In this document: positions 1-64,000 of the stretch, in pieces
Layout of the letters: each line of letters starts with the position of its first letter
Position numbering within the stretch: position 1 is the first letter of the stretch
Assembly (NCBI GenBank): GCA_003141315.1
Contig: PLLP01000002.1
Span: forward strand, 336,338-400,337
Reading direction: 5' to 3'
DNA length: 64,000 nt
Origin: Phycisphaerales bacterium
Lineage (GTDB): Bacteria > Planctomycetota > Phycisphaerae > Sedimentisphaerales > Anaerobacaceae
The notes under the pieces: generated by a model
What the model was told of the DNA's origin: nothing
The model's database searches: none
Seen by the model: only the letters and a program-made list of their open reading frames with translations
Position numbers and translations under genes: made by a program

Positions 1-871
1 CCCATAATGCTACACCGTCCCAACCATTCGAGATGCATTGATTCTCCGTGACAGTGAGATTAGGGCCGCAACCCGTTATGCCAATACCATACATTTTATT
101 TTGATTACAAATATTTCCGGAAATAATACCATTATGACATTTGCTCAGAGAAATGCCATGGTGAGCATTTTGTGAGCAGATATTTTGGAAAAGCTGACAT
201 TCCCCATTTACATCTTGGATTTGGATGCCGTCGCCGTTATTGGAGATACAGCGGTTATGTCCGGCCTTGCAGCTTGCGCCGTTGAAAACGTAAATACCGT
301 GGCTATTATTGTCGGTGATGATATTAGCAGTCAGAGTCGCTGATGTTTGTGGGCCATAAACGCGAATCCCGTCCGAGAGACTGTTTGTGATGGTGCAGTT
401 GTGAACAGCAGGCCGGGAGGCAGACGTGGCAAGGATACCATAACCTTTCGCATTGCTGATGTTGCAGTCGGAAACTTCTATGTTGCTTTTTGTCAGGCAT
501 ATAACAGAAGACGGTTTGTTGGAATTCGGACCAGGAAGGTAACGTAATGAGAGATTTGAAATCTTGCCGAAACGGCAGTTATTAACCTCAATTACCGGCG
601 ACATAAAACTGCCCTGAATGGTTACCGTGTTCGTATCTGTGCTTTGCCCGCAAAGATTTATACCATCCTTGAATTTGATGGTTTCGTTGTAGACTCCCGG
701 TTTAATCAGGACGGTATCTCTGGGGCGGGCGGCATTAATGGCAGCTTGGATGTTTTTAAAATCGTCAGGAACGGTAAGCGTAGCGGGAAGAGAGCGAACA
801 AAAAGTACAAAGAGAACAAATATGGTCAGGCAAAATGCAAGCAGCAGTATGAAAGTTTTTTTTGTAAGCAT
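1..871 (-). CDS. Right-handed beta-helix (PbH1/NosD-like) surface protein, 3' part missing
   Basis: The first 290 codons of a protein that runs off the left edge of the window. Residues 5-25 are a hydrophobic signal or anchor segment. Then comes the entry motif typical of pectin-lyase-fold proteins (VPDDF, IQAAINAA, DTVLIKPGVY; residues ~34-65). After it short coils recur roughly every 23 residues: SDGIRVYG, SHGIYVFNG, GDGIQIQD, HHGISLSKC, MYGIGITGC. This is the parallel beta-helix signature. Such proteins often bind or cleave polysaccharides, but no catalytic residues can be assigned in this fragment. The ATG is 3 bases after the stop of the upstream DUF1266 gene, so the two are probably cotranscribed and both exported. 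Fold assignment is fairly sure; function is unknown. Confidence 0.8.
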   Translation of the reverse strand, partial: MLTKKTFILLLAFCLTIFVLFVLFVRSLPATLTVPDDFKNIQAAINAARPRDTVLIKPGVYNETIKFKDGINLCGQSTDTNTVTIQGSFMSPVIEVNNCRFGKISNLSLRYLPGPNSNKPSSVICLTKSNIEVSDCNISNAKGYGILATSASRPAVHNCTITNSLSDGIRVYGPQTSATLTANIITDNNSHGIYVFNGASCKAGHNRCISNNGDGIQIQDVNGECQLFQNICSQNAHHGISLSKCHNGIISGNICNQNKMYGIGITGCGPNLTVTENQCISNGWDGVALW

Positions 872-874
872 AAG

Positions 875-1729
875 TTATTTCTCTAAAACCGCATTTGCAA
901 CAAAAGGCTTTGGCAAAAAGTTTTTGTGATTTTTATTGTCCTGCCCCAGGTTCATATTCCACGGCAGGGTATTCCACGGGCTTGAAGGCATTTCAGTAAG
1001 TATTATAAAGGCATCGTCGATGCCCTCACCGCTTTCGAGGGTCTCCTGCTCCGACCAGAACCGTCTGCCGAGGATGTGGTTGCTTCCCAAATCTTCCCAC
1101 GAGTCAAAGGTCTGCTGCAGGTATCTGGCATAACCCATAATGAGGTCCCACGCTTCGTCCTCTGAAATGTAGCCGCATTCATAGCCTGCTCTACACAGAT
1201 AAATCGCTCGCTCAAAATCCCAGCCGATAAGGCTTTTCTTGCCGACCACATCATAATATTGATAAGCTATTAGAAGTTTATTTCGTGTTTCCTTGTCGGT
1301 TGTTGTCAGGTATATCAGGATAAAACTCAGAGAATTTTTATTGTGAATCTGCCGGCCGATCCTTTCGAAAAGCTCTCTGTGTCCGCCTGATTCGAGCCAG
1401 TCGAGGTTTTCCAGTAAATCAGCCTTACTCTCGATTCCCCACCATTTTTTTAGTAAGTCTTTCTGGTTCTGAACCAACGATTGCGCAGGAAATTCAGTGA
1501 CAAGCGTGTCGTGCCAGCCGTGGTTGTATTCTACCAGCAATGCGCAGCACGCCACAGCCCACGCCTTTGGACCGGTAACAATCTTGCGAGGGAAGAAATC
1601 CTTCTCACTTATGTTGTTTGGTTCGGCAGCCGGAACGTTTGAATCGACTGCAACAGCGGATTGACCAGCAAAAATTGGAGATATCACCAACAGTGATAGC
1701 GCTATAATAGTCAGAAATGTAAGTTTCAT
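875..1729 (-). CDS. Exported DUF1266-family protein
   Basis: A 284-residue protein. The frame is open further upstream, but the ATG at 1729 (MKLTFLT) is preferred because it starts a clean signal peptide (hydrophobic residues ~4-22 ending near FAG). The C-terminal half carries the DUF1266 pattern: WDFERAIYLCRAGYECGYI, then EDEAWDLIM, LQQTFDSWEDLG and GRRFW, with conserved Trp, Arg, Glu and Gly. The biochemical role of DUF1266 proteins is not established; the characterised-by-name examples (E. coli YbeU/YbeR type) are cytoplasmic, so the signal peptide here is a variation. It is directly followed by the beta-helix gene, suggesting a shared envelope or extracellular role. Confidence 0.75.
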   Translation of the reverse strand: MKLTFLTIIALSLLVISPIFAGQSAVAVDSNVPAAEPNNISEKDFFPRKIVTGPKAWAVACCALLVEYNHGWHDTLVTEFPAQSLVQNQKDLLKKWWGIESKADLLENLDWLESGGHRELFERIGRQIHNKNSLSFILIYLTTTDKETRNKLLIAYQYYDVVGKKSLIGWDFERAIYLCRAGYECGYISEDEAWDLIMGYARYLQQTFDSWEDLGSNHILGRRFWSEQETLESGEGIDDAFIILTEMPSSPWNTLPWNMNLGQDNKNHKNFLPKPFVANAVLEK

Positions 1730-1965
1730 AATGGTTCTCCTAACACAGGTGAGGATTGTATAACCAGCAAGAGAAAGAAGCAACCATTTTCAGACCTGAT
1801 CCGAAATCTGGGGATACCATAACGAATGCCATTTCCTTGACGAAATAGACAAGGGCGGAATCCGTGTCTATTTTCTTCGTGTATTGGTGGTTTAGTGGTT
1901 TAGAATCTCTGCGGCCTTCTCGCCGTGCTGTGCCCGTCGCAGCAGGTGCGGCGAATTTGTCGTTA

Positions 1966-2030
1966 GTCTGTTGTCTTGAGTCTTGTGTCTGCTGTTCCGA
2001 GTCACGAATCACGGATTACGGGGCGACGAA
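1966..2030. repeat. Low-complexity 'gagtct' intergenic repeat
   Basis: A non-coding stretch built of variations on GTCTTGAGTCTTGTGTCT and GAGTCACGAATCACGGATTA. A related stretch occurs at about 51800-51845 (CAAGTCCTGCGTCTTGAG, TCCTGAGTCT). Both lie in intergenic DNA, and the open frame across this copy (1740-2012, minus) gives a protein of Gln/Asp/Ser repeats that resembles no family. I read it as a dispersed low-complexity repeat. The rest of the 1730-2015 gap shows nothing else recognisable. Confidence 0.5.
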
Positions 2031-3059
2031 GACATCGGCCTCACAGGTCGGCCTTTCGTTGCCCTGGTAAAGAGTTGTGTTCTGAAGTGTAAAAATATCA
2101 TCATCATTATCGACAGACCGCGTTTTGAAAAAGCCGACGCTGCCGTCATCAAACAGTATATTTTGGCCCCGGCGATTGTGATTTAGACTGTTGAGCTTTG
2201 CCAGCGCGTCGTCAACCTGGAGTTTTAACTGCTCCAACTCGCCCGGCAGCCGCTCAAAAAGGGGATTCATATCCGAAATTAAAACGCCTCTGCCTGTCGC
2301 CTGCCCAGATGAGCCGGCGGTCGCTTTAACGCAGCAGATTTTGAAACTGTAGCTTATGAACTGCCTGCTGGGGAAATCACGAAGCTGTGCAGCCGATATT
2401 TTCTTCAAATCATCAGCCTTCACCTTTTTTACGCCGGGACAAATAAAATCTGCCGGCTTCACATAACCATTTCTGACCAGCAGATATATATGACGTGTAT
2501 TGGAATAATTTTCGTTGCTGTCGGGTTTGTAGCTTACCTTCCACCACGGGTCGTTGGCGGCCATTGAAACCATAGGCATCCGCCCGTTGTTATCGCTGCG
2601 ATAGCTGGCCAGCCCGTTGCCGATTCGCTGCAACTGTGCGTTGCAGGTGGTCTGCCAGGCTTGCTGCCGCATATGACCTGTCATCGAAAAATATGTTACG
2701 AAGACAAAAAAGATGACCGCCGCTGCCGCAAGGACCCTGCCGACTCTTCGCAGCATTAATATCCTGGCGGGGGAACCCTTAATCTGCTCTGCGGCGATTA
2801 GCTGCTGAAGTTTTACCTGACTGGCACGGGCCTGCGATTGGAGCCGTGCGATTGTTCTCTCTTCAAGTTCTGCTGGGCAAGTCTCCTCCCTGAGTGTTTC
2901 GAGCGGTGCGAAAAAGGCCTTCAGTTTGTTATAAAGTTGGGCTGCGTCTTCGTTTGAAAAAATAAGTTCCTGTGCCTGGGCGGATTCCTCTTCGGAAGTT
3001 ATTCCGATGCAGTAATCAAAAAGAAGCTGTTTCTGCTGCTCGTTTAAATTCCCTATCAT
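2016..3059 (-). CDS. Putative membrane anti-sigma factor with H-X9-DG-like C-terminal domain
   Basis: A 347-residue protein whose start overlaps the stop of the ECF sigma gene by 4 bases, the usual arrangement of a sigma/anti-sigma pair. The N-terminal ~95 residues are helical and cytoplasmic by prediction but lack the His-X3-Cys-X2-Cys zinc motif of ZAS anti-sigma factors. One membrane helix follows (around residues 103-125, rich in A, V, F). The outer part starts like a pseudopilin-derived domain (CNAQLQRIGNGLASYRSDNN) and ends with NHNRRGQNILFDDGSVGFF, close to the H-X9-DG motif of planctomycete DUF1559 proteins but with one extra residue. Anti-sigma function is inferred from position and topology. 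Confidence 0.65.
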   Translation of the reverse strand: MIGNLNEQQKQLLFDYCIGITSEEESAQAQELIFSNEDAAQLYNKLKAFFAPLETLREETCPAELEERTIARLQSQARASQVKLQQLIAAEQIKGSPARILMLRRVGRVLAAAAVIFFVFVTYFSMTGHMRQQAWQTTCNAQLQRIGNGLASYRSDNNGRMPMVSMAANDPWWKVSYKPDSNENYSNTRHIYLLVRNGYVKPADFICPGVKKVKADDLKKISAAQLRDFPSRQFISYSFKICCVKATAGSSGQATGRGVLISDMNPLFERLPGELEQLKLQVDDALAKLNSLNHNRRGQNILFDDGSVGFFKTRSVDNDDDIFTLQNTTLYQGNERPTCEADVFVAP

Positions 3060-3676
3060 TCTTTTTGGCTCCCCGAACTCTCCGTCCAGTCCTTCGAAAA
3101 TCTGCCGATTGCAGCGTGCAGCCGGCTTTTTACTGTCCCGATAGGTATACTTAAAATGTCAGACATTTGTTTGTAAGAAAACTTGTTAAAGTAGGCCAAA
3201 ACCAAAATTTCCCGCAGGCTTTCCGGCATATTCGCTATAACCTTCCTAACCAGGGCAGCCGTTTCATCCCTTTCAATGTTATCATAAGGACCAGCGTCCT
3301 TTTTATCGGTATCAACGGCAATGGAGTTCAATACGTCCTCGAAAGACATTTGTTCACTGTCGGTAATCGTGCCTATGGTTATTGCGGGGGTCCGATGCTG
3401 TTTTCGCAGGGCGTCTTTAGCCTTGTTTGCGGCGATTGTGAAAAGCCATGGCCGCAAAGGCCTGTTCTGGTCGAAACTTTCCCTGCTTGTAAATAACTGC
3501 AGGAAGGTCTCCTGAAAGATGTCTTCGATAAGCTCGTTATTATTCAAAAACCTGTGAAGAAAGGCATAAAGGCCGTTTTTATAACGACTTACGAGCGTGC
3601 GAAAGGCCTCCTCCTCGCCTGCCGCAAAGCGGGTCAGTAGTTCCGCATCGTTCGTATTTTCCTCATAAGTCTTCAT
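3056..3676 (-). CDS. RNA polymerase ECF-type sigma factor
   Basis: 206 residues, the usual size for an ECF sigma factor. Region 2 (about residues 28-95) holds the core-binding and -10 recognition helices, with LIEDIFQETFLQLF and RPWLFTIAANKAKDALR. Region 4 (about 140-200) has the -35 helix-turn-helix LREILVLAYFNKFSYKQMSD and GTVKSRLHAAIGRF. There is no region 1 or 3, as expected. It is translationally coupled (4-base overlap) to the downstream membrane protein, its probable anti-sigma factor. A perfect 14-bp palindrome sits about 66 bp upstream of the ATG. The target regulon cannot be told from this window. Confidence 0.93.
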   Translation of the reverse strand: MKTYEENTNDAELLTRFAAGEEEAFRTLVSRYKNGLYAFLHRFLNNNELIEDIFQETFLQLFTSRESFDQNRPLRPWLFTIAANKAKDALRKQHRTPAITIGTITDSEQMSFEDVLNSIAVDTDKKDAGPYDNIERDETAALVRKVIANMPESLREILVLAYFNKFSYKQMSDILSIPIGTVKSRLHAAIGRFSKDWTESSGSQKE

Positions 3677-3741
3677 AGAATATACACTAAGCTCCGTTTC
3701 GTAAGCCTAAAAAGCCTGCAGAGCGATTAGCCGCTTCCTTT

Positions 3742-3755
3742 CCTTAATATTAAGG
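3742..3755. promoter_or_regulatory. Perfect 14-bp palindrome upstream of the ECF sigma gene
   Basis: CCTTAATATTAAGG reads the same on both strands and lies 66-79 bp upstream of the sigma factor ATG at 3676 (minus strand). The position suits an operator or promoter element. No protein is known to bind it, and a palindrome this AT-rich can arise by chance. Confidence 0.35.
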
Positions 3756-3874
3756 ACGCAAAATTCAAGGCTCAAAACGCAAAAAATCTATAATTGGCAG
3801 GGATTATAAGGTAATTTCTGAAAAATCCAAATCTTATTTTGCCTGAAAATTGTTAAAAGTGGGGCTGTTGAAAA

Positions 3875-3985
3875 GTGGCATGGGCTTCCAGCCCATGTTA
3901 TATATTATGATAAACACGGCCAGCGGTTCGACAAGTTCACCGTCCCGAGCGAAGTCGAGGGAGATGGCCGTGCCACGTGCATGGC
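3875..3985. repeat. Compound intergenic palindrome (nested inverted repeats)
   Basis: The element is bounded by GTGGCA (3875) and TGCCAC (3971-3976). Inside are a 7-bp hairpin CATGGGC/GCCCATG with loop TTCCA (3879-3897) and a second pair of arms CACGGCCA (3915-3922) and TGGCCGTG (3965-3972). The 42 bp between the second arms contain TTCGACAAGTTCA and GAGCGAAGTCGAGG, which looks like a separate dispersed element sitting in the loop. The region lies between the divergent sigma-factor and tuf transcription units. It codes for nothing. Confidence 0.6.
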
Positions 3986-4091
3986 AATCTTGCGTCTAAT
4001 ATTATCATTGCTCCCAGTATGGATAAAAACGGGCGGGGCTAAAAAAATAACCGGAAATCAAAAAAATTTGATTTTTTTTGTTTTTTTTGGT

Positions 4092-4120
4092 TTGCACTTT
4101 AAAAGCTGTTTGTGTAGAAT
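4092..4120 (+). promoter_or_regulatory. Sigma70-type promoter of tRNA-Thr/tuf
   Basis: TTGCAC (4092-4097), a 17-bp spacer, then TAGAAT (4115-4120). Both hexamers match the consensus at 5 of 6 (TTGACA) or 4-5 of 6 (TATAAT) positions and the spacing is optimal. A long A/T-rich tract lies directly upstream and could act as an UP element. Transcription would start near 4127, giving a leader of about 170 bases before tRNA-Thr. Confidence 0.6.
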
Positions 4121-4293
4121 GCGGGCTTTACAAAAGAAAAGGCTGTTCAACATCTGATGCTTCTGCTGTTTGGTAAGACAGAGGCAGGAGGGCGTTGTTT
4201 GCTTTATTAGGGTATAATTAGTAGTGCAGTTAAGGATAACGAACGCACTAAAGCATCACGATACAGGCAATACGGATTGCGAGCGGTGTAACC

Positions 4294-4366
<73 letters not shown>

Positions 4367-4512
4367 AAGAAGTTAAGGCTGGGATTTCAGGGCTGGAATT
4401 GTGAATTATAGAAAGTTGTTGCCAAGATTCCGGCTGGCAGTTAATATCTTGAGAAATATTTAAAGAATTAAGGAAGTTAAGCGTACCAGACAGATTGGAG
4501 GTTAATGCTAAA

Positions 4513-5739
4513 ATGGCTAAGGCAGTATTTGAGAGAACCAAACCGCATGTTAATGTAGGAACGATTGGTCACGTTGACCACGGCAAGACGACCCTCACAT
4601 CGGCGATGACAAAGGTTATGGAACTTAAAGGATTGTCTAAGTTCAAATCTTATGATGATATAGCAAAGGCGTCAGAATCTCAGGGCAGACGCGATGATAC
4701 CAAGATTCTGACCATTGCGACTGCTCACGTTGAGTATATGACGGAGAACCGTCATTATGCACACGTTGATTGCCCGGGCCACGCCGACTATGTCAAGAAT
4801 ATGATTACCGGCGCCGCACAGATGGATGGTGCGATACTGGTGGTTAGCGCTTATGACGGACCTATGCCGCAGACAAGAGAGCATATCATTCTCGCTCGCC
4901 AGGTGAACGTCCCGAGCATCATAGTGTTCCTGAATAAAGTTGACCTTGTCGATGACCCGGAGCTTATCGATTTGGTTGAGATGGAGATAAGAGACCTGCT
5001 TAACAAATATGACTTCCCCGGCGACAAGACCCCCATCATTCGCGGCAATGCACTGGCAGCTATGAAGGCAGAGAAACTCGATGACCCGGCTTGCAAGCCG
5101 ATAATTGAACTGCTCAAGGTTATGGATGAATATATACCAATGCCCAAACGCGATATCGATAAGCCGTTCCTTATGCCTATCGAGGATGTGTTCAGCATAA
5201 AAGGCCGCGGAACGGTAGGAACAGGCAGAATTGAGCGAGGCAAGGTTAAGGTCGGTGAGGAAGTTGCGATTATCGGCCTTTCCATGGAAACCAAGAAAAC
5301 AGTAGTCACGGGCGTTGAGATGTTCAACAAAACGCTTGATGAAGGTATGGCCGGTGATAACGTCGGCTTGCTGCTGCGCGGAGTTGAAAAGAAAGACCTC
5401 GAGCGCGGCCAGGTCGTTGCGAAGCCAGGCAGCATAACACCTCATACAGTCTTTGAGACAGAAGTGTATGTCCTTACCAAAGAGGAAGGCGGCCGGCATA
5501 CGCCGTTCTTCCCGAATTATAAACCGCAGTTCTACTTCAGAACCACCGATGTCACCGGCACCGTCACCGCATTGAAGAGCCGTGAAGGAACAATCGCTGA
5601 GATGTGCATGCCCGGTGATAACATTGCGATGGATGTCGAGATTATGTCGCCGATAGCGATGGATGAAGGTCTGCGTTTCGCAATCCGCGAGGGCGGCAGA
5701 ACCGTCGGCGCCGGCGTTGTGACAAAGGTGATTAAGTAA
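4513..5739 (+). CDS. tuf: Elongation factor Tu
   Basis: EF-Tu delivers aminoacyl-tRNA to the ribosome as a GTP complex. At 408 residues it is slightly longer than the usual ~395. The ATG at 4513 is used: GGAGG lies 4497-4501, and an in-frame TTG at 4495 is too close to it. G1 is GHVDHGKTT (19-27), G3 DCPGH (86-90, with the catalytic His90) and G4 NKVD. Switch I is unusual: the canonical RGITI reads KILTI (64-68) and is preceded by [11 protein letters not shown] instead of APEEKA; the Mg-binding Thr67 is kept. Domains II and III follow, with a small insertion ([13 protein letters not shown]) in domain III. Neighbours are tRNA-Thr upstream and rpmG-secE-nusG downstream. Confidence 0.98.
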
Positions 5740-5877
5740 TCCCAAAACCGGACAGCAAATTTTTTCAGCCGGAAAATTCGGATGTGGAGTTTCTTTTTGC
5801 CGGGTGGGGTTGGCCGCCAACAGGCCGGGCAGGAAGTTTCAAGTGTAGCTGTTGATTGATAATGTGGATTTTGTTTT

Positions 5878-6045
5878 ATGGCAAAAAAAAGCAAACGAGA
5901 ATTTATCTGGCTTGAGTGTAAGGAATGCGGCGAGCGAAATTACCGCACCGATATAAGTGTCGCAGAAGGCACCCCCAAACTCGAACTGAAAAAATACTGC
6001 AAAAGCGAGAGAAAACATACGGTTCATAAAATCCGGAGAAAATAA
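5878..6045 (+). CDS. rpmG: Ribosomal protein bL33
   Basis: A 55-residue large-subunit protein at the E-site side of the 50S. The order tuf-rpmG-tRNA-Trp-secE is common in bacteria. The N-terminal half fits the family (KSKREFIWLECKECGERNYRT) with the first zinc pair CKEC intact. The second pair, normally YCKFC, reads YCKSE, so only three of the four zinc-ligand cysteines remain. This is neither the classic zinc-binding form nor the fully cysteine-free form. The ATG at 5878 gives the full family N-terminus. Confidence 0.93.
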   Translation: MAKKSKREFIWLECKECGERNYRTDISVAEGTPKLELKKYCKSERKHTVHKIRRK

Positions 6046-6076
6046 GCGATTGCAGCGGTATTCAGTTATTAGCTTT

Positions 6077-6101
6077 CCGCCGCAGGTCCGCCTGAGGCGG
6101 A
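6077..6101. repeat. GC-rich palindromic repeat (copy 1)
   Basis: CCGCCGCAGG followed by TCCGCCTGAGGCGGA, an inverted repeat in the gap between rpmG and tRNA-Trp. It shares the core GTCCGCCTGAGGCGGA/GTCCGCCTGCGGCGGA with copies at 7337 and 19009 and with the shorter arms at 7898, 9287 and 17977. Confidence 0.6.
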
Positions 6102-6155
6102 GCGAAATGGTCAATCGAATTGATTTTTTATTTTTTAGGTTTGGTTTTTGTTTTT

Positions 6156-6228
6156 AGGCCAGTAGCTCAATTGGCAGAGCGTCGGTCTCCAAAACCGAAG
6201 GTTGGGGGTTCGAGGCCTCCCTGGCCTG
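6156..6228 (+). tRNA. tRNA-Trp (CCA)
   Basis: 73 bases. Acceptor AGGCCAG pairs with CTGGCCT, discriminator G. Anticodon stem TCGGT/ACCGA encloses CTCCAAA, anticodon CCA. It stands directly before secE, its usual place in many bacteria, and is probably cotranscribed with rpmG and secE. Confidence 0.96.
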
Positions 6229-6295
6229 GTTGAGCAATATAGTAAAGGAACAAAAGGTCTTCAATTTTTGGATAGACCGGGATAAAGGAATCGTT

Positions 6296-6703
6296 ATGGC
6301 CTTTCATATTTATAAAGGTAATCAGGGCAAAAACACCCGGCTTACGACAGCCACAGGGTTGTCGGTGATTGTTTGCGTTGGCTGTTATAAGTTGTATGGC
6401 TGGATAAGTGATATGCCGATGAACGTGAGCAATCAGACAAGGATTTTGATTGCTACTCTTGTACCGGCGGCAGTCCTGCTAACACTTAGCGGTTTAGCCT
6501 TCTGGCTTGTCAACAAGCCTACGGTTGCTGATTTTATGATATCCGCGGAAGGCGAATTAAAGAAGGTTAACTGGTCGAGCAAGAGAGAGCTGTTTGTCTC
6601 GACGGTGGTGGTTCTGGCGGTTGTGGCGCTGATGGCGTGTTTGTTGGGGTTCAGCGATTTGTTCCTCGGATGGATATTCCAGAATCATATATTCAAGACG
6701 TAG
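6296..6703 (+). CDS. secE: Preprotein translocase subunit SecE
   Basis: SecE clamps SecY in the Sec translocon. The ATG at 6296 is chosen because AAAGGA stands 7-12 bases before it; a TTG at 6230 in the same frame starts inside the tRNA 3' flank. The conserved SecE part is the C-terminal ~60 residues: an amphipathic helix (EGELKKVNWSSKRELF) and one membrane helix (about 100-122). The 135-residue protein also has two predicted membrane helices before this (about 18-37 and 48-69), so it is a three-helix form like that of E. coli rather than the minimal one-helix form of most phyla. nusG follows after 77 bases. Confidence 0.9.
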   Translation: MAFHIYKGNQGKNTRLTTATGLSVIVCVGCYKLYGWISDMPMNVSNQTRILIATLVPAAVLLTLSGLAFWLVNKPTVADFMISAEGELKKVNWSSKRELFVSTVVVLAVVALMACLLGFSDLFLGWIFQNHIFKT

Positions 6704-6780
6704 GCCCCTTAAAAGGCGGCAGGGTTTTTTGAGCGAATTAAGACACGGACAGTTGGTATCATAAGGTTTTGGAATTAGAT

Positions 6781-7323
6781 ATGCAGTGGTACGTTTTGAG
6801 AGTTGCGACAAACAGGGAGTTATATGTCAAACAGACGCTTCAGCAGAAGGTCAAAGCTGAAGCCCTGGAAGATGTTATTGGCAGAATCGAAGTGCCTGTC
6901 GAGCAGGTAAAGCGCATAAGGGGCAGTAAGCAGGCCGTCTATAGCAGGAAGCTTTATCCCGGCTATGTATTTATGGAAATGGAAATGGACAAGGACGGCA
7001 AGGTCCCTGAAAAGGCGTGGTTTGTGATAAAGGAGACCGGCGGAGTCGGTGATTTTATCGGCACGGAGGGTATGCCGACGGCTATGCGAAATACCGAAAC
7101 GGCGAAACTGCTGAAGGATGCGGAAAAGCCCGAGGAAATGCCGAGCATCAAGGTTGAATTTAACAAGGGCGACAAGATAAGAATACGCGAAGGCGCATTT
7201 GAGAATTTCGAGGGCGTGGTGGATTCGATAGATTCCGAACGCGGAGTTGTGCGTGTGATAGTGACGATTTTCGGTCGAAGTACGCCCCTCGATATAGAAT
7301 ACTGGCAGATTGAAAAAATGTAA
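6781..7323 (+). CDS. nusG: Transcription termination/antitermination protein NusG
   Basis: NusG binds RNA polymerase and couples it to Rho or to the ribosome through S10. The 180-residue protein begins at the ATG at 6781 (MQWYVLRVATNRE); a TTG four codons earlier is less likely. The NGN domain spans about 1-115 with RKLYPGYVFMEM, and the KOW domain about 125-180 with GDKIRIREGAFENFEGVV and GRSTPLDIEYWQIEKM. It lies between secE and rplK in the standard order. Confidence 0.96.
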   Translation: MQWYVLRVATNRELYVKQTLQQKVKAEALEDVIGRIEVPVEQVKRIRGSKQAVYSRKLYPGYVFMEMEMDKDGKVPEKAWFVIKETGGVGDFIGTEGMPTAMRNTETAKLLKDAEKPEEMPSIKVEFNKGDKIRIREGAFENFEGVVDSIDSERGVVRVIVTIFGRSTPLDIEYWQIEKM

Positions 7324-7336
7324 AAAAATAGAATTC

Positions 7337-7415
7337 AGTCCGCTCCGCCCAGGCGGACCTGCGGCGCGGCGGATCTGCGAAATTCAGAATTCAGAATAAA
7401 GAATATAGAGTTCAG
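7337..7415. repeat. GC-rich palindrome (copy 2) plus AATTCAG low-complexity repeat
   Basis: The nusG-rplK gap holds TCCGCTCCGCCCAGGCGGA and then CCTGCGGCGCGGCGGATC, a mix of the same inverted-repeat core seen at 6077 and 19009. It is flanked by tandem AATTCAGAATTCAGAAT-type sequence (7381-7415). The hairpin lies in the operon without a following T-run, so it is not a normal terminator. It may stabilise or process the mRNA. Confidence 0.55.
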
Positions 7416-7430
7416 TTGCGAAGGTAAAAA

Positions 7431-7859
7431 ATGGCAAAAGAAGTTTTGGTTCAGATAAAGATACAGGCGCCGGGTGGACAGGCGACACCAGCTCCGCCTA
7501 TAGGTCCTGCACTCGGTCAGCACGGCGTAAATATCGGCCAGTTCGTATCTCAGTTTAACGACAGGACGAAGGCGCTTAACGGAATGATAGTGCCTGCGCT
7601 GATAACGGTTTATAAGGACAAAAGTTTTACGTTCGAGGTAAAGAGCCCGCCGGCCTCGGTGCTGCTCAAGCAGGCTGCGAACGTCGCCAAGGGCAGCGGC
7701 ACGCCTAACAAGGAAAAAGTCGGCAAGGTCACCAAAGAGCAGGTAAGGAAAATTGCCGAGACCAAGATGAAAGATTTGAATGCGGCGGGAATCGAGCAGG
7801 CGGGAAAAATTATCGCAGGAACCGCCAGGAGTATGGGAATAGAAATCGTGGATAACTAA
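7431..7859 (+). CDS. rplK: Ribosomal protein uL11
   Basis: A 142-residue protein of the L7/L12 stalk base, contacting the GTPase-associated 23S rRNA. The N-terminal domain has the Pro-rich segment [19 protein letters not shown]; the C-terminal RNA-binding domain has [11 protein letters not shown] and [11 protein letters not shown]. Length and start are standard. It heads the rplK-rplA-rplJ-rplL series after nusG. Confidence 0.97.
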
Positions 7860-7975
7860 TCCGCGATTATTTATAGGTGCGGACCACGGCAAAATCCGAA
7901 TCCGCTTCGGGCGGATGGATAGAAGTGGGAGCGAAGTAAGTGGCTTAGCCACAGTTTGCGTGAAAGGTGCAGAAG

Positions 7976-8653
7976 ATGGGTTACAGAAGTAAGCGTTATC
8001 GTAAGGAGGCCGAGCAGGTAAACGACAAGCCGATGCCGCTTGCCGATGCGGTCGAAAAAATCAAATCGTTTAATTCTCTTAAATTCGACCAGAGCATAAA
8101 TTGCGTCGTCAGTCTCGGAATAGACACCAAAGCGCCTGAGCAGAACCTGCGTGGTTCCCTGTCGCTGCCTCACGGAATCGGCAAACAGAAAAAGGTAATT
8201 GCGTTCTGCGAGGATGGGGATATCGAGGCGGCAAAGGTGGCGGGGGCAATCGAAGCGGGCTGCGACGAGCTGGTAAAGAAAATAAACGGCGGGTGGATGG
8301 ATTTTGACGTGGCAATCGCCTCTCCGAAGGTAATGGGAAAGGTCGGAAAGCTTGGCAAGGTTCTCGGGCCGCAGGGCAAAATGCCGAGCCCGAAGAACGG
8401 CACCGTCACCGCAGATTTGATGACGGCGGTAAAGGAATTTACTGCGGGCAAAATCGAATTTAAAAATGATGCCGGCGGCAACATCCAGGTCGTGGTCGGC
8501 AAACAGAGCTTCGAAAAAGAAAAACTGGTGGCGAACATCGAGGTGTTTATTGCGCACATCGTAAGGATAAAACCGGTTGCGGCAAAAGGCACTTATATAA
8601 GAAAGGTATGTATAAGCGCCACGATGAGTCCGGCGGTTATATTGAACATATAA
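7976..8653 (+). CDS. rplA: Ribosomal protein uL1
   Basis: 225 residues, the mobile L1 stalk protein and in many bacteria a translational repressor of its own operon. The ATG at 7976 is preferred over a GTG at 7967, because GAAAGG at 7962-7967 then has proper spacing. Family signatures are GKLGKVLGPQGKMPSPKNGTV and the closing TYIRKVCISATMSP. A GC-rich half-palindrome (TCCGCTTCGGGCGGA, about 7898) lies in the gap before it. Confidence 0.97.
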   Translation: MGYRSKRYRKEAEQVNDKPMPLADAVEKIKSFNSLKFDQSINCVVSLGIDTKAPEQNLRGSLSLPHGIGKQKKVIAFCEDGDIEAAKVAGAIEAGCDELVKKINGGWMDFDVAIASPKVMGKVGKLGKVLGPQGKMPSPKNGTVTADLMTAVKEFTAGKIEFKNDAGGNIQVVVGKQSFEKEKLVANIEVFIAHIVRIKPVAAKGTYIRKVCISATMSPAVILNI

Positions 8654-8671
8654 AAAAGTGGGAATAAAAAG

Positions 8672-8701
8672 GGCAGGTTTCCTGCCGTTTTGAGTCTTTT
8701 T
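8672..8701 (+). terminator. Hairpin with T-rich tail between rplA and rplJ (possible attenuator)
   Basis: GGCAGG (8672-8677), loop TTT, CCTGCC (8681-8686), then GTTTTGAGTCTTTTT. The stem is short and the T-run interrupted, so it is at best a weak terminator. Its place just before rplJL fits an attenuator that adjusts the ratio of stalk proteins to RNA polymerase subunits. The rplJ ATG follows at 8717. Confidence 0.4.
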
Positions 8702-8716
8702 AACGGGGAATCGACA

Positions 8717-9253
8717 ATGAGTAAATTCGTAAAGGGATTATTTCAGGCAGAGCTGGAAAAGAGAATAAAAGATGATGCCATTAAGGATTTCTTCGTGGTA
8801 AGCACCATCGGTCTAAACGGCATCATCGCGAACCGGATGAGAAGCGAACTCAGGACCAAAGGGATAAAAATCTTAACGGTCAAGAATTCGCTTTTTAAGA
8901 TGGCACTGCGAAAGAGCCAGATGGAAGCTGCTGAAGGGTTGTTTGAAGGCACCTGTGCGGTAGCTTACGGCGGCGACAGCATAGTCGATGTCGCAAAGCA
9001 GATGACGGACTGGAAAAAGAAGATGCCAGTTATCGTAATCAAGGGCGCTTTTCTTGATGGTTCCGCCCTCGATGCAAAGGCAGCACAAACGCTGTCGAGT
9101 ATGCCGACAAGAGCAGAGCTGCAGGGCCAGATTATCGCAATGTTCCTCTCACCGGCAAGAAAGGTTGCGTCGACGATACTCGCACCGGCCTCTGCCATTG
9201 CAGGGTGCATTAAAACTATTGCTGACAAGGAAGATAAACAGGCTGCGGCCTGA
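8717..9253 (+). CDS. rplJ: Ribosomal protein uL10
   Basis: 178 residues; anchors the bL12 dimers to the stalk base. The ATG at 8717 follows GGGGA at 8705-8709; the frame is open a few codons further but without ATG. The N-terminal rRNA-binding domain (about 1-130) contains [13 protein letters not shown] and [10 protein letters not shown]. The C-terminal helix (about 140-178, [20 protein letters not shown]) is the bL12-binding spine. Confidence 0.95.
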
Positions 9254-9286
9254 TTTTAAAAGATTATTTTGTGCCTGAAATGGCAG

Positions 9287-9301
9287 CCCCGCCAAGGCGG
9301 G
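9287..9301. repeat. Short GC palindrome between rplJ and rplL
   Basis: CCCCGCCAAGGCGGG, a perfect-arm mini-hairpin (CCCGCC/GGCGGG) without a T-run. It belongs by sequence to the CCGCC/GGCGG palindrome group found in at least five other gaps of this cluster. Confidence 0.45.
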
Positions 9302-9360
9302 TTAAATGAGACGGCGTAGTCCGGCTACTATTTAGGCGTTTTTGCACAGGGAGTATTCAA

Positions 9361-9774
9361 ATGGCTGAAGAAGCAAAGAGCGAAAAAAGTTGGAATCCTG
9401 ATATTAAGAAGATTGGCGACCAGATTGTGGCACTGACTCTTATGCAGGCAAAGGAGCTTGCGGATTATCTTAAGGCCGAATATGGCATCGAACCCGCTGC
9501 CGGCGGCGCTGTTATGATGGCAGGGCCGGCCGCAGGGGCACCTGCTGAAAAGCCCGAAGAGCAAACCAGCTTTGATGTGATTCTCAAGGCCGTAGGCGAA
9601 AAGAAAATCCAGGTTATCAAGGAAGTACGCGCCCTTACAAGTCTTGGACTCAAAGAGGCAAAAGACCTTGTCGAAGGCGCTCCGAAGACTGTAAAGACAG
9701 GCGTAAGCAAACAGGACGCAGACGCTATGAAAAAGCAGCTCGAATCAGCTGGCGCTGTTGTTGAAATAAAATAA
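9361..9774 (+). CDS. rplL: Ribosomal protein bL12 (L7/L12)
   Basis: 137 residues. The N-terminal dimerisation helix pair (about 10-45) is followed by a flexible Ala/Gly/Pro hinge ([19 protein letters not shown], about 48-66) and the globular factor-binding domain (about 70-137) with the signature [17 protein letters not shown]. It recruits EF-Tu and EF-G, both also encoded in this window. The hinge and N-terminus are slightly longer than in E. coli (121 residues). Confidence 0.97.
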
Positions 9775-9823
9775 TGGCTGGTTAAAAGAAGGTATATAAA
9801 GTCTATTTTTTTGGGAGTATTAA

Positions 9824-12800
9824 ATGGCTCTGCCCGTTCGTAATTTTGGAAAAGTGACGGATGCAGTGGAGATTCCGAATCTTGTGGCAATGCAGCGGGA
9901 TGGTTACGACAAGTTTATGCAGATACAGTTGCCGCCGGACAAAAGGAAAAATGTCGGCCTCGAGGCCCTTTTCCGCGAAATCTTCCCTATTGACAGCTAT
10001 GACGGCAGTATGCGGCTCGAATATATTTGTTATGAGCTGGAAAAGCCGCGATATACCCCGATGCAGTGCCGCCAGTTGAGGCTCACTTACGGGTATCCGC
10101 TGAAGCTTACCTGCCGGCTGCGAAAGGCAGGCGGTGAGGATTTGTCCGAACAGGCTGTCTATCTCGGCGAAGTCCCGATTATGATTGGCGGCGGCGAGTT
10201 CATCATACACGGAGCTGAACGCGTTATTGTCAATCAGCTTCACCGAAGCCCGGGCATCGATTTTCTCATCGACAGCAAAGAGGGCGACAGAATCCTGCAC
10301 GGCGGCAGAATCATACCCGACAGGGGAAGCTGGATTGAAATCAGCGTCACAAGAAAAGATACTCTCGTTGTAAAGATTGACCAGTCGAGCAAGATTCCCG
10401 CCACGGTTTTCCTGCGGGCATTGAGTCCCGATTACAGTTCATCAGAGGCGATAATCAGGCTCTTCTACGAAACGAAAGTTGTTCAGAAGGCAAAACTTCA
10501 GGCGGACATGTGGACGGTTGGCGATATAGTCGATACCGAAACCGGCGAAATAATCGTCAAGGCCGGCTCGCAAATCGGCGACAAAGCCGCCACCCTGCAG
10601 GACAGCAAATTAAAGAGTGTCGAGGTTATTGAGCAGGTTAAAGATGCACTTATTTTGAATACGCTTGCCGAGGATGACTGCAAAAATCACGAGCAGGCGC
10701 TTCTCAAGTTTTATATGCGGCTGCGTCCCGGCAATCCGCCCAATGCGGAGAAGGCCAGGATTTTCTTCGAGGAAAAATTCTACGATGTCAATCGTTACCG
10801 GCTTGGCAGGGTAGGCAGGTTCAGGCTCAACCGCAAGTTCGGGCAGAATATTGACCAGGATGAAATGGTGCTTAGGCCTGAGGATTTTCTCAACGCGATG
10901 AAGTATGTTGTCGGCCTGCGAAACAGCCAGGGCGAACTCGATGACATCGACCATTTGGGTAACCGCAGGGTAAAGGCGTTCGATGAGCTCGCGGGCGATG
11001 AATTCAGGAAAGGCCTGCTCACGCTCCGCAAGACCATTCAGGAGAGAATGAGCGTCCAGAGAGAGACTACCGAGGCTATCAAGGTGGCCGACCTGATAAA
11101 TTCGAAGGCCGTCGCAAGCAGTATTAACTACTTCTTCGGCAGAAGCGAACTATCGCAGATTGTTGACCAGACCAACGCCCTTAGCCAGTTGACGCACGAA
11201 CGAAGACTCTCGGCTTTGGGTCCTGGCGGTCTTAACAGAAGGCGTGCCGGCTTTGAAGTCCGCGACGTGCATATAAGCCATTACGGCAGGATTTGCCCCA
11301 TTGAGACACCGGAAGGAACAAACATCGGTTTGATTTCATCGCTGGCGATATTCTCAACGCTCGATGAGTTTGGTTTCTTGATGGCCCCGTATAATAAGGT
11401 AGAAAACGGCAAGGTGACCGGTAAGGTCGAATACCTGCGAGCCGATGAGGATATGAAAGCGGTTATCGCCACACCCGAAATGGTTGATAAAAAGACGGGC
11501 AGGATAAAAGAGGGACCCGTCCTTGCTATGAAGGGCGGCGAGCTTGCACAGGTTGAAAGCAAGGATGTCAATTATGTCGATGTTTCGACAAAGCAGATAG
11601 TTGGAATTTCCGCTGCGCTTATCCCGTTCCTCGAACACGACGATGCCAACAGGGCGTTGATGGGCTCGAACATGCAGAGACAGGCAGTGCCTTTGCTGGA
11701 AGACGAGACGCCGCTGGTAGGCACCGGAATGGAATCCATTGTCGGGCAGTATTCGAGTATGGTCGTGAAAGCCAAAAGCAGCGGAACCGTCACCGCAGTT
11801 GATTCGGCGCGGATAGTTATCAACGGCGCTGATGAATACGACCTGGAGAAGTTTTACGGATTAAACGAGAGAACCTGTCTTAACCAGACGCCGACAGTAA
11901 AACTCGGTGACAAGGTCAAGAAAGGCCAGGTTATTGCCGACGGCGGCGGAACGAAAAATGGCGTGCTTGCCCTTGGCAAAAATATTCTTTGTGCGTTTAT
12001 TTCGTTTGACGGCTTTAATTTCGAGGACGCTATCGTAATCAGCGAGCGCCTCGTTAAAAAAGACAGTTTCACCAGTATTCACATAGACGAATTCACCGCG
12101 GAGATTCGCGAGACACGGCTCGGCAGGGAGGAATTTACAAGAGATATTCCAAACGTAAGCGAGAAGGCACTGCGAAATCTCGATGAAAACGGCATAATTC
12201 GCGAGGGGACAAAAGTTAGCGAGGATGACATCCTTGTGGGAAAGGTCGTTCCAAAGAGCAAAACAGAGCTTACGCCTGAAGAAAAACTGCTTCACGCAAT
12301 ATTCGGCAGGGCAGGCGAGGATGTAAAGAACGATTCGCTGGAGCTGCCAAGCGGTTATGAGGGCGTGGTAATAAAGACTGAAAGATTCATCCGTCGCGGC
12401 TATGGCGGAGACGATGAGAAAAAAATTATAAAGGAGCAGATAAATAAAATCGAGCATGAGGCCAAATCGAAGCAGTGTGCGATTTTCAGGCAGATGATTG
12501 CCTCGATAACGGAAAAATTTGAGGATGCCAAAATCGTTGACCCCGCCACGCGTCAGAAGGCTGCCGCCAGCGAGGATGATGACGTTGTTTACGAACAGGT
12601 CGAGGGCTTCAACACAAAATGGATTAAGCCCGCCAATATCCGCGATGACGTCCAGAAAGTTGTCGATAAATTCTGGCCAAAAATAGTAGACCTGAAGGCG
12701 GAAAAAGAGCAGCGGGTAAAAACAATTAAGCACGGTGATGAGTTGCCGAGCGGCGTACTCGAAATGGTCAAGATTTATGTCGCCACCAAGAGGGCGCTGT

Positions 12801-13582
12801 CCGTGGGCGATAAAATGGCAGGCCGCCACGGAAACAAAGGCGTCATCGCAAAAATTATGCCTGAAGAAGATATGCCCTTCCTCGCGGACGGCACACCGAT
12901 AGATATTCTGCTCAATCCGCTCGGCGTACCGAGCCGTATGAATGTCGGACAGATTCTCGAAACGCATCTCGGCTGGGCCGCAAAAGTAATCGGCTTCGAG
13001 GCCATTACGCCAGTATTCGATGGGGCGCCCGAAGAGGATATCCAGAAGATTATCGAAGAAGCAAATGAGCATATTAAAAAACGAACCGCCGAGCTTGAGA
13101 AAAACCACCAGGTGCCCTCGCATGATGAAATATTTGCAACTGTGCCGAAGACACTCAAGGCACAAATGTATGACGGCAGGACCGGCGAGCCATTCGACCA
13201 GCAGTCAACCATCGGTTTCATTTATGTAATGAAGCTGCACCACCTCGTTGATGACAAGATTCACGCCAGGGCTACAGGGCCTTACAGCCTTATAACCCAG
13301 CAGCCTCTCGGCGGCAAGGCTCGCACCGGCGGCCAGAGGTTCGGCGAGATGGAAGTCTGGGCGCTCGAAGGTTATGGCGCCGCTTATACGCTCCAGGAAA
13401 TGCTTACCGTCAAAAGCGATGATGTTGAAGGCCGGACAAAAATCTATGAGTCAATGGTCAAGGGCCAGAACAGGCTCGAGGCCGGTACGCCGTTGTCTTT
13501 CGATGTTCTCTGCAATGAAATCAGAGGACTCGGCCTGAATATCCAGCTTGAGAAAAAAAGACTCGGGATAAGTGTAATTTAA
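9824..13582 (+). CDS. rpoB: RNA polymerase beta subunit
   Basis: 1252 residues. GGGAG stands just before the ATG at 9824. The rifampicin region (about 438-475) reads LSQIVDQTNALSQLTH and ERRLSALGPGG. Compared with E. coli numbering, Gln513, Asp516, His526, Arg529 and Ser531 are kept, while Phe514 is Ile and several neighbours differ. Further family blocks are GFEVRDVHISHYGRICPIET, the catalytic-centre stretch GYNFEDA-like FDGFNFEDAIVISE, and the C-terminal MKLHHLVDDKIHARATGPYS and FGEMEVWALEGYGA. rpoC follows after 38 bases. Confidence 0.98.
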   Translation: MALPVRNFGKVTDAVEIPNLVAMQRDGYDKFMQIQLPPDKRKNVGLEALFREIFPIDSYDGSMRLEYICYELEKPRYTPMQCRQLRLTYGYPLKLTCRLRKAGGEDLSEQAVYLGEVPIMIGGGEFIIHGAERVIVNQLHRSPGIDFLIDSKEGDRILHGGRIIPDRGSWIEISVTRKDTLVVKIDQSSKIPATVFLRALSPDYSSSEAIIRLFYETKVVQKAKLQADMWTVGDIVDTETGEIIVKAGSQIGDKAATLQDSKLKSVEVIEQVKDALILNTLAEDDCKNHEQALLKFYMRLRPGNPPNAEKARIFFEEKFYDVNRYRLGRVGRFRLNRKFGQNIDQDEMVLRPEDFLNAMKYVVGLRNSQGELDDIDHLGNRRVKAFDELAGDEFRKGLLTLRKTIQERMSVQRETTEAIKVADLINSKAVASSINYFFGRSELSQIVDQTNALSQLTHERRLSALGPGGLNRRRAGFEVRDVHISHYGRICPIETPEGTNIGLISSLAIFSTLDEFGFLMAPYNKVENGKVTGKVEYLRADEDMKAVIATPEMVDKKTGRIKEGPVLAMKGGELAQVESKDVNYVDVSTKQIVGISAALIPFLEHDDANRALMGSNMQRQAVPLLEDETPLVGTGMESIVGQYSSMVVKAKSSGTVTAVDSARIVINGADEYDLEKFYGLNERTCLNQTPTVKLGDKVKKGQVIADGGGTKNGVLALGKNILCAFISFDGFNFEDAIVISERLVKKDSFTSIHIDEFTAEIRETRLGREEFTRDIPNVSEKALRNLDENGIIREGTKVSEDDILVGKVVPKSKTELTPEEKLLHAIFGRAGEDVKNDSLELPSGYEGVVIKTERFIRRGYGGDDEKKIIKEQINKIEHEAKSKQCAIFRQMIASITEKFEDAKIVDPATRQKAAASEDDDVVYEQVEGFNTKWIKPANIRDDVQKVVDKFWPKIVDLKAEKEQRVKTIKHGDELPSGVLEMVKIYVATKRALSVGDKMAGRHGNKGVIAKIMPEEDMPFLADGTPIDILLNPLGVPSRMNVGQILETHLGWAAKVIGFEAITPVFDGAPEEDIQKIIEEANEHIKKRTAELEKNHQVPSHDEIFATVPKTLKAQMYDGRTGEPFDQQSTIGFIYVMKLHHLVDDKIHARATGPYSLITQQPLGGKARTGGQRFGEMEVWALEGYGAAYTLQEMLTVKSDDVEGRTKIYESMVKGQNRLEAGTPLSFDVLCNEIRGLGLNIQLEKKRLGISVI

Positions 13583-13620
13583 TCCTTAACGATTTTCTAT
13601 ACGGCAAGGAGTAAAAATAA

Positions 13621-16600
13621 ATGTTAGCCAATATCTACGATCGGATTAACGATTATGGCTCGGTCAAGATAAATCTTGCCAGTCCTAATACCATACGAAG
13701 CTGGTCGTTCGGCGAGGTGCGAAAACCTGAGACGATAAACTACCGCACATACAGGCCCGAAAAAGACGGCCTGTTTTGCGAAAGGATTTTCGGGCCGGAA
13801 CGCGACTGGGAATGCGCCTGCGGAAAATACAAGGGGACAAAATTCAAAGGCATTATCTGCGACCGCTGCGGCGTTAAGGTCACACACAGCAGGGTTCGCC
13901 GAAAAAGAATGGGTCATATAAATCTTGCCGCTCCAGTAGTGCATATCTGGTTCTTCAAGGCGATACCCAATCATCTCGGGATTCTGCTCGATATGAAGGC
14001 GTCCGACCTCGAAAAAATAATTTACTTCCAGGATTACGTAGTCACCGACCCCGCTGACAGCCCTTTGCAGAAAGGACAGCTTTTGACGGAAGAAGAATAT
14101 CAGGATGCCGCGAAAAAATATGGTTCGCCGCCCGCCGGGTTTAAGGCTTTAATGGGTGCGGAGGCCATAAAAGTGATCCTCAACGACGTTGACCTTGAAA
14201 AGTTAAGTACCCAGCTTCGCTCCGAAATGCTGCAAACCAACAGCAAGCAGCGCATAAAGGATTTAGCCAAAAGGCTCAAGATCGTAGATGCCCTGCGGCA
14301 GAGCGGCAACAAACCAGTCTGGATGACCCTCGATTGCGTGCCTGTGATACCGCCTGACCTGCGACCGCTGGTACTGCTGGAGAGCGGCAACTTTGCTACC
14401 AGTGACCTTAACGACCTTTACCGCAGGATTATCAACCGCAACAGCAGACTCAAGAAACTGATGGACCTCAATGCCCCTGAAGTAATTATCCGCAACGAGA
14501 AAAGGATGCTTCAGCAGGCTGTTGATGCCCTGTTTGATAACAGCCGCTGCCGAAGACCTGTCCTCGGCAGCAATAACAGACCCCTCAAAAGCCTTGCCGA
14601 TATGATTAAGGGTAAGCAGGGCAGGTTCCGTGAAAATCTGCTCGGCAAACGCGTTGATTATTCCGCACGGTCGGTGATTGTTGTTGGTCCTAATTTGAAA
14701 CTGAATCAGTGCGGCCTGCCAAAGAGAATTGCGATGGAGCTTTATCAGCCGTTTATTATTCGCAAGCTCAAGGAGCACGGCCTCGCGGATACCATCAAAA
14801 GCGCAAAACGAATGATTGAAAGACGGGATGATCAGATTTGGGACATCCTCGAAGAGGTAATTCATCAGCATCCGGTCCTGCTCAACAGGGCGCCTACTCT
14901 TCACAGGATGGGTGTCCAGTCGTTCGAGCCTATCCTTGTCGAAGGCAACGCCATAATGCTGCACCCGCTCGCATGCCGGGGATTTAACGCAGACTTCGAC
15001 GGCGACCAGATGGCGGTGCATCTGCCTCTGTCGATAGAGGCACAGGCGGAAGCCCATACCTTGATTATGACCACCAGCAACATCTTTTCGCCTGCCAACG
15101 GCCTGCCAATGGTCGGCCCGTCGCAGGATATGGTGATGGGAAATTACTACCTTACATACTTGAGCACCAACCCGCAGGAAAAAGGTACGGGAATGGCATT
15201 TAAAAATCCGTATGAAGCTATCCTTGCAGCCGAAGAACACAAAATCAGTCTGCACGCGAAAATTAAAGTTCGTATCGATAAGGCACAAGTGCGGGATGAC
15301 GGGGTAATAGTCGACGGTAAAGGCGATGTTTTCAAACCCGGCGAATCAGGCGGTTATCGCATTGAGCCGGCAATAGTTGAGACAACGGCAGGAAGATGTG
15401 TGTTTAATGATATTCTGCCTGAGAAGATGCCTTTTTATAATATGACGATGTCCAACAAAAAAATCAGCAGGGTAATCAGCGACTGCTTCAAGATGGCAGG
15501 CTCTGCCAAGACGATTGAGCTTTTGGACAAAGTCAAGGAGCAGGGATTCAAAAGAGCCACGCTCGGCGGATTGACCTTTGGCATCACGGACCTTAAAGTT
15601 CCGCAAAAGAAGCAGCAGATTATTCATCAGACCGAAGACAAGGTCAAAAGAATCCGGAAAAATTACGACAATGGCGTGCTTACAGAGCGCGAGAGATATA
15701 ACCAGGTTGTCGATGCGTGGACCCATGCGAGGGTCTCGGTCACCAGTGAAATGATAAAGGGCCTGCGGGAAGATAAAAAGGAAGATGGAACTCCTTATCT
15801 TAACCCAATTTTTCTTATGACAGACTCAGGCGCAAGAGGCAGCGTTGACCAGATTCAGCAGCTCGCGGGTATGAGGGCGCTTATGGCGAAACCGTCAGGC
15901 GAGATTATTGAAACGCCTATTAAATCCAACTTCAGGGAGGGCATGACGGTTCTCGAATATTTCAGTTCTACTCACGGAGCCAGAAAAGGTTTGGCAGATA
16001 CCGCCCTGAAGACCGCAAACTCAGGATACCTTACCAGGAAACTGATTGATGTCTCGCAGAACGTGATAGTCACCGAGCGGGACTGCGGCACGCTGCAGGG
16101 TGTGACAAAAAGTGTTGTAAGCAGCAGCGAGCAGCTCGATGTCCCGCTTTCGGAGCTGATAGTTGGCAGGACTGCCAGGGACAATATCCGCAATCCTATT
16201 ACCGATGAAATGATAGTGCGGGAAAACGAGGTGATTACGCATCAGATGGCGGCGAAAATTGAAGACCTCGGCATTGATGCGGTTCGGGTAAGAAGCCCGC
16301 TCACCTGTGACAGCCCGTTCGGGATATGCGCAAAGTGTTACGGCTGGGATTTGAGTACCGGCCTGCTTGTCGAGGAAGGGTCGGCTGTCGGAATCGTGGC
16401 AGCACAGTCGATAGGCGAACCCGGAACACAGCTTACACTGCGAACGTTCCATACGGGCGGTGTGGCATCCAGGGCAATTCTCGAAAGAGAGCAGAAGGCT
16501 ACCGTTGAAGGCAAGGTGCATTTCAAGAATGTTGACTCCGTGTCGGTTAAGCAGCAGGATGGAACCGCAAAAGCCGTCGTGCTGAAGAGAAACGGAGAAG

Positions 16601-17964
16601 TCATCATTATTGACGAGAAGGAAAGGGAGCTTGACAAATACAGGGTGCCTTATGGTGCGACACTCGAGGTTTCTGACGGCGCTGTTGTGAAGGAAGGACT
16701 GGTCCTGTTCTGGTGGGACCCGCACAGAACGCCTATTCTGGCGGAGGTGGCCGGCCGAATCGCTTTTGTTGATGTTGTCGATGGAGAGACAATACATGTC
16801 GAAGAAGAGCGAAAGGGCCAGTCGGGAAGACCCGTTGTTATCGAGCATAAAGGCGATAAGCATCCGCAGCTGATTGTAGAAGGGGCGGATGGAAAAATAC
16901 TCGACGTTCATTATCTGCCGGCGGGGGCAAGGATAGAGGTTAATGACGGCAGTGAGGTTCAGGCAGGCCAGCTTCTCGCTCATCTGCCCAGGGCAATGGC
17001 AGGCACACAGGATATTACGGGGGGTCTGCCGAGGGTCACCGAGGTCTTCGAGGCCAGGCGCCCGAAAGACCCCGCAGTTATGGCAGAAATCAGCGGAAAC
17101 GTTGAGCTTCGCAGCGATAAAAAGCGAGGAAAAATGACCATAATTATCCGCAATACGGAATCCGGGATGGAAAAAGAGCATCACGTCCCGAGGGATAGGC
17201 ACCTCAACGTTCATACCGGCGACTATATCGAGGCTGGCATTCCGCTTACCGATGGGCCTTTGGTGCCTCACGATATCCTCTCGATTAAAGGCGAAGAGGC
17301 GCTCCAGCGCTATCTTATTCAGGAAATTCAGAACGTATATCGTTCGCAGAACGTCAATATCAACGACAAGCACATCGAGATTATCTGTTCGCAGATGATG
17401 CGCAAAGTCGAAATTGAAACCGTAGGCGACGGCCCATTTTTACCCGGCGAGGTTGTGGATAAATTCCTTTTCAGGGATGAGAACAGCCGGCTTGCCGAGT
17501 CAATAAAGATAACCAAGGTTGGTGAGGCAACCGCCCTGAAGGAAGGCCAGGTCGTAAGAAAGGCGGAACTTGCCAAGGTGAACGAAAAAATCGAAGCGAT
17601 GGGAGGCGAGCCTGCAAAGGGAACAAGACCTCGCCCGTCAGTTGCGAAAACACTGCTGCTCGGGATAACGAAGGCAAGCCTTTGGTCAGAAAGCTTCCTG
17701 GCGGCTGCCAGTTTCCAGGAGACCACAAAGGTCTTGACAGGGGCAGCGATTGCTGGTAGAATCGACGAACTTTGCGGTCTGAAGGAAAACGTGATTCTCG
17801 GCCACCTGATTCCCGTAGGTACCGGCTTTAAGCCGTATTTGGATATGAAGGTTAAGCACCTTGTAAGCGCACCGTTGCCGAAGGAATTTGCTGATATAAG
17901 AGACGAAAAGGAAGCCGAAGAAAAGAAAGAGGCTGCGGTTAAGGAAGCCCTCGGCCTTAAATAA
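13621..17964 (+). CDS. rpoC: RNA polymerase beta' subunit
   Basis: 1447 residues. The N-terminal zinc site has [19 protein letters not shown]. The catalytic Mg motif NADFDGDQM lies near residues 456-464, where three Asp hold the active-site Mg2+. The bridge helix/trigger loop region includes [20 protein letters not shown]. The second zinc site is [11 protein letters not shown], followed by [15 protein letters not shown]. The C-terminal part has [13 protein letters not shown] and [15 protein letters not shown]. All core blocks are intact. Confidence 0.98.
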
Positions 17965-17976
17965 CTAAAAACTTGT

Positions 17977-17995
17977 TCCGCCCTGCGTTCGGCGG
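17977..17995. repeat. GC-rich inverted repeat between rpoC and rpsL
   Basis: CCGCC and GGCGG arms around CTGCGTTC, followed by ATAAAATTG. It is a degenerate member of the CCGCC/GGCGG palindrome group and has no T-run, so it is unlikely to stop transcription fully. Confidence 0.45.
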
Positions 17996-18023
17996 ATAAA
18001 ATTGAAATAGTTAAGGAATAAAA

Positions 18024-18395
18024 ATGCCAACGGTAAATCAGTTAGTTAAAAGACCAAGGTTGAAAAGCAAAGGCATCAAGCGGAAATCTGATATTGCAGG
18101 AAGTCCTCAAAAGCGAGGGGTTTGCCTGATAGTCCGGACTATGACGCCGAAAAAACCGAACTCGGCCTTGAGAAAAATTGCCAGGGTAAGGCTTACAGAT
18201 GGTAAGGAAGTGACGGCCTATATACCGGGCGTCGACCATAATCTCCAGGAACACAGCACGGTCCTGATTAGAGGCGGCAGAGTTAGAGACCTGCCGGGCG
18301 TGCGCTATCATATTGTCCGCGGCGTTCTCGACTGTGCGGGTGTCGCAGGTCGCAGACGGGGAAGAAGCAAATACGGGGCAAAGACGCCGAAATAA
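18024..18395 (+). CDS. rpsL: Ribosomal protein uS12
   Basis: 123 residues, decoding-centre protein. The loops that shape streptomycin response are canonical ([18 protein letters not shown], with the Lys pair; [16 protein letters not shown]). The protein begins [12 protein letters not shown] as in most bacteria. First gene of the str group rpsL-rpsG-fusA; tuf has moved to the front of the whole cluster. Confidence 0.98.
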
Positions 18396-18436
18396 ACCAA
18401 AAATAATAAAACTCGAAACTAATAAATGGAATAACT

Positions 18437-18913
18437 ATGGCCAAACAAAAAAGAACATCATCAGAGCAGCAGTTGAAGCCGGATACGAAATTCGGCTCCA
18501 GACTGGCGGGCAAATTTATAAACTGCCTGATGTGGCAGGGTAAGAAAAGCACCGCACAGCGGGCATTTTACAATGCGATGGACATTGTGGCAAAGCAGGT
18601 CAAGGATGCGGAGCCTCTGAAGGTTTTTGAGACCGCCATTGACAATGTGAAACCGATGATGGAAGTTCGCAGTAAAAGAGTCGGCGGCGCAAGTTATCAG
18701 GTGCCGATGCAGGTTAGTTCGAAAAGACAGATGTCCCTGGCGATGCGATGGATAATCGATGCTGCCAGGTCGAAAAAGGGACAGCCTATACACAAAAGGC
18801 TTGCTGCCGAACTGGTCGATGCCTATAACAGGCAGGGCGGTGCGATGACGACCAGGGATAACGTGCATAAAATGGCTGAAGCCAACAAGGCTTTTGCTCA
18901 CTTTGCGTGGTAA
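18437..18913 (+). CDS. rpsG: Ribosomal protein uS7
   Basis: 158 residues; nucleates assembly of the 30S head and contacts the E site. The family blocks GKKSTAQRAFYNAMDIV, NVKPMMEVRSKRVGGASYQVP and RGGAMTTRDNVHKMAEANKAFAH-like segments are present (the last as QGGAMTTRDNVHKM). A clear Rho-independent terminator follows 14 bases after its stop, so rpsL-rpsG form the end of one transcript and fusA begins another. Confidence 0.97.
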   Translation: MAKQKRTSSEQQLKPDTKFGSRLAGKFINCLMWQGKKSTAQRAFYNAMDIVAKQVKDAEPLKVFETAIDNVKPMMEVRSKRVGGASYQVPMQVSSKRQMSLAMRWIIDAARSKKGQPIHKRLAAELVDAYNRQGGAMTTRDNVHKMAEANKAFAHFAW

Positions 18914-18926
18914 AAAACGGTTTATA

Positions 18927-18969
18927 ACTGCCATGTTCTGTTATCGAAATGGACGTGGCAGTTTTTTTT
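18927..18969 (+). terminator. Rho-independent terminator after rpsG
   Basis: ACTGCCATG (18927-18935) pairs with CGTGGCAGT (18954-18962), 9 pairs with one G-U, followed by eight T (18962-18969). This is the best terminator within the ribosomal cluster and separates rpsL-rpsG from fusA. Confidence 0.85.
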
Positions 18970-19008
18970 ATTATCATATAACTGCATTGTATTCATCAGC
19001 AGTATTCC

Positions 19009-19033
19009 CGCAGCAGGTCCGCCTGCGGCGGAT
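19009..19033. repeat. GC-rich palindromic repeat (copy 3) before fusA
   Basis: CGCAGCAGGTCCGCCTGCGG continuing CGGA; the core TCCGCCTGCGGCGGA is nearly the same as the copy at 6077. It ends about 18 bases before the fusA ATG and would place a hairpin close to the ribosome-binding site. Confidence 0.6.
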
Positions 19034-19051
19034 TAAACAAAAAGGATAAAA

Positions 19052-21127
19052 ATGTCGGTTGATTTGGAAAAAATTCGTAATATCGGAATTATCGCACATA
19101 TCGATGCCGGTAAGACTACCGTATCGGAGCGGGTGCTTTATTATACAGGCAAGATTTACAAAATGGGCGAGGTTCACGACGGTACCGCGGTGATGGATTA
19201 TCTCGAAGAAGAACAGAAAAGGGGGATAACCATTACGTCGGCGGCGACCAGGTGCCCGTGGCGCGATTGCCATATAAACCTTATCGATACACCGGGGCAT
19301 ATTGATTTTACCGCCGAGGTGGAGCGGTCGCTGCGGGTGCTCGATGGTGCGGTGGTGGTTTTTGACGGCAGCGAAGGAGTCCAGGCCCAGAGCGAAACGG
19401 TCTGGAGGCAGGGCAGAAAATATAATCTTCCGTTTATCTGTTTTATCAACAAAATGGATAAAACCGGCGCCGATTTCGAGATGTCTGTCGGCAGCATCCG
19501 GACCAAGCTCGCCGCGAATCCGGTTCCTGTGGAAATTCCCATCGGCAGCGACGATTCGTTTTCAGCCGTGATTGACCTTATTAACCTGCGGGCAATTTTT
19601 TACAACGCCGACCAGTTGGGTGCCAACTTCGAGGAGAGACCTATCCCGGAGCAGTACAGTAAAATCGCGGCGGAATACAGGCATCACCTGCTGGAGATGG
19701 CTGCTGAATACGATGAAGAGCTGATGGAAAAGTTTGTTCATGATAAACCCGTCGAAGCGGAGATTATAAAAAGGGCTATTCGAAAAGGAACAATCGCCTG
19801 CAAAATTCAGCCGGTGTTTGTCGGTTCAGCGCTCAAGTATATAGGTGTCCAGAGGCTGCTGGACGGCGTAGTAGATTATTTTCCTTCGCCGTTAGACAGA
19901 CCCGAAATCACCGTCCCGGATCCGGATGATAAAGATAAGAAGATTGTTATCAAGTGCGACCGGAAACTGCCGCTGGTAGCTTTGGTATTCAAGATTGCGA
20001 CTGATTCGCACGGCGACCTCGATTATATCCGGATTTACCAGGGAACTCTCAAGAGCGGCAGCCGTGTGATGGTTTCAAATCGAGGCGTTAAGGAAAATAT
20101 CACACGTCTTTTCGAAATGCATGCCGAGGACAGGATTGCCATCGAATCGGCAGGGGCGGGCGATATTGTGGCGGTGGTGGGTCTCAAGCAGGCCTTTACA
20201 GGCGATACAATTTGCGACACGCGGCATCTGGTTGCACTGCCTTCGATTACATTCCCGCAGAGCGTTATTAGTATGTCGATTGAGCCCAAAACGGGCGCGG
20301 ACAAACTCAAATTGTCGGAAGCCCTGGCAGGTTTGAGAAAAGAAGACCCGACTTTTAATTGCAAGTTTGACCCTGAAACAGGCCAGACCATTATCAGCGG
20401 TATGGGCGAGCTGCACCTGGAGATTTTGCAGAACAAACTGATTAAGGAAAAGAGAGTCGATATTCGTGTCGGCAGGCCAAAGGTGGCTTATAAAGAGGCG
20501 ATAAGCAATACAGCAGAAGCGGAAGGGAAATTCATTCGCCAGACCGGAGGCCACGGACAATACGGCGATGTCATCCTGCGGCTCGAACCTATCAGAAATG
20601 AGGAAGGCAACTGGGCAAGGGAAAATACCTTCGAAGATAAGACCATTGGCGGCTCAGTTCCGAGAGAATATATCGGTGCTGTAGAAGAGGGGTCGCTGGA
20701 TGCCCTCGGCAGCGGCATTATAGCCGGTTTTCCTGTAGTCGGAGTAAAGGTGTCTTTGCTCGACGGGTCTTACCATCCGGTGGATTCATCAGACCTGGCC
20801 TTCGAGCAGGCAGCGGCGCTGGCGGTGGAGGGGGCTCTGAAAAAAGCCTCTCCTGTGCTGCTTGAACCGATTATGAGGCTCGAAATTGAGGTGCCGGAAC
20901 AGTATTTCGGCGCTATTCAGGGCAATTTGATGAGCAAGCGGGGCCTGATTACCGACAGCAGGCAGCACGCAAACTTACGCATAATTGAGGCGAAGGTGCC
21001 ATTGGCGGAGATGTTCGGCTATTCGAGCGAGATTCGCAGTATGACCGCTGGAAGAGGCGTGTTCACAATGGAACCTTTCAGCTATGAATTGCTGCCGGAG
21101 CAGCTTGCAAAAAAAATAGTGATTTAG
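19052..21127 (+). CDS. fusA: Elongation factor G
   Basis: 691 residues; the translocation GTPase. G1 is AHIDAGKTT, G2 RGITI (canonical, unlike the EF-Tu in this window), G3 DTPGHIDFT, G4 NKMD. Domains II-V follow; domain IV contains RQTGGHGQYGDVILRLEP and domain V the C-terminal EMFGYSSEIRSMTAGRGVF. The start ATG at 19052 follows AAGGATAAA. It is preceded by a terminator and therefore needs its own promoter within the ~80-base gap, which I could not identify. Confidence 0.97.
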   Translation: MSVDLEKIRNIGIIAHIDAGKTTVSERVLYYTGKIYKMGEVHDGTAVMDYLEEEQKRGITITSAATRCPWRDCHINLIDTPGHIDFTAEVERSLRVLDGAVVVFDGSEGVQAQSETVWRQGRKYNLPFICFINKMDKTGADFEMSVGSIRTKLAANPVPVEIPIGSDDSFSAVIDLINLRAIFYNADQLGANFEERPIPEQYSKIAAEYRHHLLEMAAEYDEELMEKFVHDKPVEAEIIKRAIRKGTIACKIQPVFVGSALKYIGVQRLLDGVVDYFPSPLDRPEITVPDPDDKDKKIVIKCDRKLPLVALVFKIATDSHGDLDYIRIYQGTLKSGSRVMVSNRGVKENITRLFEMHAEDRIAIESAGAGDIVAVVGLKQAFTGDTICDTRHLVALPSITFPQSVISMSIEPKTGADKLKLSEALAGLRKEDPTFNCKFDPETGQTIISGMGELHLEILQNKLIKEKRVDIRVGRPKVAYKEAISNTAEAEGKFIRQTGGHGQYGDVILRLEPIRNEEGNWARENTFEDKTIGGSVPREYIGAVEEGSLDALGSGIIAGFPVVGVKVSLLDGSYHPVDSSDLAFEQAAALAVEGALKKASPVLLEPIMRLEIEVPEQYFGAIQGNLMSKRGLITDSRQHANLRIIEAKVPLAEMFGYSSEIRSMTAGRGVFTMEPFSYELLPEQLAKKIVI

Positions 21128-21221
21128 CTGAAAATTTTTTAGAAGTCCCCGTAAAAGGCCTCTATTAGCATTAACAAAGGTCTTTTAGATAAAAAAAATT
21201 TTAATTTTTAAAATGTTTTTG

Positions 21222-21250
21222 TTGACAGATAGAACATAAATTGATAGATA
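21222..21250 (+). promoter_or_regulatory. Promoter of the S10-spc-alpha operon
   Basis: Perfect TTGACA (21222-21227), 17-bp spacer, TAGATA (21245-21250); GATAAT two bases on is an alternative -10. A/T-rich DNA precedes it. Transcription would start near 21257, about 308 bases before rpsJ. Confidence 0.7.
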
Positions 21251-21257
21251 ATACCTT

Positions 21258-21564
21258 TTTCAGCCGTAGCGAGCAAGGCCAGGATGGTTTTGCGCAGGAC
21301 AATAGTTGGGCTGTGGCATTTCAATTATGCAGGGATGGTTGTTTAAGTTTTTGGGCTCAACTCAGGCTTTACGGTTATTATTTTGAGTTAGGCTCGTGTC
21401 ATTAAGGAAGGTAGGTTTGCCGGTTAGAAGAAGCTGTTGTTAAGATGGAATAATTGGGCTAACCGGTGAATTTAAGCCTCTCCTGCCTATGTGGTAAGAT
21501 GGGTAAATCTGAATAAGAGTTGGATTTTATCTCAAAAAAACAGGGATAAGCCTGTAAGGTATTT
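21258..21564 (+). promoter_or_regulatory. Long, probably structured mRNA leader upstream of rpsJ
   Basis: No open frame of note lies in these ~307 bases. An 8-bp inverted repeat CCGGTTAG (21420-21427)/CTAACCGG (21459-21466) and a weaker AACTCA/TGAGTT pair further up suggest folding. The S10 leader of gammaproteobacteria is bound by uL4; that element is not expected in this lineage, so any autoregulation here would use a different structure. Function is inferred only from length, position and the repeats. Confidence 0.45.
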
Positions 21565-21879
21565 ATGGCAACTGAAACAGGAAAAATTAGGATACGGATG
21601 GAATCGTATGACCACCGTTCGCTCGATTCATCTGCCAAGGAGATAGTCGAGCATGCCCGCAGGACAAATGCGAGAGTGAGCGGCCCGATACCGCTGCCCA
21701 CACGGATAGAAAGATACACAGTCTTGAGAAGTCCGCACGTGGATAAGAAATCGCGTGAGCAGTTTGAGATGCGGACGCATAAAAGGCTGATAGATATTTA
21801 CGAGGCTAACGCTCGAACGGTAGAAGTGCTTAACAGGCTTGTGGTACCGGCGGGCGTTTTTGTTAAGATAAAGGCTTAA
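21565..21879 (+). CDS. rpsJ: Ribosomal protein uS10 (NusE)
   Basis: 104 residues; 30S head protein and NusB/NusG partner in antitermination. Signatures: [20 protein letters not shown], the long loop [20 protein letters not shown] and KRLIDIY. It opens the S10 cluster after a long leader; rplC begins 4 bases after its stop. Confidence 0.97.
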
Positions 21880-21883
21880 TTTC

Positions 21884-22531
21884 ATGGCGATGCTGCTCGG
21901 AAAAAAGGTTGGAATGACTCAGGTTTATAACCAGGCAGGTAAATTGCTGCCCGTCACAGTTATACAGGCTGGTCCCTGCCCGGTACTGCAGGTTAAAAGC
22001 AAAGAGACTGATGGTTATAACGCAGTCCAGATGGGTTTTGATGATATTAAAAAGTCCCGTGCCATCCAATCTGCCGAAGGACATGCCAAAAAAGCGAATA
22101 CCGCCGCCAAGAGATTTATCAGAGAGATGAGACTGGCGGAAAGTGAGCAGACGCAATATAAACCCGGCGATGCGATTACAGTTTCGGTTTTCGCCGAAAA
22201 TAATTTTGTCGATGTTGTCGGCGTGAGCAAGGGCAAGGGTTTTCAGGGCTGTATGAAGCGGCATAAGTTTGCGGGTATGCCGAACTCGCACGGAACGGAA
22301 AGAAAACACCGTTCGCCCGGTTCAATTGCAGGCTATGGAACAGACCGCGGTCACGGCGGAGATATAAAAAAGGGCAAAAGAATGGCCGGCCATATGGGGC
22401 ATGCCAGGATTACAAGCAAGAATCATATGGTCGTTTCGGTTGATGCGGAAAATAATCTTTTAGTGGTGAAGGGCTCTGTTCCGGGGCCGCAGGGAAGTTT
22501 TGTGGTCGTAAGAAGCGCAAGGATGGGTTAA
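21884..22531 (+). CDS. rplC: Ribosomal protein uL3
   Basis: 215 residues, among the first proteins to bind 23S rRNA. Starts MAMLLGKKVGMTQVY; the central extension toward the peptidyl transferase centre contains KGKGFQGCMKRHKF and GSIAGYGTDRGHGGDIKKGK, and the C-terminus GSVPGPQGSFVVV. Length is normal. Confidence 0.97.
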   Translation: MAMLLGKKVGMTQVYNQAGKLLPVTVIQAGPCPVLQVKSKETDGYNAVQMGFDDIKKSRAIQSAEGHAKKANTAAKRFIREMRLAESEQTQYKPGDAITVSVFAENNFVDVVGVSKGKGFQGCMKRHKFAGMPNSHGTERKHRSPGSIAGYGTDRGHGGDIKKGKRMAGHMGHARITSKNHMVVSVDAENNLLVVKGSVPGPQGSFVVVRSARMG

Positions 22532-22594
22532 AGGGCAAAGTAAGCCAAAGGAAAAATTCAAAGTTAAGAATTTTTTATAAAACGGGAATAATAA

Positions 22595-23230
22595 ATGATA
22601 AGTCTGGCAGTCTACAACAGAAAAGGCAAAGAGGTTGAAAGTATAAAGGTGGATGAAGCCTCCCTCGGCGGCAGAGTCAACCATCAGCTTCTCAAGCAGG
22701 CGATTGTGATGTACCACGCAAATAAACGCGTCGGTACCGCTGCTACCAAAAATAAATCGCTGGTGGAAGGCTCAACCAGAAAGCTGTATAAACAGAAACA
22801 TACCGGAAACGCCAGGGTAGGCCAGTTGAGAACCGCAAAAAGGGTCGGCGGCGGCGTCACCTTCGAAAAGAAGTCCAGAGATTTTGGCAAAAATATGCCC
22901 AGAAAACAAAGAAGACTGGCGGCGAATCAGGCAGTCCTCGAAAAAATCCTCAGTGGCAATTGCCTGCTGCTCGACGAGTTGAAGATGGAAAAACCAAAAA
23001 CAGCGGAGTTTGCCGATATTCTGGATAACCTTAAGATAAACCGCAGCTGTCTTGTGATGATAGCCGCAGCTGATGACAATATCTGTAAATCTGTCAGAAA
23101 TATTCCAAAGGTGTCGGTAATGCCGGTAGTGCAGATTAACGCCGGCGATGTTTGCAATCATATGAAAGTATTATTTACAAAAGACGCTTTTTTGGCGCTT
23201 CTGAACAAAGGCAAAGAGGGGGAGAATTAA
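22595..23230 (+). CDS. rplD: Ribosomal protein uL4
   Basis: 211 residues, lines the exit tunnel. The tunnel loop contains STRKLYKQKHTGNARVGQ and GGGVTFEKKSRDFGKNMPRK, as in other bacteria. In E. coli it also represses its own operon; whether it does so here is unknown, but the long rpsJ leader leaves room for it. Confidence 0.95.
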   Translation: MISLAVYNRKGKEVESIKVDEASLGGRVNHQLLKQAIVMYHANKRVGTAATKNKSLVEGSTRKLYKQKHTGNARVGQLRTAKRVGGGVTFEKKSRDFGKNMPRKQRRLAANQAVLEKILSGNCLLLDELKMEKPKTAEFADILDNLKINRSCLVMIAAADDNICKSVRNIPKVSVMPVVQINAGDVCNHMKVLFTKDAFLALLNKGKEGEN

Positions 23231-23249
23231 AACAACTCTTTAAGCAAAT

Positions 23250-23528
23250 ATGGAAAATTACAGCGTAATAATTCGGCCTTTAATAACTGAACAGAGCACA
23301 CATCTTGCCAACGTCAAGGGTGCGTATTCTTTTGAAGTAAATCCGCAGTCCAATAAATACCAGATAAAAGAAGCCATACAAAGTACGTACAACGTGAAGG
23401 TTCGAAAAGTGCGGACTGCCAACCGCGCGGGCAAAGTGCGGCGAAGAGGCAGGGTGATGGGACAGAAGACCAACTGGAAGAAGGCGATTGTGTATCTGGA
23501 AAAGGAATATCATATAGACTTGTTCTGA
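23250..23528 (+). CDS. rplW: Ribosomal protein uL23
   Basis: 92 residues at the tunnel exit, docking site for trigger factor and SRP. ENYSVIIRPLITEQST at the N-terminus and KVRKVRTANRAGKVRRRGR in the rRNA-binding loop identify the family. Starts 20 bases after rplD. Confidence 0.95.
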   Translation: MENYSVIIRPLITEQSTHLANVKGAYSFEVNPQSNKYQIKEAIQSTYNVKVRKVRTANRAGKVRRRGRVMGQKTNWKKAIVYLEKEYHIDLF

Positions 23529-23545
23529 TTTTCGCAGAGGCGGTT

Positions 23546-24397
23546 ATGGGAATAAAAATTTATAAGCCAACAAGTGCGGGCAGGCGCAACAGCTCGGTTA
23601 ATGATTACGCGGAGCTTACGGCGTTTGTGCCGGAAAAGTCGCTTTGCGTAAGAATAAAAAAGGCAGGCGGCAGAAATCATTCCGGTATGACAATGGTAAG
23701 GTTCAGAGGCGGCGGCGCAAGAAAAATTTACCGCTTAATCGACTTTAAACGGAATAAAGACGGCTTAACCGGCAAGATAGCAACAGTTGAATACGACCCC
23801 AACAGAAACTGCTTTATATCCCTCGTCCACTATGTTGACGGCGAAAAGCGATATATTTTGTCGCCTTTAGGAATCAAGGTCGGCGATACGGTCGAGAGCG
23901 GAGCGGTATGCGAGCCGAAAACCGGCAATTGTATGCCTCTCGAAACGATACCGGCGGGTCTTGAAATTCATAATATCGAAATGAACGTCGGCCAGGGCGG
24001 CAAACTTGTGCGATGCGCGGGCGACGCGGGCAAGATTGTTGCCAAGGAAGGCAACTGGGTGACGGTTGAGCTTCCCAGCGGCGAGATGCGTATGCTGCGA
24101 AGCCAGTGCCGGGCCACCATTGGAAGATTGAGTAATCCTGACGACCAGAATATAACATTAGGAAAGGCCGGCAGGAGCCGTTGTCTCGGCAAAAGACCCC
24201 ACGTTCGCGGGAAGGCTCAGAACCCCGTCTCACACCCGTTGGGCGGCGGCAAAAAACGCTCTAACGGCGGAAGACATCCCTGCTCGCCGACAGGCGTCCT
24301 TGCAAAGGGCGGCAAAACCAGAAGCCCGAGAAAAAACAGCAGCAAATGGATTATTCGAAGACGCAGGGCATCAGCGCAGGGACAGCTGGCGGTATAA
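23546..24397 (+). CDS. rplB: Ribosomal protein uL2
   Basis: 283 residues, close to the peptidyl transferase centre and needed for subunit joining. Most blocks are standard (GRNHSGMTMVRFRGGGARK, EYDPNRNCFISLVHY). The highly conserved bacterial C-terminal signature DHPHGGGEGR reads SHPLGGGKKR (about residues 231-240): the critical first His is kept, the Asp before it and the second His are not, and Glu-Gly is Lys-Lys. The following GGRHPCSPTG is also a variant of GKHPVTPWG. Confidence 0.96.
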   Translation: MGIKIYKPTSAGRRNSSVNDYAELTAFVPEKSLCVRIKKAGGRNHSGMTMVRFRGGGARKIYRLIDFKRNKDGLTGKIATVEYDPNRNCFISLVHYVDGEKRYILSPLGIKVGDTVESGAVCEPKTGNCMPLETIPAGLEIHNIEMNVGQGGKLVRCAGDAGKIVAKEGNWVTVELPSGEMRMLRSQCRATIGRLSNPDDQNITLGKAGRSRCLGKRPHVRGKAQNPVSHPLGGGKKRSNGGRHPCSPTGVLAKGGKTRSPRKNSSKWIIRRRRASAQGQLAV

Positions 24398-24502
24398 TAA
24401 AAAGTAAAAATTGTGGATTGTTTTATACAAGATTTATTTGAACAGGTTTTAACGGTAAAGTGTAAGCCCGGCAGGCCGGGAAACCGAAATTGAGGGTATT
24501 AT

Positions 24503-24781
24503 ATGGGAAGGTCTTTGAAAAAAGGACCGTTTGTTGATGCAAAGCTGTTTGCCAAGGTGAACAAACAGATTGAGGCAAATACCAAGGAGCCTATAAAGAC
24601 CTGGGCAAGAAGATGCACAATAATACCGGAGTTTGTCGGTTTTACTTTTATGGTGCATAACGGCAGAATGTTCCTGAAGGTCTTTATCACAGAGGATATG
24701 GTTGGCCATAAGCTCGGTGAATTCTCGCTCACAAGGGTATTCAGAGGACATTCGACGAGGAAAGTTGAAACAGAGGCTTAA
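24503..24781 (+). CDS. rpsS: Ribosomal protein uS19
   Basis: 92 residues, 30S head, paired with uS13. [19 protein letters not shown] and [20 protein letters not shown] then [14 protein letters not shown] are typical. GAGGG precedes the ATG at 24503. The 105-base gap before it shows a short GCCCGGCAGGCCGGG inverted repeat and nothing else. Confidence 0.97.
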
Positions 24782-24806
24782 AGAAACTAATAGAAGATAG
24801 ACGGCT

Positions 24807-25394
24807 ATGTTAAGTGCAGAAAAATTAAAAAAACTTAGTACAGACAAAAAAGTAACGACCGAGCAGCTCGCAGGGCAGATTGTTCGCGGCGGGCTGGATA
24901 AGAGAAAAGCGGTATCAGCCGTTCGTAACTGGAAGAAGGGTCTTGAAGTCCCGATTCCGCGAAAGGCTGATGTCGAGAATCTCGCGGCGGTTTTGGGTGT
25001 TGCGGTAAGCCAGGTATCGCAGTGGCGGTCTTGTTACCGGTATGCTCCCGGCTCGCCGCGCAAGGCAGGCCTGATTCGAAATCTTATCGTCGGCAGAGAC
25101 GTACAGGATGCGATGGACATATTGAAATTTACCCGCAAGAGAGCGGCTGCTATGGTGAATAAGGTTCTCAAAAGCGCAATTGCTGATGCAGAAGAGCAGC
25201 AGGCAAATGTGGACAATTTATATATAAGCGATGTCCGCATAGATGATGCCGGCATAAGGATGGGGACAAAGCGTTTTCGAGCCAAAGACAGGGGCAGAGC
25301 ACATTCGATTTCGAAAAAGGCCTGCCATATTACCGTCATAATAACTGAAGAAGCTGCTGCGGTCAGGCAGGTTAAAGCTGCCGCAGCCGAATAA
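24807..25394 (+). CDS. rplV: Ribosomal protein uL22 with an N-terminal helix-turn-helix-like extension
   Basis: 195 residues against ~110 in E. coli. The uL22 core starts at about residue 76 (CYRYAPGSPRKAGLIRNLIV, VQDAMDILKFTRKRAAAMV, then KDRGRAHSISKKACHITVII) and is complete, including the tunnel hairpin. Residues 1-75 are extra. They include TTEQLAGQIVRGGLDKRKAV, SAVRNWKKGLEVPIPRK and ADVENLAAVLGVAVSQVSQW, a run of helices resembling an XRE/Cro-type helix-turn-helix (NW..G..VP..., LA..LGV). No closer ATG in frame could give a normal-length protein (the next Met lies inside the core), and the frame is continuous with no shift. The extension would sit on the solvent side of the 50S. Its role is unknown. 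Confidence 0.93.
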   Translation: MLSAEKLKKLSTDKKVTTEQLAGQIVRGGLDKRKAVSAVRNWKKGLEVPIPRKADVENLAAVLGVAVSQVSQWRSCYRYAPGSPRKAGLIRNLIVGRDVQDAMDILKFTRKRAAAMVNKVLKSAIADAEEQQANVDNLYISDVRIDDAGIRMGTKRFRAKDRGRAHSISKKACHITVIITEEAAAVRQVKAAAAE

Positions 25395-25436
25395 ATTTAG
25401 TGAAAAAAAGTTGAGTTTAAAAAGACAGAGTGTTTT

Positions 25437-26279
25437 ATGGGACAAAAGGTATCACCAATAGGTTTTAGAACAGGAATAACCAGGGGCTGGATGAGCGTTT
25501 GGTACGCGCCGAAGGCCAGCTACGGTGATTTTCTAGTCGAGGACCAGAAGATTCGCCGGTTTATTGACAAGAAATATAACCGCCAGATGCCGAAAGGGGC
25601 TGTCTCGCGGGTTGAAATAGTCAGGACACGCAACGAGGTTAAGGTGATGTTGAACAGCGCAAGGCCAGGCATAATAATTGGCCCGAGGGGTGGCGAAGTC
25701 GAAAAACTCCGTGAGGAGCTTGAGGCCCTTACCGGACGAAAGGTTACGGTTAATGTTACGGAAATTAAGGAGCCGGACCTTGATGCGAACCTCGTGGCGG
25801 AGGCTATTGCCGAACAGTTGATTAAAAGGGCGGCATTCAAAAGAGCGATGAAGCAGTATTGCGAGATGGTAATGAATGCCGGCGCAAAGGGAGTAAAGAT
25901 TATGTGCAGCGGCCGTCTGGCGGGTGCGGAAATAGCCAGAAAAGAAATGATGAAGATGGGCAGCGTTCCCCTTCATACGCTCAAGGCCGACGTGGATTAT
26001 TCGACAGCGACAGCCGTGACCACTTATGGCTGTATAGGTATAAAGGTTTGGATTCATAAAGGCGCCTTTGGAGAAATACTTGAGCCAAAGCCAAATCGCG
26101 GCATGAGGCGCAGCGGCGGCGGCGGTGGTGGCGGTGGTGGTGGCAGGCCGACAAGACGAGGCCCTTCACATGGTCATGGTCATAGAGCAGTTGAGGCACC
26201 GGCTGCACCGGCTCCGCAAACAGATAATGCTGCTAATGCAGCACCGGAACAAAATGAAGGCACTGCGGAGACTAAATAA
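25437..26279 (+). CDS. rpsC: Ribosomal protein uS3 with low-complexity C-terminal tail
   Basis: 280 residues against ~210-235 usual. KH domain (about 40-110) with GPRGGEVEKLREELEALTG; C-terminal core with RLAGAEIARKEMMKMGSVPL and HKGAFGEI. After about residue 222 comes a run of ten Gly encoded by a GGC/GGT microsatellite (26113-26146) and an Ala/Pro/Asn/Glu tail. The core is normal; the tail would hang from the 30S head near the mRNA entrance. Confidence 0.96.
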   Translation: MGQKVSPIGFRTGITRGWMSVWYAPKASYGDFLVEDQKIRRFIDKKYNRQMPKGAVSRVEIVRTRNEVKVMLNSARPGIIIGPRGGEVEKLREELEALTGRKVTVNVTEIKEPDLDANLVAEAIAEQLIKRAAFKRAMKQYCEMVMNAGAKGVKIMCSGRLAGAEIARKEMMKMGSVPLHTLKADVDYSTATAVTTYGCIGIKVWIHKGAFGEILEPKPNRGMRRSGGGGGGGGGGRPTRRGPSHGHGHRAVEAPAAPAPQTDNAANAAPEQNEGTAETK

Positions 26280-26326
26280 GTTTTAAATTTAAGATTTATA
26301 AAGCTTACAGGCAGGGATTTTAACTT

Positions 26327-26746
26327 ATGGCGATGATGCCGAAAAGAGTGAAGTATCGTAAAAGCCAGCGCGGCAAAATGAAAGGCAACGCTTCGAGAGG
26401 CAATTTCGTTACTTTCGGAGATTTCGGTCTGCAGGCCCTCGAAATGAGCTGGGTGACGGCAAAGAATATAGAAGCCGGCAGAGTCGCGGCAACGCACCAT
26501 CTGCATCGTGAGGGCAGGGTTTTCGTGCGGATATTCCCGTACAAGCCTGTGAGCAAAAAGCCTCTCGAAACCAGGATGGGCAAAGGCAAAGGCGAACCGG
26601 AAATCTGGGTCGCCAGGGTCAGGCCGGGCCAGATCTGTTTCGAGGTCGGAGGCGTCTCCGAGGAAATGGCAAAGCAGGCACTGTCGAGGGTTGCACATAA
26701 GATGCCGATTCGGTGCAGGTTTATAAAACGCAGACATGCGATTTAA
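26327..26746 (+). CDS. rplP: Ribosomal protein uL16
   Basis: 139 residues, A-site side of the central protuberance. [40 protein letters not shown] and the C-terminal [11 protein letters not shown] fit the family. Followed by rpmC. Confidence 0.96.
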
Positions 26747-26787
26747 TTTGTAAAACTTTTTGATGCTGAAGGAAAGGTTTGTTTCCA

Positions 26788-26979
26788 ATGAAGGCTGAGC
26801 AGTACAGGGAAATGGGTGCAGAAGAGCTTGTCGATAAGTGCGACGAGCTGAAGAAAAAATTATTCGAGATGCGCTCACAGTCTGTCACGGAAACGCTTGA
26901 AAATTCCAAGAGCATACGTGATACGAGGCGCGAAATCGCCAGGATATTGACGGTGATACACCAGAAAGAGAATAAGTAG
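26788..26979 (+). CDS. rpmC: Ribosomal protein uL29
   Basis: 63 residues at the tunnel exit. ATG at 26788 with GGAAAGG upstream. KAEQYREMGAEELVDKCDEL and the C-terminal helix DTRREIARILTVIHQKE give the two-helix hairpin. Its TAG stop shares one base with the GTG of rpsQ. Confidence 0.93.
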   Translation: MKAEQYREMGAEELVDKCDELKKKLFEMRSQSVTETLENSKSIRDTRREIARILTVIHQKENK

Positions 26980-27257
26980 TGGAAGAAAGTACGCCAAAAC
27001 AGCAGGAAAAGAGCGGACAAAAGGACGCTGTCGTAGTAGGAAAAACGGGCGACAAAAGCATTAAGGTTGCCATAGATTATACGTTAAAGCATCCGAAATA
27101 TGGAAAGTATATGCGACGCCGGACTATTCTCAGTGTTCATGACCAGGCTAACACGGCGACGGTTGGTGATGTAATCGAGATAGCACAATGCAAGCCTTAC
27201 AGCAAAACCAAGAGATGGCGTCTTGTTAAGGTCGTGAAAAAAGTGGTTGCCAAATAA
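26979..27257 (+). CDS. rpsQ: Ribosomal protein uS17
   Basis: 92 residues. It starts at a GTG overlapping the rpmC stop (TAGTG), so translation is probably coupled. OB-fold core: VVVGKTGDKSIKVAIDYTLK, HPKYGKYMRRRTILSVHDQ and VGDVIEIAQCKPYSKTKRW. The first ~15 residues (rich in Glu, Gln, Lys) extend a little beyond the usual N-terminus. Confidence 0.94.
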   Translation: MEESTPKQQEKSGQKDAVVVGKTGDKSIKVAIDYTLKHPKYGKYMRRRTILSVHDQANTATVGDVIEIAQCKPYSKTKRWRLVKVVKKVVAK

Positions 27258-27288
27258 TGGCGGCAGAAATTAAGAAGGGATTACTGAA

Positions 27289-27675
27289 GTGATTCAAACA
27301 CGAACAATGGTGGATATCTCCGATAACTCAGGAGTGAGAATAGCGCAGTGTATAAGGGTGCTCGGCAAGAACACAAGCCGGCGACGAAACACCAGGTCCA
27401 AGGCGGGTATAGGCGATGTCATTTGTGTGGCGATTAAAAAATGGCTGCCGACCTGTCAGCTGAATAACAAGAAAGTTCATCGCTGCGTAGTAATCAGGAC
27501 CAAGCATCCCGTAAGGAGGCCTGACGGCAGCTATGTAAGATTCGACAGCAATGCGGCGGTTATGATAGACGGTGAAGGCAATCCCGTTGGCACCAGGATT
27601 TTCGGAGCGGTCGCGAGAGAACTGCGTGAGAAAAATTTTATGAAGATTATTTCGCTGGCAAGCGAAGTGGTTTAG
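27289..27675 (+). CDS. rplN: Ribosomal protein uL14
   Basis: 128 residues. GTG start at 27289, preceded by GAAGGGA; it gives MIQTRTMVDISDNSGVRIAQ, which aligns with the family's MIQMQT start, so the next ATG six codons in is not used. C-terminal GTRIFGAVARELREKNFMKI is canonical. Forms an intersubunit bridge. Confidence 0.95.
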   Translation: MIQTRTMVDISDNSGVRIAQCIRVLGKNTSRRRNTRSKAGIGDVICVAIKKWLPTCQLNNKKVHRCVVIRTKHPVRRPDGSYVRFDSNAAVMIDGEGNPVGTRIFGAVARELREKNFMKIISLASEVV

Positions 27676-27693
27676 AGGCTGGTTACAGATAAA

Positions 27694-28032
27694 ATGGCGC
27701 GAAACATAAAGAAAAACGATACAGTGCAGATTATTACCGGCGATGACAAGGGTATGACGGGAACAGTTCTGCGGGTAATTCCGAAGAAGGGCAAAGTCGT
27801 AGTGCAGGGGCTTAACGTGGCGTTAAAGCATGTAAGGCCGTCGAGGAAAAATCCGCAGGGAGGCCGCGTCAAGGTTGAGCAGCCGATGAATATAAGCAAT
27901 GTCCTGCCGGTAAATCCGAAAAGCTCGAAAGGAACAAGGGTGCATTTCAAAACCGAACCGGACGGCTCGAAGAAAAGGTTTGCTGCCGATGGTACGGAGC
28001 TTGGTGTTGTTGTTAAGAAAAAAGAATCATAA
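27694..28032 (+). CDS. rplX: Ribosomal protein uL24
   Basis: 112 residues. KOW motif at the N-terminus (KNDTVQIITGDDKGMTGTVL) and GLNVALKHVRPSRKNPQGG in the middle. Assembly initiator of the 50S. Starts 18 bases after rplN. Confidence 0.95.
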   Translation: MARNIKKNDTVQIITGDDKGMTGTVLRVIPKKGKVVVQGLNVALKHVRPSRKNPQGGRVKVEQPMNISNVLPVNPKSSKGTRVHFKTEPDGSKKRFAADGTELGVVVKKKES

Positions 28033-28065
28033 GACTTATACGAGGTTTTTTGCGTAAAGACAAAA

Positions 28066-28617
28066 ATGGCAAGGTTAAAAGATTTATATAAATCGAAGGT
28101 TGTGCCGCAGCTGATAAAGGAATTCGGATACAGCAGTGCGATGGCAGTGCCGAAGATTGAGAAAATTGTTATCTCAATGGGAGTAGGCAAGGCGGCGGCG
28201 GATAAAAAATTCCTGGAACTCGCCAAGGCCGACCTGACGTTGATAGCGGGGCAGATGCCTATGGTCTGCAAGGCCAAAAAAAGCATCTCCAACTTCAAGG
28301 TTCGCGAAGGTCAGGAGACAGGCCTGAAGGTGACTATTCGCAAAAGCCGGATGTACGAATTTATGGACAGGCTCATCAGTCTGGCGATTCCGCGAGTGAG
28401 AGACTTCAGGGGTCTCGACCCAACCGGCTTTGACGGCAGGGGCAATTACTCGATGGGATTATCAGAACAGACAGTTTTCCCTGAGATAGACACCGCCAAG
28501 GTTGAGTTTCAGCAGGGTATGAATATTACGTTTGTGACGACGGCTTCTACCGATGCAGAGGCCAGGCGAATGCTGGTTTTGTTCGGGATGCCGTTCAAAA
28601 CTCCGCAGGAAAAATAA
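28066..28617 (+). CDS. rplE: Ribosomal protein uL5
   Basis: 183 residues, binds 5S r[37 protein letters not shown], and [20 protein letters not shown] are family signatures. The C-terminus ([12 protein letters not shown]) is normal. Confidence 0.97.
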
Positions 28618-28640
28618 CAGTATTTTTGCAGGATAAATGG

Positions 28641-28826
28641 ATGTCGACAAAGGCGCTGGAAAATAAGGCAAGAAAAAAACCCAAATTCAGGGTGAGGCAT
28701 TATACCAGGTGCGAGCTGTGCGGCAGGAGCAGGGCGGTTTATCGTAAATTCAAGATTTGCAGAATCTGCTTTAGGAAACTCGCCAATGAGGGCAAGCTTC
28801 CAGGTGTGCAGAAGGCCAGCTGGTAA
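28641..28826 (+). CDS. rpsN: Ribosomal protein uS14, zinc-binding type
   Basis: 61 residues. ATG at 28641, with AGGA 7 bases before it; another ATG at 28637 is out of frame. It is the short zinc form: [20 protein letters not shown] provides the four Cys, and the end is LPGVQKASW. Position between rplE and rpsH is standard. Confidence 0.95.
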
Positions 28827-28869
28827 TTTAGTCTCAATTGTAGAGGCTTACAGACAGAAGGAAAGGTTT

Positions 28870-29271
28870 ATGAGTTTTTTTAATGACCCGATTGCTGATA
28901 TGTTGACGAGGATTCGCAACGGTCTGCGTATCAGAAGCAGCACCGTTAACGTGAAGGCCTCAAAGGTTTGCCAGGGCCTGGCGGATGTCCTGAAGAGCGA
29001 AGGATACATAGTCGATTACGACAGGATTGATGACGGAAAACAGGGGATGTTGAGAATCACCCTGAAGTATGATGAAAATGGTGACCCTGTTGTGGAATCG
29101 ATAAAGAGGATAAGCAAGCTCGGCAAAAGGGTTTATTCGCCGGTGGAAAAGCTTCCGGTTGTGTTGAATGGAATGGGAATTTCCATCGTATCGACCAGCA
29201 AGGGAGTAATGAGTGACAGGCAATGCCGCAAGGCTAATATCGGCGGCGAGATACTTTGTACGGTATATTAA
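28870..29271 (+). CDS. rpsH: Ribosomal protein uS8
   Basis: 133 residues. ATG at 28870 with GGAAAGG upstream, giving MSFFNDPIADMLTRIRNGL. C-terminal block GISIVSTSKGVMSDRQCRK. Binds 16S rRNA helix 21; in E. coli it also represses the spc operon. rplF begins one base after its stop, suggesting coupling. Confidence 0.96.
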   Translation: MSFFNDPIADMLTRIRNGLRIRSSTVNVKASKVCQGLADVLKSEGYIVDYDRIDDGKQGMLRITLKYDENGDPVVESIKRISKLGKRVYSPVEKLPVVLNGMGISIVSTSKGVMSDRQCRKANIGGEILCTVY

Positions 29272-29272
29272 T

Positions 29273-29851
29273 ATGAGCAGAATTGGAAAAAGACCAGTAG
29301 AAATACCGGCGGCTGTCAAGGCAGAATTGAACGGTCGGATTATTAAGATAAAAGGACCGCTCGGCGAGCTTTCGCTGGATTGCCATCCGAAGGTTAAAGT
29401 AAAGATTGACGGCTCGAAGGTTATTGTCGAGAACGAGAACCGCTCCGACAAGTTTGCCTGCCAGCTTCACGGAACCACCCGTGCGTTGATTGCCAATATG
29501 GTCAAGGGCGTCACCGATGGCTACCAGAAGCGATTGCAGATTTTTGGAACAGGTTTCAACCTGAAAGTGGCGGGAAACAAGCTTTTGCTGCAGGTTGGTT
29601 TCTGCAATCCGGCTGAGGTTGAGATTCCGAAGGAAATAAAGATAAATATTGAAGCGGCTGCAACCAAAGGCGACGATACGCCTGCCGTTTTTACGGTTTC
29701 CGGGCTTGACAAGGCTCTTGTGGGGCAGTTTGCCTCTATGGTTCGCGCTGTCAATCCGCCGGAACCTTATAAAGGTAAGGGCATTCGATACGCTGACGAG
29801 CTTGTGAAGAGAAAAGTCGGCAAGTCCTTTACTTCAGGCTCGGCTACGTAG
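29273..29851 (+). CDS. rplF: Ribosomal protein uL6
   Basis: 192 residues. ATG at 29273 gives MSRIGKRPVEIPAAVKAEL. Two repeated domains; the second carries VRAVNPPEPYKGKGIRYADE. The C-terminus ends a little later than in E. coli. Near the sarcin-ricin loop. Confidence 0.96.
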   Translation: MSRIGKRPVEIPAAVKAELNGRIIKIKGPLGELSLDCHPKVKVKIDGSKVIVENENRSDKFACQLHGTTRALIANMVKGVTDGYQKRLQIFGTGFNLKVAGNKLLLQVGFCNPAEVEIPKEIKINIEAAATKGDDTPAVFTVSGLDKALVGQFASMVRAVNPPEPYKGKGIRYADELVKRKVGKSFTSGSAT

Positions 29852-29905
29852 GCCTTTGCTTAATTGCAGCTTTTTTGCCCTTTTGTGGGCTTGTGGGAAT
29901 GGTTA

Positions 29906-30277
29906 ATGAAAAAAAGTGATAGAATAGAAAAAGCGACAATCAGACGCAAACATCATGTTCGCAGGAATGTGGTCGGCACATCCGACAGACCAAGGTTGTC
30001 GGTGTTCCGGTCTAACAGGCATATTTATGTTCAGATTATTGACGACGTGGCGGGCCTGACTCTCGCATCGGCAAGCACTCGTAGCAAGGCCGTTGCTGGT
30101 CAGCTTCATCAGAAGACCGGCAACAAGAAGGCGGCAGAGGCTATCGGTGAGGCCATTGCCAAGCAGGCAACAGGCGTCGGAATTAAATGCGTCTGTTTTG
30201 ACCGCAACAGGTACAAGTTTCACGGCAGGGTAAAAGCCCTCGCTGATGCCGCGAGAAAAGCGGGTTTGGTTTTTTAG
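29906..30277 (+). CDS. rplR: Ribosomal protein uL18
   Basis: 123 residues, 5S rRNA binder. ATG at 29906 ([19 protein letters not shown]). Conserved [20 protein letters not shown] and the C-terminal [20 protein letters not shown]. The frame is open upstream but the earlier Met does not match the family. Confidence 0.95.
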
Positions 30278-30297
30278 GCAATTGACGGAGATATAAA

Positions 30298-30816
30298 TTG
30301 GCTGAGCAGGCAGTAAAATTTATTGAACAGCAGGAACGTCCTTTTGAAGATACTACGGTAAAGATATACCGCAGTTCGAAGGTCGTAAAGGGCGGACGGA
30401 ATTTTAGTTTCGAGGCCCTTGTTGTCGTAGGCGACCGCAACGGTACCGTTGGTATCGGCTATGCGAAGGCAAACGAAGTGCCTAATTCAGTGGAAAAAGG
30501 CATTAAGGATGCCAAGAAATCATTGCATAAGATTCCGCTTGACGGCCGCACGGTTCCGCACCAGGTTGTTGGTAAATTTGGTTCAACAAGGATTATTATT
30601 TTGCCGGCCAGTCCCGGCACGGGCGTTATTGCGGGTTCCAGTGCAAGAGCGGTGCTCGAATATGCAGGCGTGATGGATGTTCTTACGAAGGTTTATGGAA
30701 GTACGTCGGCGAAGAATGTTGTAAAGGCCACGATGAACGGTCTGATGAAATTGCGCAACAAGGATACGGTTGCAGCCAGGCGTGGTGTTGAAATTGATGT
30801 GGTAAAAAGGTGGTGA
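30298..30816 (+). CDS. rpsE: Ribosomal protein uS5
   Basis: 172 residues, starts at TTG (30298) with ACGGAG 7 bases upstream; no ATG or GTG gives the conserved N-terminus. dsRBD-like domain with SFEALVVVGDRNGTVGIGYA, then PASPGTGVIAGSSARAVLEY. Involved in decoding accuracy. In most bacteria rpmD (uL30) comes next; here rplO begins 6 bases after the stop. Confidence 0.95.
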   Translation: MAEQAVKFIEQQERPFEDTTVKIYRSSKVVKGGRNFSFEALVVVGDRNGTVGIGYAKANEVPNSVEKGIKDAKKSLHKIPLDGRTVPHQVVGKFGSTRIIILPASPGTGVIAGSSARAVLEYAGVMDVLTKVYGSTSAKNVVKATMNGLMKLRNKDTVAARRGVEIDVVKRW

Positions 30817-30822
30817 TGTAGG

Positions 30823-31266
30823 ATGTCTATTTCACAGATTATGGCCATTGCGGGCAAATATAAGGCGAGGAAACGGATAGGCAGAGGCCGCGGTTCCGGA
30901 CAAGGCAAGACCAGTGGCAAGGGACATAAGGGGCAGAACAGCCGCAGCGGCGCACCTACGCTTGTAATGAGAGAAGGCGGACAGATGCCCCTGTTTCGCA
31001 GAATCCCTAAACGCGGGTTTAATAATTATAATTTTGCCATACGTTATATGGTTGTCAACGTCGAACAGCTGGAATGCTTTAATGACGGCGCCGTTGTCGG
31101 TATCGAGCAGCTTATCGATGCCGGCATTATTAATAATGCGAACCAGAAGGTTAAGATTCTGGGAGACGGCGAACTTACCAAGAGTCTTAAGGTGGAAGCG
31201 CACAGGTTCAGCAAAAACGCAGAGCAGAAGATTGTTGCTTGCGGCGGAGCTGTGAAGGTACTGTGA
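30823..31266 (+). CDS. rplO: Ribosomal protein uL15
   Basis: 147 residues. Basic, Gly-rich N-terminus RKRIGRGRGSGQGKTSGKGH and C-terminal KVEAHRFSKNAEQKIVACGG. Follows rpsE directly, with no rpmD between them. Confidence 0.95.
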   Translation: MSISQIMAIAGKYKARKRIGRGRGSGQGKTSGKGHKGQNSRSGAPTLVMREGGQMPLFRRIPKRGFNNYNFAIRYMVVNVEQLECFNDGAVVGIEQLIDAGIINNANQKVKILGDGELTKSLKVEAHRFSKNAEQKIVACGGAVKVL

Positions 31267-31305
31267 AGCCAGTATATATAATATTAGGAAACCGAAAAGA
31301 GTAAT

Positions 31306-32664
31306 ATGCTTCGAACTGTTGTCAACATATTTAAAATACCGGATTTACGCAGCAAGCTTTTATTTACGATTTCAATGCTCGTGATATTCAGGATTGGTTC
31401 GCACATACCTGTTCCAGGTTTTAAATATCAGGAGCTAAGTTACGCAGCCGGCACTGAAGGGGCACTGGGCAGGGCTGTCGAGTATATGCAGATGCTTACG
31501 GGCGGTATGCTCGGCAGATGTACTTTGTTCGGCCTCGGCATTATGCCTTATATTACCGCTTCGATTATTTTAATGCTGCTGGCGGAGGTCTGGCCGGTAT
31601 TGAAAAAGCTCAGGCAGGAAGGGCAGGCCGGCTACAAGAAGATTAATGAATATACCCGTTATCTTACAGTGGTTGTATGCGTCATACAGGCGATGTTTTA
31701 TATGAAATTTTTCTACTCGACCGGCTACACTTACACTGGTATGTGGACGCAGGCCCTGCTGATGGGTATTGTCGGGATGACCGCAGGAACGGTTTTCCTG
31801 ATGTGGATTGGCGAGCAGATTGATGAATATGGCATCGGCAACGGCATCAGTCTTATTATTATGGCAGGCATCATTGCGAGGTTGCCCTGGGCGATTCAGG
31901 ACCTGGCAAAACTCGTTAAATTTAATGTCGGCGGTTCCGAAGCAGGCGCTATCGGGCCGGGAAAACTTTTAGTACTGATGTGCTCTTTTGTGTCCATAGT
32001 TGCGGGCGTTATCCTCATAACGCAGGCACAGCGGCGCATCCCGATACAACAGGCAAAACAGGTAAGGGGGATGAAGATGTACGGCGGACAGAGGCATTAC
32101 CTGCCGCTTCGGGTTAATCACGGCGGCGTGATGCCTATTATCTTCGCTTCCAGCTTTATGATGTTTGTGCCGGTGCTTGCAGGTTATATGAGGAGCGCAT
32201 TTGAAAGAGGCGGACAGGTCGGGTTCTTTACGAATTTGGCGCAGCTGCTGCAGTATGACGGTTACGTTTATTGTGTTCTTTATATGATGTTGATAGTTCT
32301 GTTCGCGTATTTCTGGGTTTCCGTTCAGTTCCAGCCCAAAGATATGGCGAAAAATCTTCAGGATTCAGGCAGTTTCATACCGGGACTTCGGCCCGGCAGG
32401 CGAACTGCCGAGTATCTCGAAACGGTAATGGGAAAGGTCACTTTTTATGGCGGCTCTTTCCTGGCAATAATTGCCGTTGTGCCTGATGTGGTGACAAATT
32501 CGCTCGGCATACCGTCCCGTATAACCAACTTTTTGGGCGGCACGGGACTTTTGATTGTTGTGAGCGTCTCGCTCGATTTGGTTCAGAGAATAGAAGCAAA
32601 TCTTCTGATGCGAAGTTACGAAGGGTTCAGTTCTTCCGGCAGGATTAAAGGGGCGTATGCATGA
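31306..32664 (+). CDS. secY: Preprotein translocase subunit SecY
   Basis: 452 residues with ten predicted membrane helices; central channel of the Sec translocon, partner of SecE (6296). Blocks: RIGSHIPVPG near the start, the plug/TM2 region with GRCTLFGLGIMPYITASII, GIGNGISLIIMAGI and QARQIPVQ-like AQRRIPIQQAKQVRG in the cytosolic loop. Overlaps adk by 4 bases (ATGA), the classic secY-adk coupling. Confidence 0.97.
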   Translation: MLRTVVNIFKIPDLRSKLLFTISMLVIFRIGSHIPVPGFKYQELSYAAGTEGALGRAVEYMQMLTGGMLGRCTLFGLGIMPYITASIILMLLAEVWPVLKKLRQEGQAGYKKINEYTRYLTVVVCVIQAMFYMKFFYSTGYTYTGMWTQALLMGIVGMTAGTVFLMWIGEQIDEYGIGNGISLIIMAGIIARLPWAIQDLAKLVKFNVGGSEAGAIGPGKLLVLMCSFVSIVAGVILITQAQRRIPIQQAKQVRGMKMYGGQRHYLPLRVNHGGVMPIIFASSFMMFVPVLAGYMRSAFERGGQVGFFTNLAQLLQYDGYVYCVLYMMLIVLFAYFWVSVQFQPKDMAKNLQDSGSFIPGLRPGRRTAEYLETVMGKVTFYGGSFLAIIAVVPDVVTNSLGIPSRITNFLGGTGLLIVVSVSLDLVQRIEANLLMRSYEGFSSSGRIKGAYA

Positions 32665-33329
32665 GGATAGTTTTATTGGGCGCTCCGGGAGCAGGAAAAG
32701 GAACTCATTGTAAAAAAATTGTCGAGCGTTTTGGACTGCAGCACCTTTCCAGCGGCGATATACTGCGGCAGGAAAGGACAAAAGGAACCGAGCTCGGCAA
32801 AAAGGCGCAGAGTTTTATGGATTCAGGCGGTCTTGTGCCTGACCAGATAGTAGTTGATATGATGGTGTCGGCTATAAAGCAGGCATCAACGAAGGGTTTT
32901 GTGCTGGATGGTTTCCCGAGAACGGTCAATCAGGCGCGTCAGCTTGATGAGTCGCTCACGAAGGCAGGCCGGCAGATTGATGTGATTTTGAATTTAATTG
33001 TTGATGACGGTATGGTGGTGGCAAGGATAACAGGGCGAAGAAGCTGCCCGAAGTGTGGCGCGGTGTATCATATTGCGAATATGAAGCCCAAAAAGGACGG
33101 CATCTGTGATAAGTGCGGCAGCAATCTTGTCCAGAGACCTGACGATACCGAGAAAGTGGTCGAAAACAGGCTTAAGAATTATTACGACCAGACGGCTCCT
33201 GTAGTTGATTATTATAAGGCAAACAACACGGTTTATGATGTTGATGCCAACGGGAAGCCTGAAGATATTGCCGCTGAAATGTTTAATATGCTGGAAGGTT
33301 TGCCCGCAGAACAAAAGAGACGGTCTTAA
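32661..33329 (+). CDS. adk: Adenylate kinase
   Basis: 222 residues; 2 ADP = ATP + AMP. P-loop GAPGAGKGT (7-15), AMP site HLSSGDILR, and the Arg motif DGFPRT. The LID domain has a zinc site: CPKCGAVYH and CDKCG, the long four-Cys form. Start overlaps the secY stop by 4 bases. Confidence 0.97.
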   Translation: MRIVLLGAPGAGKGTHCKKIVERFGLQHLSSGDILRQERTKGTELGKKAQSFMDSGGLVPDQIVVDMMVSAIKQASTKGFVLDGFPRTVNQARQLDESLTKAGRQIDVILNLIVDDGMVVARITGRRSCPKCGAVYHIANMKPKKDGICDKCGSNLVQRPDDTEKVVENRLKNYYDQTAPVVDYYKANNTVYDVDANGKPEDIAAEMFNMLEGLPAEQKRRS

Positions 33330-33360
33330 TTCGTCTTTATATATAAGAGATGTAAAATAA

Positions 33361-34140
33361 ATGGCTATAACTTTGCGAAGCCCAAGAGAGATTGAGCTGA
33401 TGCGTAAGGCGGGCAGGGTTGTGGCCGAGGTTCTTTCAAAATTAAAAGAGGCTGCAAAACCGTCAGTAAATACTGCCCAGCTCGATTTGCTTGCCAGGCA
33501 GGTGGCGGCTGATGCCGGTGCGGAAAATTTGTTTCTTGGTGTTAAGGCTTCCGCATCCCAGAGACCGTTTCCCGGTGCGATTTGTGCGTCGATTAATGAG
33601 CAGGTCGTTCACGGGATACCGTCTAATGAGGCCGTCCTGCGGGAAGGCGACATAATCAGTATCGATTATGGCGCAAAGCTCGCCGGCTATTGTGCGGATG
33701 CGGCGATAACGGTCGGCGTCGGCGAAGTATCCGAGGTTAATCGCAGGCTCATGGAAGTCACCAAAGGCGCATTGGATATTGCGATTGCCGGGGCAAGGCC
33801 GAATGTAAAGTGGAGCGCGATTGCGGGCAGGATGCAGCGGTTTGTAGAGTCGGCAGGTTTTTCGGTGGTAAGGGAGCTTGTCGGGCACGGTATAGGAAGG
33901 CAGATGCACGAAGAGCCTCAGGTGCCGAATTATGTAAGCCGCGAGCTTCTGGAAAATGACTTTACCCTCGCCGAAGGGTTCGTTTTTGCGGTTGAGCCGA
34001 TGATAAATGTCGGAACAAGCGCTATTCGAACATTAAGAGACGGCTGGACAATCGTCACCAGGGATGGAAAATGTTCCGCTCATTTTGAGCATACGATAGT
34101 GATAACAAAGGGCGGCTGCGAGGTCCTGACTGCCGGATGA
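33361..34140 (+). CDS. map: Methionine aminopeptidase, type I
   Basis: 259 residues; removes the initiator Met. The five metal ligands are in SIDYGAKLAGYCADAA (two Asp), GHGIGRQMHEEP (His), FAVEPMIN (Glu) and EHTIVIT (Glu). The catalytic His lies in QVVHGIP. Between adk and infA, the usual place. Confidence 0.96.
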   Translation: MAITLRSPREIELMRKAGRVVAEVLSKLKEAAKPSVNTAQLDLLARQVAADAGAENLFLGVKASASQRPFPGAICASINEQVVHGIPSNEAVLREGDIISIDYGAKLAGYCADAAITVGVGEVSEVNRRLMEVTKGALDIAIAGARPNVKWSAIAGRMQRFVESAGFSVVRELVGHGIGRQMHEEPQVPNYVSRELLENDFTLAEGFVFAVEPMINVGTSAIRTLRDGWTIVTRDGKCSAHFEHTIVITKGGCEVLTAG

Positions 34141-34178
34141 GTAGAAAAAAACGCAGGAATTATTAACTGCGAGGCAAT

Positions 34179-34394
34179 ATGGCGAAAAAGGATGCGATAA
34201 GGTTGCAGGCCAAGGTGCTTGAAGCCCTGCCCAATGCGATGTTCAGGGTTCAGCTTGAGAATGGCCATCAGGTAATGGCCCATGTATCGGGCAAGATGAG
34301 GATGAATTTTATCCGCATCCTGCCGGGCGATACGGTTGTAGTGGAATTGTCGCCTTATGATTTGAACAGGGGCAGAATAATTCTGAGAAGCTGA
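34179..34394 (+). CDS. infA: Translation initiation factor IF-1
   Basis: 71 residues, single S1-type OB fold binding the 30S A site. [20 protein letters not shown] and [20 protein letters not shown] are nearly invariant. Start ATG at 34179 with GAGG upstream. Confidence 0.97.
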
Positions 34395-34433
34395 CAGTTG
34401 AATAAGTAAAATTAAAAAAGGTTGTAAATTGCG

Positions 34434-34547
34434 ATGAAAGTAAGAAGTTCAGTAAAACGTATATGTGAGAATTGCAGGATAGTCCGCCGCAAGGGCGTTG
34501 TGCATGTGATATGTTCTAATCCCAGGCACAAGCAGCGGCAGGGCTAA
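34434..34547 (+). CDS. rpmJ: Ribosomal protein bL36
   Basis: 37 residues, too short for most gene finders. [20 protein letters not shown], then [12 protein letters not shown]. Zinc ligands Cys11, Cys14, Cys27 and His32 are all present. Lies between infA and rpsM as in most bacteria. Confidence 0.96.
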
Positions 34548-34584
34548 TGCGAATTTTTTGTTGGCACTGTAAAAAGGAGCTGAT

Positions 34585-34971
34585 ATGCCGCGTGTGGTAG
34601 GCGTTGATATCCCGGAGAAGAAGGCGATATGGGTTGCGCTGACGTATGTCTACGGTATTGGCAGACATTCGTCGATGGAAATCCTCAAAGAGGCCAAGGT
34701 TGAGCCGTCGAGAAAGGCTAACAAGATTACCGAAGATGAGCTTAGCCGGATAACTCAGATTATTGACCGCAAATATCTTGTGGGCGGACAGCTTCGCAGG
34801 GATATTTCCCAGAATATCTCCAGGCTTAAGGAAATTAGCTGCTACAGGGGAATGAGGCATAAGAAAAATCTGCCGGTAAGAGGCCAGAGGACCCGCACCA
34901 ATGCAAGAACCAGAAAGGGTCCGCGAAGAACTGTTGCAGGAAAGAAGAGCGTTAAAGAAACCCGCGGCTAA
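34585..34971 (+). CDS. rpsM: Ribosomal protein uS13
   Basis: 128 residues. N-terminal PRVVGVDIPEKKAIWVALTY with the helix-two-turn-helix YGIGRHSS; C-terminal basic tail LPVRGQRTRTNARTRKGPRR reaches the P-site tRNA. AAGGAG precedes the ATG. Confidence 0.97.
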   Translation: MPRVVGVDIPEKKAIWVALTYVYGIGRHSSMEILKEAKVEPSRKANKITEDELSRITQIIDRKYLVGGQLRRDISQNISRLKEISCYRGMRHKKNLPVRGQRTRTNARTRKGPRRTVAGKKSVKETRG

Positions 34972-34986
34972 TAAGGAAGTCTTTTT

Positions 34987-35367
34987 ATGGCAAAAAATGT
35001 AAAACGAAAAATAAAACGAAATGTGGCAAAAGCGGTTGTGCATATCAAGGCGACGTTTAACAATACCTTGCTTACGATTACCGACGCAAACGGCGACACA
35101 ATCTGCACAAGCTCTGCCGGCTGTGTCGGGTTTAAGGGTTCTCGCAAGAGTACCCCGTTTGCCGCCCAGCAGGCCGCGATGCGATGCGCCAATAATGCTA
35201 TGCGATACGGAGTAAGAGAAGTTGAAATAAAAGTCAAAGGTCCCGGCAGCGGTCGTGAATCGGCCATATCTGCGCTTCAGCAGGCCGGTCTGCGTATAGC
35301 ATCTATAGAAGATATTACACCGGTGCCTCATAATGGTTGCCGGCCGCCGAAAAGAAGAAGAGTATAA
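34987..35367 (+). CDS. rpsK: Ribosomal protein uS11
   Basis: 126 residues, 30S platform. [49 protein letters not shown] and the ending [15 protein letters not shown] are canonical. Confidence 0.97.
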
Positions 35368-35392
35368 TTTTATTTGGAGTTAAATAAAAAGA

Positions 35393-36025
35393 ATGGGTCG
35401 TTATCTTGAATCATCGTGTAAATTGTGCCGCCGGGAAGGCATCAAGCTGATGCTCAAGGGTATCCGCTGCGAGACAGCTAAATGCCCCGTCGAAAAAAAG
35501 CAGAAAAACCTCGCTCCCGGTATGCACGGGTGGCGCAGAGGCAGGCCCAGCGAGTATGGTGTCCGTCTGCGTGAGACTCAGAAGGTAAAACGGTATTACG
35601 GCATTTTAGACAGGCAGTTTATGAGATATTTTCAGCTTGCTGAAAAATCGCATGGTAATACCGGCCAGATGCTTTTGCAGATTCTCGAGCGAAGGCTCGA
35701 CAACGTCGTTTATAAGCTTAACTGGGCTCCTTCCCGCAAGGGTGCAAGGGAGCTGATTGTTCAGGGGCATATATGTGTTAACGGCAGGAAGGTTGACATC
35801 GGCAGTTTTTCTATTTCTGTTGGCGATAAGATTACCGTTAAAAATTCTCCGAAAAGTTCCAAAAAAGTTAAACAACAGCTGGAAAGCAATCCCAATTTTA
35901 CCGTTCAGAGCTGGCTTCAGCTTGACAGGGAAAAGCCGGAAGCGACGATTGTTGCGCTGCCTGGCAGGGATGACATCCAGATTCCGATTGAAGAACAGCT
36001 GATTGTTGAGTTCTGTGCGAGGTAA
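35393..36025 (+). CDS. rpsD: Ribosomal protein uS4
   Basis: 210 residues; 16S 5'-domain assembly initiator. It keeps the N-terminal four-Cys zinc pattern (CKLCRREG, IRCETAKCP). S4 domain: ERRLDNVVYKLNWAPSRKGA, RELIVQGHICVNGRKV. C-terminal EEQLIVEFCAR is normal. Confidence 0.97.
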   Translation: MGRYLESSCKLCRREGIKLMLKGIRCETAKCPVEKKQKNLAPGMHGWRRGRPSEYGVRLRETQKVKRYYGILDRQFMRYFQLAEKSHGNTGQMLLQILERRLDNVVYKLNWAPSRKGARELIVQGHICVNGRKVDIGSFSISVGDKITVKNSPKSSKKVKQQLESNPNFTVQSWLQLDREKPEATIVALPGRDDIQIPIEEQLIVEFCAR

Positions 36026-36148
36026 AAAACGATTAAAAGCGATTTAAGACGGTAAAGCGGCTGATATGCGAAAGTTGCTGTCAGGGATGAACCATTGAGG
36101 GTTTCTTTTTTTGTGCTTTACTCGTAGCATCTGTTTCAGGAGGCAAAT

Positions 36149-37156
36149 ATGCGAGTTACATGGCGTGGTTTGGAATTGCCGACAAGTGTAATGCAGGATA
36201 AGACCGTTTCGAGCGATAAATATGGTCGTTTTTCCATTGAGCCGTTCGAGAGAGGTTTCGGCACGACCATTGGAAACAGCCTCAGACGCATTCTGCTTTC
36301 TTCCCTTGAGGGTAGTGCCGTCACCAACATAAAATTAAAAGGTGTAAATCACGAATTCAGTTCCATAAAAGGCGTGATGGAAGATGTCACAAATATTGTA
36401 TTGAATGTAAAGAGCCTTGTAGTCCGCCTCAATGCCGACGGGCCGAAGACAATGAAGGTGTCAGCCAAAAAGGCCGGTGTTGTGACAGCGGCGGATATAG
36501 TCGCGGACCCCGCAATCGAAATTATCGATAAGAGTATCGTATTGGCAACGCTTACGGAAAATGTCGATTTCGAGATAGAAATGATAGTCGAGAACGGCAG
36601 GGGTTATGTGCCTGCCGCAGAGCGGGAGGCTTCTTCCGACAGGTTCGAGCAGGAGATAGGCAGAATTACGGTCGATGCCCCGTATTCGCCGGTTATAAGG
36701 GTGCGGTACTCGACAGAGGATACCCGTGTAGGCCAAAAAACGAATTATGACCGCCTGATTATGGAAATATGGACCAACGGAACTATCACTCCTGAAATGG
36801 CCTTGGTTGAGGCAGCGAAAATTTTACGAAAGCATATCAACTCGTTTATCCAGTATTTCGAGATAGGCCAGGATGTTGTGGCAGAAGAGCTTCCGGAAGT
36901 CGAGGAGAAGAAGGAGCCGCTTCTTGATGAGGAGCTTGCCAAAAAACTGGCGATGCCCATCGCAGAGCTTGAGCTGTCGGTAAGGGCGAGCAATTGCCTC
37001 GAATCCGTGAAAATCGAAACGGTTGGACAGCTTGCGAAAATGACAGAGGCCGATTTGCTCAAGGTCCGCAGTTTCGGCAAAACCAGTCTCAGGGAAGTCC
37101 AGAGAAAACTTGCCGATATTGGCCTGTCGCTTGGAATGACCGATGCGGGCAATTGA
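36149..37156 (+). CDS. rpoA: RNA polymerase alpha subunit
   Basis: 335 residues. AGGAGG precedes the ATG at 36149. The dimerising N-terminal domain has FSIEPFERGFGTTIGNSLRR and ILLSSLEGSAVTNIKLKGV. A short Glu-rich linker (EEKKEPLLDEELA) leads to the C-terminal domain, LSVRASNCLESVKIETVGQL and VRSFGKTSLREVQRKL, which binds UP elements and activators. Together with rpoB and rpoC, the whole core enzyme is encoded in this cluster. Confidence 0.98.
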   Translation: MRVTWRGLELPTSVMQDKTVSSDKYGRFSIEPFERGFGTTIGNSLRRILLSSLEGSAVTNIKLKGVNHEFSSIKGVMEDVTNIVLNVKSLVVRLNADGPKTMKVSAKKAGVVTAADIVADPAIEIIDKSIVLATLTENVDFEIEMIVENGRGYVPAAEREASSDRFEQEIGRITVDAPYSPVIRVRYSTEDTRVGQKTNYDRLIMEIWTNGTITPEMALVEAAKILRKHINSFIQYFEIGQDVVAEELPEVEEKKEPLLDEELAKKLAMPIAELELSVRASNCLESVKIETVGQLAKMTEADLLKVRSFGKTSLREVQRKLADIGLSLGMTDAGN

Positions 37157-37204
37157 CAAGTTCACAAAAATGTTTGAATTAGAAGATTTTTTGAGGTTTA
37201 GAAA

Positions 37205-37762
37205 ATGCGGCACAGAGTAGCAGGACGACAGTTAAGCAGAGATACCGAACACAGAAAGGCCTTGCGCCGGAATATGGCTGCCTCGCTTTTTGAAAGCGAG
37301 ACAATTTCTACTACGATAGAAAAGGCGAAAGAGATAAAACCTTTTGCCGAGAAGCTCATAACACTGGCAAAGGCCGGTACACTGGCCGCAAGACGCAGGG
37401 CTATCGCAATTCTCGGCAACCGTTATATCGTTAAAGAAGAAGATGGAAAATTTGTCAAAAAAGGAACGGTAATCGGCAAACTCTTTAGCGACATCGGGCC
37501 GCGATACCTCGAAAGGGCCGGCGGATATTCCAGAATTATAAAACTTTCGAAAAGAAGGCTCGGCGACAACGGCCAGCTTGTCCTGCTCCAGCTTATTGGT
37601 AAAGAAGAAGCCTCGAAAAAGTCATCGAGGGCTGCGTCGAAGAAAAAGGCAGCGAAAGAGGCAGCTCATTCAAAATCGCGGCATGAGGCGAGCCCGAAGC
37701 ACGCTGAAGCTCACGAAGGTAAGGCCGAAGCAGCGGTTGAAAAAGACGCTGAGAAAAAATAA
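37205..37762 (+). CDS. rplQ: Ribosomal protein bL17 with Lys/Ala-rich tail
   Basis: 185 residues against ~127 in E. coli. MRHRVAGRQLSRDTEHRKAL and RRNMAASLFESETISTTIEK identify the family. After about residue 133 a tail of Lys, Ala, Glu, His and Ser (SSRAASKKKAAKEAAHSK and more) adds roughly 50 residues without clear fold; such tails on bL17 occur in several phyla. Last ribosomal gene of the cluster. Confidence 0.95.
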   Translation: MRHRVAGRQLSRDTEHRKALRRNMAASLFESETISTTIEKAKEIKPFAEKLITLAKAGTLAARRRAIAILGNRYIVKEEDGKFVKKGTVIGKLFSDIGPRYLERAGGYSRIIKLSKRRLGDNGQLVLLQLIGKEEASKKSSRAASKKKAAKEAAHSKSRHEASPKHAEAHEGKAEAAVEKDAEKK

Positions 37763-37785
37763 AAGGGGGCTGACAAGTTAGCCGA

Positions 37786-38202
37786 ATGGATGCGAACGAC
37801 TGCATTTTCTGCAAAATTGTTTCAGGGCAGATACCGGCTGCTGTGGTTTTTCAGGATGAAGTGGTTTTTGCATTTCTCGATATCGGCCCGGTGAGTGATG
37901 GCCATACACTTGTTGTTCCCAAAGAGCATATCGATAAATTCGACCGGGCTTCTCCACAATTACTTGGCCAGGTTGCGTCCCGGCTCGCAAAGATTGCCGC
38001 CGCCATACAAAAAGCGACAGGCTGCGAAGGTTATAATATCCTGTGCAATAACGGCAGGGCGGCAGGGCAGGTGGTAAATCATCTCCATTTTCATATCATT
38101 CCGAGAAAAACAGGCGACGGCGTAATTGACCGCTGGCCCGCCTATAAGTATCCTGCTGGTGCCGCCGAAAAAATCGCCGATAAAATCCGCAAATGTCTTT
38201 AA
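37786..38202 (+). CDS. HIT-family nucleotide hydrolase/transferase
   Basis: 138 residues. The histidine triad HLHFHIIPR is at about residues 98-106; CIFCKIVSGQIPAAVV at the N-terminus and FLDIGPVSDGHTLVVPK are typical of the HINT/HinT branch, which hydrolyses phosphoramidates of purine nucleotides. It begins 23 bases after rplQ, likely a read-through passenger of the alpha operon. Confidence 0.93.
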   Translation: MDANDCIFCKIVSGQIPAAVVFQDEVVFAFLDIGPVSDGHTLVVPKEHIDKFDRASPQLLGQVASRLAKIAAAIQKATGCEGYNILCNNGRAAGQVVNHLHFHIIPRKTGDGVIDRWPAYKYPAGAAEKIADKIRKCL

Positions 38203-38244
38203 TTTTAGGTCTTGAAAGAATTTTTTTTTGTGGTATTGTATCTA

Positions 38245-38274
38245 TTGTTCCATGTGAACGTGAATCGCGATAAT
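38245..38274 (+). promoter_or_regulatory. Possible promoter of the initiator tRNA
   Basis: TTGTTC, 18-bp spacer, GATAAT (38269-38274). The -10 matches 5 of 6 positions, the -35 only 4. It lies 36 bases upstream of the tRNA. A T-run at 38220-38229 just before it may end the rplQ-HIT transcript, though no clear hairpin precedes it. Confidence 0.4.
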
Positions 38275-38309
38275 AATGGTTTTAAATTTTGGACTTTGAG
38301 TTTTTTGAT

Positions 38310-38383
38310 CGCGGGGTAGAGCAGCCTGGTAGCTCGTCGGGCCCATAACCCGGAGGTCGCAGGTTCGAATCCTGCCCCCGCTA
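38310..38383 (+). tRNA. Initiator tRNA-fMet (CAT)
   Basis: 74 bases without CCA. Initiator hallmarks: position 1 (C) does not pair with position 72 (T), and three G-C pairs (GGG/CCC) end the anticodon stem TCGGG/CCCGG. The D-arm AGAGCAGCCTGGTAGCTC is typical. The anticodon loop reads CCCATAA, so position 33, almost always U in bacteria, is C. All other parts align base for base with the E. coli initiator. Confidence 0.95.
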
Positions 38384-38479
38384 TTTTGTGTTTGCTGTCA
38401 GACATTCAGGTTTGGCAGCATTTTTTATTTTGGGCCGAAAATATTGCGGTAGCAAATCTGACGGGATAAACTTCAACTG

Positions 38480-38944
38480 ATGGTATTTATGAAGAATAAT
38501 AAAAAATTGAAGATATTGTTCCTGTGTACCGGCAATTCCTGCCGCAGCCAGATGGCGGAAAGCTGGACACGACGGCTTAAGGGCGACTCCATCGAGGCTT
38601 ATTCGGCAGGCACCGAGCCGCGAAAACTCGACCCTTACGCCGTGAAGGTGATGGCAGAAGCGGGCGTTGATATTTCGATGTACCATTCCAAAAAAATCGA
38701 TGAAGTGAAAGACATATCGTTTGATTTTGTTGTCACGGTTTGCGATAAGGCAGGCGAGAACTGCCCGCTCTTTCCGGGCAGCGCAAAGATTGTCCATTTC
38801 GGTTTCGATGACCCGCCGAAACTTGCCGCTGCCGCCAAGAATGAAGAAGAAGTATTAAACTGCTATCGTCGAGTAAGGGATGAAATTAAATCGTTCGCAG
38901 AGCAGCTGCCGCGGATTTTATATCGGCCGGATACGAACAGTTGA
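38480..38944 (+). CDS. arsC: Arsenate reductase, thioredoxin-coupled ArsC (LMW-PTP fold)
   Basis: 154 residues. The P-loop CTGNSCRSQMAE (catalytic Cys at about 16) and the redox pair in VTVCDKAGENCPLFPG match the Cys10/Cys82/Cys89 triad of S. aureus/B. subtilis-type ArsC, which sets it apart from plain low-molecular-weight phosphatases. It converts arsenate to arsenite. No ars efflux gene or ArsR lies nearby. It converges on the phosphate transport operon, and arsenate enters cells through phosphate carriers, so the neighbourhood makes sense. Start could also be the second Met (38489). Confidence 0.9.
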   Translation: MVFMKNNKKLKILFLCTGNSCRSQMAESWTRRLKGDSIEAYSAGTEPRKLDPYAVKVMAEAGVDISMYHSKKIDEVKDISFDFVVTVCDKAGENCPLFPGSAKIVHFGFDDPPKLAAAAKNEEEVLNCYRRVRDEIKSFAEQLPRILYRPDTNS

Positions 38945-38965
38945 ATTTGGATTCCACAAAAAACC

Positions 38966-39631
38966 TCAATTGTATATTTCCGTTTTGTGTCGCACTATCT
39001 GTCCGTCAATCATATAAATCACGTCCTCGGCGATATTTGTAGCGTGGTCGGCTATACGTTCGAGATGTCTCGAAGCCGACAGAAGGTGAACCAGCGACTC
39101 AATCTGGTTGGGGTTTTTACGAACCGCATCCTTAAACAGGTGGTACATCTGCCGGTTAATGGCGTCAACCTCGTCATCCGCCGCACAAACCTGGCGTGCC
39201 ATTTTGGTATTCAACTGAACTAATGCATCGAGACTTTTTTTGAGCATATCCTGGGCTTTTTGAGCCATCGTCAGAAAATCAAAGAAGACGTTGACCTTCG
39301 GCACGGTTGCGATAAATGCCGCCCTTTCTGCGATGTTGACCGCAAGGTCGCCGATGCGTTCGAGGTCGGTGTTGATTTTCAGCACCGCAATTATAAATCG
39401 CAAATCGATTGCCACGGGCTGATGCAGCGCGAGTATTTTCAGGCATTCCTCTTCTATTTCTACCTCGGCCTGGTCTATTTCGATATCGTTTTCAATCACC
39501 TGCCCGGCCAGGGCAGCATCTCTTTCTTCGAGGGAAACAGCGGCTTCCCGGACGGCGTTTTCAACTCTAGCGCCGAGCCGGAGTATTTTCTTCTTGAGAT
39601 TTTCGATTTCCGTTTGTAAATGTTTTGGCAT
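38966..39631 (-). CDS. phoU: Phosphate signalling protein PhoU
   Basis: 221 residues, two three-helix PhoU repeats with the acidic metal-binding motifs (EIDQAEVEIEEECLKILA, TDLERIGDLAVNIAERA, RHLERIADHATNIAEDV). PhoU links Pst transporter state to PhoR and represses the regulon under high phosphate. Last gene of pstSCAB-phoU; pstB ends 17 bases upstream. Confidence 0.96.
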   Translation of the reverse strand: MPKHLQTEIENLKKKILRLGARVENAVREAAVSLEERDAALAGQVIENDIEIDQAEVEIEEECLKILALHQPVAIDLRFIIAVLKINTDLERIGDLAVNIAERAAFIATVPKVNVFFDFLTMAQKAQDMLKKSLDALVQLNTKMARQVCAADDEVDAINRQMYHLFKDAVRKNPNQIESLVHLLSASRHLERIADHATNIAEDVIYMIDGQIVRHKTEIYN

Positions 39632-39648
39632 TGCTCTTCCTTAGAATT

Positions 39649-40524
39649 TTAACCGAATCTTCCTGTCACATAATCTTCGGTTCGTTTCTTGGCGGGGTTG
39701 CTGAAAATCTTCGAGGTCAAATCATATTCGACAAGCTCGCCGAGGCAGAAGAACGCCGTTCGCTGGCTTACCCTCGCCGCCTGCTGCATATTATGTGTCA
39801 CTATTACAATTGTATAATCTTTCTGGAGCTGGTCTATCAAATCCTCGATTTTTCCGGTTGCTGTCGGGTCGAGCGCCGAGCAGGGCTCATCCATCAGCAG
39901 TATATTCGGTCGGGTCGCAAGGGCCCTTGCGATGCAGAGCCTCTGCTGCTGTCCGCCCGAGAGCGCAAACGCGCTATTTTTCAAATCATCTCTTACCTCA
40001 TCCCACAAAGCAGCCGCCCTTAAGCTTTCCTCGACTATCCGCTGCAGTTCCGAATTATCCCGGATTCCCTGCAGGCGAGGCCCGTAAGCGACGTTGTCAA
40101 AAATGCTTTTCGGGAACGGGTTTGGCCTTTGAAAAACCATACCGGTCTGCTGGCGTAATCTAATAAGATTCGTATTCTTTTCATACACATTGTGGCCGTT
40201 GACAAACAATTTGCCTTCTGCCCGGCCGTGCGGTATCAGGTCGTTGATTCTGTTGATGCTTCTGATAAATGTGCTTTTACCGCAGCCGCTCGGCCCGATT
40301 ATGGCTGTGACGGAACACGGGTAAATATCCATTGTTATATTTTTTACCCCGACCTTTGACCCGTAATAAAAATTGAAATTCTCGGATTTCACGACGGCGA
40401 TACTGTTCATATCGACTTTTCTTTTCGGCTGCAATTTTCCCTCGTCCAACCTGATAAACGGGCTGGCTCCGCCCTTGGCTTTGCCTGCCGGTTGTGTCTG
40501 CATATCATTTTCTTCTGTCGTCAT
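39649..40524 (-). CDS. pstB: Phosphate ABC transporter ATP-binding protein PstB
   Basis: 291 residues. Walker [10 protein letters not shown] (about 73-81), Q-loop [16 protein letters not shown], signature [16 protein letters not shown], Walker [16 protein letters not shown] and the switch His in VTHNMQQA. The N-terminal ~40 residues precede the usual family start. pstA ends 23 bases upstream. Confidence 0.97.
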
Positions 40525-40547
40525 AAATGTAAATTCCCAAAAAACAG

Positions 40548-42173
40548 TTAGTGTCCTCGCAGCTTCTTCGATATTTTCCAGCGAAGCAAAATCGCCGCGG
40601 TATTCAATATCAGCACCAGCAGTATAAGCGTGACAACCATACCGTACTGCTGATGCGGCACCATCGCTGCAATCCTGTCACCGACAGCCATATCGTAGCT
40701 GCCGTAAGACAGTGTTCTTGTTGCGTCGAATAAAGATTTCGGTATCGATGCGACGGCGGCAGTACCCGTAAATAATATCGGGGCGGTCTCGCCGGCGACT
40801 CTGCCCAGACTTAAAATAATCCCCGTAAGTATTCCCGGCATAGCCGCAGGAAGGGTCACTTTGATGAATGTTCTGAAGTGGCCTGCGCCGAGCGCCAAAG
40901 ATGCCTCTTTGTATGTATGCGGCACCGCCCTTAGCGCCTCTTCGCTTGCCCGAATCATCAAAGGAAGCGTTAATACCGCGAGAGTTAAAGACGCCGCCAG
41001 TATATTGCCCTTCGATGGTGCGCCGAATAACGGCAGTAAATATAAAACAAAAAAAGCCAGCCCGAAAAGCCCGAATACTATGCTCGGCACCCCCGCAAGC
41101 GTGTTTATGCACATCCTGATTATCTTTACCGCAAGATTCTCTGTCGAGCATTCGACCAGATACGCAGCCGATATTACGCCGAGGGGTATAACAAAGATCA
41201 TTGCGACTATTGTCAAAAGAAGCGTGCCGAGAATTTCCGGCCCCACTCCGCCAAAATAGTGGCTGTTGATGCTGTCGTCTATAAAAAATTGCCAGTAAAA
41301 AGTCCGCCGAGGCTCCAGCATATTGGAAAGCTCTTTGTCGACGTATCCGAAAAGCGGCTCAATCGCAGTCCCCTTGAATTCCTCCTGTCTCGAATATTTT
41401 TCCGCAACCAGAGGCTCTCCGGGTTTTCCCCCGACCCACCTTACCGGGTAAAGCAGCTGCTCCTTTAATTTTTCCGCCTGCTCCCATCTTGTTGCCCCGT
41501 ACCTGGCCATTGCCAGAACGGGAACAGGCTCACCGGGTTTAGGCCCCAAAAGCTGCGTGACGATTTCTTCTATCTCCCCGAGCGATTGCGCATACCTGTC
41601 CCGTTTTTGGAAGTCGACATTTTCTATGGCCCTGCTAAACTTCTCCGCAATCGCAAACATCTCTTTCATACCAGAATTGGCTAAACGGTTATCCTGTTTG
41701 TATGAAAAAACAAATTTTATGTTTTCATTTATCAAGTTCCTGTCATTGCTCTCGAATGCCTCGATAAGCTTATCACGAAGCTCCCTTGCAATACTGCGCA
41801 GGCTTTGATAATCTTCGCCTTCAATTCCCTTGTCTTTAAGCTGCTCTCCGAATTGACGGTTAATCTGTCGCACTTTTTCCGAAAGCGCAGCCGGGTCTAT
41901 CCCGTTTTTGAAGGTTTCTATGCTATCGTAAATGAACTCCCTTGCTCTCCGGGTTCTTTCCTTTTCATTTTTAAGAGCGGCATCATCGCCCCTGTTAAAA
42001 ATGTCAGCCTGCATTTTGCGAAATTCCACCGTCCCCTTAAAAAATACCGCCGACCCTCCTTTCAGCAGCATTGGTACAAGCACTATCAATAATGCCGCTG
42101 TCAAAAGCACAATGCTGAAGCCCGAAAGGCCCGTAAAAAACTTATCCAAAGATGTCCTTAACGAAATTTTCAT
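40548..42173 (-). CDS. pstA: Phosphate ABC transporter permease PstA with a large insertion
   Basis: 541 residues against ~280-300 normal. Membrane helix 1 is at about 17-38. The usual permease core starts near 305 ([20 protein letters not shown]) and holds the remaining five helices and the EAA-like loop [20 protein letters not shown]. Between them lie about 240 extra residues, mostly charged helix ([40 protein letters not shown]). This places a helical, possibly coiled-coil domain in the periplasm by topology. The frame is continuous, so it is a real insertion. Overlaps pstC by 4 bases. Confidence 0.95.
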
Positions 42174-43147
42174 CGGGTCTTTCCCATCTTCTTTTTGGCG
42201 CCGGCGAGAAAATACTCACTTATTGTATTTAAGAAAAACGTGAATAACAAAAGTAATAGACCAATCATAAACAAACAATGAAAATGTGCGGAACCTTTAG
42301 GTGTTTCAGCCATATCGCCCGCAATCACAGCCGTCATTGTCCCGACGGATTGCGATAAATCCCACCAGGGCGTTGGTATCTGCCTGGCGTTGCCTGCTGC
42401 CATCCATACGACCATTGTTTCGCCGATTGCCCTCATCATACCCAGCACAATTGCCGCTATTATGCCGCTGTGTGCCGCGGGGATAATTACCTTGAAAACT
42501 GTTTCAACCCTTGTCGCCCCCAGCCCGTAAGATGCTTCCCTCAGTTCCGCTCCTATCGCACACAGGGCGTCCTCGGCGACGCTGATTATCGTCGGCAGCG
42601 CCATTATCGAAAGAATTATTGAGGCATTTAATATATTTGTTCCAGTCGAAAAGCCGAGTCGTTTCTGCATCCACGGCGCCAGAACTAATACCGCAAAAAA
42701 CCCGTACGCCACCGATGGAATCGCAGCGAGAATCTCGATAACCGGCTTGATGATGTTTCGTATCCTGAAACTTACTATATCGCTCAGGAATACGGCGGCC
42801 AGTATGCCGACAGGAACTGCAAACAGAAGCGATAGGAATGTGACATACAGTGAGCCGACAATAAACGGCAAAGCCCCGAAACCCGGCTGGTCGGATTCGG
42901 GCTGCCATCTTGTGTCTGTAAGGAACTGCGTAAGACTTGCCATTTTTGCGAAGGGCAGCGCCTGCCGTATTACGAAATAAAAGATGAGCAGCACCGCCAG
43001 CACGGAAACGCAGGTTACCAAAAATAAAAAAGACCTCCCGATGTGCAGAAACAGAAAGCCCTTGATGTCCTGCAATGGAGAAAGAACCAGCGACTGATTA
43101 GTTTCAGCCGCCGGTTCCGCTGCCTTGAGGAGGTATTCTTCCTTCAT
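42170..43147 (-). CDS. pstC: Phosphate ABC transporter permease PstC
   Basis: 325 residues with six predicted membrane helices. TRWQPESDQPGFGALPFIVG and the EAA loop ELREASYGLGATRVETVFKV are typical, as is VLGMMRAIGETMVVWMAAGN. A cytosolic N-terminal ~35 residues precede helix 1. Pairs with PstA to form the channel; coupled to pstA by an ATGA overlap. Confidence 0.97.
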   Translation of the reverse strand: MKEEYLLKAAEPAAETNQSLVLSPLQDIKGFLFLHIGRSFLFLVTCVSVLAVLLIFYFVIRQALPFAKMASLTQFLTDTRWQPESDQPGFGALPFIVGSLYVTFLSLLFAVPVGILAAVFLSDIVSFRIRNIIKPVIEILAAIPSVAYGFFAVLVLAPWMQKRLGFSTGTNILNASIILSIMALPTIISVAEDALCAIGAELREASYGLGATRVETVFKVIIPAAHSGIIAAIVLGMMRAIGETMVVWMAAGNARQIPTPWWDLSQSVGTMTAVIAGDMAETPKGSAHFHCLFMIGLLLLLFTFFLNTISEYFLAGAKKKMGKTR

Positions 43148-43169
43148 TGTATTCCTGTTAATTTATGTT

Positions 43170-44000
43170 TTAGTAATTTGTAAGTGGAACAAATTTCTTT
43201 TCCTCGATAATCTTTTGCCCCGTTTCCGTCAGGTAAAACGTGCAGAATTTGTAGGCCGGCGAGCCCAGTTTCGGATAGCCATTGGTGAATAGATACAGCG
43301 GCCTCGCTATTGGGTATGTGCCGTTCACGATGGTTTGCTTGGTGGGCAGAACGTTATCTATTTTAAGCGTCTTTACCTCGTCAACAAAACCCAGTCCGAC
43401 ATATCCTATTGCCCCCTTTGTGGTCTTTACCCTTGCCTGTGCCTGCGGGTTGGAATTGACTGTTTCGATGCCGCCCGCCATATCCTGTTTCTTCATCACC
43501 AGCTCGTGAAATACTTCATAAGTTCCGCTCGATGTGTCCCGTGTAATTGCCACTATATCGAGGTCCGGGCCGCCGATATCTTTCCAGTTCTTAATCTTGC
43601 CTGTGTAAATATCCCGCACCTGCTCAGTTGTAAGTTCCTTTACCGGGTTAGATGGATGCACAACAACGCATACCGCATCGAGGGCAATCGTATGAGCTAC
43701 CGGGTAGACTCCCTTTTCGACTGCCTTTTTAAATTCTGCGTCCGGCTTCATAAACCTGCTCATCATCGCTATATCGCATCTGCCGTCAATCAAAGCTGCT
43801 GCGCCGTCGCCGCTGCCTGTCGCTTTAACGGTAATCTGGATGTCCGGATATGTCTTCATAAAATACTCTGCGAACGCCGTCCCGATAGGGCCCACGGTGG
43901 TCGAACCGTCTATCTGGAGGCTTTGCTTTTCTGCCCCGATTGCCACAGAAGCAACAACCAGCGTAATCAAAATTAAACCTGGCACAACAAATTTTTTCAT
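43170..44000 (-). CDS. pstS: Phosphate-binding periplasmic protein PstS
   Basis: 276 residues. ATG at 44000 follows AAGGAG at proper distance; the TTG two codons earlier is too close. Signal peptide about 1-22 (ends near SVAIGA). Phosphate-site motifs: IDGSTTVGPIGTAFAEYF, KATGSGDGAAALIDGRCDIA, TRDTSSGTYEVF. First gene of pstSCAB-phoU, preceded by four 11-bp Pho-box repeats. Confidence 0.96.
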   Translation of the reverse strand: MKKFVVPGLILITLVVASVAIGAEKQSLQIDGSTTVGPIGTAFAEYFMKTYPDIQITVKATGSGDGAAALIDGRCDIAMMSRFMKPDAEFKKAVEKGVYPVAHTIALDAVCVVVHPSNPVKELTTEQVRDIYTGKIKNWKDIGGPDLDIVAITRDTSSGTYEVFHELVMKKQDMAGGIETVNSNPQAQARVKTTKGAIGYVGLGFVDEVKTLKIDNVLPTKQTIVNGTYPIARPLYLFTNGYPKLGSPAYKFCTFYLTETGQKIIEEKKFVPLTNY

Positions 44001-44030
44001 ACTCAATTCTCCTTTAATTCATTCTCTATC

Positions 44031-44074
44031 TAATCTGTTAAAGCAGTATTAAAATTACGTTAAGTTTTTGTTAA
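44031..44074 (-). promoter_or_regulatory. Pho box array of pstS: four tandem 11-bp repeats
   Basis: Read on the minus strand: TTAACAAAAAC, TTAACGTAATT, TTAATACTGCT, TTAACAGATTA, head to tail with no gap. Each starts TTAA(C/T). Four bases after the last repeat comes GAGAAT, a -10-like hexamer. The period and core resemble the PhoB/PhoP sites of Bacillus (TTAACA) and cyanobacteria (YTTAAY repeats, 11-bp period). Arrays of the same design precede the porin gene and phoB. Confidence 0.8.
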
Positions 44075-44079
44075 TGAAT

Positions 44080-45381
44080 CTAAAATTTTACAACTATATC
44101 TGCCATAAGCCGGCGATAATCATCGTTCGCGGCTCCTCTTTGAGTAAGGAAGTATGTGATTACCCCTTGCACGTTTTTGGCGAACTGGTACTTGCCGACG
44201 AATGTATGACCCTTGCCATCCGTTCCGCCGCCGAATGCATCTGAATCTGTAAGCACGCCGACGGTCGCATCCTTTTTGACTTCTCTGTAGTTATAGCCTA
44301 ATTCCCACGACCCTGCATCTTTAGCCTTGTTGAAAGTCATTCCTAACATCCAGCCGGTATCTTTGGAATTCGTTGCAGCGGTGTTCTTGACGTAATCCCC
44401 ATAGACCGATGCCGGGTAATCGCCAATCTTGAATCCGTATTCCGCGAAGCCCTCCAGGACGTTGTAATTCATTGTATATTTATACGGGTCGGTGCTGCTG
44501 TCTTTGGTGCCGCTCATAGTGTTTCCGAAAGTGCTGTTGCCTTTGCCTGATGATTTGTATAAACCCTCTTTGCCTTTCAGGTTGCCGAAAGAATAAAGGC
44601 TTAAACCGCCTAATACATAATCTTTATTCTCGAAATCGTGCTTCAGATAACTTTGTATTCCGAAAAGCCCTGCGCCGCCTGCCGTACCTGAATCCGAGAT
44701 AAGCCATAATCCGCCGCCATTTATATAAAGGTTATCCGTTTTCGAGAAAGGTATTACATATTTTGCAGCCAGGCCTTCAGGGTTTGTATCATCATCCCAG
44801 ACGAGCTGGTTATCGCCCGCCCTGTAAAACGGTCTCGGCATTTTGCCCCCGAAGATGTTCAGCCTTTCGATGTCCTTCGGATGCCAGTTGAAGTAGGCCT
44901 GGTCAAGCCAGATACCTTTGCCGCTGAAACTATTTTCGAGCGTTTGATTCGTCGAGGCCGGGTCGCCAACGCCTGAGGCAAGCCTGAAACCCAAATCCAG
45001 GTCGTCATTGATTTTTACGTCCATTCCGATACGTGCGCGAATACGATGCCGATTCGTTCCGGGCTGGTCTGCACCATTGCTCTGGGAGTCAATCGATTCG
45101 TGGCGATACCGGAAATCACCGCTCAGTTTAATCTTTTCCGCCCACTTCAGACTGTCCGGCAGAGCGCCTGCCTTTTTCTCTTCGACCGCCTTGTTCACTG
45201 TTTCGCTGATATTCTGCGTCTGTTTCTGCTGGTCGGCCTCCAGCTTCTCGATTTTTTGCTGCATTTCCGTCATCTGCTTTTTCAGCTCGGCAATTTCGTC
45301 AGCGCTGTCAGCCCTGCTTACAGGCACTGCTGCGAGACTCGTAAATATCGCCATCGCCATAAGCAAAATCCCTTTGTTCAT
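44080..45381 (-). CDS. Outer-membrane porin, probably phosphate-regulated
   Basis: 433 residues. Signal peptide 1-24 (ends SRADS), then a coiled coil (about 26-65: EIAELKKQMTEMQQKIEKLE), then a beta-barrel with alternating aromatic/polar strands (KLSGDFRYRHESID, HRIRARIGMDVKIND, DLGFRLASGVGD) and a C-terminal Phe (MADIVVKF), the outer-membrane sorting signal. It fits the putative porin family (Porin_5 type). Its position between phoR and pstS and its own Pho box array suggest a role in phosphate entry like OprP; the substrate is inferred. Confidence 0.85.
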   Translation of the reverse strand: MNKGILLMAMAIFTSLAAVPVSRADSADEIAELKKQMTEMQQKIEKLEADQQKQTQNISETVNKAVEEKKAGALPDSLKWAEKIKLSGDFRYRHESIDSQSNGADQPGTNRHRIRARIGMDVKINDDLDLGFRLASGVGDPASTNQTLENSFSGKGIWLDQAYFNWHPKDIERLNIFGGKMPRPFYRAGDNQLVWDDDTNPEGLAAKYVIPFSKTDNLYINGGGLWLISDSGTAGGAGLFGIQSYLKHDFENKDYVLGGLSLYSFGNLKGKEGLYKSSGKGNSTFGNTMSGTKDSSTDPYKYTMNYNVLEGFAEYGFKIGDYPASVYGDYVKNTAATNSKDTGWMLGMTFNKAKDAGSWELGYNYREVKKDATVGVLTDSDAFGGGTDGKGHTFVGKYQFAKNVQGVITYFLTQRGAANDDYRRLMADIVVKF

Positions 45382-45497
45382 TTGTGTACCTCCATAAACT
45401 TAAATTATAATTTTGTGTCCTCTTTTGTCGTCCTGCGACCGCCGCAGCACACAAGCCATTTCTGAAAGAGTCGTTAATTCCGGCCTAAATGTATCCA

Positions 45498-45541
45498 GCG
45501 GGGGTTAGCAGAAAATTAAGGCAATGTTAGAATTTTATTAA
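45498..45541 (-). promoter_or_regulatory. Pho box array of the porin gene: four tandem 11-bp repeats
   Basis: Minus strand: TTAATAAAATT, CTAACATTGCC, TTAATTTTCTG, CTAACCCCCGC, head to tail. Four bases after the last repeat comes TACATT as -10. The array ends 117 bases upstream of the porin ATG and lies just past the 3' end of phoR, so it serves the porin. Confidence 0.78.
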
Positions 45542-45594
45542 AAATTGTGAGGAAAACCGCAAATACGCGAGTTTCCGGCCTGTTTTTGGAAAAT

Positions 45595-47388
45595 TTATAT
45601 CGGCCTTGAAATGCTTATATCTTTCGGCAGATGAATTGTGAATGTGCTTCCTTTGTCGAGCGTGCTTTCAACGGCCACAAGTCCTTTATGGATTTGCGAT
45701 ATATGCTTGACTATCGCCAGTCCCAGGCCTGTCCCGCCGAGCTTTCTGCTGCGGCTTTTATCCACGACGTAAAACCTCTCGAATATCCGCTCTAAATGCT
45801 CTTTTGGTATGCCGCAGCCGTTATCTTTAACGGAAATAGCAATCTCTTTTTCATCTTCCCGTCCTGTTATAACAACTTCGCTTTTTGGCTCGCTGTATTT
45901 AATCGCATTGTCGATAAGGTTCATCACAGCCTGTTCGAGCAAAGGCGGATTGCACTCTAATTTTATTTCCTTGTCGCATTCCACCTTCAATGCGATGTTT
46001 TTCCCGTCAGCTTTTAATTTTGCAAGCTCTGCCGCATCGCCCAGGATATCCGCAAGGGCGGTCTTTTCAAAATTGATTCTCCTTACATCCCCGTCTTCTT
46101 CGAGCCTTGAAAGGCTTAAAAGGTCATCAACTATGGCATTCAGCCTGTCGGCGTGTTTTGCGATAATTTTCAGGAAACGCTCCGTCTCTTCAGGGTTTTT
46201 CAGGGCGCCATCGAGGAGCGTCTCGACAAAACCTTTTATTGACGTGATGGGCGTTTTCAATTCGTGCGATACATTGGCGACAAAGTCGCGTCTTATATTT
46301 TCAAGCCTGGCTATCCTCGTGACGTCGTCCAGCACGATAACCGCGCCGCTTGCGACGCCGGCGCTGTCGGCCAGTCTCGCTCCGTGCAGGCGAAAATGCC
46401 TTTTGCCGCCCCCCAGAAAAGATATATCAGATTCGGTCGGCTTTTCGCTGCCGAGCGTCTCCTTCAGAAAATCAAGTATATCGGGATTGCGAATTACCTC
46501 TTCGATATTCAGCCCTGACACTTTCTCAGGCTCAACGCCGGCAAAATCGCCCGCGGCTTTGTTGATGCTCACGATATGACCGGCTGAATCAACCGCTATC
46601 ACGCCTTCGACCATACTCGAAAGTATCGCTTTCGTCTCGTTGTGCTGTTTTGTGATGGTCCGGATTCTTTCCTGAAGCTGTTCTGCCATATTGTTCAATT
46701 CCTGCGAAAGCTCGTTTAATTCCAGTGAATTAAACATCGGCACCCTTACATCGAACCTGCCGATAGAAAATTTCTCCGCCGCCTCTTTCATCTGCACTAC
46801 GGGACGGCTTATTATTCGCGATGTTATTAAACTTACAATCGCTGCAAACGCCGCTGCGATAATAACTCCAGCCGCAATTTTTCCGTAAATGTCGCTGAGC
46901 TGCTTATCTATCGCTGTCACCGGTATCGAGGCGCGAATAACGGCAACAGGCCCATTGCTGTCAGAAATCACCGTTGCCAGATACATCATATTAACGCCGA
47001 TAGTGTTGCTTAGCCTTATCGATTTACCGCTGCCTTTGGTAATTGCCTCCCTAAACTCGGGCCTGTCCGAATGATTTTGCATCTCGGCGACCTGTGCTTC
47101 GGAATCTGCCGCGACCCTTCCGCTCGGCAGTATTACCGTAATCCTCGTCGAGCTTTCTTTGAACATTTTTTTACTTAGCCGGTCAACTTCCTCGAATTCT
47201 TTGTTTTTCAAAAGTTCGACCGCCTGCGACTGGAACATCATCGCCTTGGAGCTAAGCTCGTCGTCGATTTGCTTATAGTAGAATTCCTTCAGAGAACCCG
47301 TGATATACCACCCAAGGGCAAGGAGTGCAATTATGGTGATAATCAGATAAGACGGATACAACTGCCAAAAGAAGCGTCTTTTAAACAC
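45595..47388 (-). CDS. phoR: Phosphate-regulon sensor histidine kinase PhoR
   Basis: 597 residues, GTG start (47388) with AAGGA inside the end of phoB. Membrane helices at about 10-30 and 168-190 enclose an extracytoplasmic sensor region of ~135 residues, larger than in E. coli PhoR. HAMP about 190-245, PAS about 255-345 (MVEGVIAVDSAGHIVSINKA), HisKA with the phospho-His in FVANVSHELKTPITSIKGF (about 375), HATPase with NLIDNAIKYSEP, DNGCGIPKEHLERIFERFY and GGTGLGLAIVKHI. It phosphorylates PhoB. Confidence 0.95.
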   Translation of the reverse strand: MFKRRFFWQLYPSYLIITIIALLALGWYITGSLKEFYYKQIDDELSSKAMMFQSQAVELLKNKEFEEVDRLSKKMFKESSTRITVILPSGRVAADSEAQVAEMQNHSDRPEFREAITKGSGKSIRLSNTIGVNMMYLATVISDSNGPVAVIRASIPVTAIDKQLSDIYGKIAAGVIIAAAFAAIVSLITSRIISRPVVQMKEAAEKFSIGRFDVRVPMFNSLELNELSQELNNMAEQLQERIRTITKQHNETKAILSSMVEGVIAVDSAGHIVSINKAAGDFAGVEPEKVSGLNIEEVIRNPDILDFLKETLGSEKPTESDISFLGGGKRHFRLHGARLADSAGVASGAVIVLDDVTRIARLENIRRDFVANVSHELKTPITSIKGFVETLLDGALKNPEETERFLKIIAKHADRLNAIVDDLLSLSRLEEDGDVRRINFEKTALADILGDAAELAKLKADGKNIALKVECDKEIKLECNPPLLEQAVMNLIDNAIKYSEPKSEVVITGREDEKEIAISVKDNGCGIPKEHLERIFERFYVVDKSRSRKLGGTGLGLAIVKHISQIHKGLVAVESTLDKGSTFTIHLPKDISISRPI

Positions 47389-47391
47389 GGG

Positions 47392-48075
47392 TTATTCCTT
47401 AAACCGGTAGCCGACCCCTCGTACGGTCTCGATATATTTGCCGCAGCCGCCGAGTTTTTTTCGCAGCGAAACAATCTGCACGTCGACAGCCCTTTCCGTC
47501 ACTATATAATCGCTGCCTCGAATGGCATCGACTATCTGGTATCTCGTAAAGACGAACCCGGGCCGGCGGGCAATTGCATACAATATATTGAATTCCGTAA
47601 ATGTCAAATCCACATTTTTATTATTAACAGATACCTGGTGTCTGGCGGGGTCTATTAATATTTCGTGAACCTTCAAAGGACTATTCTCAAGCTGGCGTTC
47701 AATGGTGCGGTGAAGGAGCCGGCGAACCCTCGCCAGCAGAATCTTCGGGCTGAACGGCTTGGTGACATAATCATCAGCCCCAATCTCCAGTCCCGACACA
47801 ATATCGCTTTCTTCCCCTTTGGCCGTCAGCATAATAACGGGTATATGCCCCGTTTTTTGATTGGCCTTCAACTTTTTGCATACATCCAGGCCGTCAATGC
47901 CGGGCAGCATCAGGTCTAAAATTATCAAATTGGGCGGCTTTGACTGTGCCTTTTCCATTGCCTCTTCGCCGGAAACTGCCGTCTGAACCTTGTAACCTTC
48001 CTTCTCGAAATTATACCGCACCAGTTCGAGAACATCTTCCTCATCATCTACTACTAATATGTTTTCTCTTGCCAT
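47392..48075 (-). CDS. phoB: Phosphate-regulon response regulator PhoB
   Basis: 227 residues. ATG at 48075 (MARENILVVDDEEDVLELV) follows AGAGGT. Receiver domain about 1-122 with acidic pocket DDEED, phospho-Asp in LIILDLMLPG (~D54), Thr in MLTAKG and Lys in TKPFSP. OmpR/PhoB winged helix about 132-227 with LTFTEFNILYAIARRPGFVF and YIETVRGVGYRFKE. Three Pho box repeats stand upstream, pointing to autoregulation; phoR follows after 3 bases. Confidence 0.96.
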   Translation of the reverse strand: MARENILVVDDEEDVLELVRYNFEKEGYKVQTAVSGEEAMEKAQSKPPNLIILDLMLPGIDGLDVCKKLKANQKTGHIPVIMLTAKGEESDIVSGLEIGADDYVTKPFSPKILLARVRRLLHRTIERQLENSPLKVHEILIDPARHQVSVNNKNVDLTFTEFNILYAIARRPGFVFTRYQIVDAIRGSDYIVTERAVDVQIVSLRKKLGGCGKYIETVRGVGYRFKE

Positions 48076-48106
48076 AATTATATACCTCTGGCATCGATGA
48101 TACCCG

Positions 48107-48139
48107 GTATATGTTAGCATAAGATTAGTATTGTGTTAA
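48107..48139 (-). promoter_or_regulatory. Pho box array of phoBR: three tandem 11-bp repeats
   Basis: Minus strand: TTAACACAATA, CTAATCTTATG, CTAACATATAC, head to tail; a fourth, degenerate unit (TAAAATAAAAA) may precede them. Four bases after the last unit comes TATCAT, a good -10. The ATG of phoB is about 22 bases past this -10. Confidence 0.75.
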
Positions 48140-48204
48140 TTTTTATTTTACAAATGATGAAACTTCGATGTGAAAAGCAACTGCCGCAGTTCCAAAACCC
48201 CGGT

Positions 48205-49569
48205 TCACTTAAGAAGTTTTATTATCTGGTCGAGGTCGTTCGGAACCTCTATAGGCGGGTTGCTGAACAACCCTTCCTTTTTCGTATGGTAATCAACCGT
48301 AAGATTCGGGTCTTTCAATAAATGTCCCGTCAGGATACAGACAACCCTTTCGTCAGGCCCTATTGTTCCTTTTGCGACAAGATTCTTCAGTCCTGCCACG
48401 CTCGCAGCCGACGCAGGCTCGCACCCTAATCCGAATTTGCCGATAACCGCCTTTGCGTCCTTGATTTCCTCATCGGTCACCGCAAGCACAACACCATTGC
48501 AGACGTCGATTGTCCGCAGGCATTTGTTCAGGTTCACCGGCCTTGAAATCTCAATCGCTGTCGCAATCGTATGCGCCCTGAAATTCCGCGCCGTCAAATC
48601 AGCGTAATATTTATCTACAATCTCCTCGTTCACCATGCCGTCATTCCAGAAAAGTTTCCTGTCGTTCACAAGCTCGGTGAGCGTGTTTGCGCCGGCTGCA
48701 TTAACAATCGCGATTCGCGGCACACGTTCAATCAGGCCGAGTTCCTTCAGCTCCAAAAAAGCCTTGCCGAATGCGCTGGAATTACCAAGGTTTCCGCCCG
48801 GCACTACAATCCAGTCCGGCACCTGCCAGCCTAATTGTTCGATGACCCGGTATATTATCGTCTTTTGACCTTCGAGACGAAACGGGTTTAAGGAATTCAG
48901 CAGATAAAGCTTCAGCTCCCTGCAAACATCCTGCACCTGCCTCATACAATCATCAAAATCACCGAGTATCTGGATTGTCTTGGCGCCGTAATCCATCGAT
49001 TGGCTGAGTTTGCCGAATGCAATCTTTCCGGAGCCGATAAATACGATGGCTTTCAGTCCGCAGCTGTGGGCATATAAGGCCATCGATGCCGACGTGTTGC
49101 CCGTCGATGCACAGGCGCAAGTCTTCGTGCCGACTAATTTCGCATGGCTAAATGCCGCCGTCATCCCGTTATCCTTAAACGAGCCGGACGGATTAAGACC
49201 TTCATACTGCAAATACAGGCTGCCCGCTTTCTTGTTCACGTATTTGCCGACCTCGTCATTTTGCTGCAAAATCGTCTGCCCTTCGCCGATGCTAGCCTTG
49301 AATTTATCTTCGCAGAAATTCAGCAGTTCCCTGAATCGCCACACGCCGGAAAAATCGAGCGGATTGTCTCTTGTTGCCCAGCGTTTCGCAAAATCGCTCA
49401 TTTTTTTCGGCACGGCGATTTTATCCCAGTTATACCGGCAATCGAGCAAATCGCCGCAGCGGGGACATTCGAAAAGCACGTCGGCTGTGTCAAATTCCGC
49501 TCCGCATTTCGGGTTGATGCACTTTTGATACGCTGCGTTTTGTCCCTTTTGGCTCGACATGTTTTCCAC
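48205..49569 (-). CDS. thrC: Threonine synthase
   Basis: 454 residues. N-terminal zinc ribbon with Cys17, Cys22, Cys35, Cys38. The PLP Lys is in [10 protein letters not shown] (about 132); [19 protein letters not shown] binds substrate phosphate and [15 protein letters not shown] holds the PLP phosphate. Converts O-phosphohomoserine to threonine. The zinc ribbon and length suit the short-chain (plant/archaeal-like) type. No hom or thrB in the window. Confidence 0.92.
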
Positions 49570-49645
49570 TTTATATCCTTTGGCTTTAAGAAATAATTCT
49601 TTTTGTTTTTTATTTACCGCAATTCAAAAATCCGCTGCATTTGCA

Positions 49646-50422
49646 TTATTTGCCTGCCTCGAGGCGGGCCACAAGTTCAGGCAGTTCCGAAAGCTGCCGT
49701 ATTCTCCAAACGCCGGCAGGTATTTTCGCACCGTCATTTGTGTAAGCGGTCTTCAGGGCAGCCCTCATGCCCGCCTTTATCGCCGGCTTAATATCGTTTT
49801 CTATAAGGTCGCCTACGAAGAGAATATTTTCCGGCCTCTCGCCGATTTTTTCGGCAGCCGTCTTGAATATGCGAATATCCGGCTTTCTGAATCCGAACTG
49901 GTAAGAATAGAGCCTTACTGTGAAAAAATCAAGAATCTTCAGGTCCCGCAGATGCCTTTCGATGGAGCTGTGGTTTATAAATGTGTTCGAGAGGATGCCG
50001 AGTTTGATGCCCGCCGCCTTCAGCTTCGACAGGGTCATAAATAAATCCTCCTCCACTTTTGCAATACTGGTAAGCGGCTCATACCAGTGCCAGAACAGCT
50101 CTTCCCATTGCTGTTTATCGAGTTTGATGGACTTATTGACCTTTTGCAGCAAACTGATGGCGTCAAAATCCCTGCCCGTCAGGTTTGAAATCCAGTAGCG
50201 AACCTTCAGGCTCACCATATTGCGGAGGAAATACATCCTGTAGCTGCCGACGGGGATTTTGAGACTGCGCAGATACTGGTATGACGCCCCTGCGCTTTTT
50301 GAAAACACCTTTTTCTCACTGACCCTGCCGAATGACAGCAGCGTCTCGCCGAGGTCAAATATTATCGCCTTTATCTTTACGTTCGTCTCCGGCATAGTCG
50401 GGGTATCCAAAAACAAAATCAT
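49646..50422 (-). CDS. HAD-superfamily hydrolase
   Basis: 258 residues from the ATG that overlaps the upstream stop (ATGA); the Met at residue 10 (50395) is an alternative. Motif I IIFDLGETLLSFG (nucleophile Asp23, with Gly in place of the second Asp), motif II Ser in LGILSNTFINH, motif III Lys in RKPDIRIF, motif IV FVGDLIENDIKPA. Helical cap between motifs I and II. Probably a small-molecule phosphatase or haloacid-dehalogenase-type enzyme; substrate unknown. Coupled to the synthase gene upstream. Confidence 0.9.
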   Translation of the reverse strand: MILFLDTPTMPETNVKIKAIIFDLGETLLSFGRVSEKKVFSKSAGASYQYLRSLKIPVGSYRMYFLRNMVSLKVRYWISNLTGRDFDAISLLQKVNKSIKLDKQQWEELFWHWYEPLTSIAKVEEDLFMTLSKLKAAGIKLGILSNTFINHSSIERHLRDLKILDFFTVRLYSYQFGFRKPDIRIFKTAAEKIGERPENILFVGDLIENDIKPAIKAGMRAALKTAYTNDGAKIPAGVWRIRQLSELPELVARLEAGK

Positions 50423-51753
50423 CTCGGCGGCGGCAGCTCATCGCCGAAGGCCTCTTTGACCCATTCGAGCAGCTCCTCATCCGATATTACCGACAACCGC
50501 TCGTTTGCGTACTCCTGGTCGATGCGGTTCTTTATTCTTACCACTCGCGGATTATGTTTCGGTATATCAATCTGGAAATGGGATTCAATCCAGTGCTTAA
50601 CGCCTGCCGCTCCGGTTTTGTCGGTAATCGCCACCTTGACGGGCCGGCCGAAAAGCTTGTGAGTATCGAAACAGTTATAAATCTCCTCGTCTTTCAGCAG
50701 TCCGTCGGCGTGAATGCCCGCCCTTGTCACATTAAAATCCCTGCCGACAAGAGGATAATTTTCCGGTATCTTGAAACCGAGCTCCTTCGATGCGTAATCC
50801 GCAAGCTCGGTTATCGCCGCGTAATTAACGTCTTTATCGTGCCCTGTAAGCTGTGCGTGTTCGACAACGAGCGCCTCGATTGGAGCATTGCCTGTTCGCT
50901 CGCCGACGCCGAAAATAGAACCGTTCGCCGCACAGCACCCGTAAAGCCAGGCTGTCGTTGCGTTGACGAGCACCTTGTGAAAATCGTTGTGTCCATGCCA
51001 TTCGAGCCATTCAGCCGGCACCCCGATTTTTCGCAGCCCCGCAACAAGTTTCGGCACACTGCGAGGCAGCGTTGCCTGCGACCACGGCGCACCGAAACCG
51101 AGCGTATCGCAAAGCCGAATCTTCACGGGCTTTTTATATTGCTCCGAAAGCTCCATCAGCTCCGCCGCGAACGGCAGCACAAACCCGTCGAAATCCGCCC
51201 TGGTTATATCCTCGAAGTGACATCGCGGTATTACCCCGTTATCCAGCGACGCCCGGATTATTTCCAGGTATGCATACAGCGCCTGCGAACGCGTCTTTCG
51301 AAGCTTGAGAAAAATATGGTAATCGCTGGCTGATGTAAGGATGCCCGTTTCATCAAGACCCATCTCGGTCACTAATTTGAAATCTTCCGGCACTGCGCGT
51401 ATCCAGCCGGTTATTTGCGGGTATTTGTATCCTCTTTCCCTGCACAGTTCGACCGCCTTTTTGTCGCGTTTCGAATAGAGGAAAAATTCGCACTGCCGAA
51501 TAAGGCCGCTGCCGCCGTCAATTGCGTGAAGCAAATCGTAAATCCTCAGCACCTGCTCGGGTTTATATGGAGGCCTTGCCTGCTGGCCGTCGCGAAAGGT
51601 CGTGTCCGTTATCCAAATCTTCTTTGGCATATTAAAAGGCACGGTTTGCTTTTCGAAGGCAAACTTCGGAAATTCCGTGTAAGGAAAGACCTCGCGGTAT
51701 AAATTCGGCTTTGGTACGTCAGCCAGTCTCGGTTTTCTCTTTGCCATCTTCAA
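50419..51753 (-). CDS. LeuA/homocitrate synthase-family enzyme, candidate citrate (Re)-synthase
   Basis: 444 residues. HMGL-like TIM barrel with catalytic Arg and metal Asp in ITDTTFRDGQQARPPY, the metal-binding WHGHNDFHKV and GVGERTGNAPIEAL. The LeuA allosteric domain is absent; after the barrel come only ~110 residues. IRQCEFFLYSKRDKKAVELC and CHFEDITRADFDGFVLPFA recall the clostridial-type Re-citrate synthase group, which makes citrate from oxaloacetate and acetyl-CoA in anaerobes, rather than true 2-isopropylmalate synthase. The family is sure; the substrate is inference from remembered motifs. Confidence 0.7.
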   Translation of the reverse strand: MKMAKRKPRLADVPKPNLYREVFPYTEFPKFAFEKQTVPFNMPKKIWITDTTFRDGQQARPPYKPEQVLRIYDLLHAIDGGSGLIRQCEFFLYSKRDKKAVELCRERGYKYPQITGWIRAVPEDFKLVTEMGLDETGILTSASDYHIFLKLRKTRSQALYAYLEIIRASLDNGVIPRCHFEDITRADFDGFVLPFAAELMELSEQYKKPVKIRLCDTLGFGAPWSQATLPRSVPKLVAGLRKIGVPAEWLEWHGHNDFHKVLVNATTAWLYGCCAANGSIFGVGERTGNAPIEALVVEHAQLTGHDKDVNYAAITELADYASKELGFKIPENYPLVGRDFNVTRAGIHADGLLKDEEIYNCFDTHKLFGRPVKVAITDKTGAAGVKHWIESHFQIDIPKHNPRVVRIKNRIDQEYANERLSVISDEELLEWVKEAFGDELPPPR

Positions 51754-51799
51754 ACTCCCGTATCAATAATTAAAGCCAAAACCCCAATACCTAAGACCT

Positions 51800-51845
51800 G
51801 CCTGAGTACCGTTCTCAAGTCCTGCGTCTTGAGTCCTGAGTCTAT
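51800..51845. repeat. Low-complexity 'gagtcct' intergenic repeat
   Basis: TGAGTACCGTTCTCAAGTCC then TGCGTCTTGAGTCCTGAGTC; related to the stretch at 1966-2030. It lies between the synthase gene and tRNA-Leu and codes for nothing. Confidence 0.5.
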
Positions 51846-51847
51846 AA

Positions 51848-51930
51848 TAGCCGAGGTGGGAATCGAACCCACACGCCTTTTCAGGCAGGGGATTTTAAGT
51901 CCCCAGCGTCTGCCTTTCCGCCACTCGGCC
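51848..51930 (-). tRNA. tRNA-Leu (TAA)
   Basis: 83 bases with the long variable arm of class II tRNAs. Acceptor GGCCGAG pairs with CTCGGCT (first pair G-U), discriminator A. Anticodon stem GGGGA/TCCCC with loop CTTAAAA, anticodon TAA. The variable arm TGCCTGAAAAGGCG forms its own hairpin. No CCA encoded. Confidence 0.95.
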
Positions 51931-51991
51931 GGGCAGATAGAAATTAACGTATTTTTACTGATTTTTCAAGTCGTTTGTTAATCTATATTTC

Positions 51992-52034
51992 TTGACCTAT
52001 CCGATAGACCAGTATTATACTATCCGTGTGATAG
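51992..52034 (+). promoter_or_regulatory. Promoter with two CTATC/GATAG palindromes upstream of the peptidase gene
   Basis: TTGACC (51992-51997), 18-bp spacer, TATACT (52016-52021). Two inverted repeats flank the -10: CTATCCGATAG (51997-52007, in the spacer) and CTATC(N5)GATAG (52020-52034, across the start site). Their centres are about 25 bp apart. The layout suggests a repressor binding twice at the promoter; the regulator is not encoded nearby. Confidence 0.5.
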
Positions 52035-52066
52035 AACTTAAACCCTGCTTTTGAAAGGTATAGATT

Positions 52067-53743
52067 ATGAAACGCTTGGCAATACTTTTAATAATACTGG
52101 CGGCAGCAATCTTAATTTCAGGCTGCCGGAACAAAACGAATGAAAAGGAGAAACAGTTGAATACGTTCATTACGAACCACGTGGCCAAAATCCAGCCGCT
52201 TATGAAGGAAATGAACCTCGCCTCCTGGGCGGCCTCCAACAGCGGAAAAGAAGCTGACTACGAAAAGGCCGCCGGCCTTCAGCTTCAGATTCGCAAAATC
52301 TACAGCGATGCGAATGAATTCGGCTACCTCAAACAAACCAGGGATTCAGGCGAAATAAAAGACGAGTTGCTCGCAAGACAACTCGAAAGGCTTTATTACG
52401 CCTATCTTGAAAATCAAATTGACCCCGTCCTGATGAAAAAAATTGTCGACCTTGGCAGCAAAATCGAGCAGAACTTCAGCACGTTCCGCGGCTCAATTGC
52501 CGGCAAAAAGGTTTCAGATAATGAAATCAGGGATGTCCTCAAGGCGTCAACGGATTCCGCCCAAAGGCAAAATGCCTGGCAGGCAAGCAAAGAGGTTGGC
52601 CCGGTCGTCGCCGCTGACCTGATTACATTAGTCAAGCTCCGCAACCAGGCTGCTCGAAAGGTCGGCTTTGACAATTACCATACAATGTCGCTCGCACTTT
52701 CCGAGCAGGATGTAAAAGACGTGGATAAAATCTTCAGCCAGCTTGATGCTCTTACCGCTGAACCTTTCGAGAAGGTCAAAGGCGAACTCGATAGTCAGCT
52801 TGCCTCGATGTACGGCGTCGCCGTCAGCGACCTTATGCCCTGGCACTACCACGACCCGTTCTTCCAGGAATCGCCCCTTGTCTATCAAATCGACCTCGAT
52901 GTTTATTACGAATCTAAAAATGTCAAAGACCTCGTCGCGAAATTTTATGCCGGTATTGGCCTGCCGGTTGATGCCGTCATCGCAAAAAGCGATCTTTACG
53001 AACGGCCCGGCAAAAACCCGCATGCCTTCTGCTCCGATATGGATAAGCAGGGCGACGTGAGAGTCCTCTGCAACGTAAGAGATAACGAACAGTGGACTGA
53101 AACGCTTCTTCACGAACTGGGCCATTCTACCTACGCCAAATACAACAATCCGAAAGTTCCGTACTTGCTTCGCGAGCCTGCGCACACATTTACCACTGAA
53201 GCCATCGCAATGCTTATGGGAAGACTTAGCCGCGATGCGCAGTGGATGAAGGATATGCTTAACCTTTCAGACCAGGAAAAACAGCGCATCGACGATACCT
53301 GCAAAAAATACGCCCAGCTCAAACAATTGATTTTCGCGAGGTGGGTGCTGGTTATGTATAACTTTGAAAAGCAGCTTTATGCCAATCCCGACCAGGACCT
53401 GAATACGCTGTGGTGGGATATGGTTGAAAAATATCAGCTCCTTCGCAGGCCGGCCAATCGCAACAGCCCCGACTGGGCTGCCAAAATCCATTTTACCATC
53501 GCTCCCTGCTATTATCACAATTACGCCCTCGGCGAACTGCTCGCTTCCCAGCTTCATAATCATATCGTCACCAAAGTGCTGAAAAATGGAAACGCAAGCT
53601 ACGTCAACCATAAGGAAGTCGGCAATTACCTGAGGCAAAATGTCTTTGAACCCGGCGCAATCTATGAATGGAATACGATGATTGAACGCGCCACGGGAGA
53701 AAAGCTGAACCCGCAATATTTCGTCGAGCAGTTTGTTAAATAA
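52067..53743 (+). CDS. Zinc metallopeptidase lipoprotein, M2/M3-like (gluzincin)
   Basis: 558 residues. Lipoprotein signal with lipobox ISGC (Cys20). The zinc site is HELGH (about 349-353) with the third ligand probably Glu in TFTTEA, 25 residues on, a spacing close to that of ACE-like M2 peptidases. FHLTIAPCYYHNYALGELLA-type segment (as HFTIAPCYYHNYALGELLAS) fits the same clan. Likely removes dipeptides or trims oligopeptides outside the cytoplasmic membrane. Followed after 30 bases by an OPT transporter, so the products may be imported directly. Confidence 0.88.
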   Translation: MKRLAILLIILAAAILISGCRNKTNEKEKQLNTFITNHVAKIQPLMKEMNLASWAASNSGKEADYEKAAGLQLQIRKIYSDANEFGYLKQTRDSGEIKDELLARQLERLYYAYLENQIDPVLMKKIVDLGSKIEQNFSTFRGSIAGKKVSDNEIRDVLKASTDSAQRQNAWQASKEVGPVVAADLITLVKLRNQAARKVGFDNYHTMSLALSEQDVKDVDKIFSQLDALTAEPFEKVKGELDSQLASMYGVAVSDLMPWHYHDPFFQESPLVYQIDLDVYYESKNVKDLVAKFYAGIGLPVDAVIAKSDLYERPGKNPHAFCSDMDKQGDVRVLCNVRDNEQWTETLLHELGHSTYAKYNNPKVPYLLREPAHTFTTEAIAMLMGRLSRDAQWMKDMLNLSDQEKQRIDDTCKKYAQLKQLIFARWVLVMYNFEKQLYANPDQDLNTLWWDMVEKYQLLRRPANRNSPDWAAKIHFTIAPCYYHNYALGELLASQLHNHIVTKVLKNGNASYVNHKEVGNYLRQNVFEPGAIYEWNTMIERATGEKLNPQYFVEQFVK

Positions 53744-53773
53744 TCTGCATTTAGGATTTGGAGCGTTGTGCGA

Positions 53774-55786
53774 ATGGAATCGAACAGGGACGGACTGCCG
53801 GAAATTACCGTAAAGGCCGTCATTTTGGGGGCGGTTCTTTCAATCATCCTTGCAGCGGCGAACGCATATCTGGGGCTTTTTGCCGGAATGACCGTTTCCG
53901 CATCGATTCCCGCGGCGGTTGTCTCGATGGGAATCCTGCGATTATTCAAGAACAGCAACATCCTCGAAAACAACGTAATCAAAACCGCTGCCGCCGCAGG
54001 TGAAGCACTCGCAGCGGGCGCAATCTTTACCCTGCCGGCTCTGGTAATTATGGGCTCCTGGCAGACTTTCAACTTCTGGTGGGTCACAATAATCACCGGC
54101 CTCGGCGGCACGCTCGGCGTCCTCTTTACTGTTCCCCTGCGCAGGTCCCTGATTGTGGAGGATAAACTTCCTTACCCCGAAGGTGTTGCCACCGCAGAAG
54201 TTCTCAAATCCGGTTATCAGGGCAGTTCTGAAATCCGATACCTCGTGCTGGCATCTCTCGTAGGGGCGCTATTTAAAATCGGCTCATCAGGGCTGGGTCT
54301 CTGGTGTGAAATCGCCGCCGGCGCTAAAAGAATCGGAAACTCTATGGCCTACTTCGGTTCGAATCTCAGCCCCGCACTTATTTCTGTCGGTTACATCGTC
54401 GGTTTGAACACCGCAATTCTTATGTTCATCGGGGGCGCTGCCAACTGGCTCGTGGCTATCCCGATATGCTCAGCATTTACAGACTGGGGTGTTTATGGTC
54501 CCGGCCATATCCACGCGGGATTACCAATGTCGGCGGTTGACTGGGCAAACGAAATCTGGAGCAGGCAGACACGTTATATCGGCGTCGGTGCGATGCTCGT
54601 CGGCGGCCTCTGGACCATTTACACATTGAGAGGCTCTATACTGCGTGGTTTCAAAAGCGGAATAAAGGCCTACCAGACCGTCGGCGGCAAAAGCGCAGCC
54701 GTCGAGAGAACTGATAAAGATATCCCGATGAAGTGGACTCTGCTTATGATTATCGCATCGGTCGTTCCCATTTTTCTTGTCTATGAGTTCTTCGTCGGCA
54801 AACTCTACGTTTCGATACCGATGGCGATTATTATGGTTTTCGCGGGTTTCCTCTTTGCCGCAGTCGCAGGTTATATGGCGGGCATTGTCGGCTCTTCGAA
54901 CAATCCTGTTTCCGGCGTCACCATCGCTACCGTACTGATCTCGGCGCTGCTCTTGCTGCTGCTGATGGGAAAGGCAAACAAAAACGGGCCGGCGGCGGCA
55001 ATAATTATAGGCGCCGTGGTCTGCTGTGCCGCTGCTATCGCCGGTGATACTATGCAGGACCTTAAAACAGGCCAAATCGTCAAAAACACCCCCTGGAAAC
55101 TTCAGGTAATCGAAATTGTCGGCACAATCTCCGCTGCATTTGTTATAGCGCCTGTCCTGATGCTGCTCTTGAAGGCGTATGGTTTCAAGGGACACTCCTC
55201 AGCGGTGAACGAACTGAAAGCCCTCGCTGCCCCGCAGGCAAACCTGATGGCCGCCGTCTCTAAAAATGTTTTCGAAGGACAGCTGCCCTGGCTCTTCGTA
55301 ATAATCGGCGCCGTTGTCGCAATCGCCGTGATTATCCTCGATGAATACCTGATTCGCAAAGGCAGCTCTTTCAGAACGCCCGTGCTGGCAGTCGCTATCG
55401 GTATTTATCTTTCTCTTGAGCTTGAAGTGCCGATTCTCGCGGGTGGCATCATAAGCTACCTTGTCGCGAAATACCATAAAAAACGCAGCATCCCCGCCGA
55501 AAAGGTTGAAGCCGGCAACACCCGCGGAATTCTCCTCGCTTCAGGGTTCATTACCGGAGAATCTTTGATGGGAATTCTGCTGGCAATACCGATTGCAATA
55601 TCGCAAAATCCCGATGTGTTGAAAATTACGCCGGAAAGAATTGCCAAACTCCCTCTGCCTCATCAAATTACCGGTTTTTTGTCCGATATAATTACGAGCA
55701 GCTGGTTTAACATCTCCACCGGCATTATCCTGATGGCCTTTGTGCTTATCTGGCTTTATAACACCGCAAAGGCAAGGGAAAAATAA
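53774..55786 (+). CDS. OPT-family oligopeptide transporter
   Basis: 670 residues from ATG 53774; a GTG at 53768 is an alternative (GGAG at 53760-53763 is 4 bases from GTG and 10 from ATG). About 15 predicted membrane helices. Signatures of the bacterial OPT group: LPEITVKAVILGAVLSIILA, AANAYLGLFAGMTVSASIPA, KLPYPEGVATAEVLKSG, and GNNNPVSG-like GSSNNPVSGVTIAT. Family members take up oligopeptides or metal-chelating peptides with protons. Operon with the peptidase upstream; converges with the S9 gene. Confidence 0.93.
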   Translation: MESNRDGLPEITVKAVILGAVLSIILAAANAYLGLFAGMTVSASIPAAVVSMGILRLFKNSNILENNVIKTAAAAGEALAAGAIFTLPALVIMGSWQTFNFWWVTIITGLGGTLGVLFTVPLRRSLIVEDKLPYPEGVATAEVLKSGYQGSSEIRYLVLASLVGALFKIGSSGLGLWCEIAAGAKRIGNSMAYFGSNLSPALISVGYIVGLNTAILMFIGGAANWLVAIPICSAFTDWGVYGPGHIHAGLPMSAVDWANEIWSRQTRYIGVGAMLVGGLWTIYTLRGSILRGFKSGIKAYQTVGGKSAAVERTDKDIPMKWTLLMIIASVVPIFLVYEFFVGKLYVSIPMAIIMVFAGFLFAAVAGYMAGIVGSSNNPVSGVTIATVLISALLLLLLMGKANKNGPAAAIIIGAVVCCAAAIAGDTMQDLKTGQIVKNTPWKLQVIEIVGTISAAFVIAPVLMLLLKAYGFKGHSSAVNELKALAAPQANLMAAVSKNVFEGQLPWLFVIIGAVVAIAVIILDEYLIRKGSSFRTPVLAVAIGIYLSLELEVPILAGGIISYLVAKYHKKRSIPAEKVEAGNTRGILLASGFITGESLMGILLAIPIAISQNPDVLKITPERIAKLPLPHQITGFLSDIITSSWFNISTGIILMAFVLIWLYNTAKAREK

Positions 55787-55791
55787 ACCAA

Positions 55792-55825
55792 TTAAAATTT
55801 CAAATTTGAAATTTGAGATTTCAAA
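55792..55825. repeat. A/T-rich 'AATTTCAAATTTGAAATTT' palindromic repeat
   Basis: TTAAAATTTCAAATTTGAAA followed by TTTGAGATTTCAAATT, between the convergent OPT and S9 genes. It could fold in both directions and may help end both transcripts. A similar stretch lies at 60752-60797. Confidence 0.5.
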
Positions 55826-57994
55826 TTATTTCAGCCACCTGTCGAGCCACGAAATAACTGTTTCGTGCCACAAAATAGAATTGCTCGGCCTCTGTATCCA
55901 GTGGCACTCATCGGGAAAATACAGCAGCCTGCTCGGTATCCCCAGCCGCTGCAGGGCGTTAAATGTTCCGAGCCCCTGCGTTTCAACCACCCTGAAATCT
56001 TTCCCGCCGTGCGTCACCAGCATCGGCGTCTTCCAATTGCGGACAAAATTTACCGGATTTTGCATCTCATAAGCTTCGGGGTTATCCCACGGTTTTCCAA
56101 TATGGTCCCATTCCGTGAACCACAGCTCCTCGGTATCGAAATATGCCATCCTCTCATCGAGGTCGCCGGCGTGATTTACAAGGCAGCGGAACCTGTCGGG
56201 CCAGTTGCCCTCAATCCAGTTAATCATATACCCGCCGAACGATGCCCCGAGCGCGCCGGCCTTTTCGCTGTCCAGCCATGGGTATTTTTTAATCGCCGCA
56301 TCCAGGCCCTTTTGCAGGTCAACCAATGGTTTACCGCCCCAGTCGCCGCGAATCGAATCACAGAACGCCTGCCCGTAGCCGGTCGAGCCGTGAAAATCAA
56401 TCATCACAACGCCATATCCCGCGCCGGCAAAAACCTGCGCGTTCCAGCGGTAATGAAAAATATTGCCCATGCTTCCCTGCGGCCCGCCGTGAATCACAAA
56501 CGCTATCGGGTATTTCGCTCCTTCTTTATAATCAGCCGGCTTTACAACATAGCCATAAACCGTTTCGTTGTTCCAGCCGCTGAAACTGAACTGCTCGAAT
56601 TCGCCAAATTCGATAGCAGATAATTGCCTGCTGTTTATTTGTGTTATCGGTTTCAAATCGCTGCCGTCGGTCTTCACTGAATATAATTCGAGCGGCGATT
56701 TCAGATTATCCAGGCCGAAAATAATTCTGTCGCTGGCTTCTTCCGTGCCTGTCACCGACCCTTTTTCCACTATCGTTTCTGCTTTTCCCGTTTGGACATC
56801 AATTGCAAACAGGGATTTCTGCCCGATATTTTCCGCAACGGCATAAATCTTTCTGCCGTCCTTTGACCAGCATATCGAAGCGGGGCTGCGGTCCCAGTTT
56901 TCCGCCAATACTCTTTCCTGCCCAATGGATTCGACCCCTTCGGCAAGCTCAGGGCGGGCAGGCTCACCACGAGTCGGCCAATCCTTCAGCATTATTCTGA
57001 GCCGGTCGGATTCATAGCCCGGCCTCGACATCGCCAGATAAGCAAGAGTCTTTCCGTCCGGCGAAAACACCGGCGTCGTATCAGTCGCCTCATTTTTTTC
57101 CGTCAGGCACACAGGTTTTTTGGAACCATCTATCGGCGATATGTAAAGGTCTAAATCCGTTGACCACGGCTCTCTCGGCCCGACGTCGCGGGCTGTAAAA
57201 ATTATATTTTTACCGTCCGGCGTAAAGCAGAATTCTTCCGACCCGCCGAATGGCTTCGATGGGCAGTCCGCATCCATATCCTTCATCACATCTATTGCGA
57301 CTTTGCCGTTTGCGGGCATCACAAAGACGTGCGACCGACGGCCGTCGGCCCATGTATTCCAGTGCCGGACAAATGCCTTTTCGTAAATTCGACCGCTCGA
57401 TTTTCGTTTTCCGCTTTTCTCGAGTTTTTGCTTAGTCTGCTCGATTGAGAGAGAGGGAAAAACCTCGATACTAAATGCTATATGTTCGCCATCCGGCGAC
57501 AGCACAATGTTCGATACATCAAGGGGCAGCATTGTTATCTGCTCTGCATGCCCGCCTCCCGTTAGGGATGGCTCACGCCATTTGGCAGGGATTTTCCAGA
57601 CCTGGCTCGACCCCGAACGAGTTGAGAGAAAATAAATGCTCTTGCCGTTGACAGACCACTTTGGGCAGCAGTCGCTGTCGGATTGTTTAATCAATTGTTT
57701 CAGATTGCTGCCATCGACCTCGATTAGCCAAAGGCTGGTTTTCCCTTTGTCCGCGGCGAGGTCTGTCGAACGGACGGTAAAAACTATCTGCTTTCCGTCA
57801 GGGCTTACCTGCTGCTCGCTGATTCTATCCATTGCGAGCATATCGCCGACCGAAAATGGATGAATCGTTTTGGGTTCTGCAAAACTCGAAACCCGCCCGC
57901 TCTGCGAACACCCCGCAAAAAGCAGAAATGACCAGCAGAGCAGGGCCAGAAGGAGAAAAACCGGAATTTTTTTTAAAACAATATCCCTGTGCAT
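55826..57994 (-). CDS. S9-family prolyl oligopeptidase-like serine peptidase, lipoprotein
   Basis: 722 residues. ATG at 57994 with GAGGGG upstream; the TTG at 58009 is too near it. Lipobox LFAGC at about 25-29. Beta-propeller built of WSP/SPDG blades (QVSPDGKQIVF, WSVNGKSIYF, FSPDGKTLAYL, WSKDGRKIYA), then the alpha/beta hydrolase domain with HGGPQGSM, nucleophile Ser in GASFGGYM, Asp in GGKDFRV and His in DECHWI. Residues ~341-356 (TRGEPARPELAEGVES) are encoded by an inserted dispersed repeat. Downstream of the POT transporter in one operon. Confidence 0.93.
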   Translation of the reverse strand: MHRDIVLKKIPVFLLLALLCWSFLLFAGCSQSGRVSSFAEPKTIHPFSVGDMLAMDRISEQQVSPDGKQIVFTVRSTDLAADKGKTSLWLIEVDGSNLKQLIKQSDSDCCPKWSVNGKSIYFLSTRSGSSQVWKIPAKWREPSLTGGGHAEQITMLPLDVSNIVLSPDGEHIAFSIEVFPSLSIEQTKQKLEKSGKRKSSGRIYEKAFVRHWNTWADGRRSHVFVMPANGKVAIDVMKDMDADCPSKPFGGSEEFCFTPDGKNIIFTARDVGPREPWSTDLDLYISPIDGSKKPVCLTEKNEATDTTPVFSPDGKTLAYLAMSRPGYESDRLRIMLKDWPTRGEPARPELAEGVESIGQERVLAENWDRSPASICWSKDGRKIYAVAENIGQKSLFAIDVQTGKAETIVEKGSVTGTEEASDRIIFGLDNLKSPLELYSVKTDGSDLKPITQINSRQLSAIEFGEFEQFSFSGWNNETVYGYVVKPADYKEGAKYPIAFVIHGGPQGSMGNIFHYRWNAQVFAGAGYGVVMIDFHGSTGYGQAFCDSIRGDWGGKPLVDLQKGLDAAIKKYPWLDSEKAGALGASFGGYMINWIEGNWPDRFRCLVNHAGDLDERMAYFDTEELWFTEWDHIGKPWDNPEAYEMQNPVNFVRNWKTPMLVTHGGKDFRVVETQGLGTFNALQRLGIPSRLLYFPDECHWIQRPSNSILWHETVISWLDRWLK
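56929..56974. repeat. Dispersed 'TTCGAC...GCTCA' repeat inside the S9 peptidase frame
   Basis: Plus strand: ATTCGACCCCTTCGGCAAGC followed by TCAGGGCGGGCAGGCTCACC. It shares TTCGAC and AAG(C/T)TCA with the element in the loop at 3922-3964. Here it adds about 15 codons without breaking the frame, at a loop of the beta-propeller. The other strand frame gives the SLPALSLPKGSN peptide often seen as a false small ORF in genomes rich in this repeat. Confidence 0.65.
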
Positions 57995-58054
57995 AGAACT
58001 GCCCCTCAAAATAAGGACGCTTTACATATCCCAAAATGATTCTGAAGACCGCAA

Positions 58055-59413
58055 TTACGGCTGTACTTCCTCTGCGACCTCTTTATCCGTCACATCATCC
58101 TGGGTATATATTTTGCCTTTGTAAAATGCCGCCACCACGGCGAAAACAACCGAAGCGATGAACATAACAACAATAAATGTCCAGTAATAGTTCGCCCCTT
58201 TGAAGAACTCTCTGCCTGTAATCAATTGATTGATTATAAATGTCCATAAATCTCCTATTCCAATCGAAGCGGCTAAATACAGGGACATAATGAACGCTTT
58301 CATTTGCTTCGGCGCCTGGGTATATGCAAATTCGAGAACAGGAATGGAAACGAAAATTTCCGCGGCAGTCATCAGGAAATTCGCAAGGAACTGCCAGCCG
58401 ATAGAAGGCACCTCGCCCGCTTTGATTTTGTATTCGAGCCACACTATTACCAAAAACGGAATTATCAAAAAGAACATACCTATTACAATTTTCCTTAATG
58501 CGTTCAAGTTGAAAAACTTACCAAGCACGGGGTACACGATGTATGTAAATATCGGAATAAGAATCATTACGAACAAGGCATTAAATGCCGGCACCTGAGA
58601 AGCCTCCCAGTCGTACCCAAGCCAATGTTTGTTCAAATGCTCAACCTGAATAATCCATGCGGAGCCTGAGAGTTCATAAAGGGCATAAAAGACAGATAAA
58701 ATAAGAAAGAGGACTGAAATCCTCTTTATGATACCTAATCCTTCCCCTTTGAAAATTTCCTTCAGAAAACTTTTGCCGGCAGGGGGAGCGTGGACATATC
58801 TTTTGCGGCCCATCCAAAAAATGATAGTAGCCAGGACCATCCACACAAAAGCCAGACCAAATGCCCATTTCGGTCCATATTTCGGATTGTTCATCAATTT
58901 CGGCGTTATGAACGGGCCAAAGAATGCTCCGAAATTTATTGCAAAGTAAAACCAGTTATAGACCTTCGCCATCATATTCTGATTGGATTTGCCGAACTGG
59001 TCGCCGACGTTTGCTGTCACGCAGGGCTTGATGAAACCGGAGCCGATTGCCACGAGAATCATACATAAATAAAGGCCTGTTCTCGACTGGTCAACCGTCA
59101 TTATTAAAAGCCCCAGGCAATAAATAATGGAAAACATTATTATGGTTCTGTATTTCCCAAACCATAAATCCGCAATAATCGCCCCAACCAGAGGCAGGAC
59201 ATAAGTTACCGCTTTGAAGAGGTGGTACCACGATATTGCTGCGCCTCCCTCCATAACACCGCCGACAAGATGCTTAGTCATAAACTCCACAAGAATCAGC
59301 GTAAGCCCGTAGTAAGCGAATCTCTCTGCGGTTTCGTTTGCAAGGATGTGCCAGATTCCAGTTGGGGCCTTCGCTGTTGGTGTCGGTATGGTCTTGTATT
59401 GAAACTTTGCCAT
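58055..59413 (-). CDS. POT/PTR2-family proton-dependent peptide transporter
   Basis: 452 residues, 12-14 predicted membrane helices. The helix-1 motif NETAERFAYYG matches the ExxERFxYYG proton/peptide site of POT carriers; GALIADLWFGKYR-like GAIIADLWFGKYRTI and FYFAINFGAFFGP are the PTR2 signatures. Takes up di- and tripeptides. S9 peptidase follows 60 bases downstream, so uptake and peptide cleavage are cotranscribed. Confidence 0.93.
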   Translation of the reverse strand: MAKFQYKTIPTPTAKAPTGIWHILANETAERFAYYGLTLILVEFMTKHLVGGVMEGGAAISWYHLFKAVTYVLPLVGAIIADLWFGKYRTIIMFSIIYCLGLLIMTVDQSRTGLYLCMILVAIGSGFIKPCVTANVGDQFGKSNQNMMAKVYNWFYFAINFGAFFGPFITPKLMNNPKYGPKWAFGLAFVWMVLATIIFWMGRKRYVHAPPAGKSFLKEIFKGEGLGIIKRISVLFLILSVFYALYELSGSAWIIQVEHLNKHWLGYDWEASQVPAFNALFVMILIPIFTYIVYPVLGKFFNLNALRKIVIGMFFLIIPFLVIVWLEYKIKAGEVPSIGWQFLANFLMTAAEIFVSIPVLEFAYTQAPKQMKAFIMSLYLAASIGIGDLWTFIINQLITGREFFKGANYYWTFIVVMFIASVVFAVVAAFYKGKIYTQDDVTDKEVAEEVQP

Positions 59414-59484
59414 ATAAAGCTCCTCTAAAGTTCAACACTAATTTTTTATGCGCAGCCTTTAACTGCTGCCCAAAAACAGGCATT

Positions 59485-59513
59485 ATCTTACAGATAGACC
59501 GGCTGTTTGTCGA
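59485..59513 (-). promoter_or_regulatory. Possible promoter of the POT-S9 operon
   Basis: Minus strand: TCGACA (59508-59513), 17-bp spacer, TAAGAT (59485-59490). The -35 matches 5 of 6 positions and the -10 4 of 6. It would give a leader of about 65 bases. The remaining DNA between 59414 and 59623 shows no gene. Confidence 0.45.
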
Positions 59514-59623
59514 GGTTCTACTTTCGCTAAATTGAGATTTTATATCCCTTGCTGCCTGAAGCGTTTTTTGCCTTTCCTGTAATTTCCGCAATACCGGGGT
59601 TCGAGGTAAGCCTAACTAAATGC

Positions 59624-59652
59624 TTGACAATGATGAGGAAAATAAATAGATT
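59624..59652 (+). promoter_or_regulatory. Promoter of the gap-ndk-pgk operon
   Basis: Perfect TTGACA (59624-59629), 17-bp spacer, TAGATT (59647-59652). The gap ATG is at 59714, preceded by TTAGGAG. Confidence 0.65.
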
Positions 59653-59713
59653 ATTTAGTCTTGTGTGAAAATGATTAAAAAATACATTATTTAAGCTTAA
59701 TTAGGAGAAAAAA

Positions 59714-60727
59714 ATGGCTACTAAGGTTGCAATCAACGGTTTCGGGCGAATCGGCAGAGCCGTAACAAGAATCCTGATGAGCCGCAAAACTAACCTCGAA
59801 CTGGTCGCTATCAATGACCTGTCCGATGCGAAGTCGCTGGCTCACCTGTTCAAATACGATACTGTCGAAGGAAAATGGCAGGGAACCGTCGAGGCAAAAG
59901 GCTCGGACCTCGTGATAAACGGCAAGACTATAAAGGTTTTGGCCGTTAAAAATCCCGCTGAGCTGCCGTGGAAGGATATGGGCGTCGATATAGTCGTCGA
60001 ATCGACCGGCATATTCACCAAGGCACAATCCGAAAAGGGCGGCTACGCCGACCACCTCAAGGCCGGCGCAAAAAAGGTCGTCCTCACCGTCCCCGCCAAA
60101 GATGACATCGAGGCAACAATCGTTATGGGCGTCAACGACAGCAAACTTACAAAGAGCGTCAAGTGCGTCTCCAACGCAAGCTGCACAACCAACTGTCTTG
60201 CTCCAATCGCAAAGGTTCTCAACGACACGTTCGGCATTGAGAACGGCGTAATGACCACCATTCACGCCTATACCAATGACCAGAAAGTGGTAGACCAGAT
60301 TCACAAGGACCTCCGCCGCGCAAGGACAGCAGCCGCCAATATGATTCCAACAAGCACCGGCGCAGCCAAGGCAATCGGCAAGGTTGTCCCGGAGCTTGAC
60401 GGCAAACTCGATGGCTTTGCGGTCCGCGTCCCGATTCCTGTCGGCAGCCTGGTTGACCTCGTTGTCAACGTAAAGAAGGACGTCACCGTTGCCGACGTAA
60501 ATGCAGCGATGAAAAAAGCGGCCGATGGCCCGATGAAAGGCATCCTCGTATATTGCGATGAACCAATCGTAAGCAGCGATATAGTCAATAACCCGGCTTC
60601 CAGCATCTTCGATTCACTGCTCACAATAGTTAAAGGCAAAACCGTTAAAGTAATAAGCTGGTATGACAACGAATGGGGCTATTCCAACAGAACGGTTGAT
60701 ATTATGGAAAAACTGGCGAAGCTGTAA
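59714..60727 (+). CDS. gap: Glyceraldehyde-3-phosphate dehydrogenase
   Basis: 337 residues. Rossmann motif INGFGRIGRAVTR, catalytic Cys in SNASCTTNCLAP, partner His in TTIHAYTNDQ, and phosphate site TGAAKAIGKVVP. Asn-Asp (AINDL) after the second strand suggests NAD preference. Heads an operon with an NDK-like gene and pgk, the next glycolytic step. Confidence 0.98.
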   Translation: MATKVAINGFGRIGRAVTRILMSRKTNLELVAINDLSDAKSLAHLFKYDTVEGKWQGTVEAKGSDLVINGKTIKVLAVKNPAELPWKDMGVDIVVESTGIFTKAQSEKGGYADHLKAGAKKVVLTVPAKDDIEATIVMGVNDSKLTKSVKCVSNASCTTNCLAPIAKVLNDTFGIENGVMTTIHAYTNDQKVVDQIHKDLRRARTAAANMIPTSTGAAKAIGKVVPELDGKLDGFAVRVPIPVGSLVDLVVNVKKDVTVADVNAAMKKAADGPMKGILVYCDEPIVSSDIVNNPASSIFDSLLTIVKGKTVKVISWYDNEWGYSNRTVDIMEKLAKL

Positions 60728-60751
60728 GATAAGCCAAACTGACTTTTTTAT

Positions 60752-60797
60752 GAATTTAAAATTTCAAATCTGAAATTTCAAGTTTGGAATTTTAAAG
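60752..60797. repeat. A/T-rich repeat between gap and the NDK-like gene
   Basis: GAATTTAAAATTTCAAATCT then GAAATTTCAAGTTTGGAATT; same design as the copy at 55792. It lies inside an operon, so it is unlikely to be a strong terminator. Confidence 0.45.
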
Positions 60798-60817
60798 GTG
60801 AAAGCAGGTGCTGGATT

Positions 60818-61549
60818 ATGGACAAAAAACAGCTTGAGCAGATACTTGTTCTTATCAAGCCGGACGCCCTTAAGAATTCGATAACGGGATTTATTTTTTC
60901 CCAGTTATCGGAATTTCACACAGGTGCGCGTTTTGCCGGCGCCAAGGTTGTTAATGTCACCAGGTTTCTCGCGGAAGAACACTATGCCGAACACAGGGGA
61001 AAGGTGTTTTACGAGTCGCTGCTCGATTACATTACCGGCGTAGTTCATTATCCTGAAGAGGAAAAATGGAGACGCAGGGTAATTGCGATTGTTTATCAGG
61101 GCCCCGATGTCCTGAAGACTTTGCGGGCGATAGCGGGCCCGACAAACCCGCACCAGGCAAGAGAAGAAAAGCCCGGCTGTATCAGGGCGCTTGGCACAGT
61201 TGTGCCAATCAAAGACGCAAATGGCAATGTCGTCGATAGTCGAATGGATAATTTAATCCATACTTCAGCCAATTACGAGGATGCCGAGCGGGAAATCAAG
61301 CTCTGGTTTGTGCCTCACGACATTCCTCCTCTTATGCGGGCGTATCCTACAGAAATATGCGCTACTCATTATTATTACAAGGACGGCCGGCTTTATGGCA
61401 CGTATGAGCCGGAGAGCTCGCTTTTGCTGGCGCCAGGCGACGTGGTTTGGAAAACCGACCTGGAAATTCTCCAGAGCTATGCCCGGAACAAACCTGTAAA
61501 AGGCAAATTAAATGCTGTTGTGGCAAAATATCTTATCAACAAAAATTAG
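60818..61549 (+). CDS. Extended nucleoside-diphosphate kinase-like protein
   Basis: 243 residues against ~140 for NDK. The NDK domain is recognisable: LVLIKPDALKNSITGFI, YQGPDVLKTLRAIAGPTNP, and the active His in LIHTSANYEDAEREI (canonical NIIHGSDS). Between these last two, an extra ~20 residues (VVPIKDANGNVVDSRMDN) are inserted, and about 75 residues follow the domain (ICATHYYYKDGRLYGTYE, WKTDLEILQSYARNKP). Catalysis is plausible since the His and the Lys of the first motif are present. Position between gap and pgk links it to triphosphate metabolism. Confidence 0.8.
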   Translation: MDKKQLEQILVLIKPDALKNSITGFIFSQLSEFHTGARFAGAKVVNVTRFLAEEHYAEHRGKVFYESLLDYITGVVHYPEEEKWRRRVIAIVYQGPDVLKTLRAIAGPTNPHQAREEKPGCIRALGTVVPIKDANGNVVDSRMDNLIHTSANYEDAEREIKLWFVPHDIPPLMRAYPTEICATHYYYKDGRLYGTYEPESSLLLAPGDVVWKTDLEILQSYARNKPVKGKLNAVVAKYLINKN

Positions 61550-61594
61550 AAGTTTTAACGGAATCACATTTTCGAGAAAAAAAGGGAACTTATA

Positions 61595-62836
61595 ATGGCA
61601 AAAAAAACTATAGCGGACATAAACGTCAAAGGCAAAAAAGTATTTATGCGGGTGGATTTCAATGTCCCGCTGGATGAAAAAGGCAATATCACCAGCGACA
61701 AGAGAATCGTCGCGGCTTTGCCGAGCATAAAAAAGGTAATCGAGGATGGCGGCTCACTGATTCTCGCCAGCCATCTCGGCAGACCCGAAGGCGAAAGAGA
61801 TGATAAGTTCTCACTCGCTCCAGTGGCAAAGAGACTTTCCGAACTGCTGGGCAAAAATGTAATTTTTGCGAACGATTGCGTCGGGCCGGACGTCCAGGCC
61901 AAGGCGAAGGCTTTGAAGCCGGGCGATTGTCTGCTTCTCGAAAATGTGCGTTTCCACGCGGAAGAGGTAATAAAGGATAAAAAAGCCAAAGACGACCCGC
62001 AATTGAGAAAAGCCAAAGACGATTTCGCAAAACAGCTTGCTGATTTGGCGGATGTATATGTCAATGACGCCTTCGGAACAGCACACAGGGATAACGCATC
62101 GATGTACACCGTGCCTGTTCTTATGAAGGGCAAACCCCGCGTCACAGGATTTTTGGTTGAAAAGGAGCTAAAATTTCTCGGCGATACGGTCACCAATCCC
62201 GTCAGGCCGTTTGTGGCCATACTCGGCGGCGCAAAGGTCTCTGATAAAATCGGCGTCATCGAAAACCTTATTACAAAGGTCAATCGAATACTTGTCGGCG
62301 GTGCTATGGCATACACGTTCTACAAAGCAAACGGCAAAAGCGTGGGCAGCAGCTTGTGCGAAGATGATTTTGTCGCAAAAGCCAAAGAGCTGCAGGAAAA
62401 AGCAAAAATCGCAAAGTGCGAACTCCTGCTGCCGGTTGATGATGTCGCGGCAAAAGAATTTAAGGCAGGCGCCGAGAACAAAGTTGTCACCGGCGGTATC
62501 GATGCGGGGTGGCAGGGAATGGATATCGGGCCGGCGACCCGCAAATTATTCGCCGGAAAGCTGGCGGATGCAAAGACAATTGTCTGGAACGGCCCGATGG
62601 GCGTCTTCGAAATGCCCCCGTTTGACGAAGGCACAAAGGCCGTCGCACAGGCGGTAGCAGATGCTACTGCAAAAGGCGCAAAAAGCGTCATTGGCGGCGG
62701 CGACAGCGCAAGCGCACTGAAGAAACTGGGTCTCGATAAAAAAGTCACCCACATTTCTACCGGCGGCGGCGCATCGCTCGAATTTCTCGAAGGAAAACCC
62801 TTCAAGTGCATAGAAATCCTCGATGACAAAAAATAA
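61595..62836 (+). CDS. pgk: Phosphoglycerate kinase
   Basis: 413 residues. MRVDFNVPLDEKGNI and ASHLGRPEGERDD at the N-terminal substrate domain; LGGAKVSDKIGVIENL, NGPMGVFEMPPFDEGTKAV and GGGDSASALKKLGL at the nucleotide domain. ATP from 1,3-bisphosphoglycerate. Ends with a strong terminator 57 bases downstream. Confidence 0.98.
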   Translation: MAKKTIADINVKGKKVFMRVDFNVPLDEKGNITSDKRIVAALPSIKKVIEDGGSLILASHLGRPEGERDDKFSLAPVAKRLSELLGKNVIFANDCVGPDVQAKAKALKPGDCLLLENVRFHAEEVIKDKKAKDDPQLRKAKDDFAKQLADLADVYVNDAFGTAHRDNASMYTVPVLMKGKPRVTGFLVEKELKFLGDTVTNPVRPFVAILGGAKVSDKIGVIENLITKVNRILVGGAMAYTFYKANGKSVGSSLCEDDFVAKAKELQEKAKIAKCELLLPVDDVAAKEFKAGAENKVVTGGIDAGWQGMDIGPATRKLFAGKLADAKTIVWNGPMGVFEMPPFDEGTKAVAQAVADATAKGAKSVIGGGDSASALKKLGLDKKVTHISTGGGASLEFLEGKPFKCIEILDDKK

Positions 62837-62892
62837 TTCAAAAGTCAAAGTTCAAAAATAAAAATTGTGGAAGAATAAATAATAATATATAG

Positions 62893-62920
62893 CCCCGCAA
62901 TTTATTGCGGGGTTGTTTTT
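62893..62920 (+). terminator. Rho-independent terminator after pgk
   Basis: CCCCGCAA (62893-62900), loop TTTA, TTGCGGGG (62905-62912), then TTGTTTTT. Perfect 8-bp stem. It ends 11 bases before the rpe ATG, so it either ends the gap operon or works as an attenuator of rpe. Confidence 0.85.
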
Positions 62921-62931
62921 GCGATGGAGAA

Positions 62932-63618
62932 ATGAAAACGGATTTGCGACTTCCAAAAGCAGGCACAATCGAGATTGCGCCGTCGATACTGAGCGCAGAT
63001 TTCGCCCATCTGGCAGATGAGATTGCACAGGTGGAATCTGCCGGCGTCAAATTAGTGCATCTCGACGTGATGGACGGCCATTTTGTGCCGAACATCACCA
63101 TTGGCCCGCCGGTAATTGAGAAACTTCGCAGATACAGCAAAGTTGTTTTCGATTGCCATTTAATGATAAGCGAGCCGGCCAAATACGCCCAGCGGTTTAT
63201 CGAGGCCGGCGCAAATCATATTACCTTCCACATCGAGGCCGAAAAAAAGCCGGCGAATCTGATTAAAAAAATTCACAGCCTCGGTGCTACCGCAGGCGTT
63301 TGCCTGAATCCCGAAACGCCTGTTGATGCGATAAAAGACGCCGCGAAGTTGTGCGATATGGTTCTGGTTATGACAGTCCATCCGGGCTTTGGCGCACAGG
63401 AATTTATGACCGATGCGGCAAAAAAAATTATCGAGGTAAGAAAGATTGTCGGGCCGGCTATCAGGGTCGAAGTTGACGGCGGAATAAATGCCGAAACCGC
63501 GCCGGTTGTCGTTGCTTACGGAGCGGATACCCTCGTTGCCGGTAATGCTGTTTTCGCACAGAAAGACCGCCCGGCGGCGATAGAGGCTATTCGAAAAGCC
63601 TGTCGCCAAAAACAGTAG
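62932..63618 (+). CDS. rpe: Ribulose-phosphate 3-epimerase
   Basis: 228 residues. ATG at 62932 with GGAG upstream; a frame extending to 62905 would start inside the terminator hairpin. Metal and catalytic residues: APSILSADF, LDVMDGHFVPNITIGP, DCHLMISEP, MTVHPGFGAQEF and EVDGGINAET. Interconverts ribulose-5-phosphate and xylulose-5-phosphate. No promoter visible in the 11 bases after the terminator. Confidence 0.97.
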   Translation: MKTDLRLPKAGTIEIAPSILSADFAHLADEIAQVESAGVKLVHLDVMDGHFVPNITIGPPVIEKLRRYSKVVFDCHLMISEPAKYAQRFIEAGANHITFHIEAEKKPANLIKKIHSLGATAGVCLNPETPVDAIKDAAKLCDMVLVMTVHPGFGAQEFMTDAAKKIIEVRKIVGPAIRVEVDGGINAETAPVVVAYGADTLVAGNAVFAQKDRPAAIEAIRKACRQKQ

Positions 63619-63672
63619 ATTTGCAAAGGTTTTTTTGTTATAATCAATAATCGACCCATTTTTCGGAAGTCT

Positions 63673-64000
63673 ATGGCTAAAACCGCAAAATCAAAATGGA
63701 ACGGCTTTTCTCTTAAGCCGCGAAAGGACGTCCCTGAGGGCCTCTGGCTGCGATGCCCGGGCTGCGAGCAGATGGTCTATAAAAGTTCCGTCGAGCAGAA
63801 CCTCAATGTCTGCCCGCGGTGCGATTATCATTTCAGAATCAATGCGAAAACGCGAATAAAATATCTGGCTGACGAGGATACCTTCGAGGAAATTCTGCCG
63901 GATTTGCGTTCGCACGACCCGCTGGATTTCAGGTATAACGATTCCGAGTACAAAGACAGGCTAAAGGCTGATGAAAAGAAAAGCGGCTCGGCGGAGGCCA
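63673..64000 (+). CDS. accD: Acetyl-CoA carboxylase carboxyltransferase subunit beta (5' part)
   Basis: First 109 codons; runs off the right edge. The N-terminal zinc ribbon has CPGCEQMVYKS and CPRCDYHFRI (four Cys), after the family's typical WLRCP lead-in; then AKTRIKYLADEDTFEEI. Carries out the carboxyl transfer from biotin to acetyl-CoA. Starts 54 bases after rpe. Confidence 0.93.
   Translation, partial: MAKTAKSKWNGFSLKPRKDVPEGLWLRCPGCEQMVYKSSVEQNLNVCPRCDYHFRINAKTRIKYLADEDTFEEILPDLRSHDPLDFRYNDSEYKDRLKADEKKSGSAEA

Follow-up and report, generated by a model that had tools for sequence, protein, structure and literature searches.

The rplV gene in the 64,000-nt stretch of DNA analysed here (the window) lies between rpsS (24503-24781), from which it is separated by 25 nt, and rpsC (25437-26279), in a ribosomal protein cluster of the S10 type. 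A whole-genome check found its product, Table 1, to be the only uL22 encoded in the genome. The uL22 core is complete, matching PF00237 over residues 78-179 (E 1.3e-27, 96.4 bits against a cut-off of 28) and TIGR01044 with 89.1 bits against 73.65. The protein thus shares the whole core and the operon position with bacterial uL22 at large, and compares with solved bacterial uL22 structures at a Foldseek TM-score of about 0.92 (target-normalised), whereas ordinary bacterial uL22 lacks the 72 additional N-terminal residues that form a separate domain here. Clade-specific tails are frequent on uL22, as in C. acnes, in chloroplasts and in the L22 fusion described by NCBIfam PRK12279, but the extension in the window differs from these in being a compact, recognisable DNA-binding fold. 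The PRK12279 model (NF008917, 311 positions) gives 50.1 bits against a cut-off of 526, on the uL22 part only, and to judge by sequence its extra domain is unrelated to the one described here. No extra domain was found in the ten other ribosomal proteins of the cluster that were tested. Separately, uS3 ends in a C-terminal tail of about 60 residues (26085-26279) that is of low complexity, Gly-rich and His/Ala/Pro-rich, and without a family match.

Table 1 Features of the rplV gene and its product, with positions in the window
Feature	Position	Strand	Basis or remark
rplV, uL22 with N-terminal XRE-like domain	24807..25394	+	195 aa and stop; ORF, PF00237, TIGR01044
Predicted XRE/Cro-type N-terminal domain, residues 1-72	24807..25022	+	Conservation, HTH_3 in relatives, AlphaFold2, Foldseek, hhalign
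Helix 1, residues 4-14	24816..24848	+	AlphaFold2 model
Helix 2, residues 18-23, first HTH helix	24858..24875	+	AlphaFold2; aligns with XRE helix-2 segment
Enlarged turn, residues 24-31, QIVRGGLD	24876..24899	+	About 8 residues against about 3 in canonical XRE; AlphaFold2, alignments
Helix 3, residues 32-44, recognition-helix equivalent	24900..24938	+	AlphaFold2 (whole protein and domain alone), profile alignment
Basic patch A38-V-(K/R)-N41-W42-x-(K/R)-G-L-x-(K/R)-P49-x-P51	24918..24959	+	Column counts, 56 sequences
Helix 4 (residues 53-63) and helix 5 (residues 67-70); the initially quoted LAAVLGVAVSQV lies here	24963..25016	+	AlphaFold2; alignment to XRE helices 4-5
uL22 core, residues 73-181	25023..25349	+	W73 is the aromatic of the MA(W/Y/F) start in ordinary relatives
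Short tail at the C-terminus of uL22, residues 182-195	25350..25391	+	Model confidence low

The initial annotation had proposed that an XRE/Cro-type helix-turn-helix fold precedes a complete uL22 core, and four lines of evidence agree with this. AlphaFold2 predicts the five helices of Table 1 followed directly by the first uL22 strand (pLDDT 85), and returns the same fold when the isolated domain is modelled alone. Foldseek searches with the domain model give Cro/C1 repressors and controllers of restriction-modification systems as their best matches (C.Csp231I, CapH, SinR, P22 c2 and 434 Cro), with probabilities near 1 and TM-scores of 0.6-0.7, but with E-values of only 0.07 and up (to 0.5). 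By hhalign, the profile of the domain aligns over 64 columns (probability 96, E 2.1e-9) to an XRE profile that we composed from four XRE proteins of the genome together with the domains of the SinR, 434 and P22 repressors. HTH_3 is, finally, recognised in relatives of the window protein: the best E-value among 55 family members is 4.4e-8, 15 of the 55 match at 0.01 or better, and two members scanned singly (L054, 28.9 bits; L051, 25.3 bits) exceed the cut-off of 23, while single members also match HTH_31, HTH_19 and HTH_26. The window copy gives no HTH_3 match, and its HTH matches in Pfam are weak, below cut-offs and in a misleading register. On the strength of these profiles and models we assign residues 1-72 to the Cro/C1-type (XRE) fold.

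With the Cro/C1-type XRE families (PF01381 HTH_3 and PF13560 HTH_31; SinR, P22 c2, 434 Cro, C.Csp231I) the domain shares the predicted five-helix fold and the order of motifs, and it differs from them in the enlarged turn before helix 3, in variable reading positions and in its fusion with a ribosomal protein. Where the HTH typically has a tight turn of about 3 residues, here residues 24-31 separate helices 2 and 3, so that the turn exceeds its usual length by about 5 residues. Two members of family f5 of the same order (L053 and L057) carry additional residues before helix 3 and thus a still larger turn. While both motifs originally quoted as DNA-binding helices do occur within residues 1-75, the helix-turn-helix had been misplaced. 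The profile alignment and the fold given by AlphaFold2 and Foldseek put LAAVLGVAVSQVSQW on helices 4-5 together with W73, where uL22 begins, and LAAVLGVAVSQVSQ likewise falls on helices 4-5, with its final W belonging to uL22. The equivalent of the recognition helix reads KRKAVSAVRNWKK. Relatives have LATALSVEVNDLxxW in place of LAAVLGVAVSQVSQW, and the recognition-helix mimic VSQVSQ is found only in the window species.

Alignment with 54 relatives shows the domain to be conserved (29-57% identity; M1, A38, N41, W42, A60 and W73 invariant), and this conservation argues against a chance N-terminal segment. Across 56 sequences the domain is more variable than the core: mean column entropy is 1.64 bits for the former and 0.87 bits for the latter. 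Variation within the domain is lowest in the basic stretch A-V-(K/R)-N-W...P-x-P: A38, N41, W42, P49 and P51, together with A60 and W73, are invariant or almost so, and positions 40, 44 and 48 are mainly K or R. Positions 36-37, the equivalents of DNA-reading residues, are variable and mostly V/A and S/A/T. The median net charge of the domain in the same 56 sequences is +5 and the median pI 9.8, although the charge spans -3 to +10, so that some members are not basic. The conservation of N41, W42, G45 and P49 may serve folding alone.

One could ask whether the extension is translated at all. It was initially stated that uL22 of normal length has no in-frame start available in the window; strictly, this does not hold, as translation from a TTG at codon 63 (24993-24995) would yield a uL22 of 133 residues. 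An ATG at codon 82 is present in 17 of 56 relatives. That the extension is no mis-called start nevertheless stands. The codon-63 TTG recurs in 11 of 56 relatives, against an ATG at residue 1 in 56 of 56 aligned uL22 proteins of the order, none of the downstream in-frame starts is conserved among these 56, and codon 82 falls within or just past the first uL22 strand. Together with the strong protein-level conservation upstream, the universal ATG leaves a start-site artefact, with residues 1-72 untranslated, a very low probability, and we reject it.

The junction itself lies slightly upstream of residue 75, where it was originally drawn (the annotated span, 24807-25034, comprises exactly residues 1-76). 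The domain ends at residue 72/73, and W73 corresponds in the alignment to the aromatic in MA(W/Y/F), with which uL22 starts in relatives without the extension; the N-termini of these relatives resemble MAWKSSHRFARIAPRK. In these extension-free families of the class, the uL22 ATG lies mostly 7 codons before the core match found by tblastn, rpsS and the core are 35-146 nt apart (238-335 nt in carriers), and an aromatic stands at the spacing of W73 from the first-helix lysine in 21 of 21 rows inspected by eye. The relatives' starts and this aromatic spacing place the fusion point at the ancestral start and make W73 a uL22 residue. The join is of constant length: residue 73 (W73/F73) to K86 spans 14 residues in each of the 56 order members and likewise in the 7 f10/f25 members measured (two further families, see below), and M1 to W73 is exactly 73 residues in 52 of the 56. 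In the AlphaFold2 model, helix 5 passes directly into strand 71-81 (pLDDT 86-91). The constant length from residue 73 to K86 suggests that the domain is attached rigidly to uL22, as opposed to tethered.

A survey of uL22 in Planctomycetota shows the domain to be fixed in the order Sedimentisphaerales and present in two further families of the same class, f10 (14 genomes) and f25 (2 genomes). All 63 tested Sedimentisphaerales genomes with a uL22 carry it (56 plus 7 further); the 56 come from 60 genomes, the other 4 of which lack any uL22 in the assembly. All 80 retained named records, labelled mainly as Sedimentisphaerales, Phycisphaerae/Phycisphaerales or Planctomycetota, match the domain from residue 1. 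Within a sample of the class, uL22 was matched in 148 of 150 genomes and the domain in 34 (25 of the order, 8 of f10, 1 of f25), and the search of Planctomycetota genomes with the domain profile extended this to a phylum sample of 342 genomes, which added 6 f10 genomes and 1 f25 genome; in each of these the domain lies immediately ahead of uL22. It is missing from the approximately 114 other genomes of the class sample and from the rest of the phylum sample, in which two more matches (E about 4e-4 and 5e-4) lie in ORFs other than uL22. No trace of it was found in the sister families that lack it. One extended uL22 of the Sedimentisphaerales type (L135, CAMDDF010000002.1) comes from a record titled Candidatus Kuenenia stuttgartiensis, probably a mislabelled bin.

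To judge by the alignments, the domain is plainly homologous in the order and in the f10/f25 lineages: M1, A38, N41, W42, P49 and A60 are invariant across both, and the enlarged turn is common to them. Yet a tree built from nine other ribosomal proteins puts the order and f10/f25 in separate clades with extension-free families between them, and a topology that unites all carriers is rejected (AU p about 5e-53), the deeper branches of this tree being poorly supported. Independent fusions in the two lineages are disfavoured by the full-length alignment, the common turn and the common invariant residues, as well as by the fact that hardly any other protein in those genomes matches the profile (best E 4e-4 to 5e-4). 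A transfer of the whole rplV gene sits poorly with the tree of the uL22 core, which also separates the two carrier groups, although joining them is rejected only weakly (AU p 0.024). A homologous domain in separate clades implies either an early origin in the class followed by several losses, or movement of the domain itself. The domain is in any event real, ancient and always present in its order.

What such a domain might do is suggested by two precedents on other ribosomes. The N-terminal extension of C. acnes uL22 anchors the 23S helices H2, H24, H46 and H19 (PMC10085706), and the Cro/C1-type HTH of EDF1/Mbf1 lies between helices h16 and h33 of 18S rRNA, setting a precedent for this fold on rRNA (PMC7486125). 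Yeast Mbf1 on a disome appears at rank 34 of the Foldseek list. MBF1/EDF1 differs in being a separate archaeal/eukaryotic factor that binds the small subunit at the mRNA entry and is neither a fusion nor bacterial; the window protein, a bacterial large-subunit fusion, contains no MBF1 or zinc-ribbon N-terminal part. Against this background we lean, with modest confidence, towards a repressor fold co-opted as a constitutive structural or assembly domain of the large subunit that faces rRNA, as opposed to a sequence-specific DNA-binding regulator. The observed basis is a conserved, usually basic domain that is encoded in frame, is fixed throughout its clade and meets the first uL22 strand at constant length. 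Fused straight ahead of the ancestral uL22 start, it would be made and assembled with each 50S subunit and held rigidly on the solvent side, where the N-terminus of uL22 emerges, and the conserved basic end of helix 3 with the following loop would grip rRNA. We found no ribosome structure from the carrier clade, and both the contact and the position are accordingly put as expectations.

The 23S rRNA itself shows no sign of a counterpart: in an alignment of 8 carriers and 6 non-carriers to E. coli, no insertion or deletion of at least 6 nt follows the domain, leaving a compensating rRNA change unsupported. Several 23S genes were seen to be interrupted. At E. coli position 1951, an f10 genome (L181, G141) has a 723-nt insertion with an open frame of 169 codons containing ISGFVDGEGCF, LAGLIDADG-like by eye and probably an intron with a homing endonuclease. 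A member of the order (L169, G038) has 289 nt inserted at position 1871, encoding about 94 residues that include MYYVYVLYEENTEKCYIGYS, GIY-YIG-like by eye, and an f23 genome (L180, G123) has a 453-nt intervening sequence at position 1174, in which one frame looks similar to the known four-helix 23S IVS protein. A split 23S suspected in a further genome (G001) turned out to be a scaffold gap of 100 N.

Other roles have to be weighed against this. Phage repressors and restriction-modification controllers have this fold (E 2e-9), and free uL22 could conceivably use the XRE domain to bind DNA at its operon promoter and repress the operon when ribosome assembly lags. Such autoregulation through DNA binding by the predicted domain is possible but unsupported, and we consider it improbable: the HTH turn is enlarged, the reading positions 36-37 are variable and mostly V, A, S or T, and the mere 25 nt ahead of rplV present no obvious operator. 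XRE repressors mostly function as dimers, whereas each ribosome holds one copy of uL22 and would provide no dimer. Binding of rRNA by the domain seems more plausible than autoregulation on DNA. In a wider version, uL22 would double as a regulator across Sedimentisphaerales, its domain binding nucleic acid (its own operon, its mRNA or a regulatory RNA) either free or on the ribosome, which we think quite improbable.

One could also speculate that the domain docks or senses at the tunnel exit, recruiting a targeting, modification or quality-control factor or touching the nascent chain. uL22 is among the proteins around the bacterial tunnel exit, a docking platform (PMC5071890), and ribosome-associated HTH proteins with a quality-control role are known in EDF1/Mbf1 (PMC7486125). 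The N-terminal end of C. acnes uL22, though, lies amid H2, H24, H46 and H19 and not in the exit vestibule (PMC10085706), no interaction partner came to light, and sister families without the domain speak against a vital partner, making this role rather unlikely. Those same families, free of the domain or any trace of it, would fit a neutral fusion that the ribosome tolerates, folding being its only function, as would the faster evolution of the domain relative to the core. That it is such a passive leftover is nonetheless very doubtful, with the domain kept in every order genome tested that has a uL22, N41, W42 and A60 invariant, and the length almost fixed (52 of 56). A built-in part of the ribosome is most likely what the domain is, and more likely than a gene switch.

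Core ribosomal proteins rank among the least changeable proteins of bacteria, and here a repressor-type fold has become fixed in one of them across an order and two families. We found no publication in the open-licence literature that names a uL22-XRE fusion, and an earlier report is still conceivable. Were uL22 to act as a regulator, ribosome and gene expression would be linked through a core tunnel protein. As a putative constitutive domain of the large subunit, the extension would be a clean case of a transcription-factor fold turned into a part of the ribosome, for which the patchy distribution among families supplies the domain-free relatives as natural controls.
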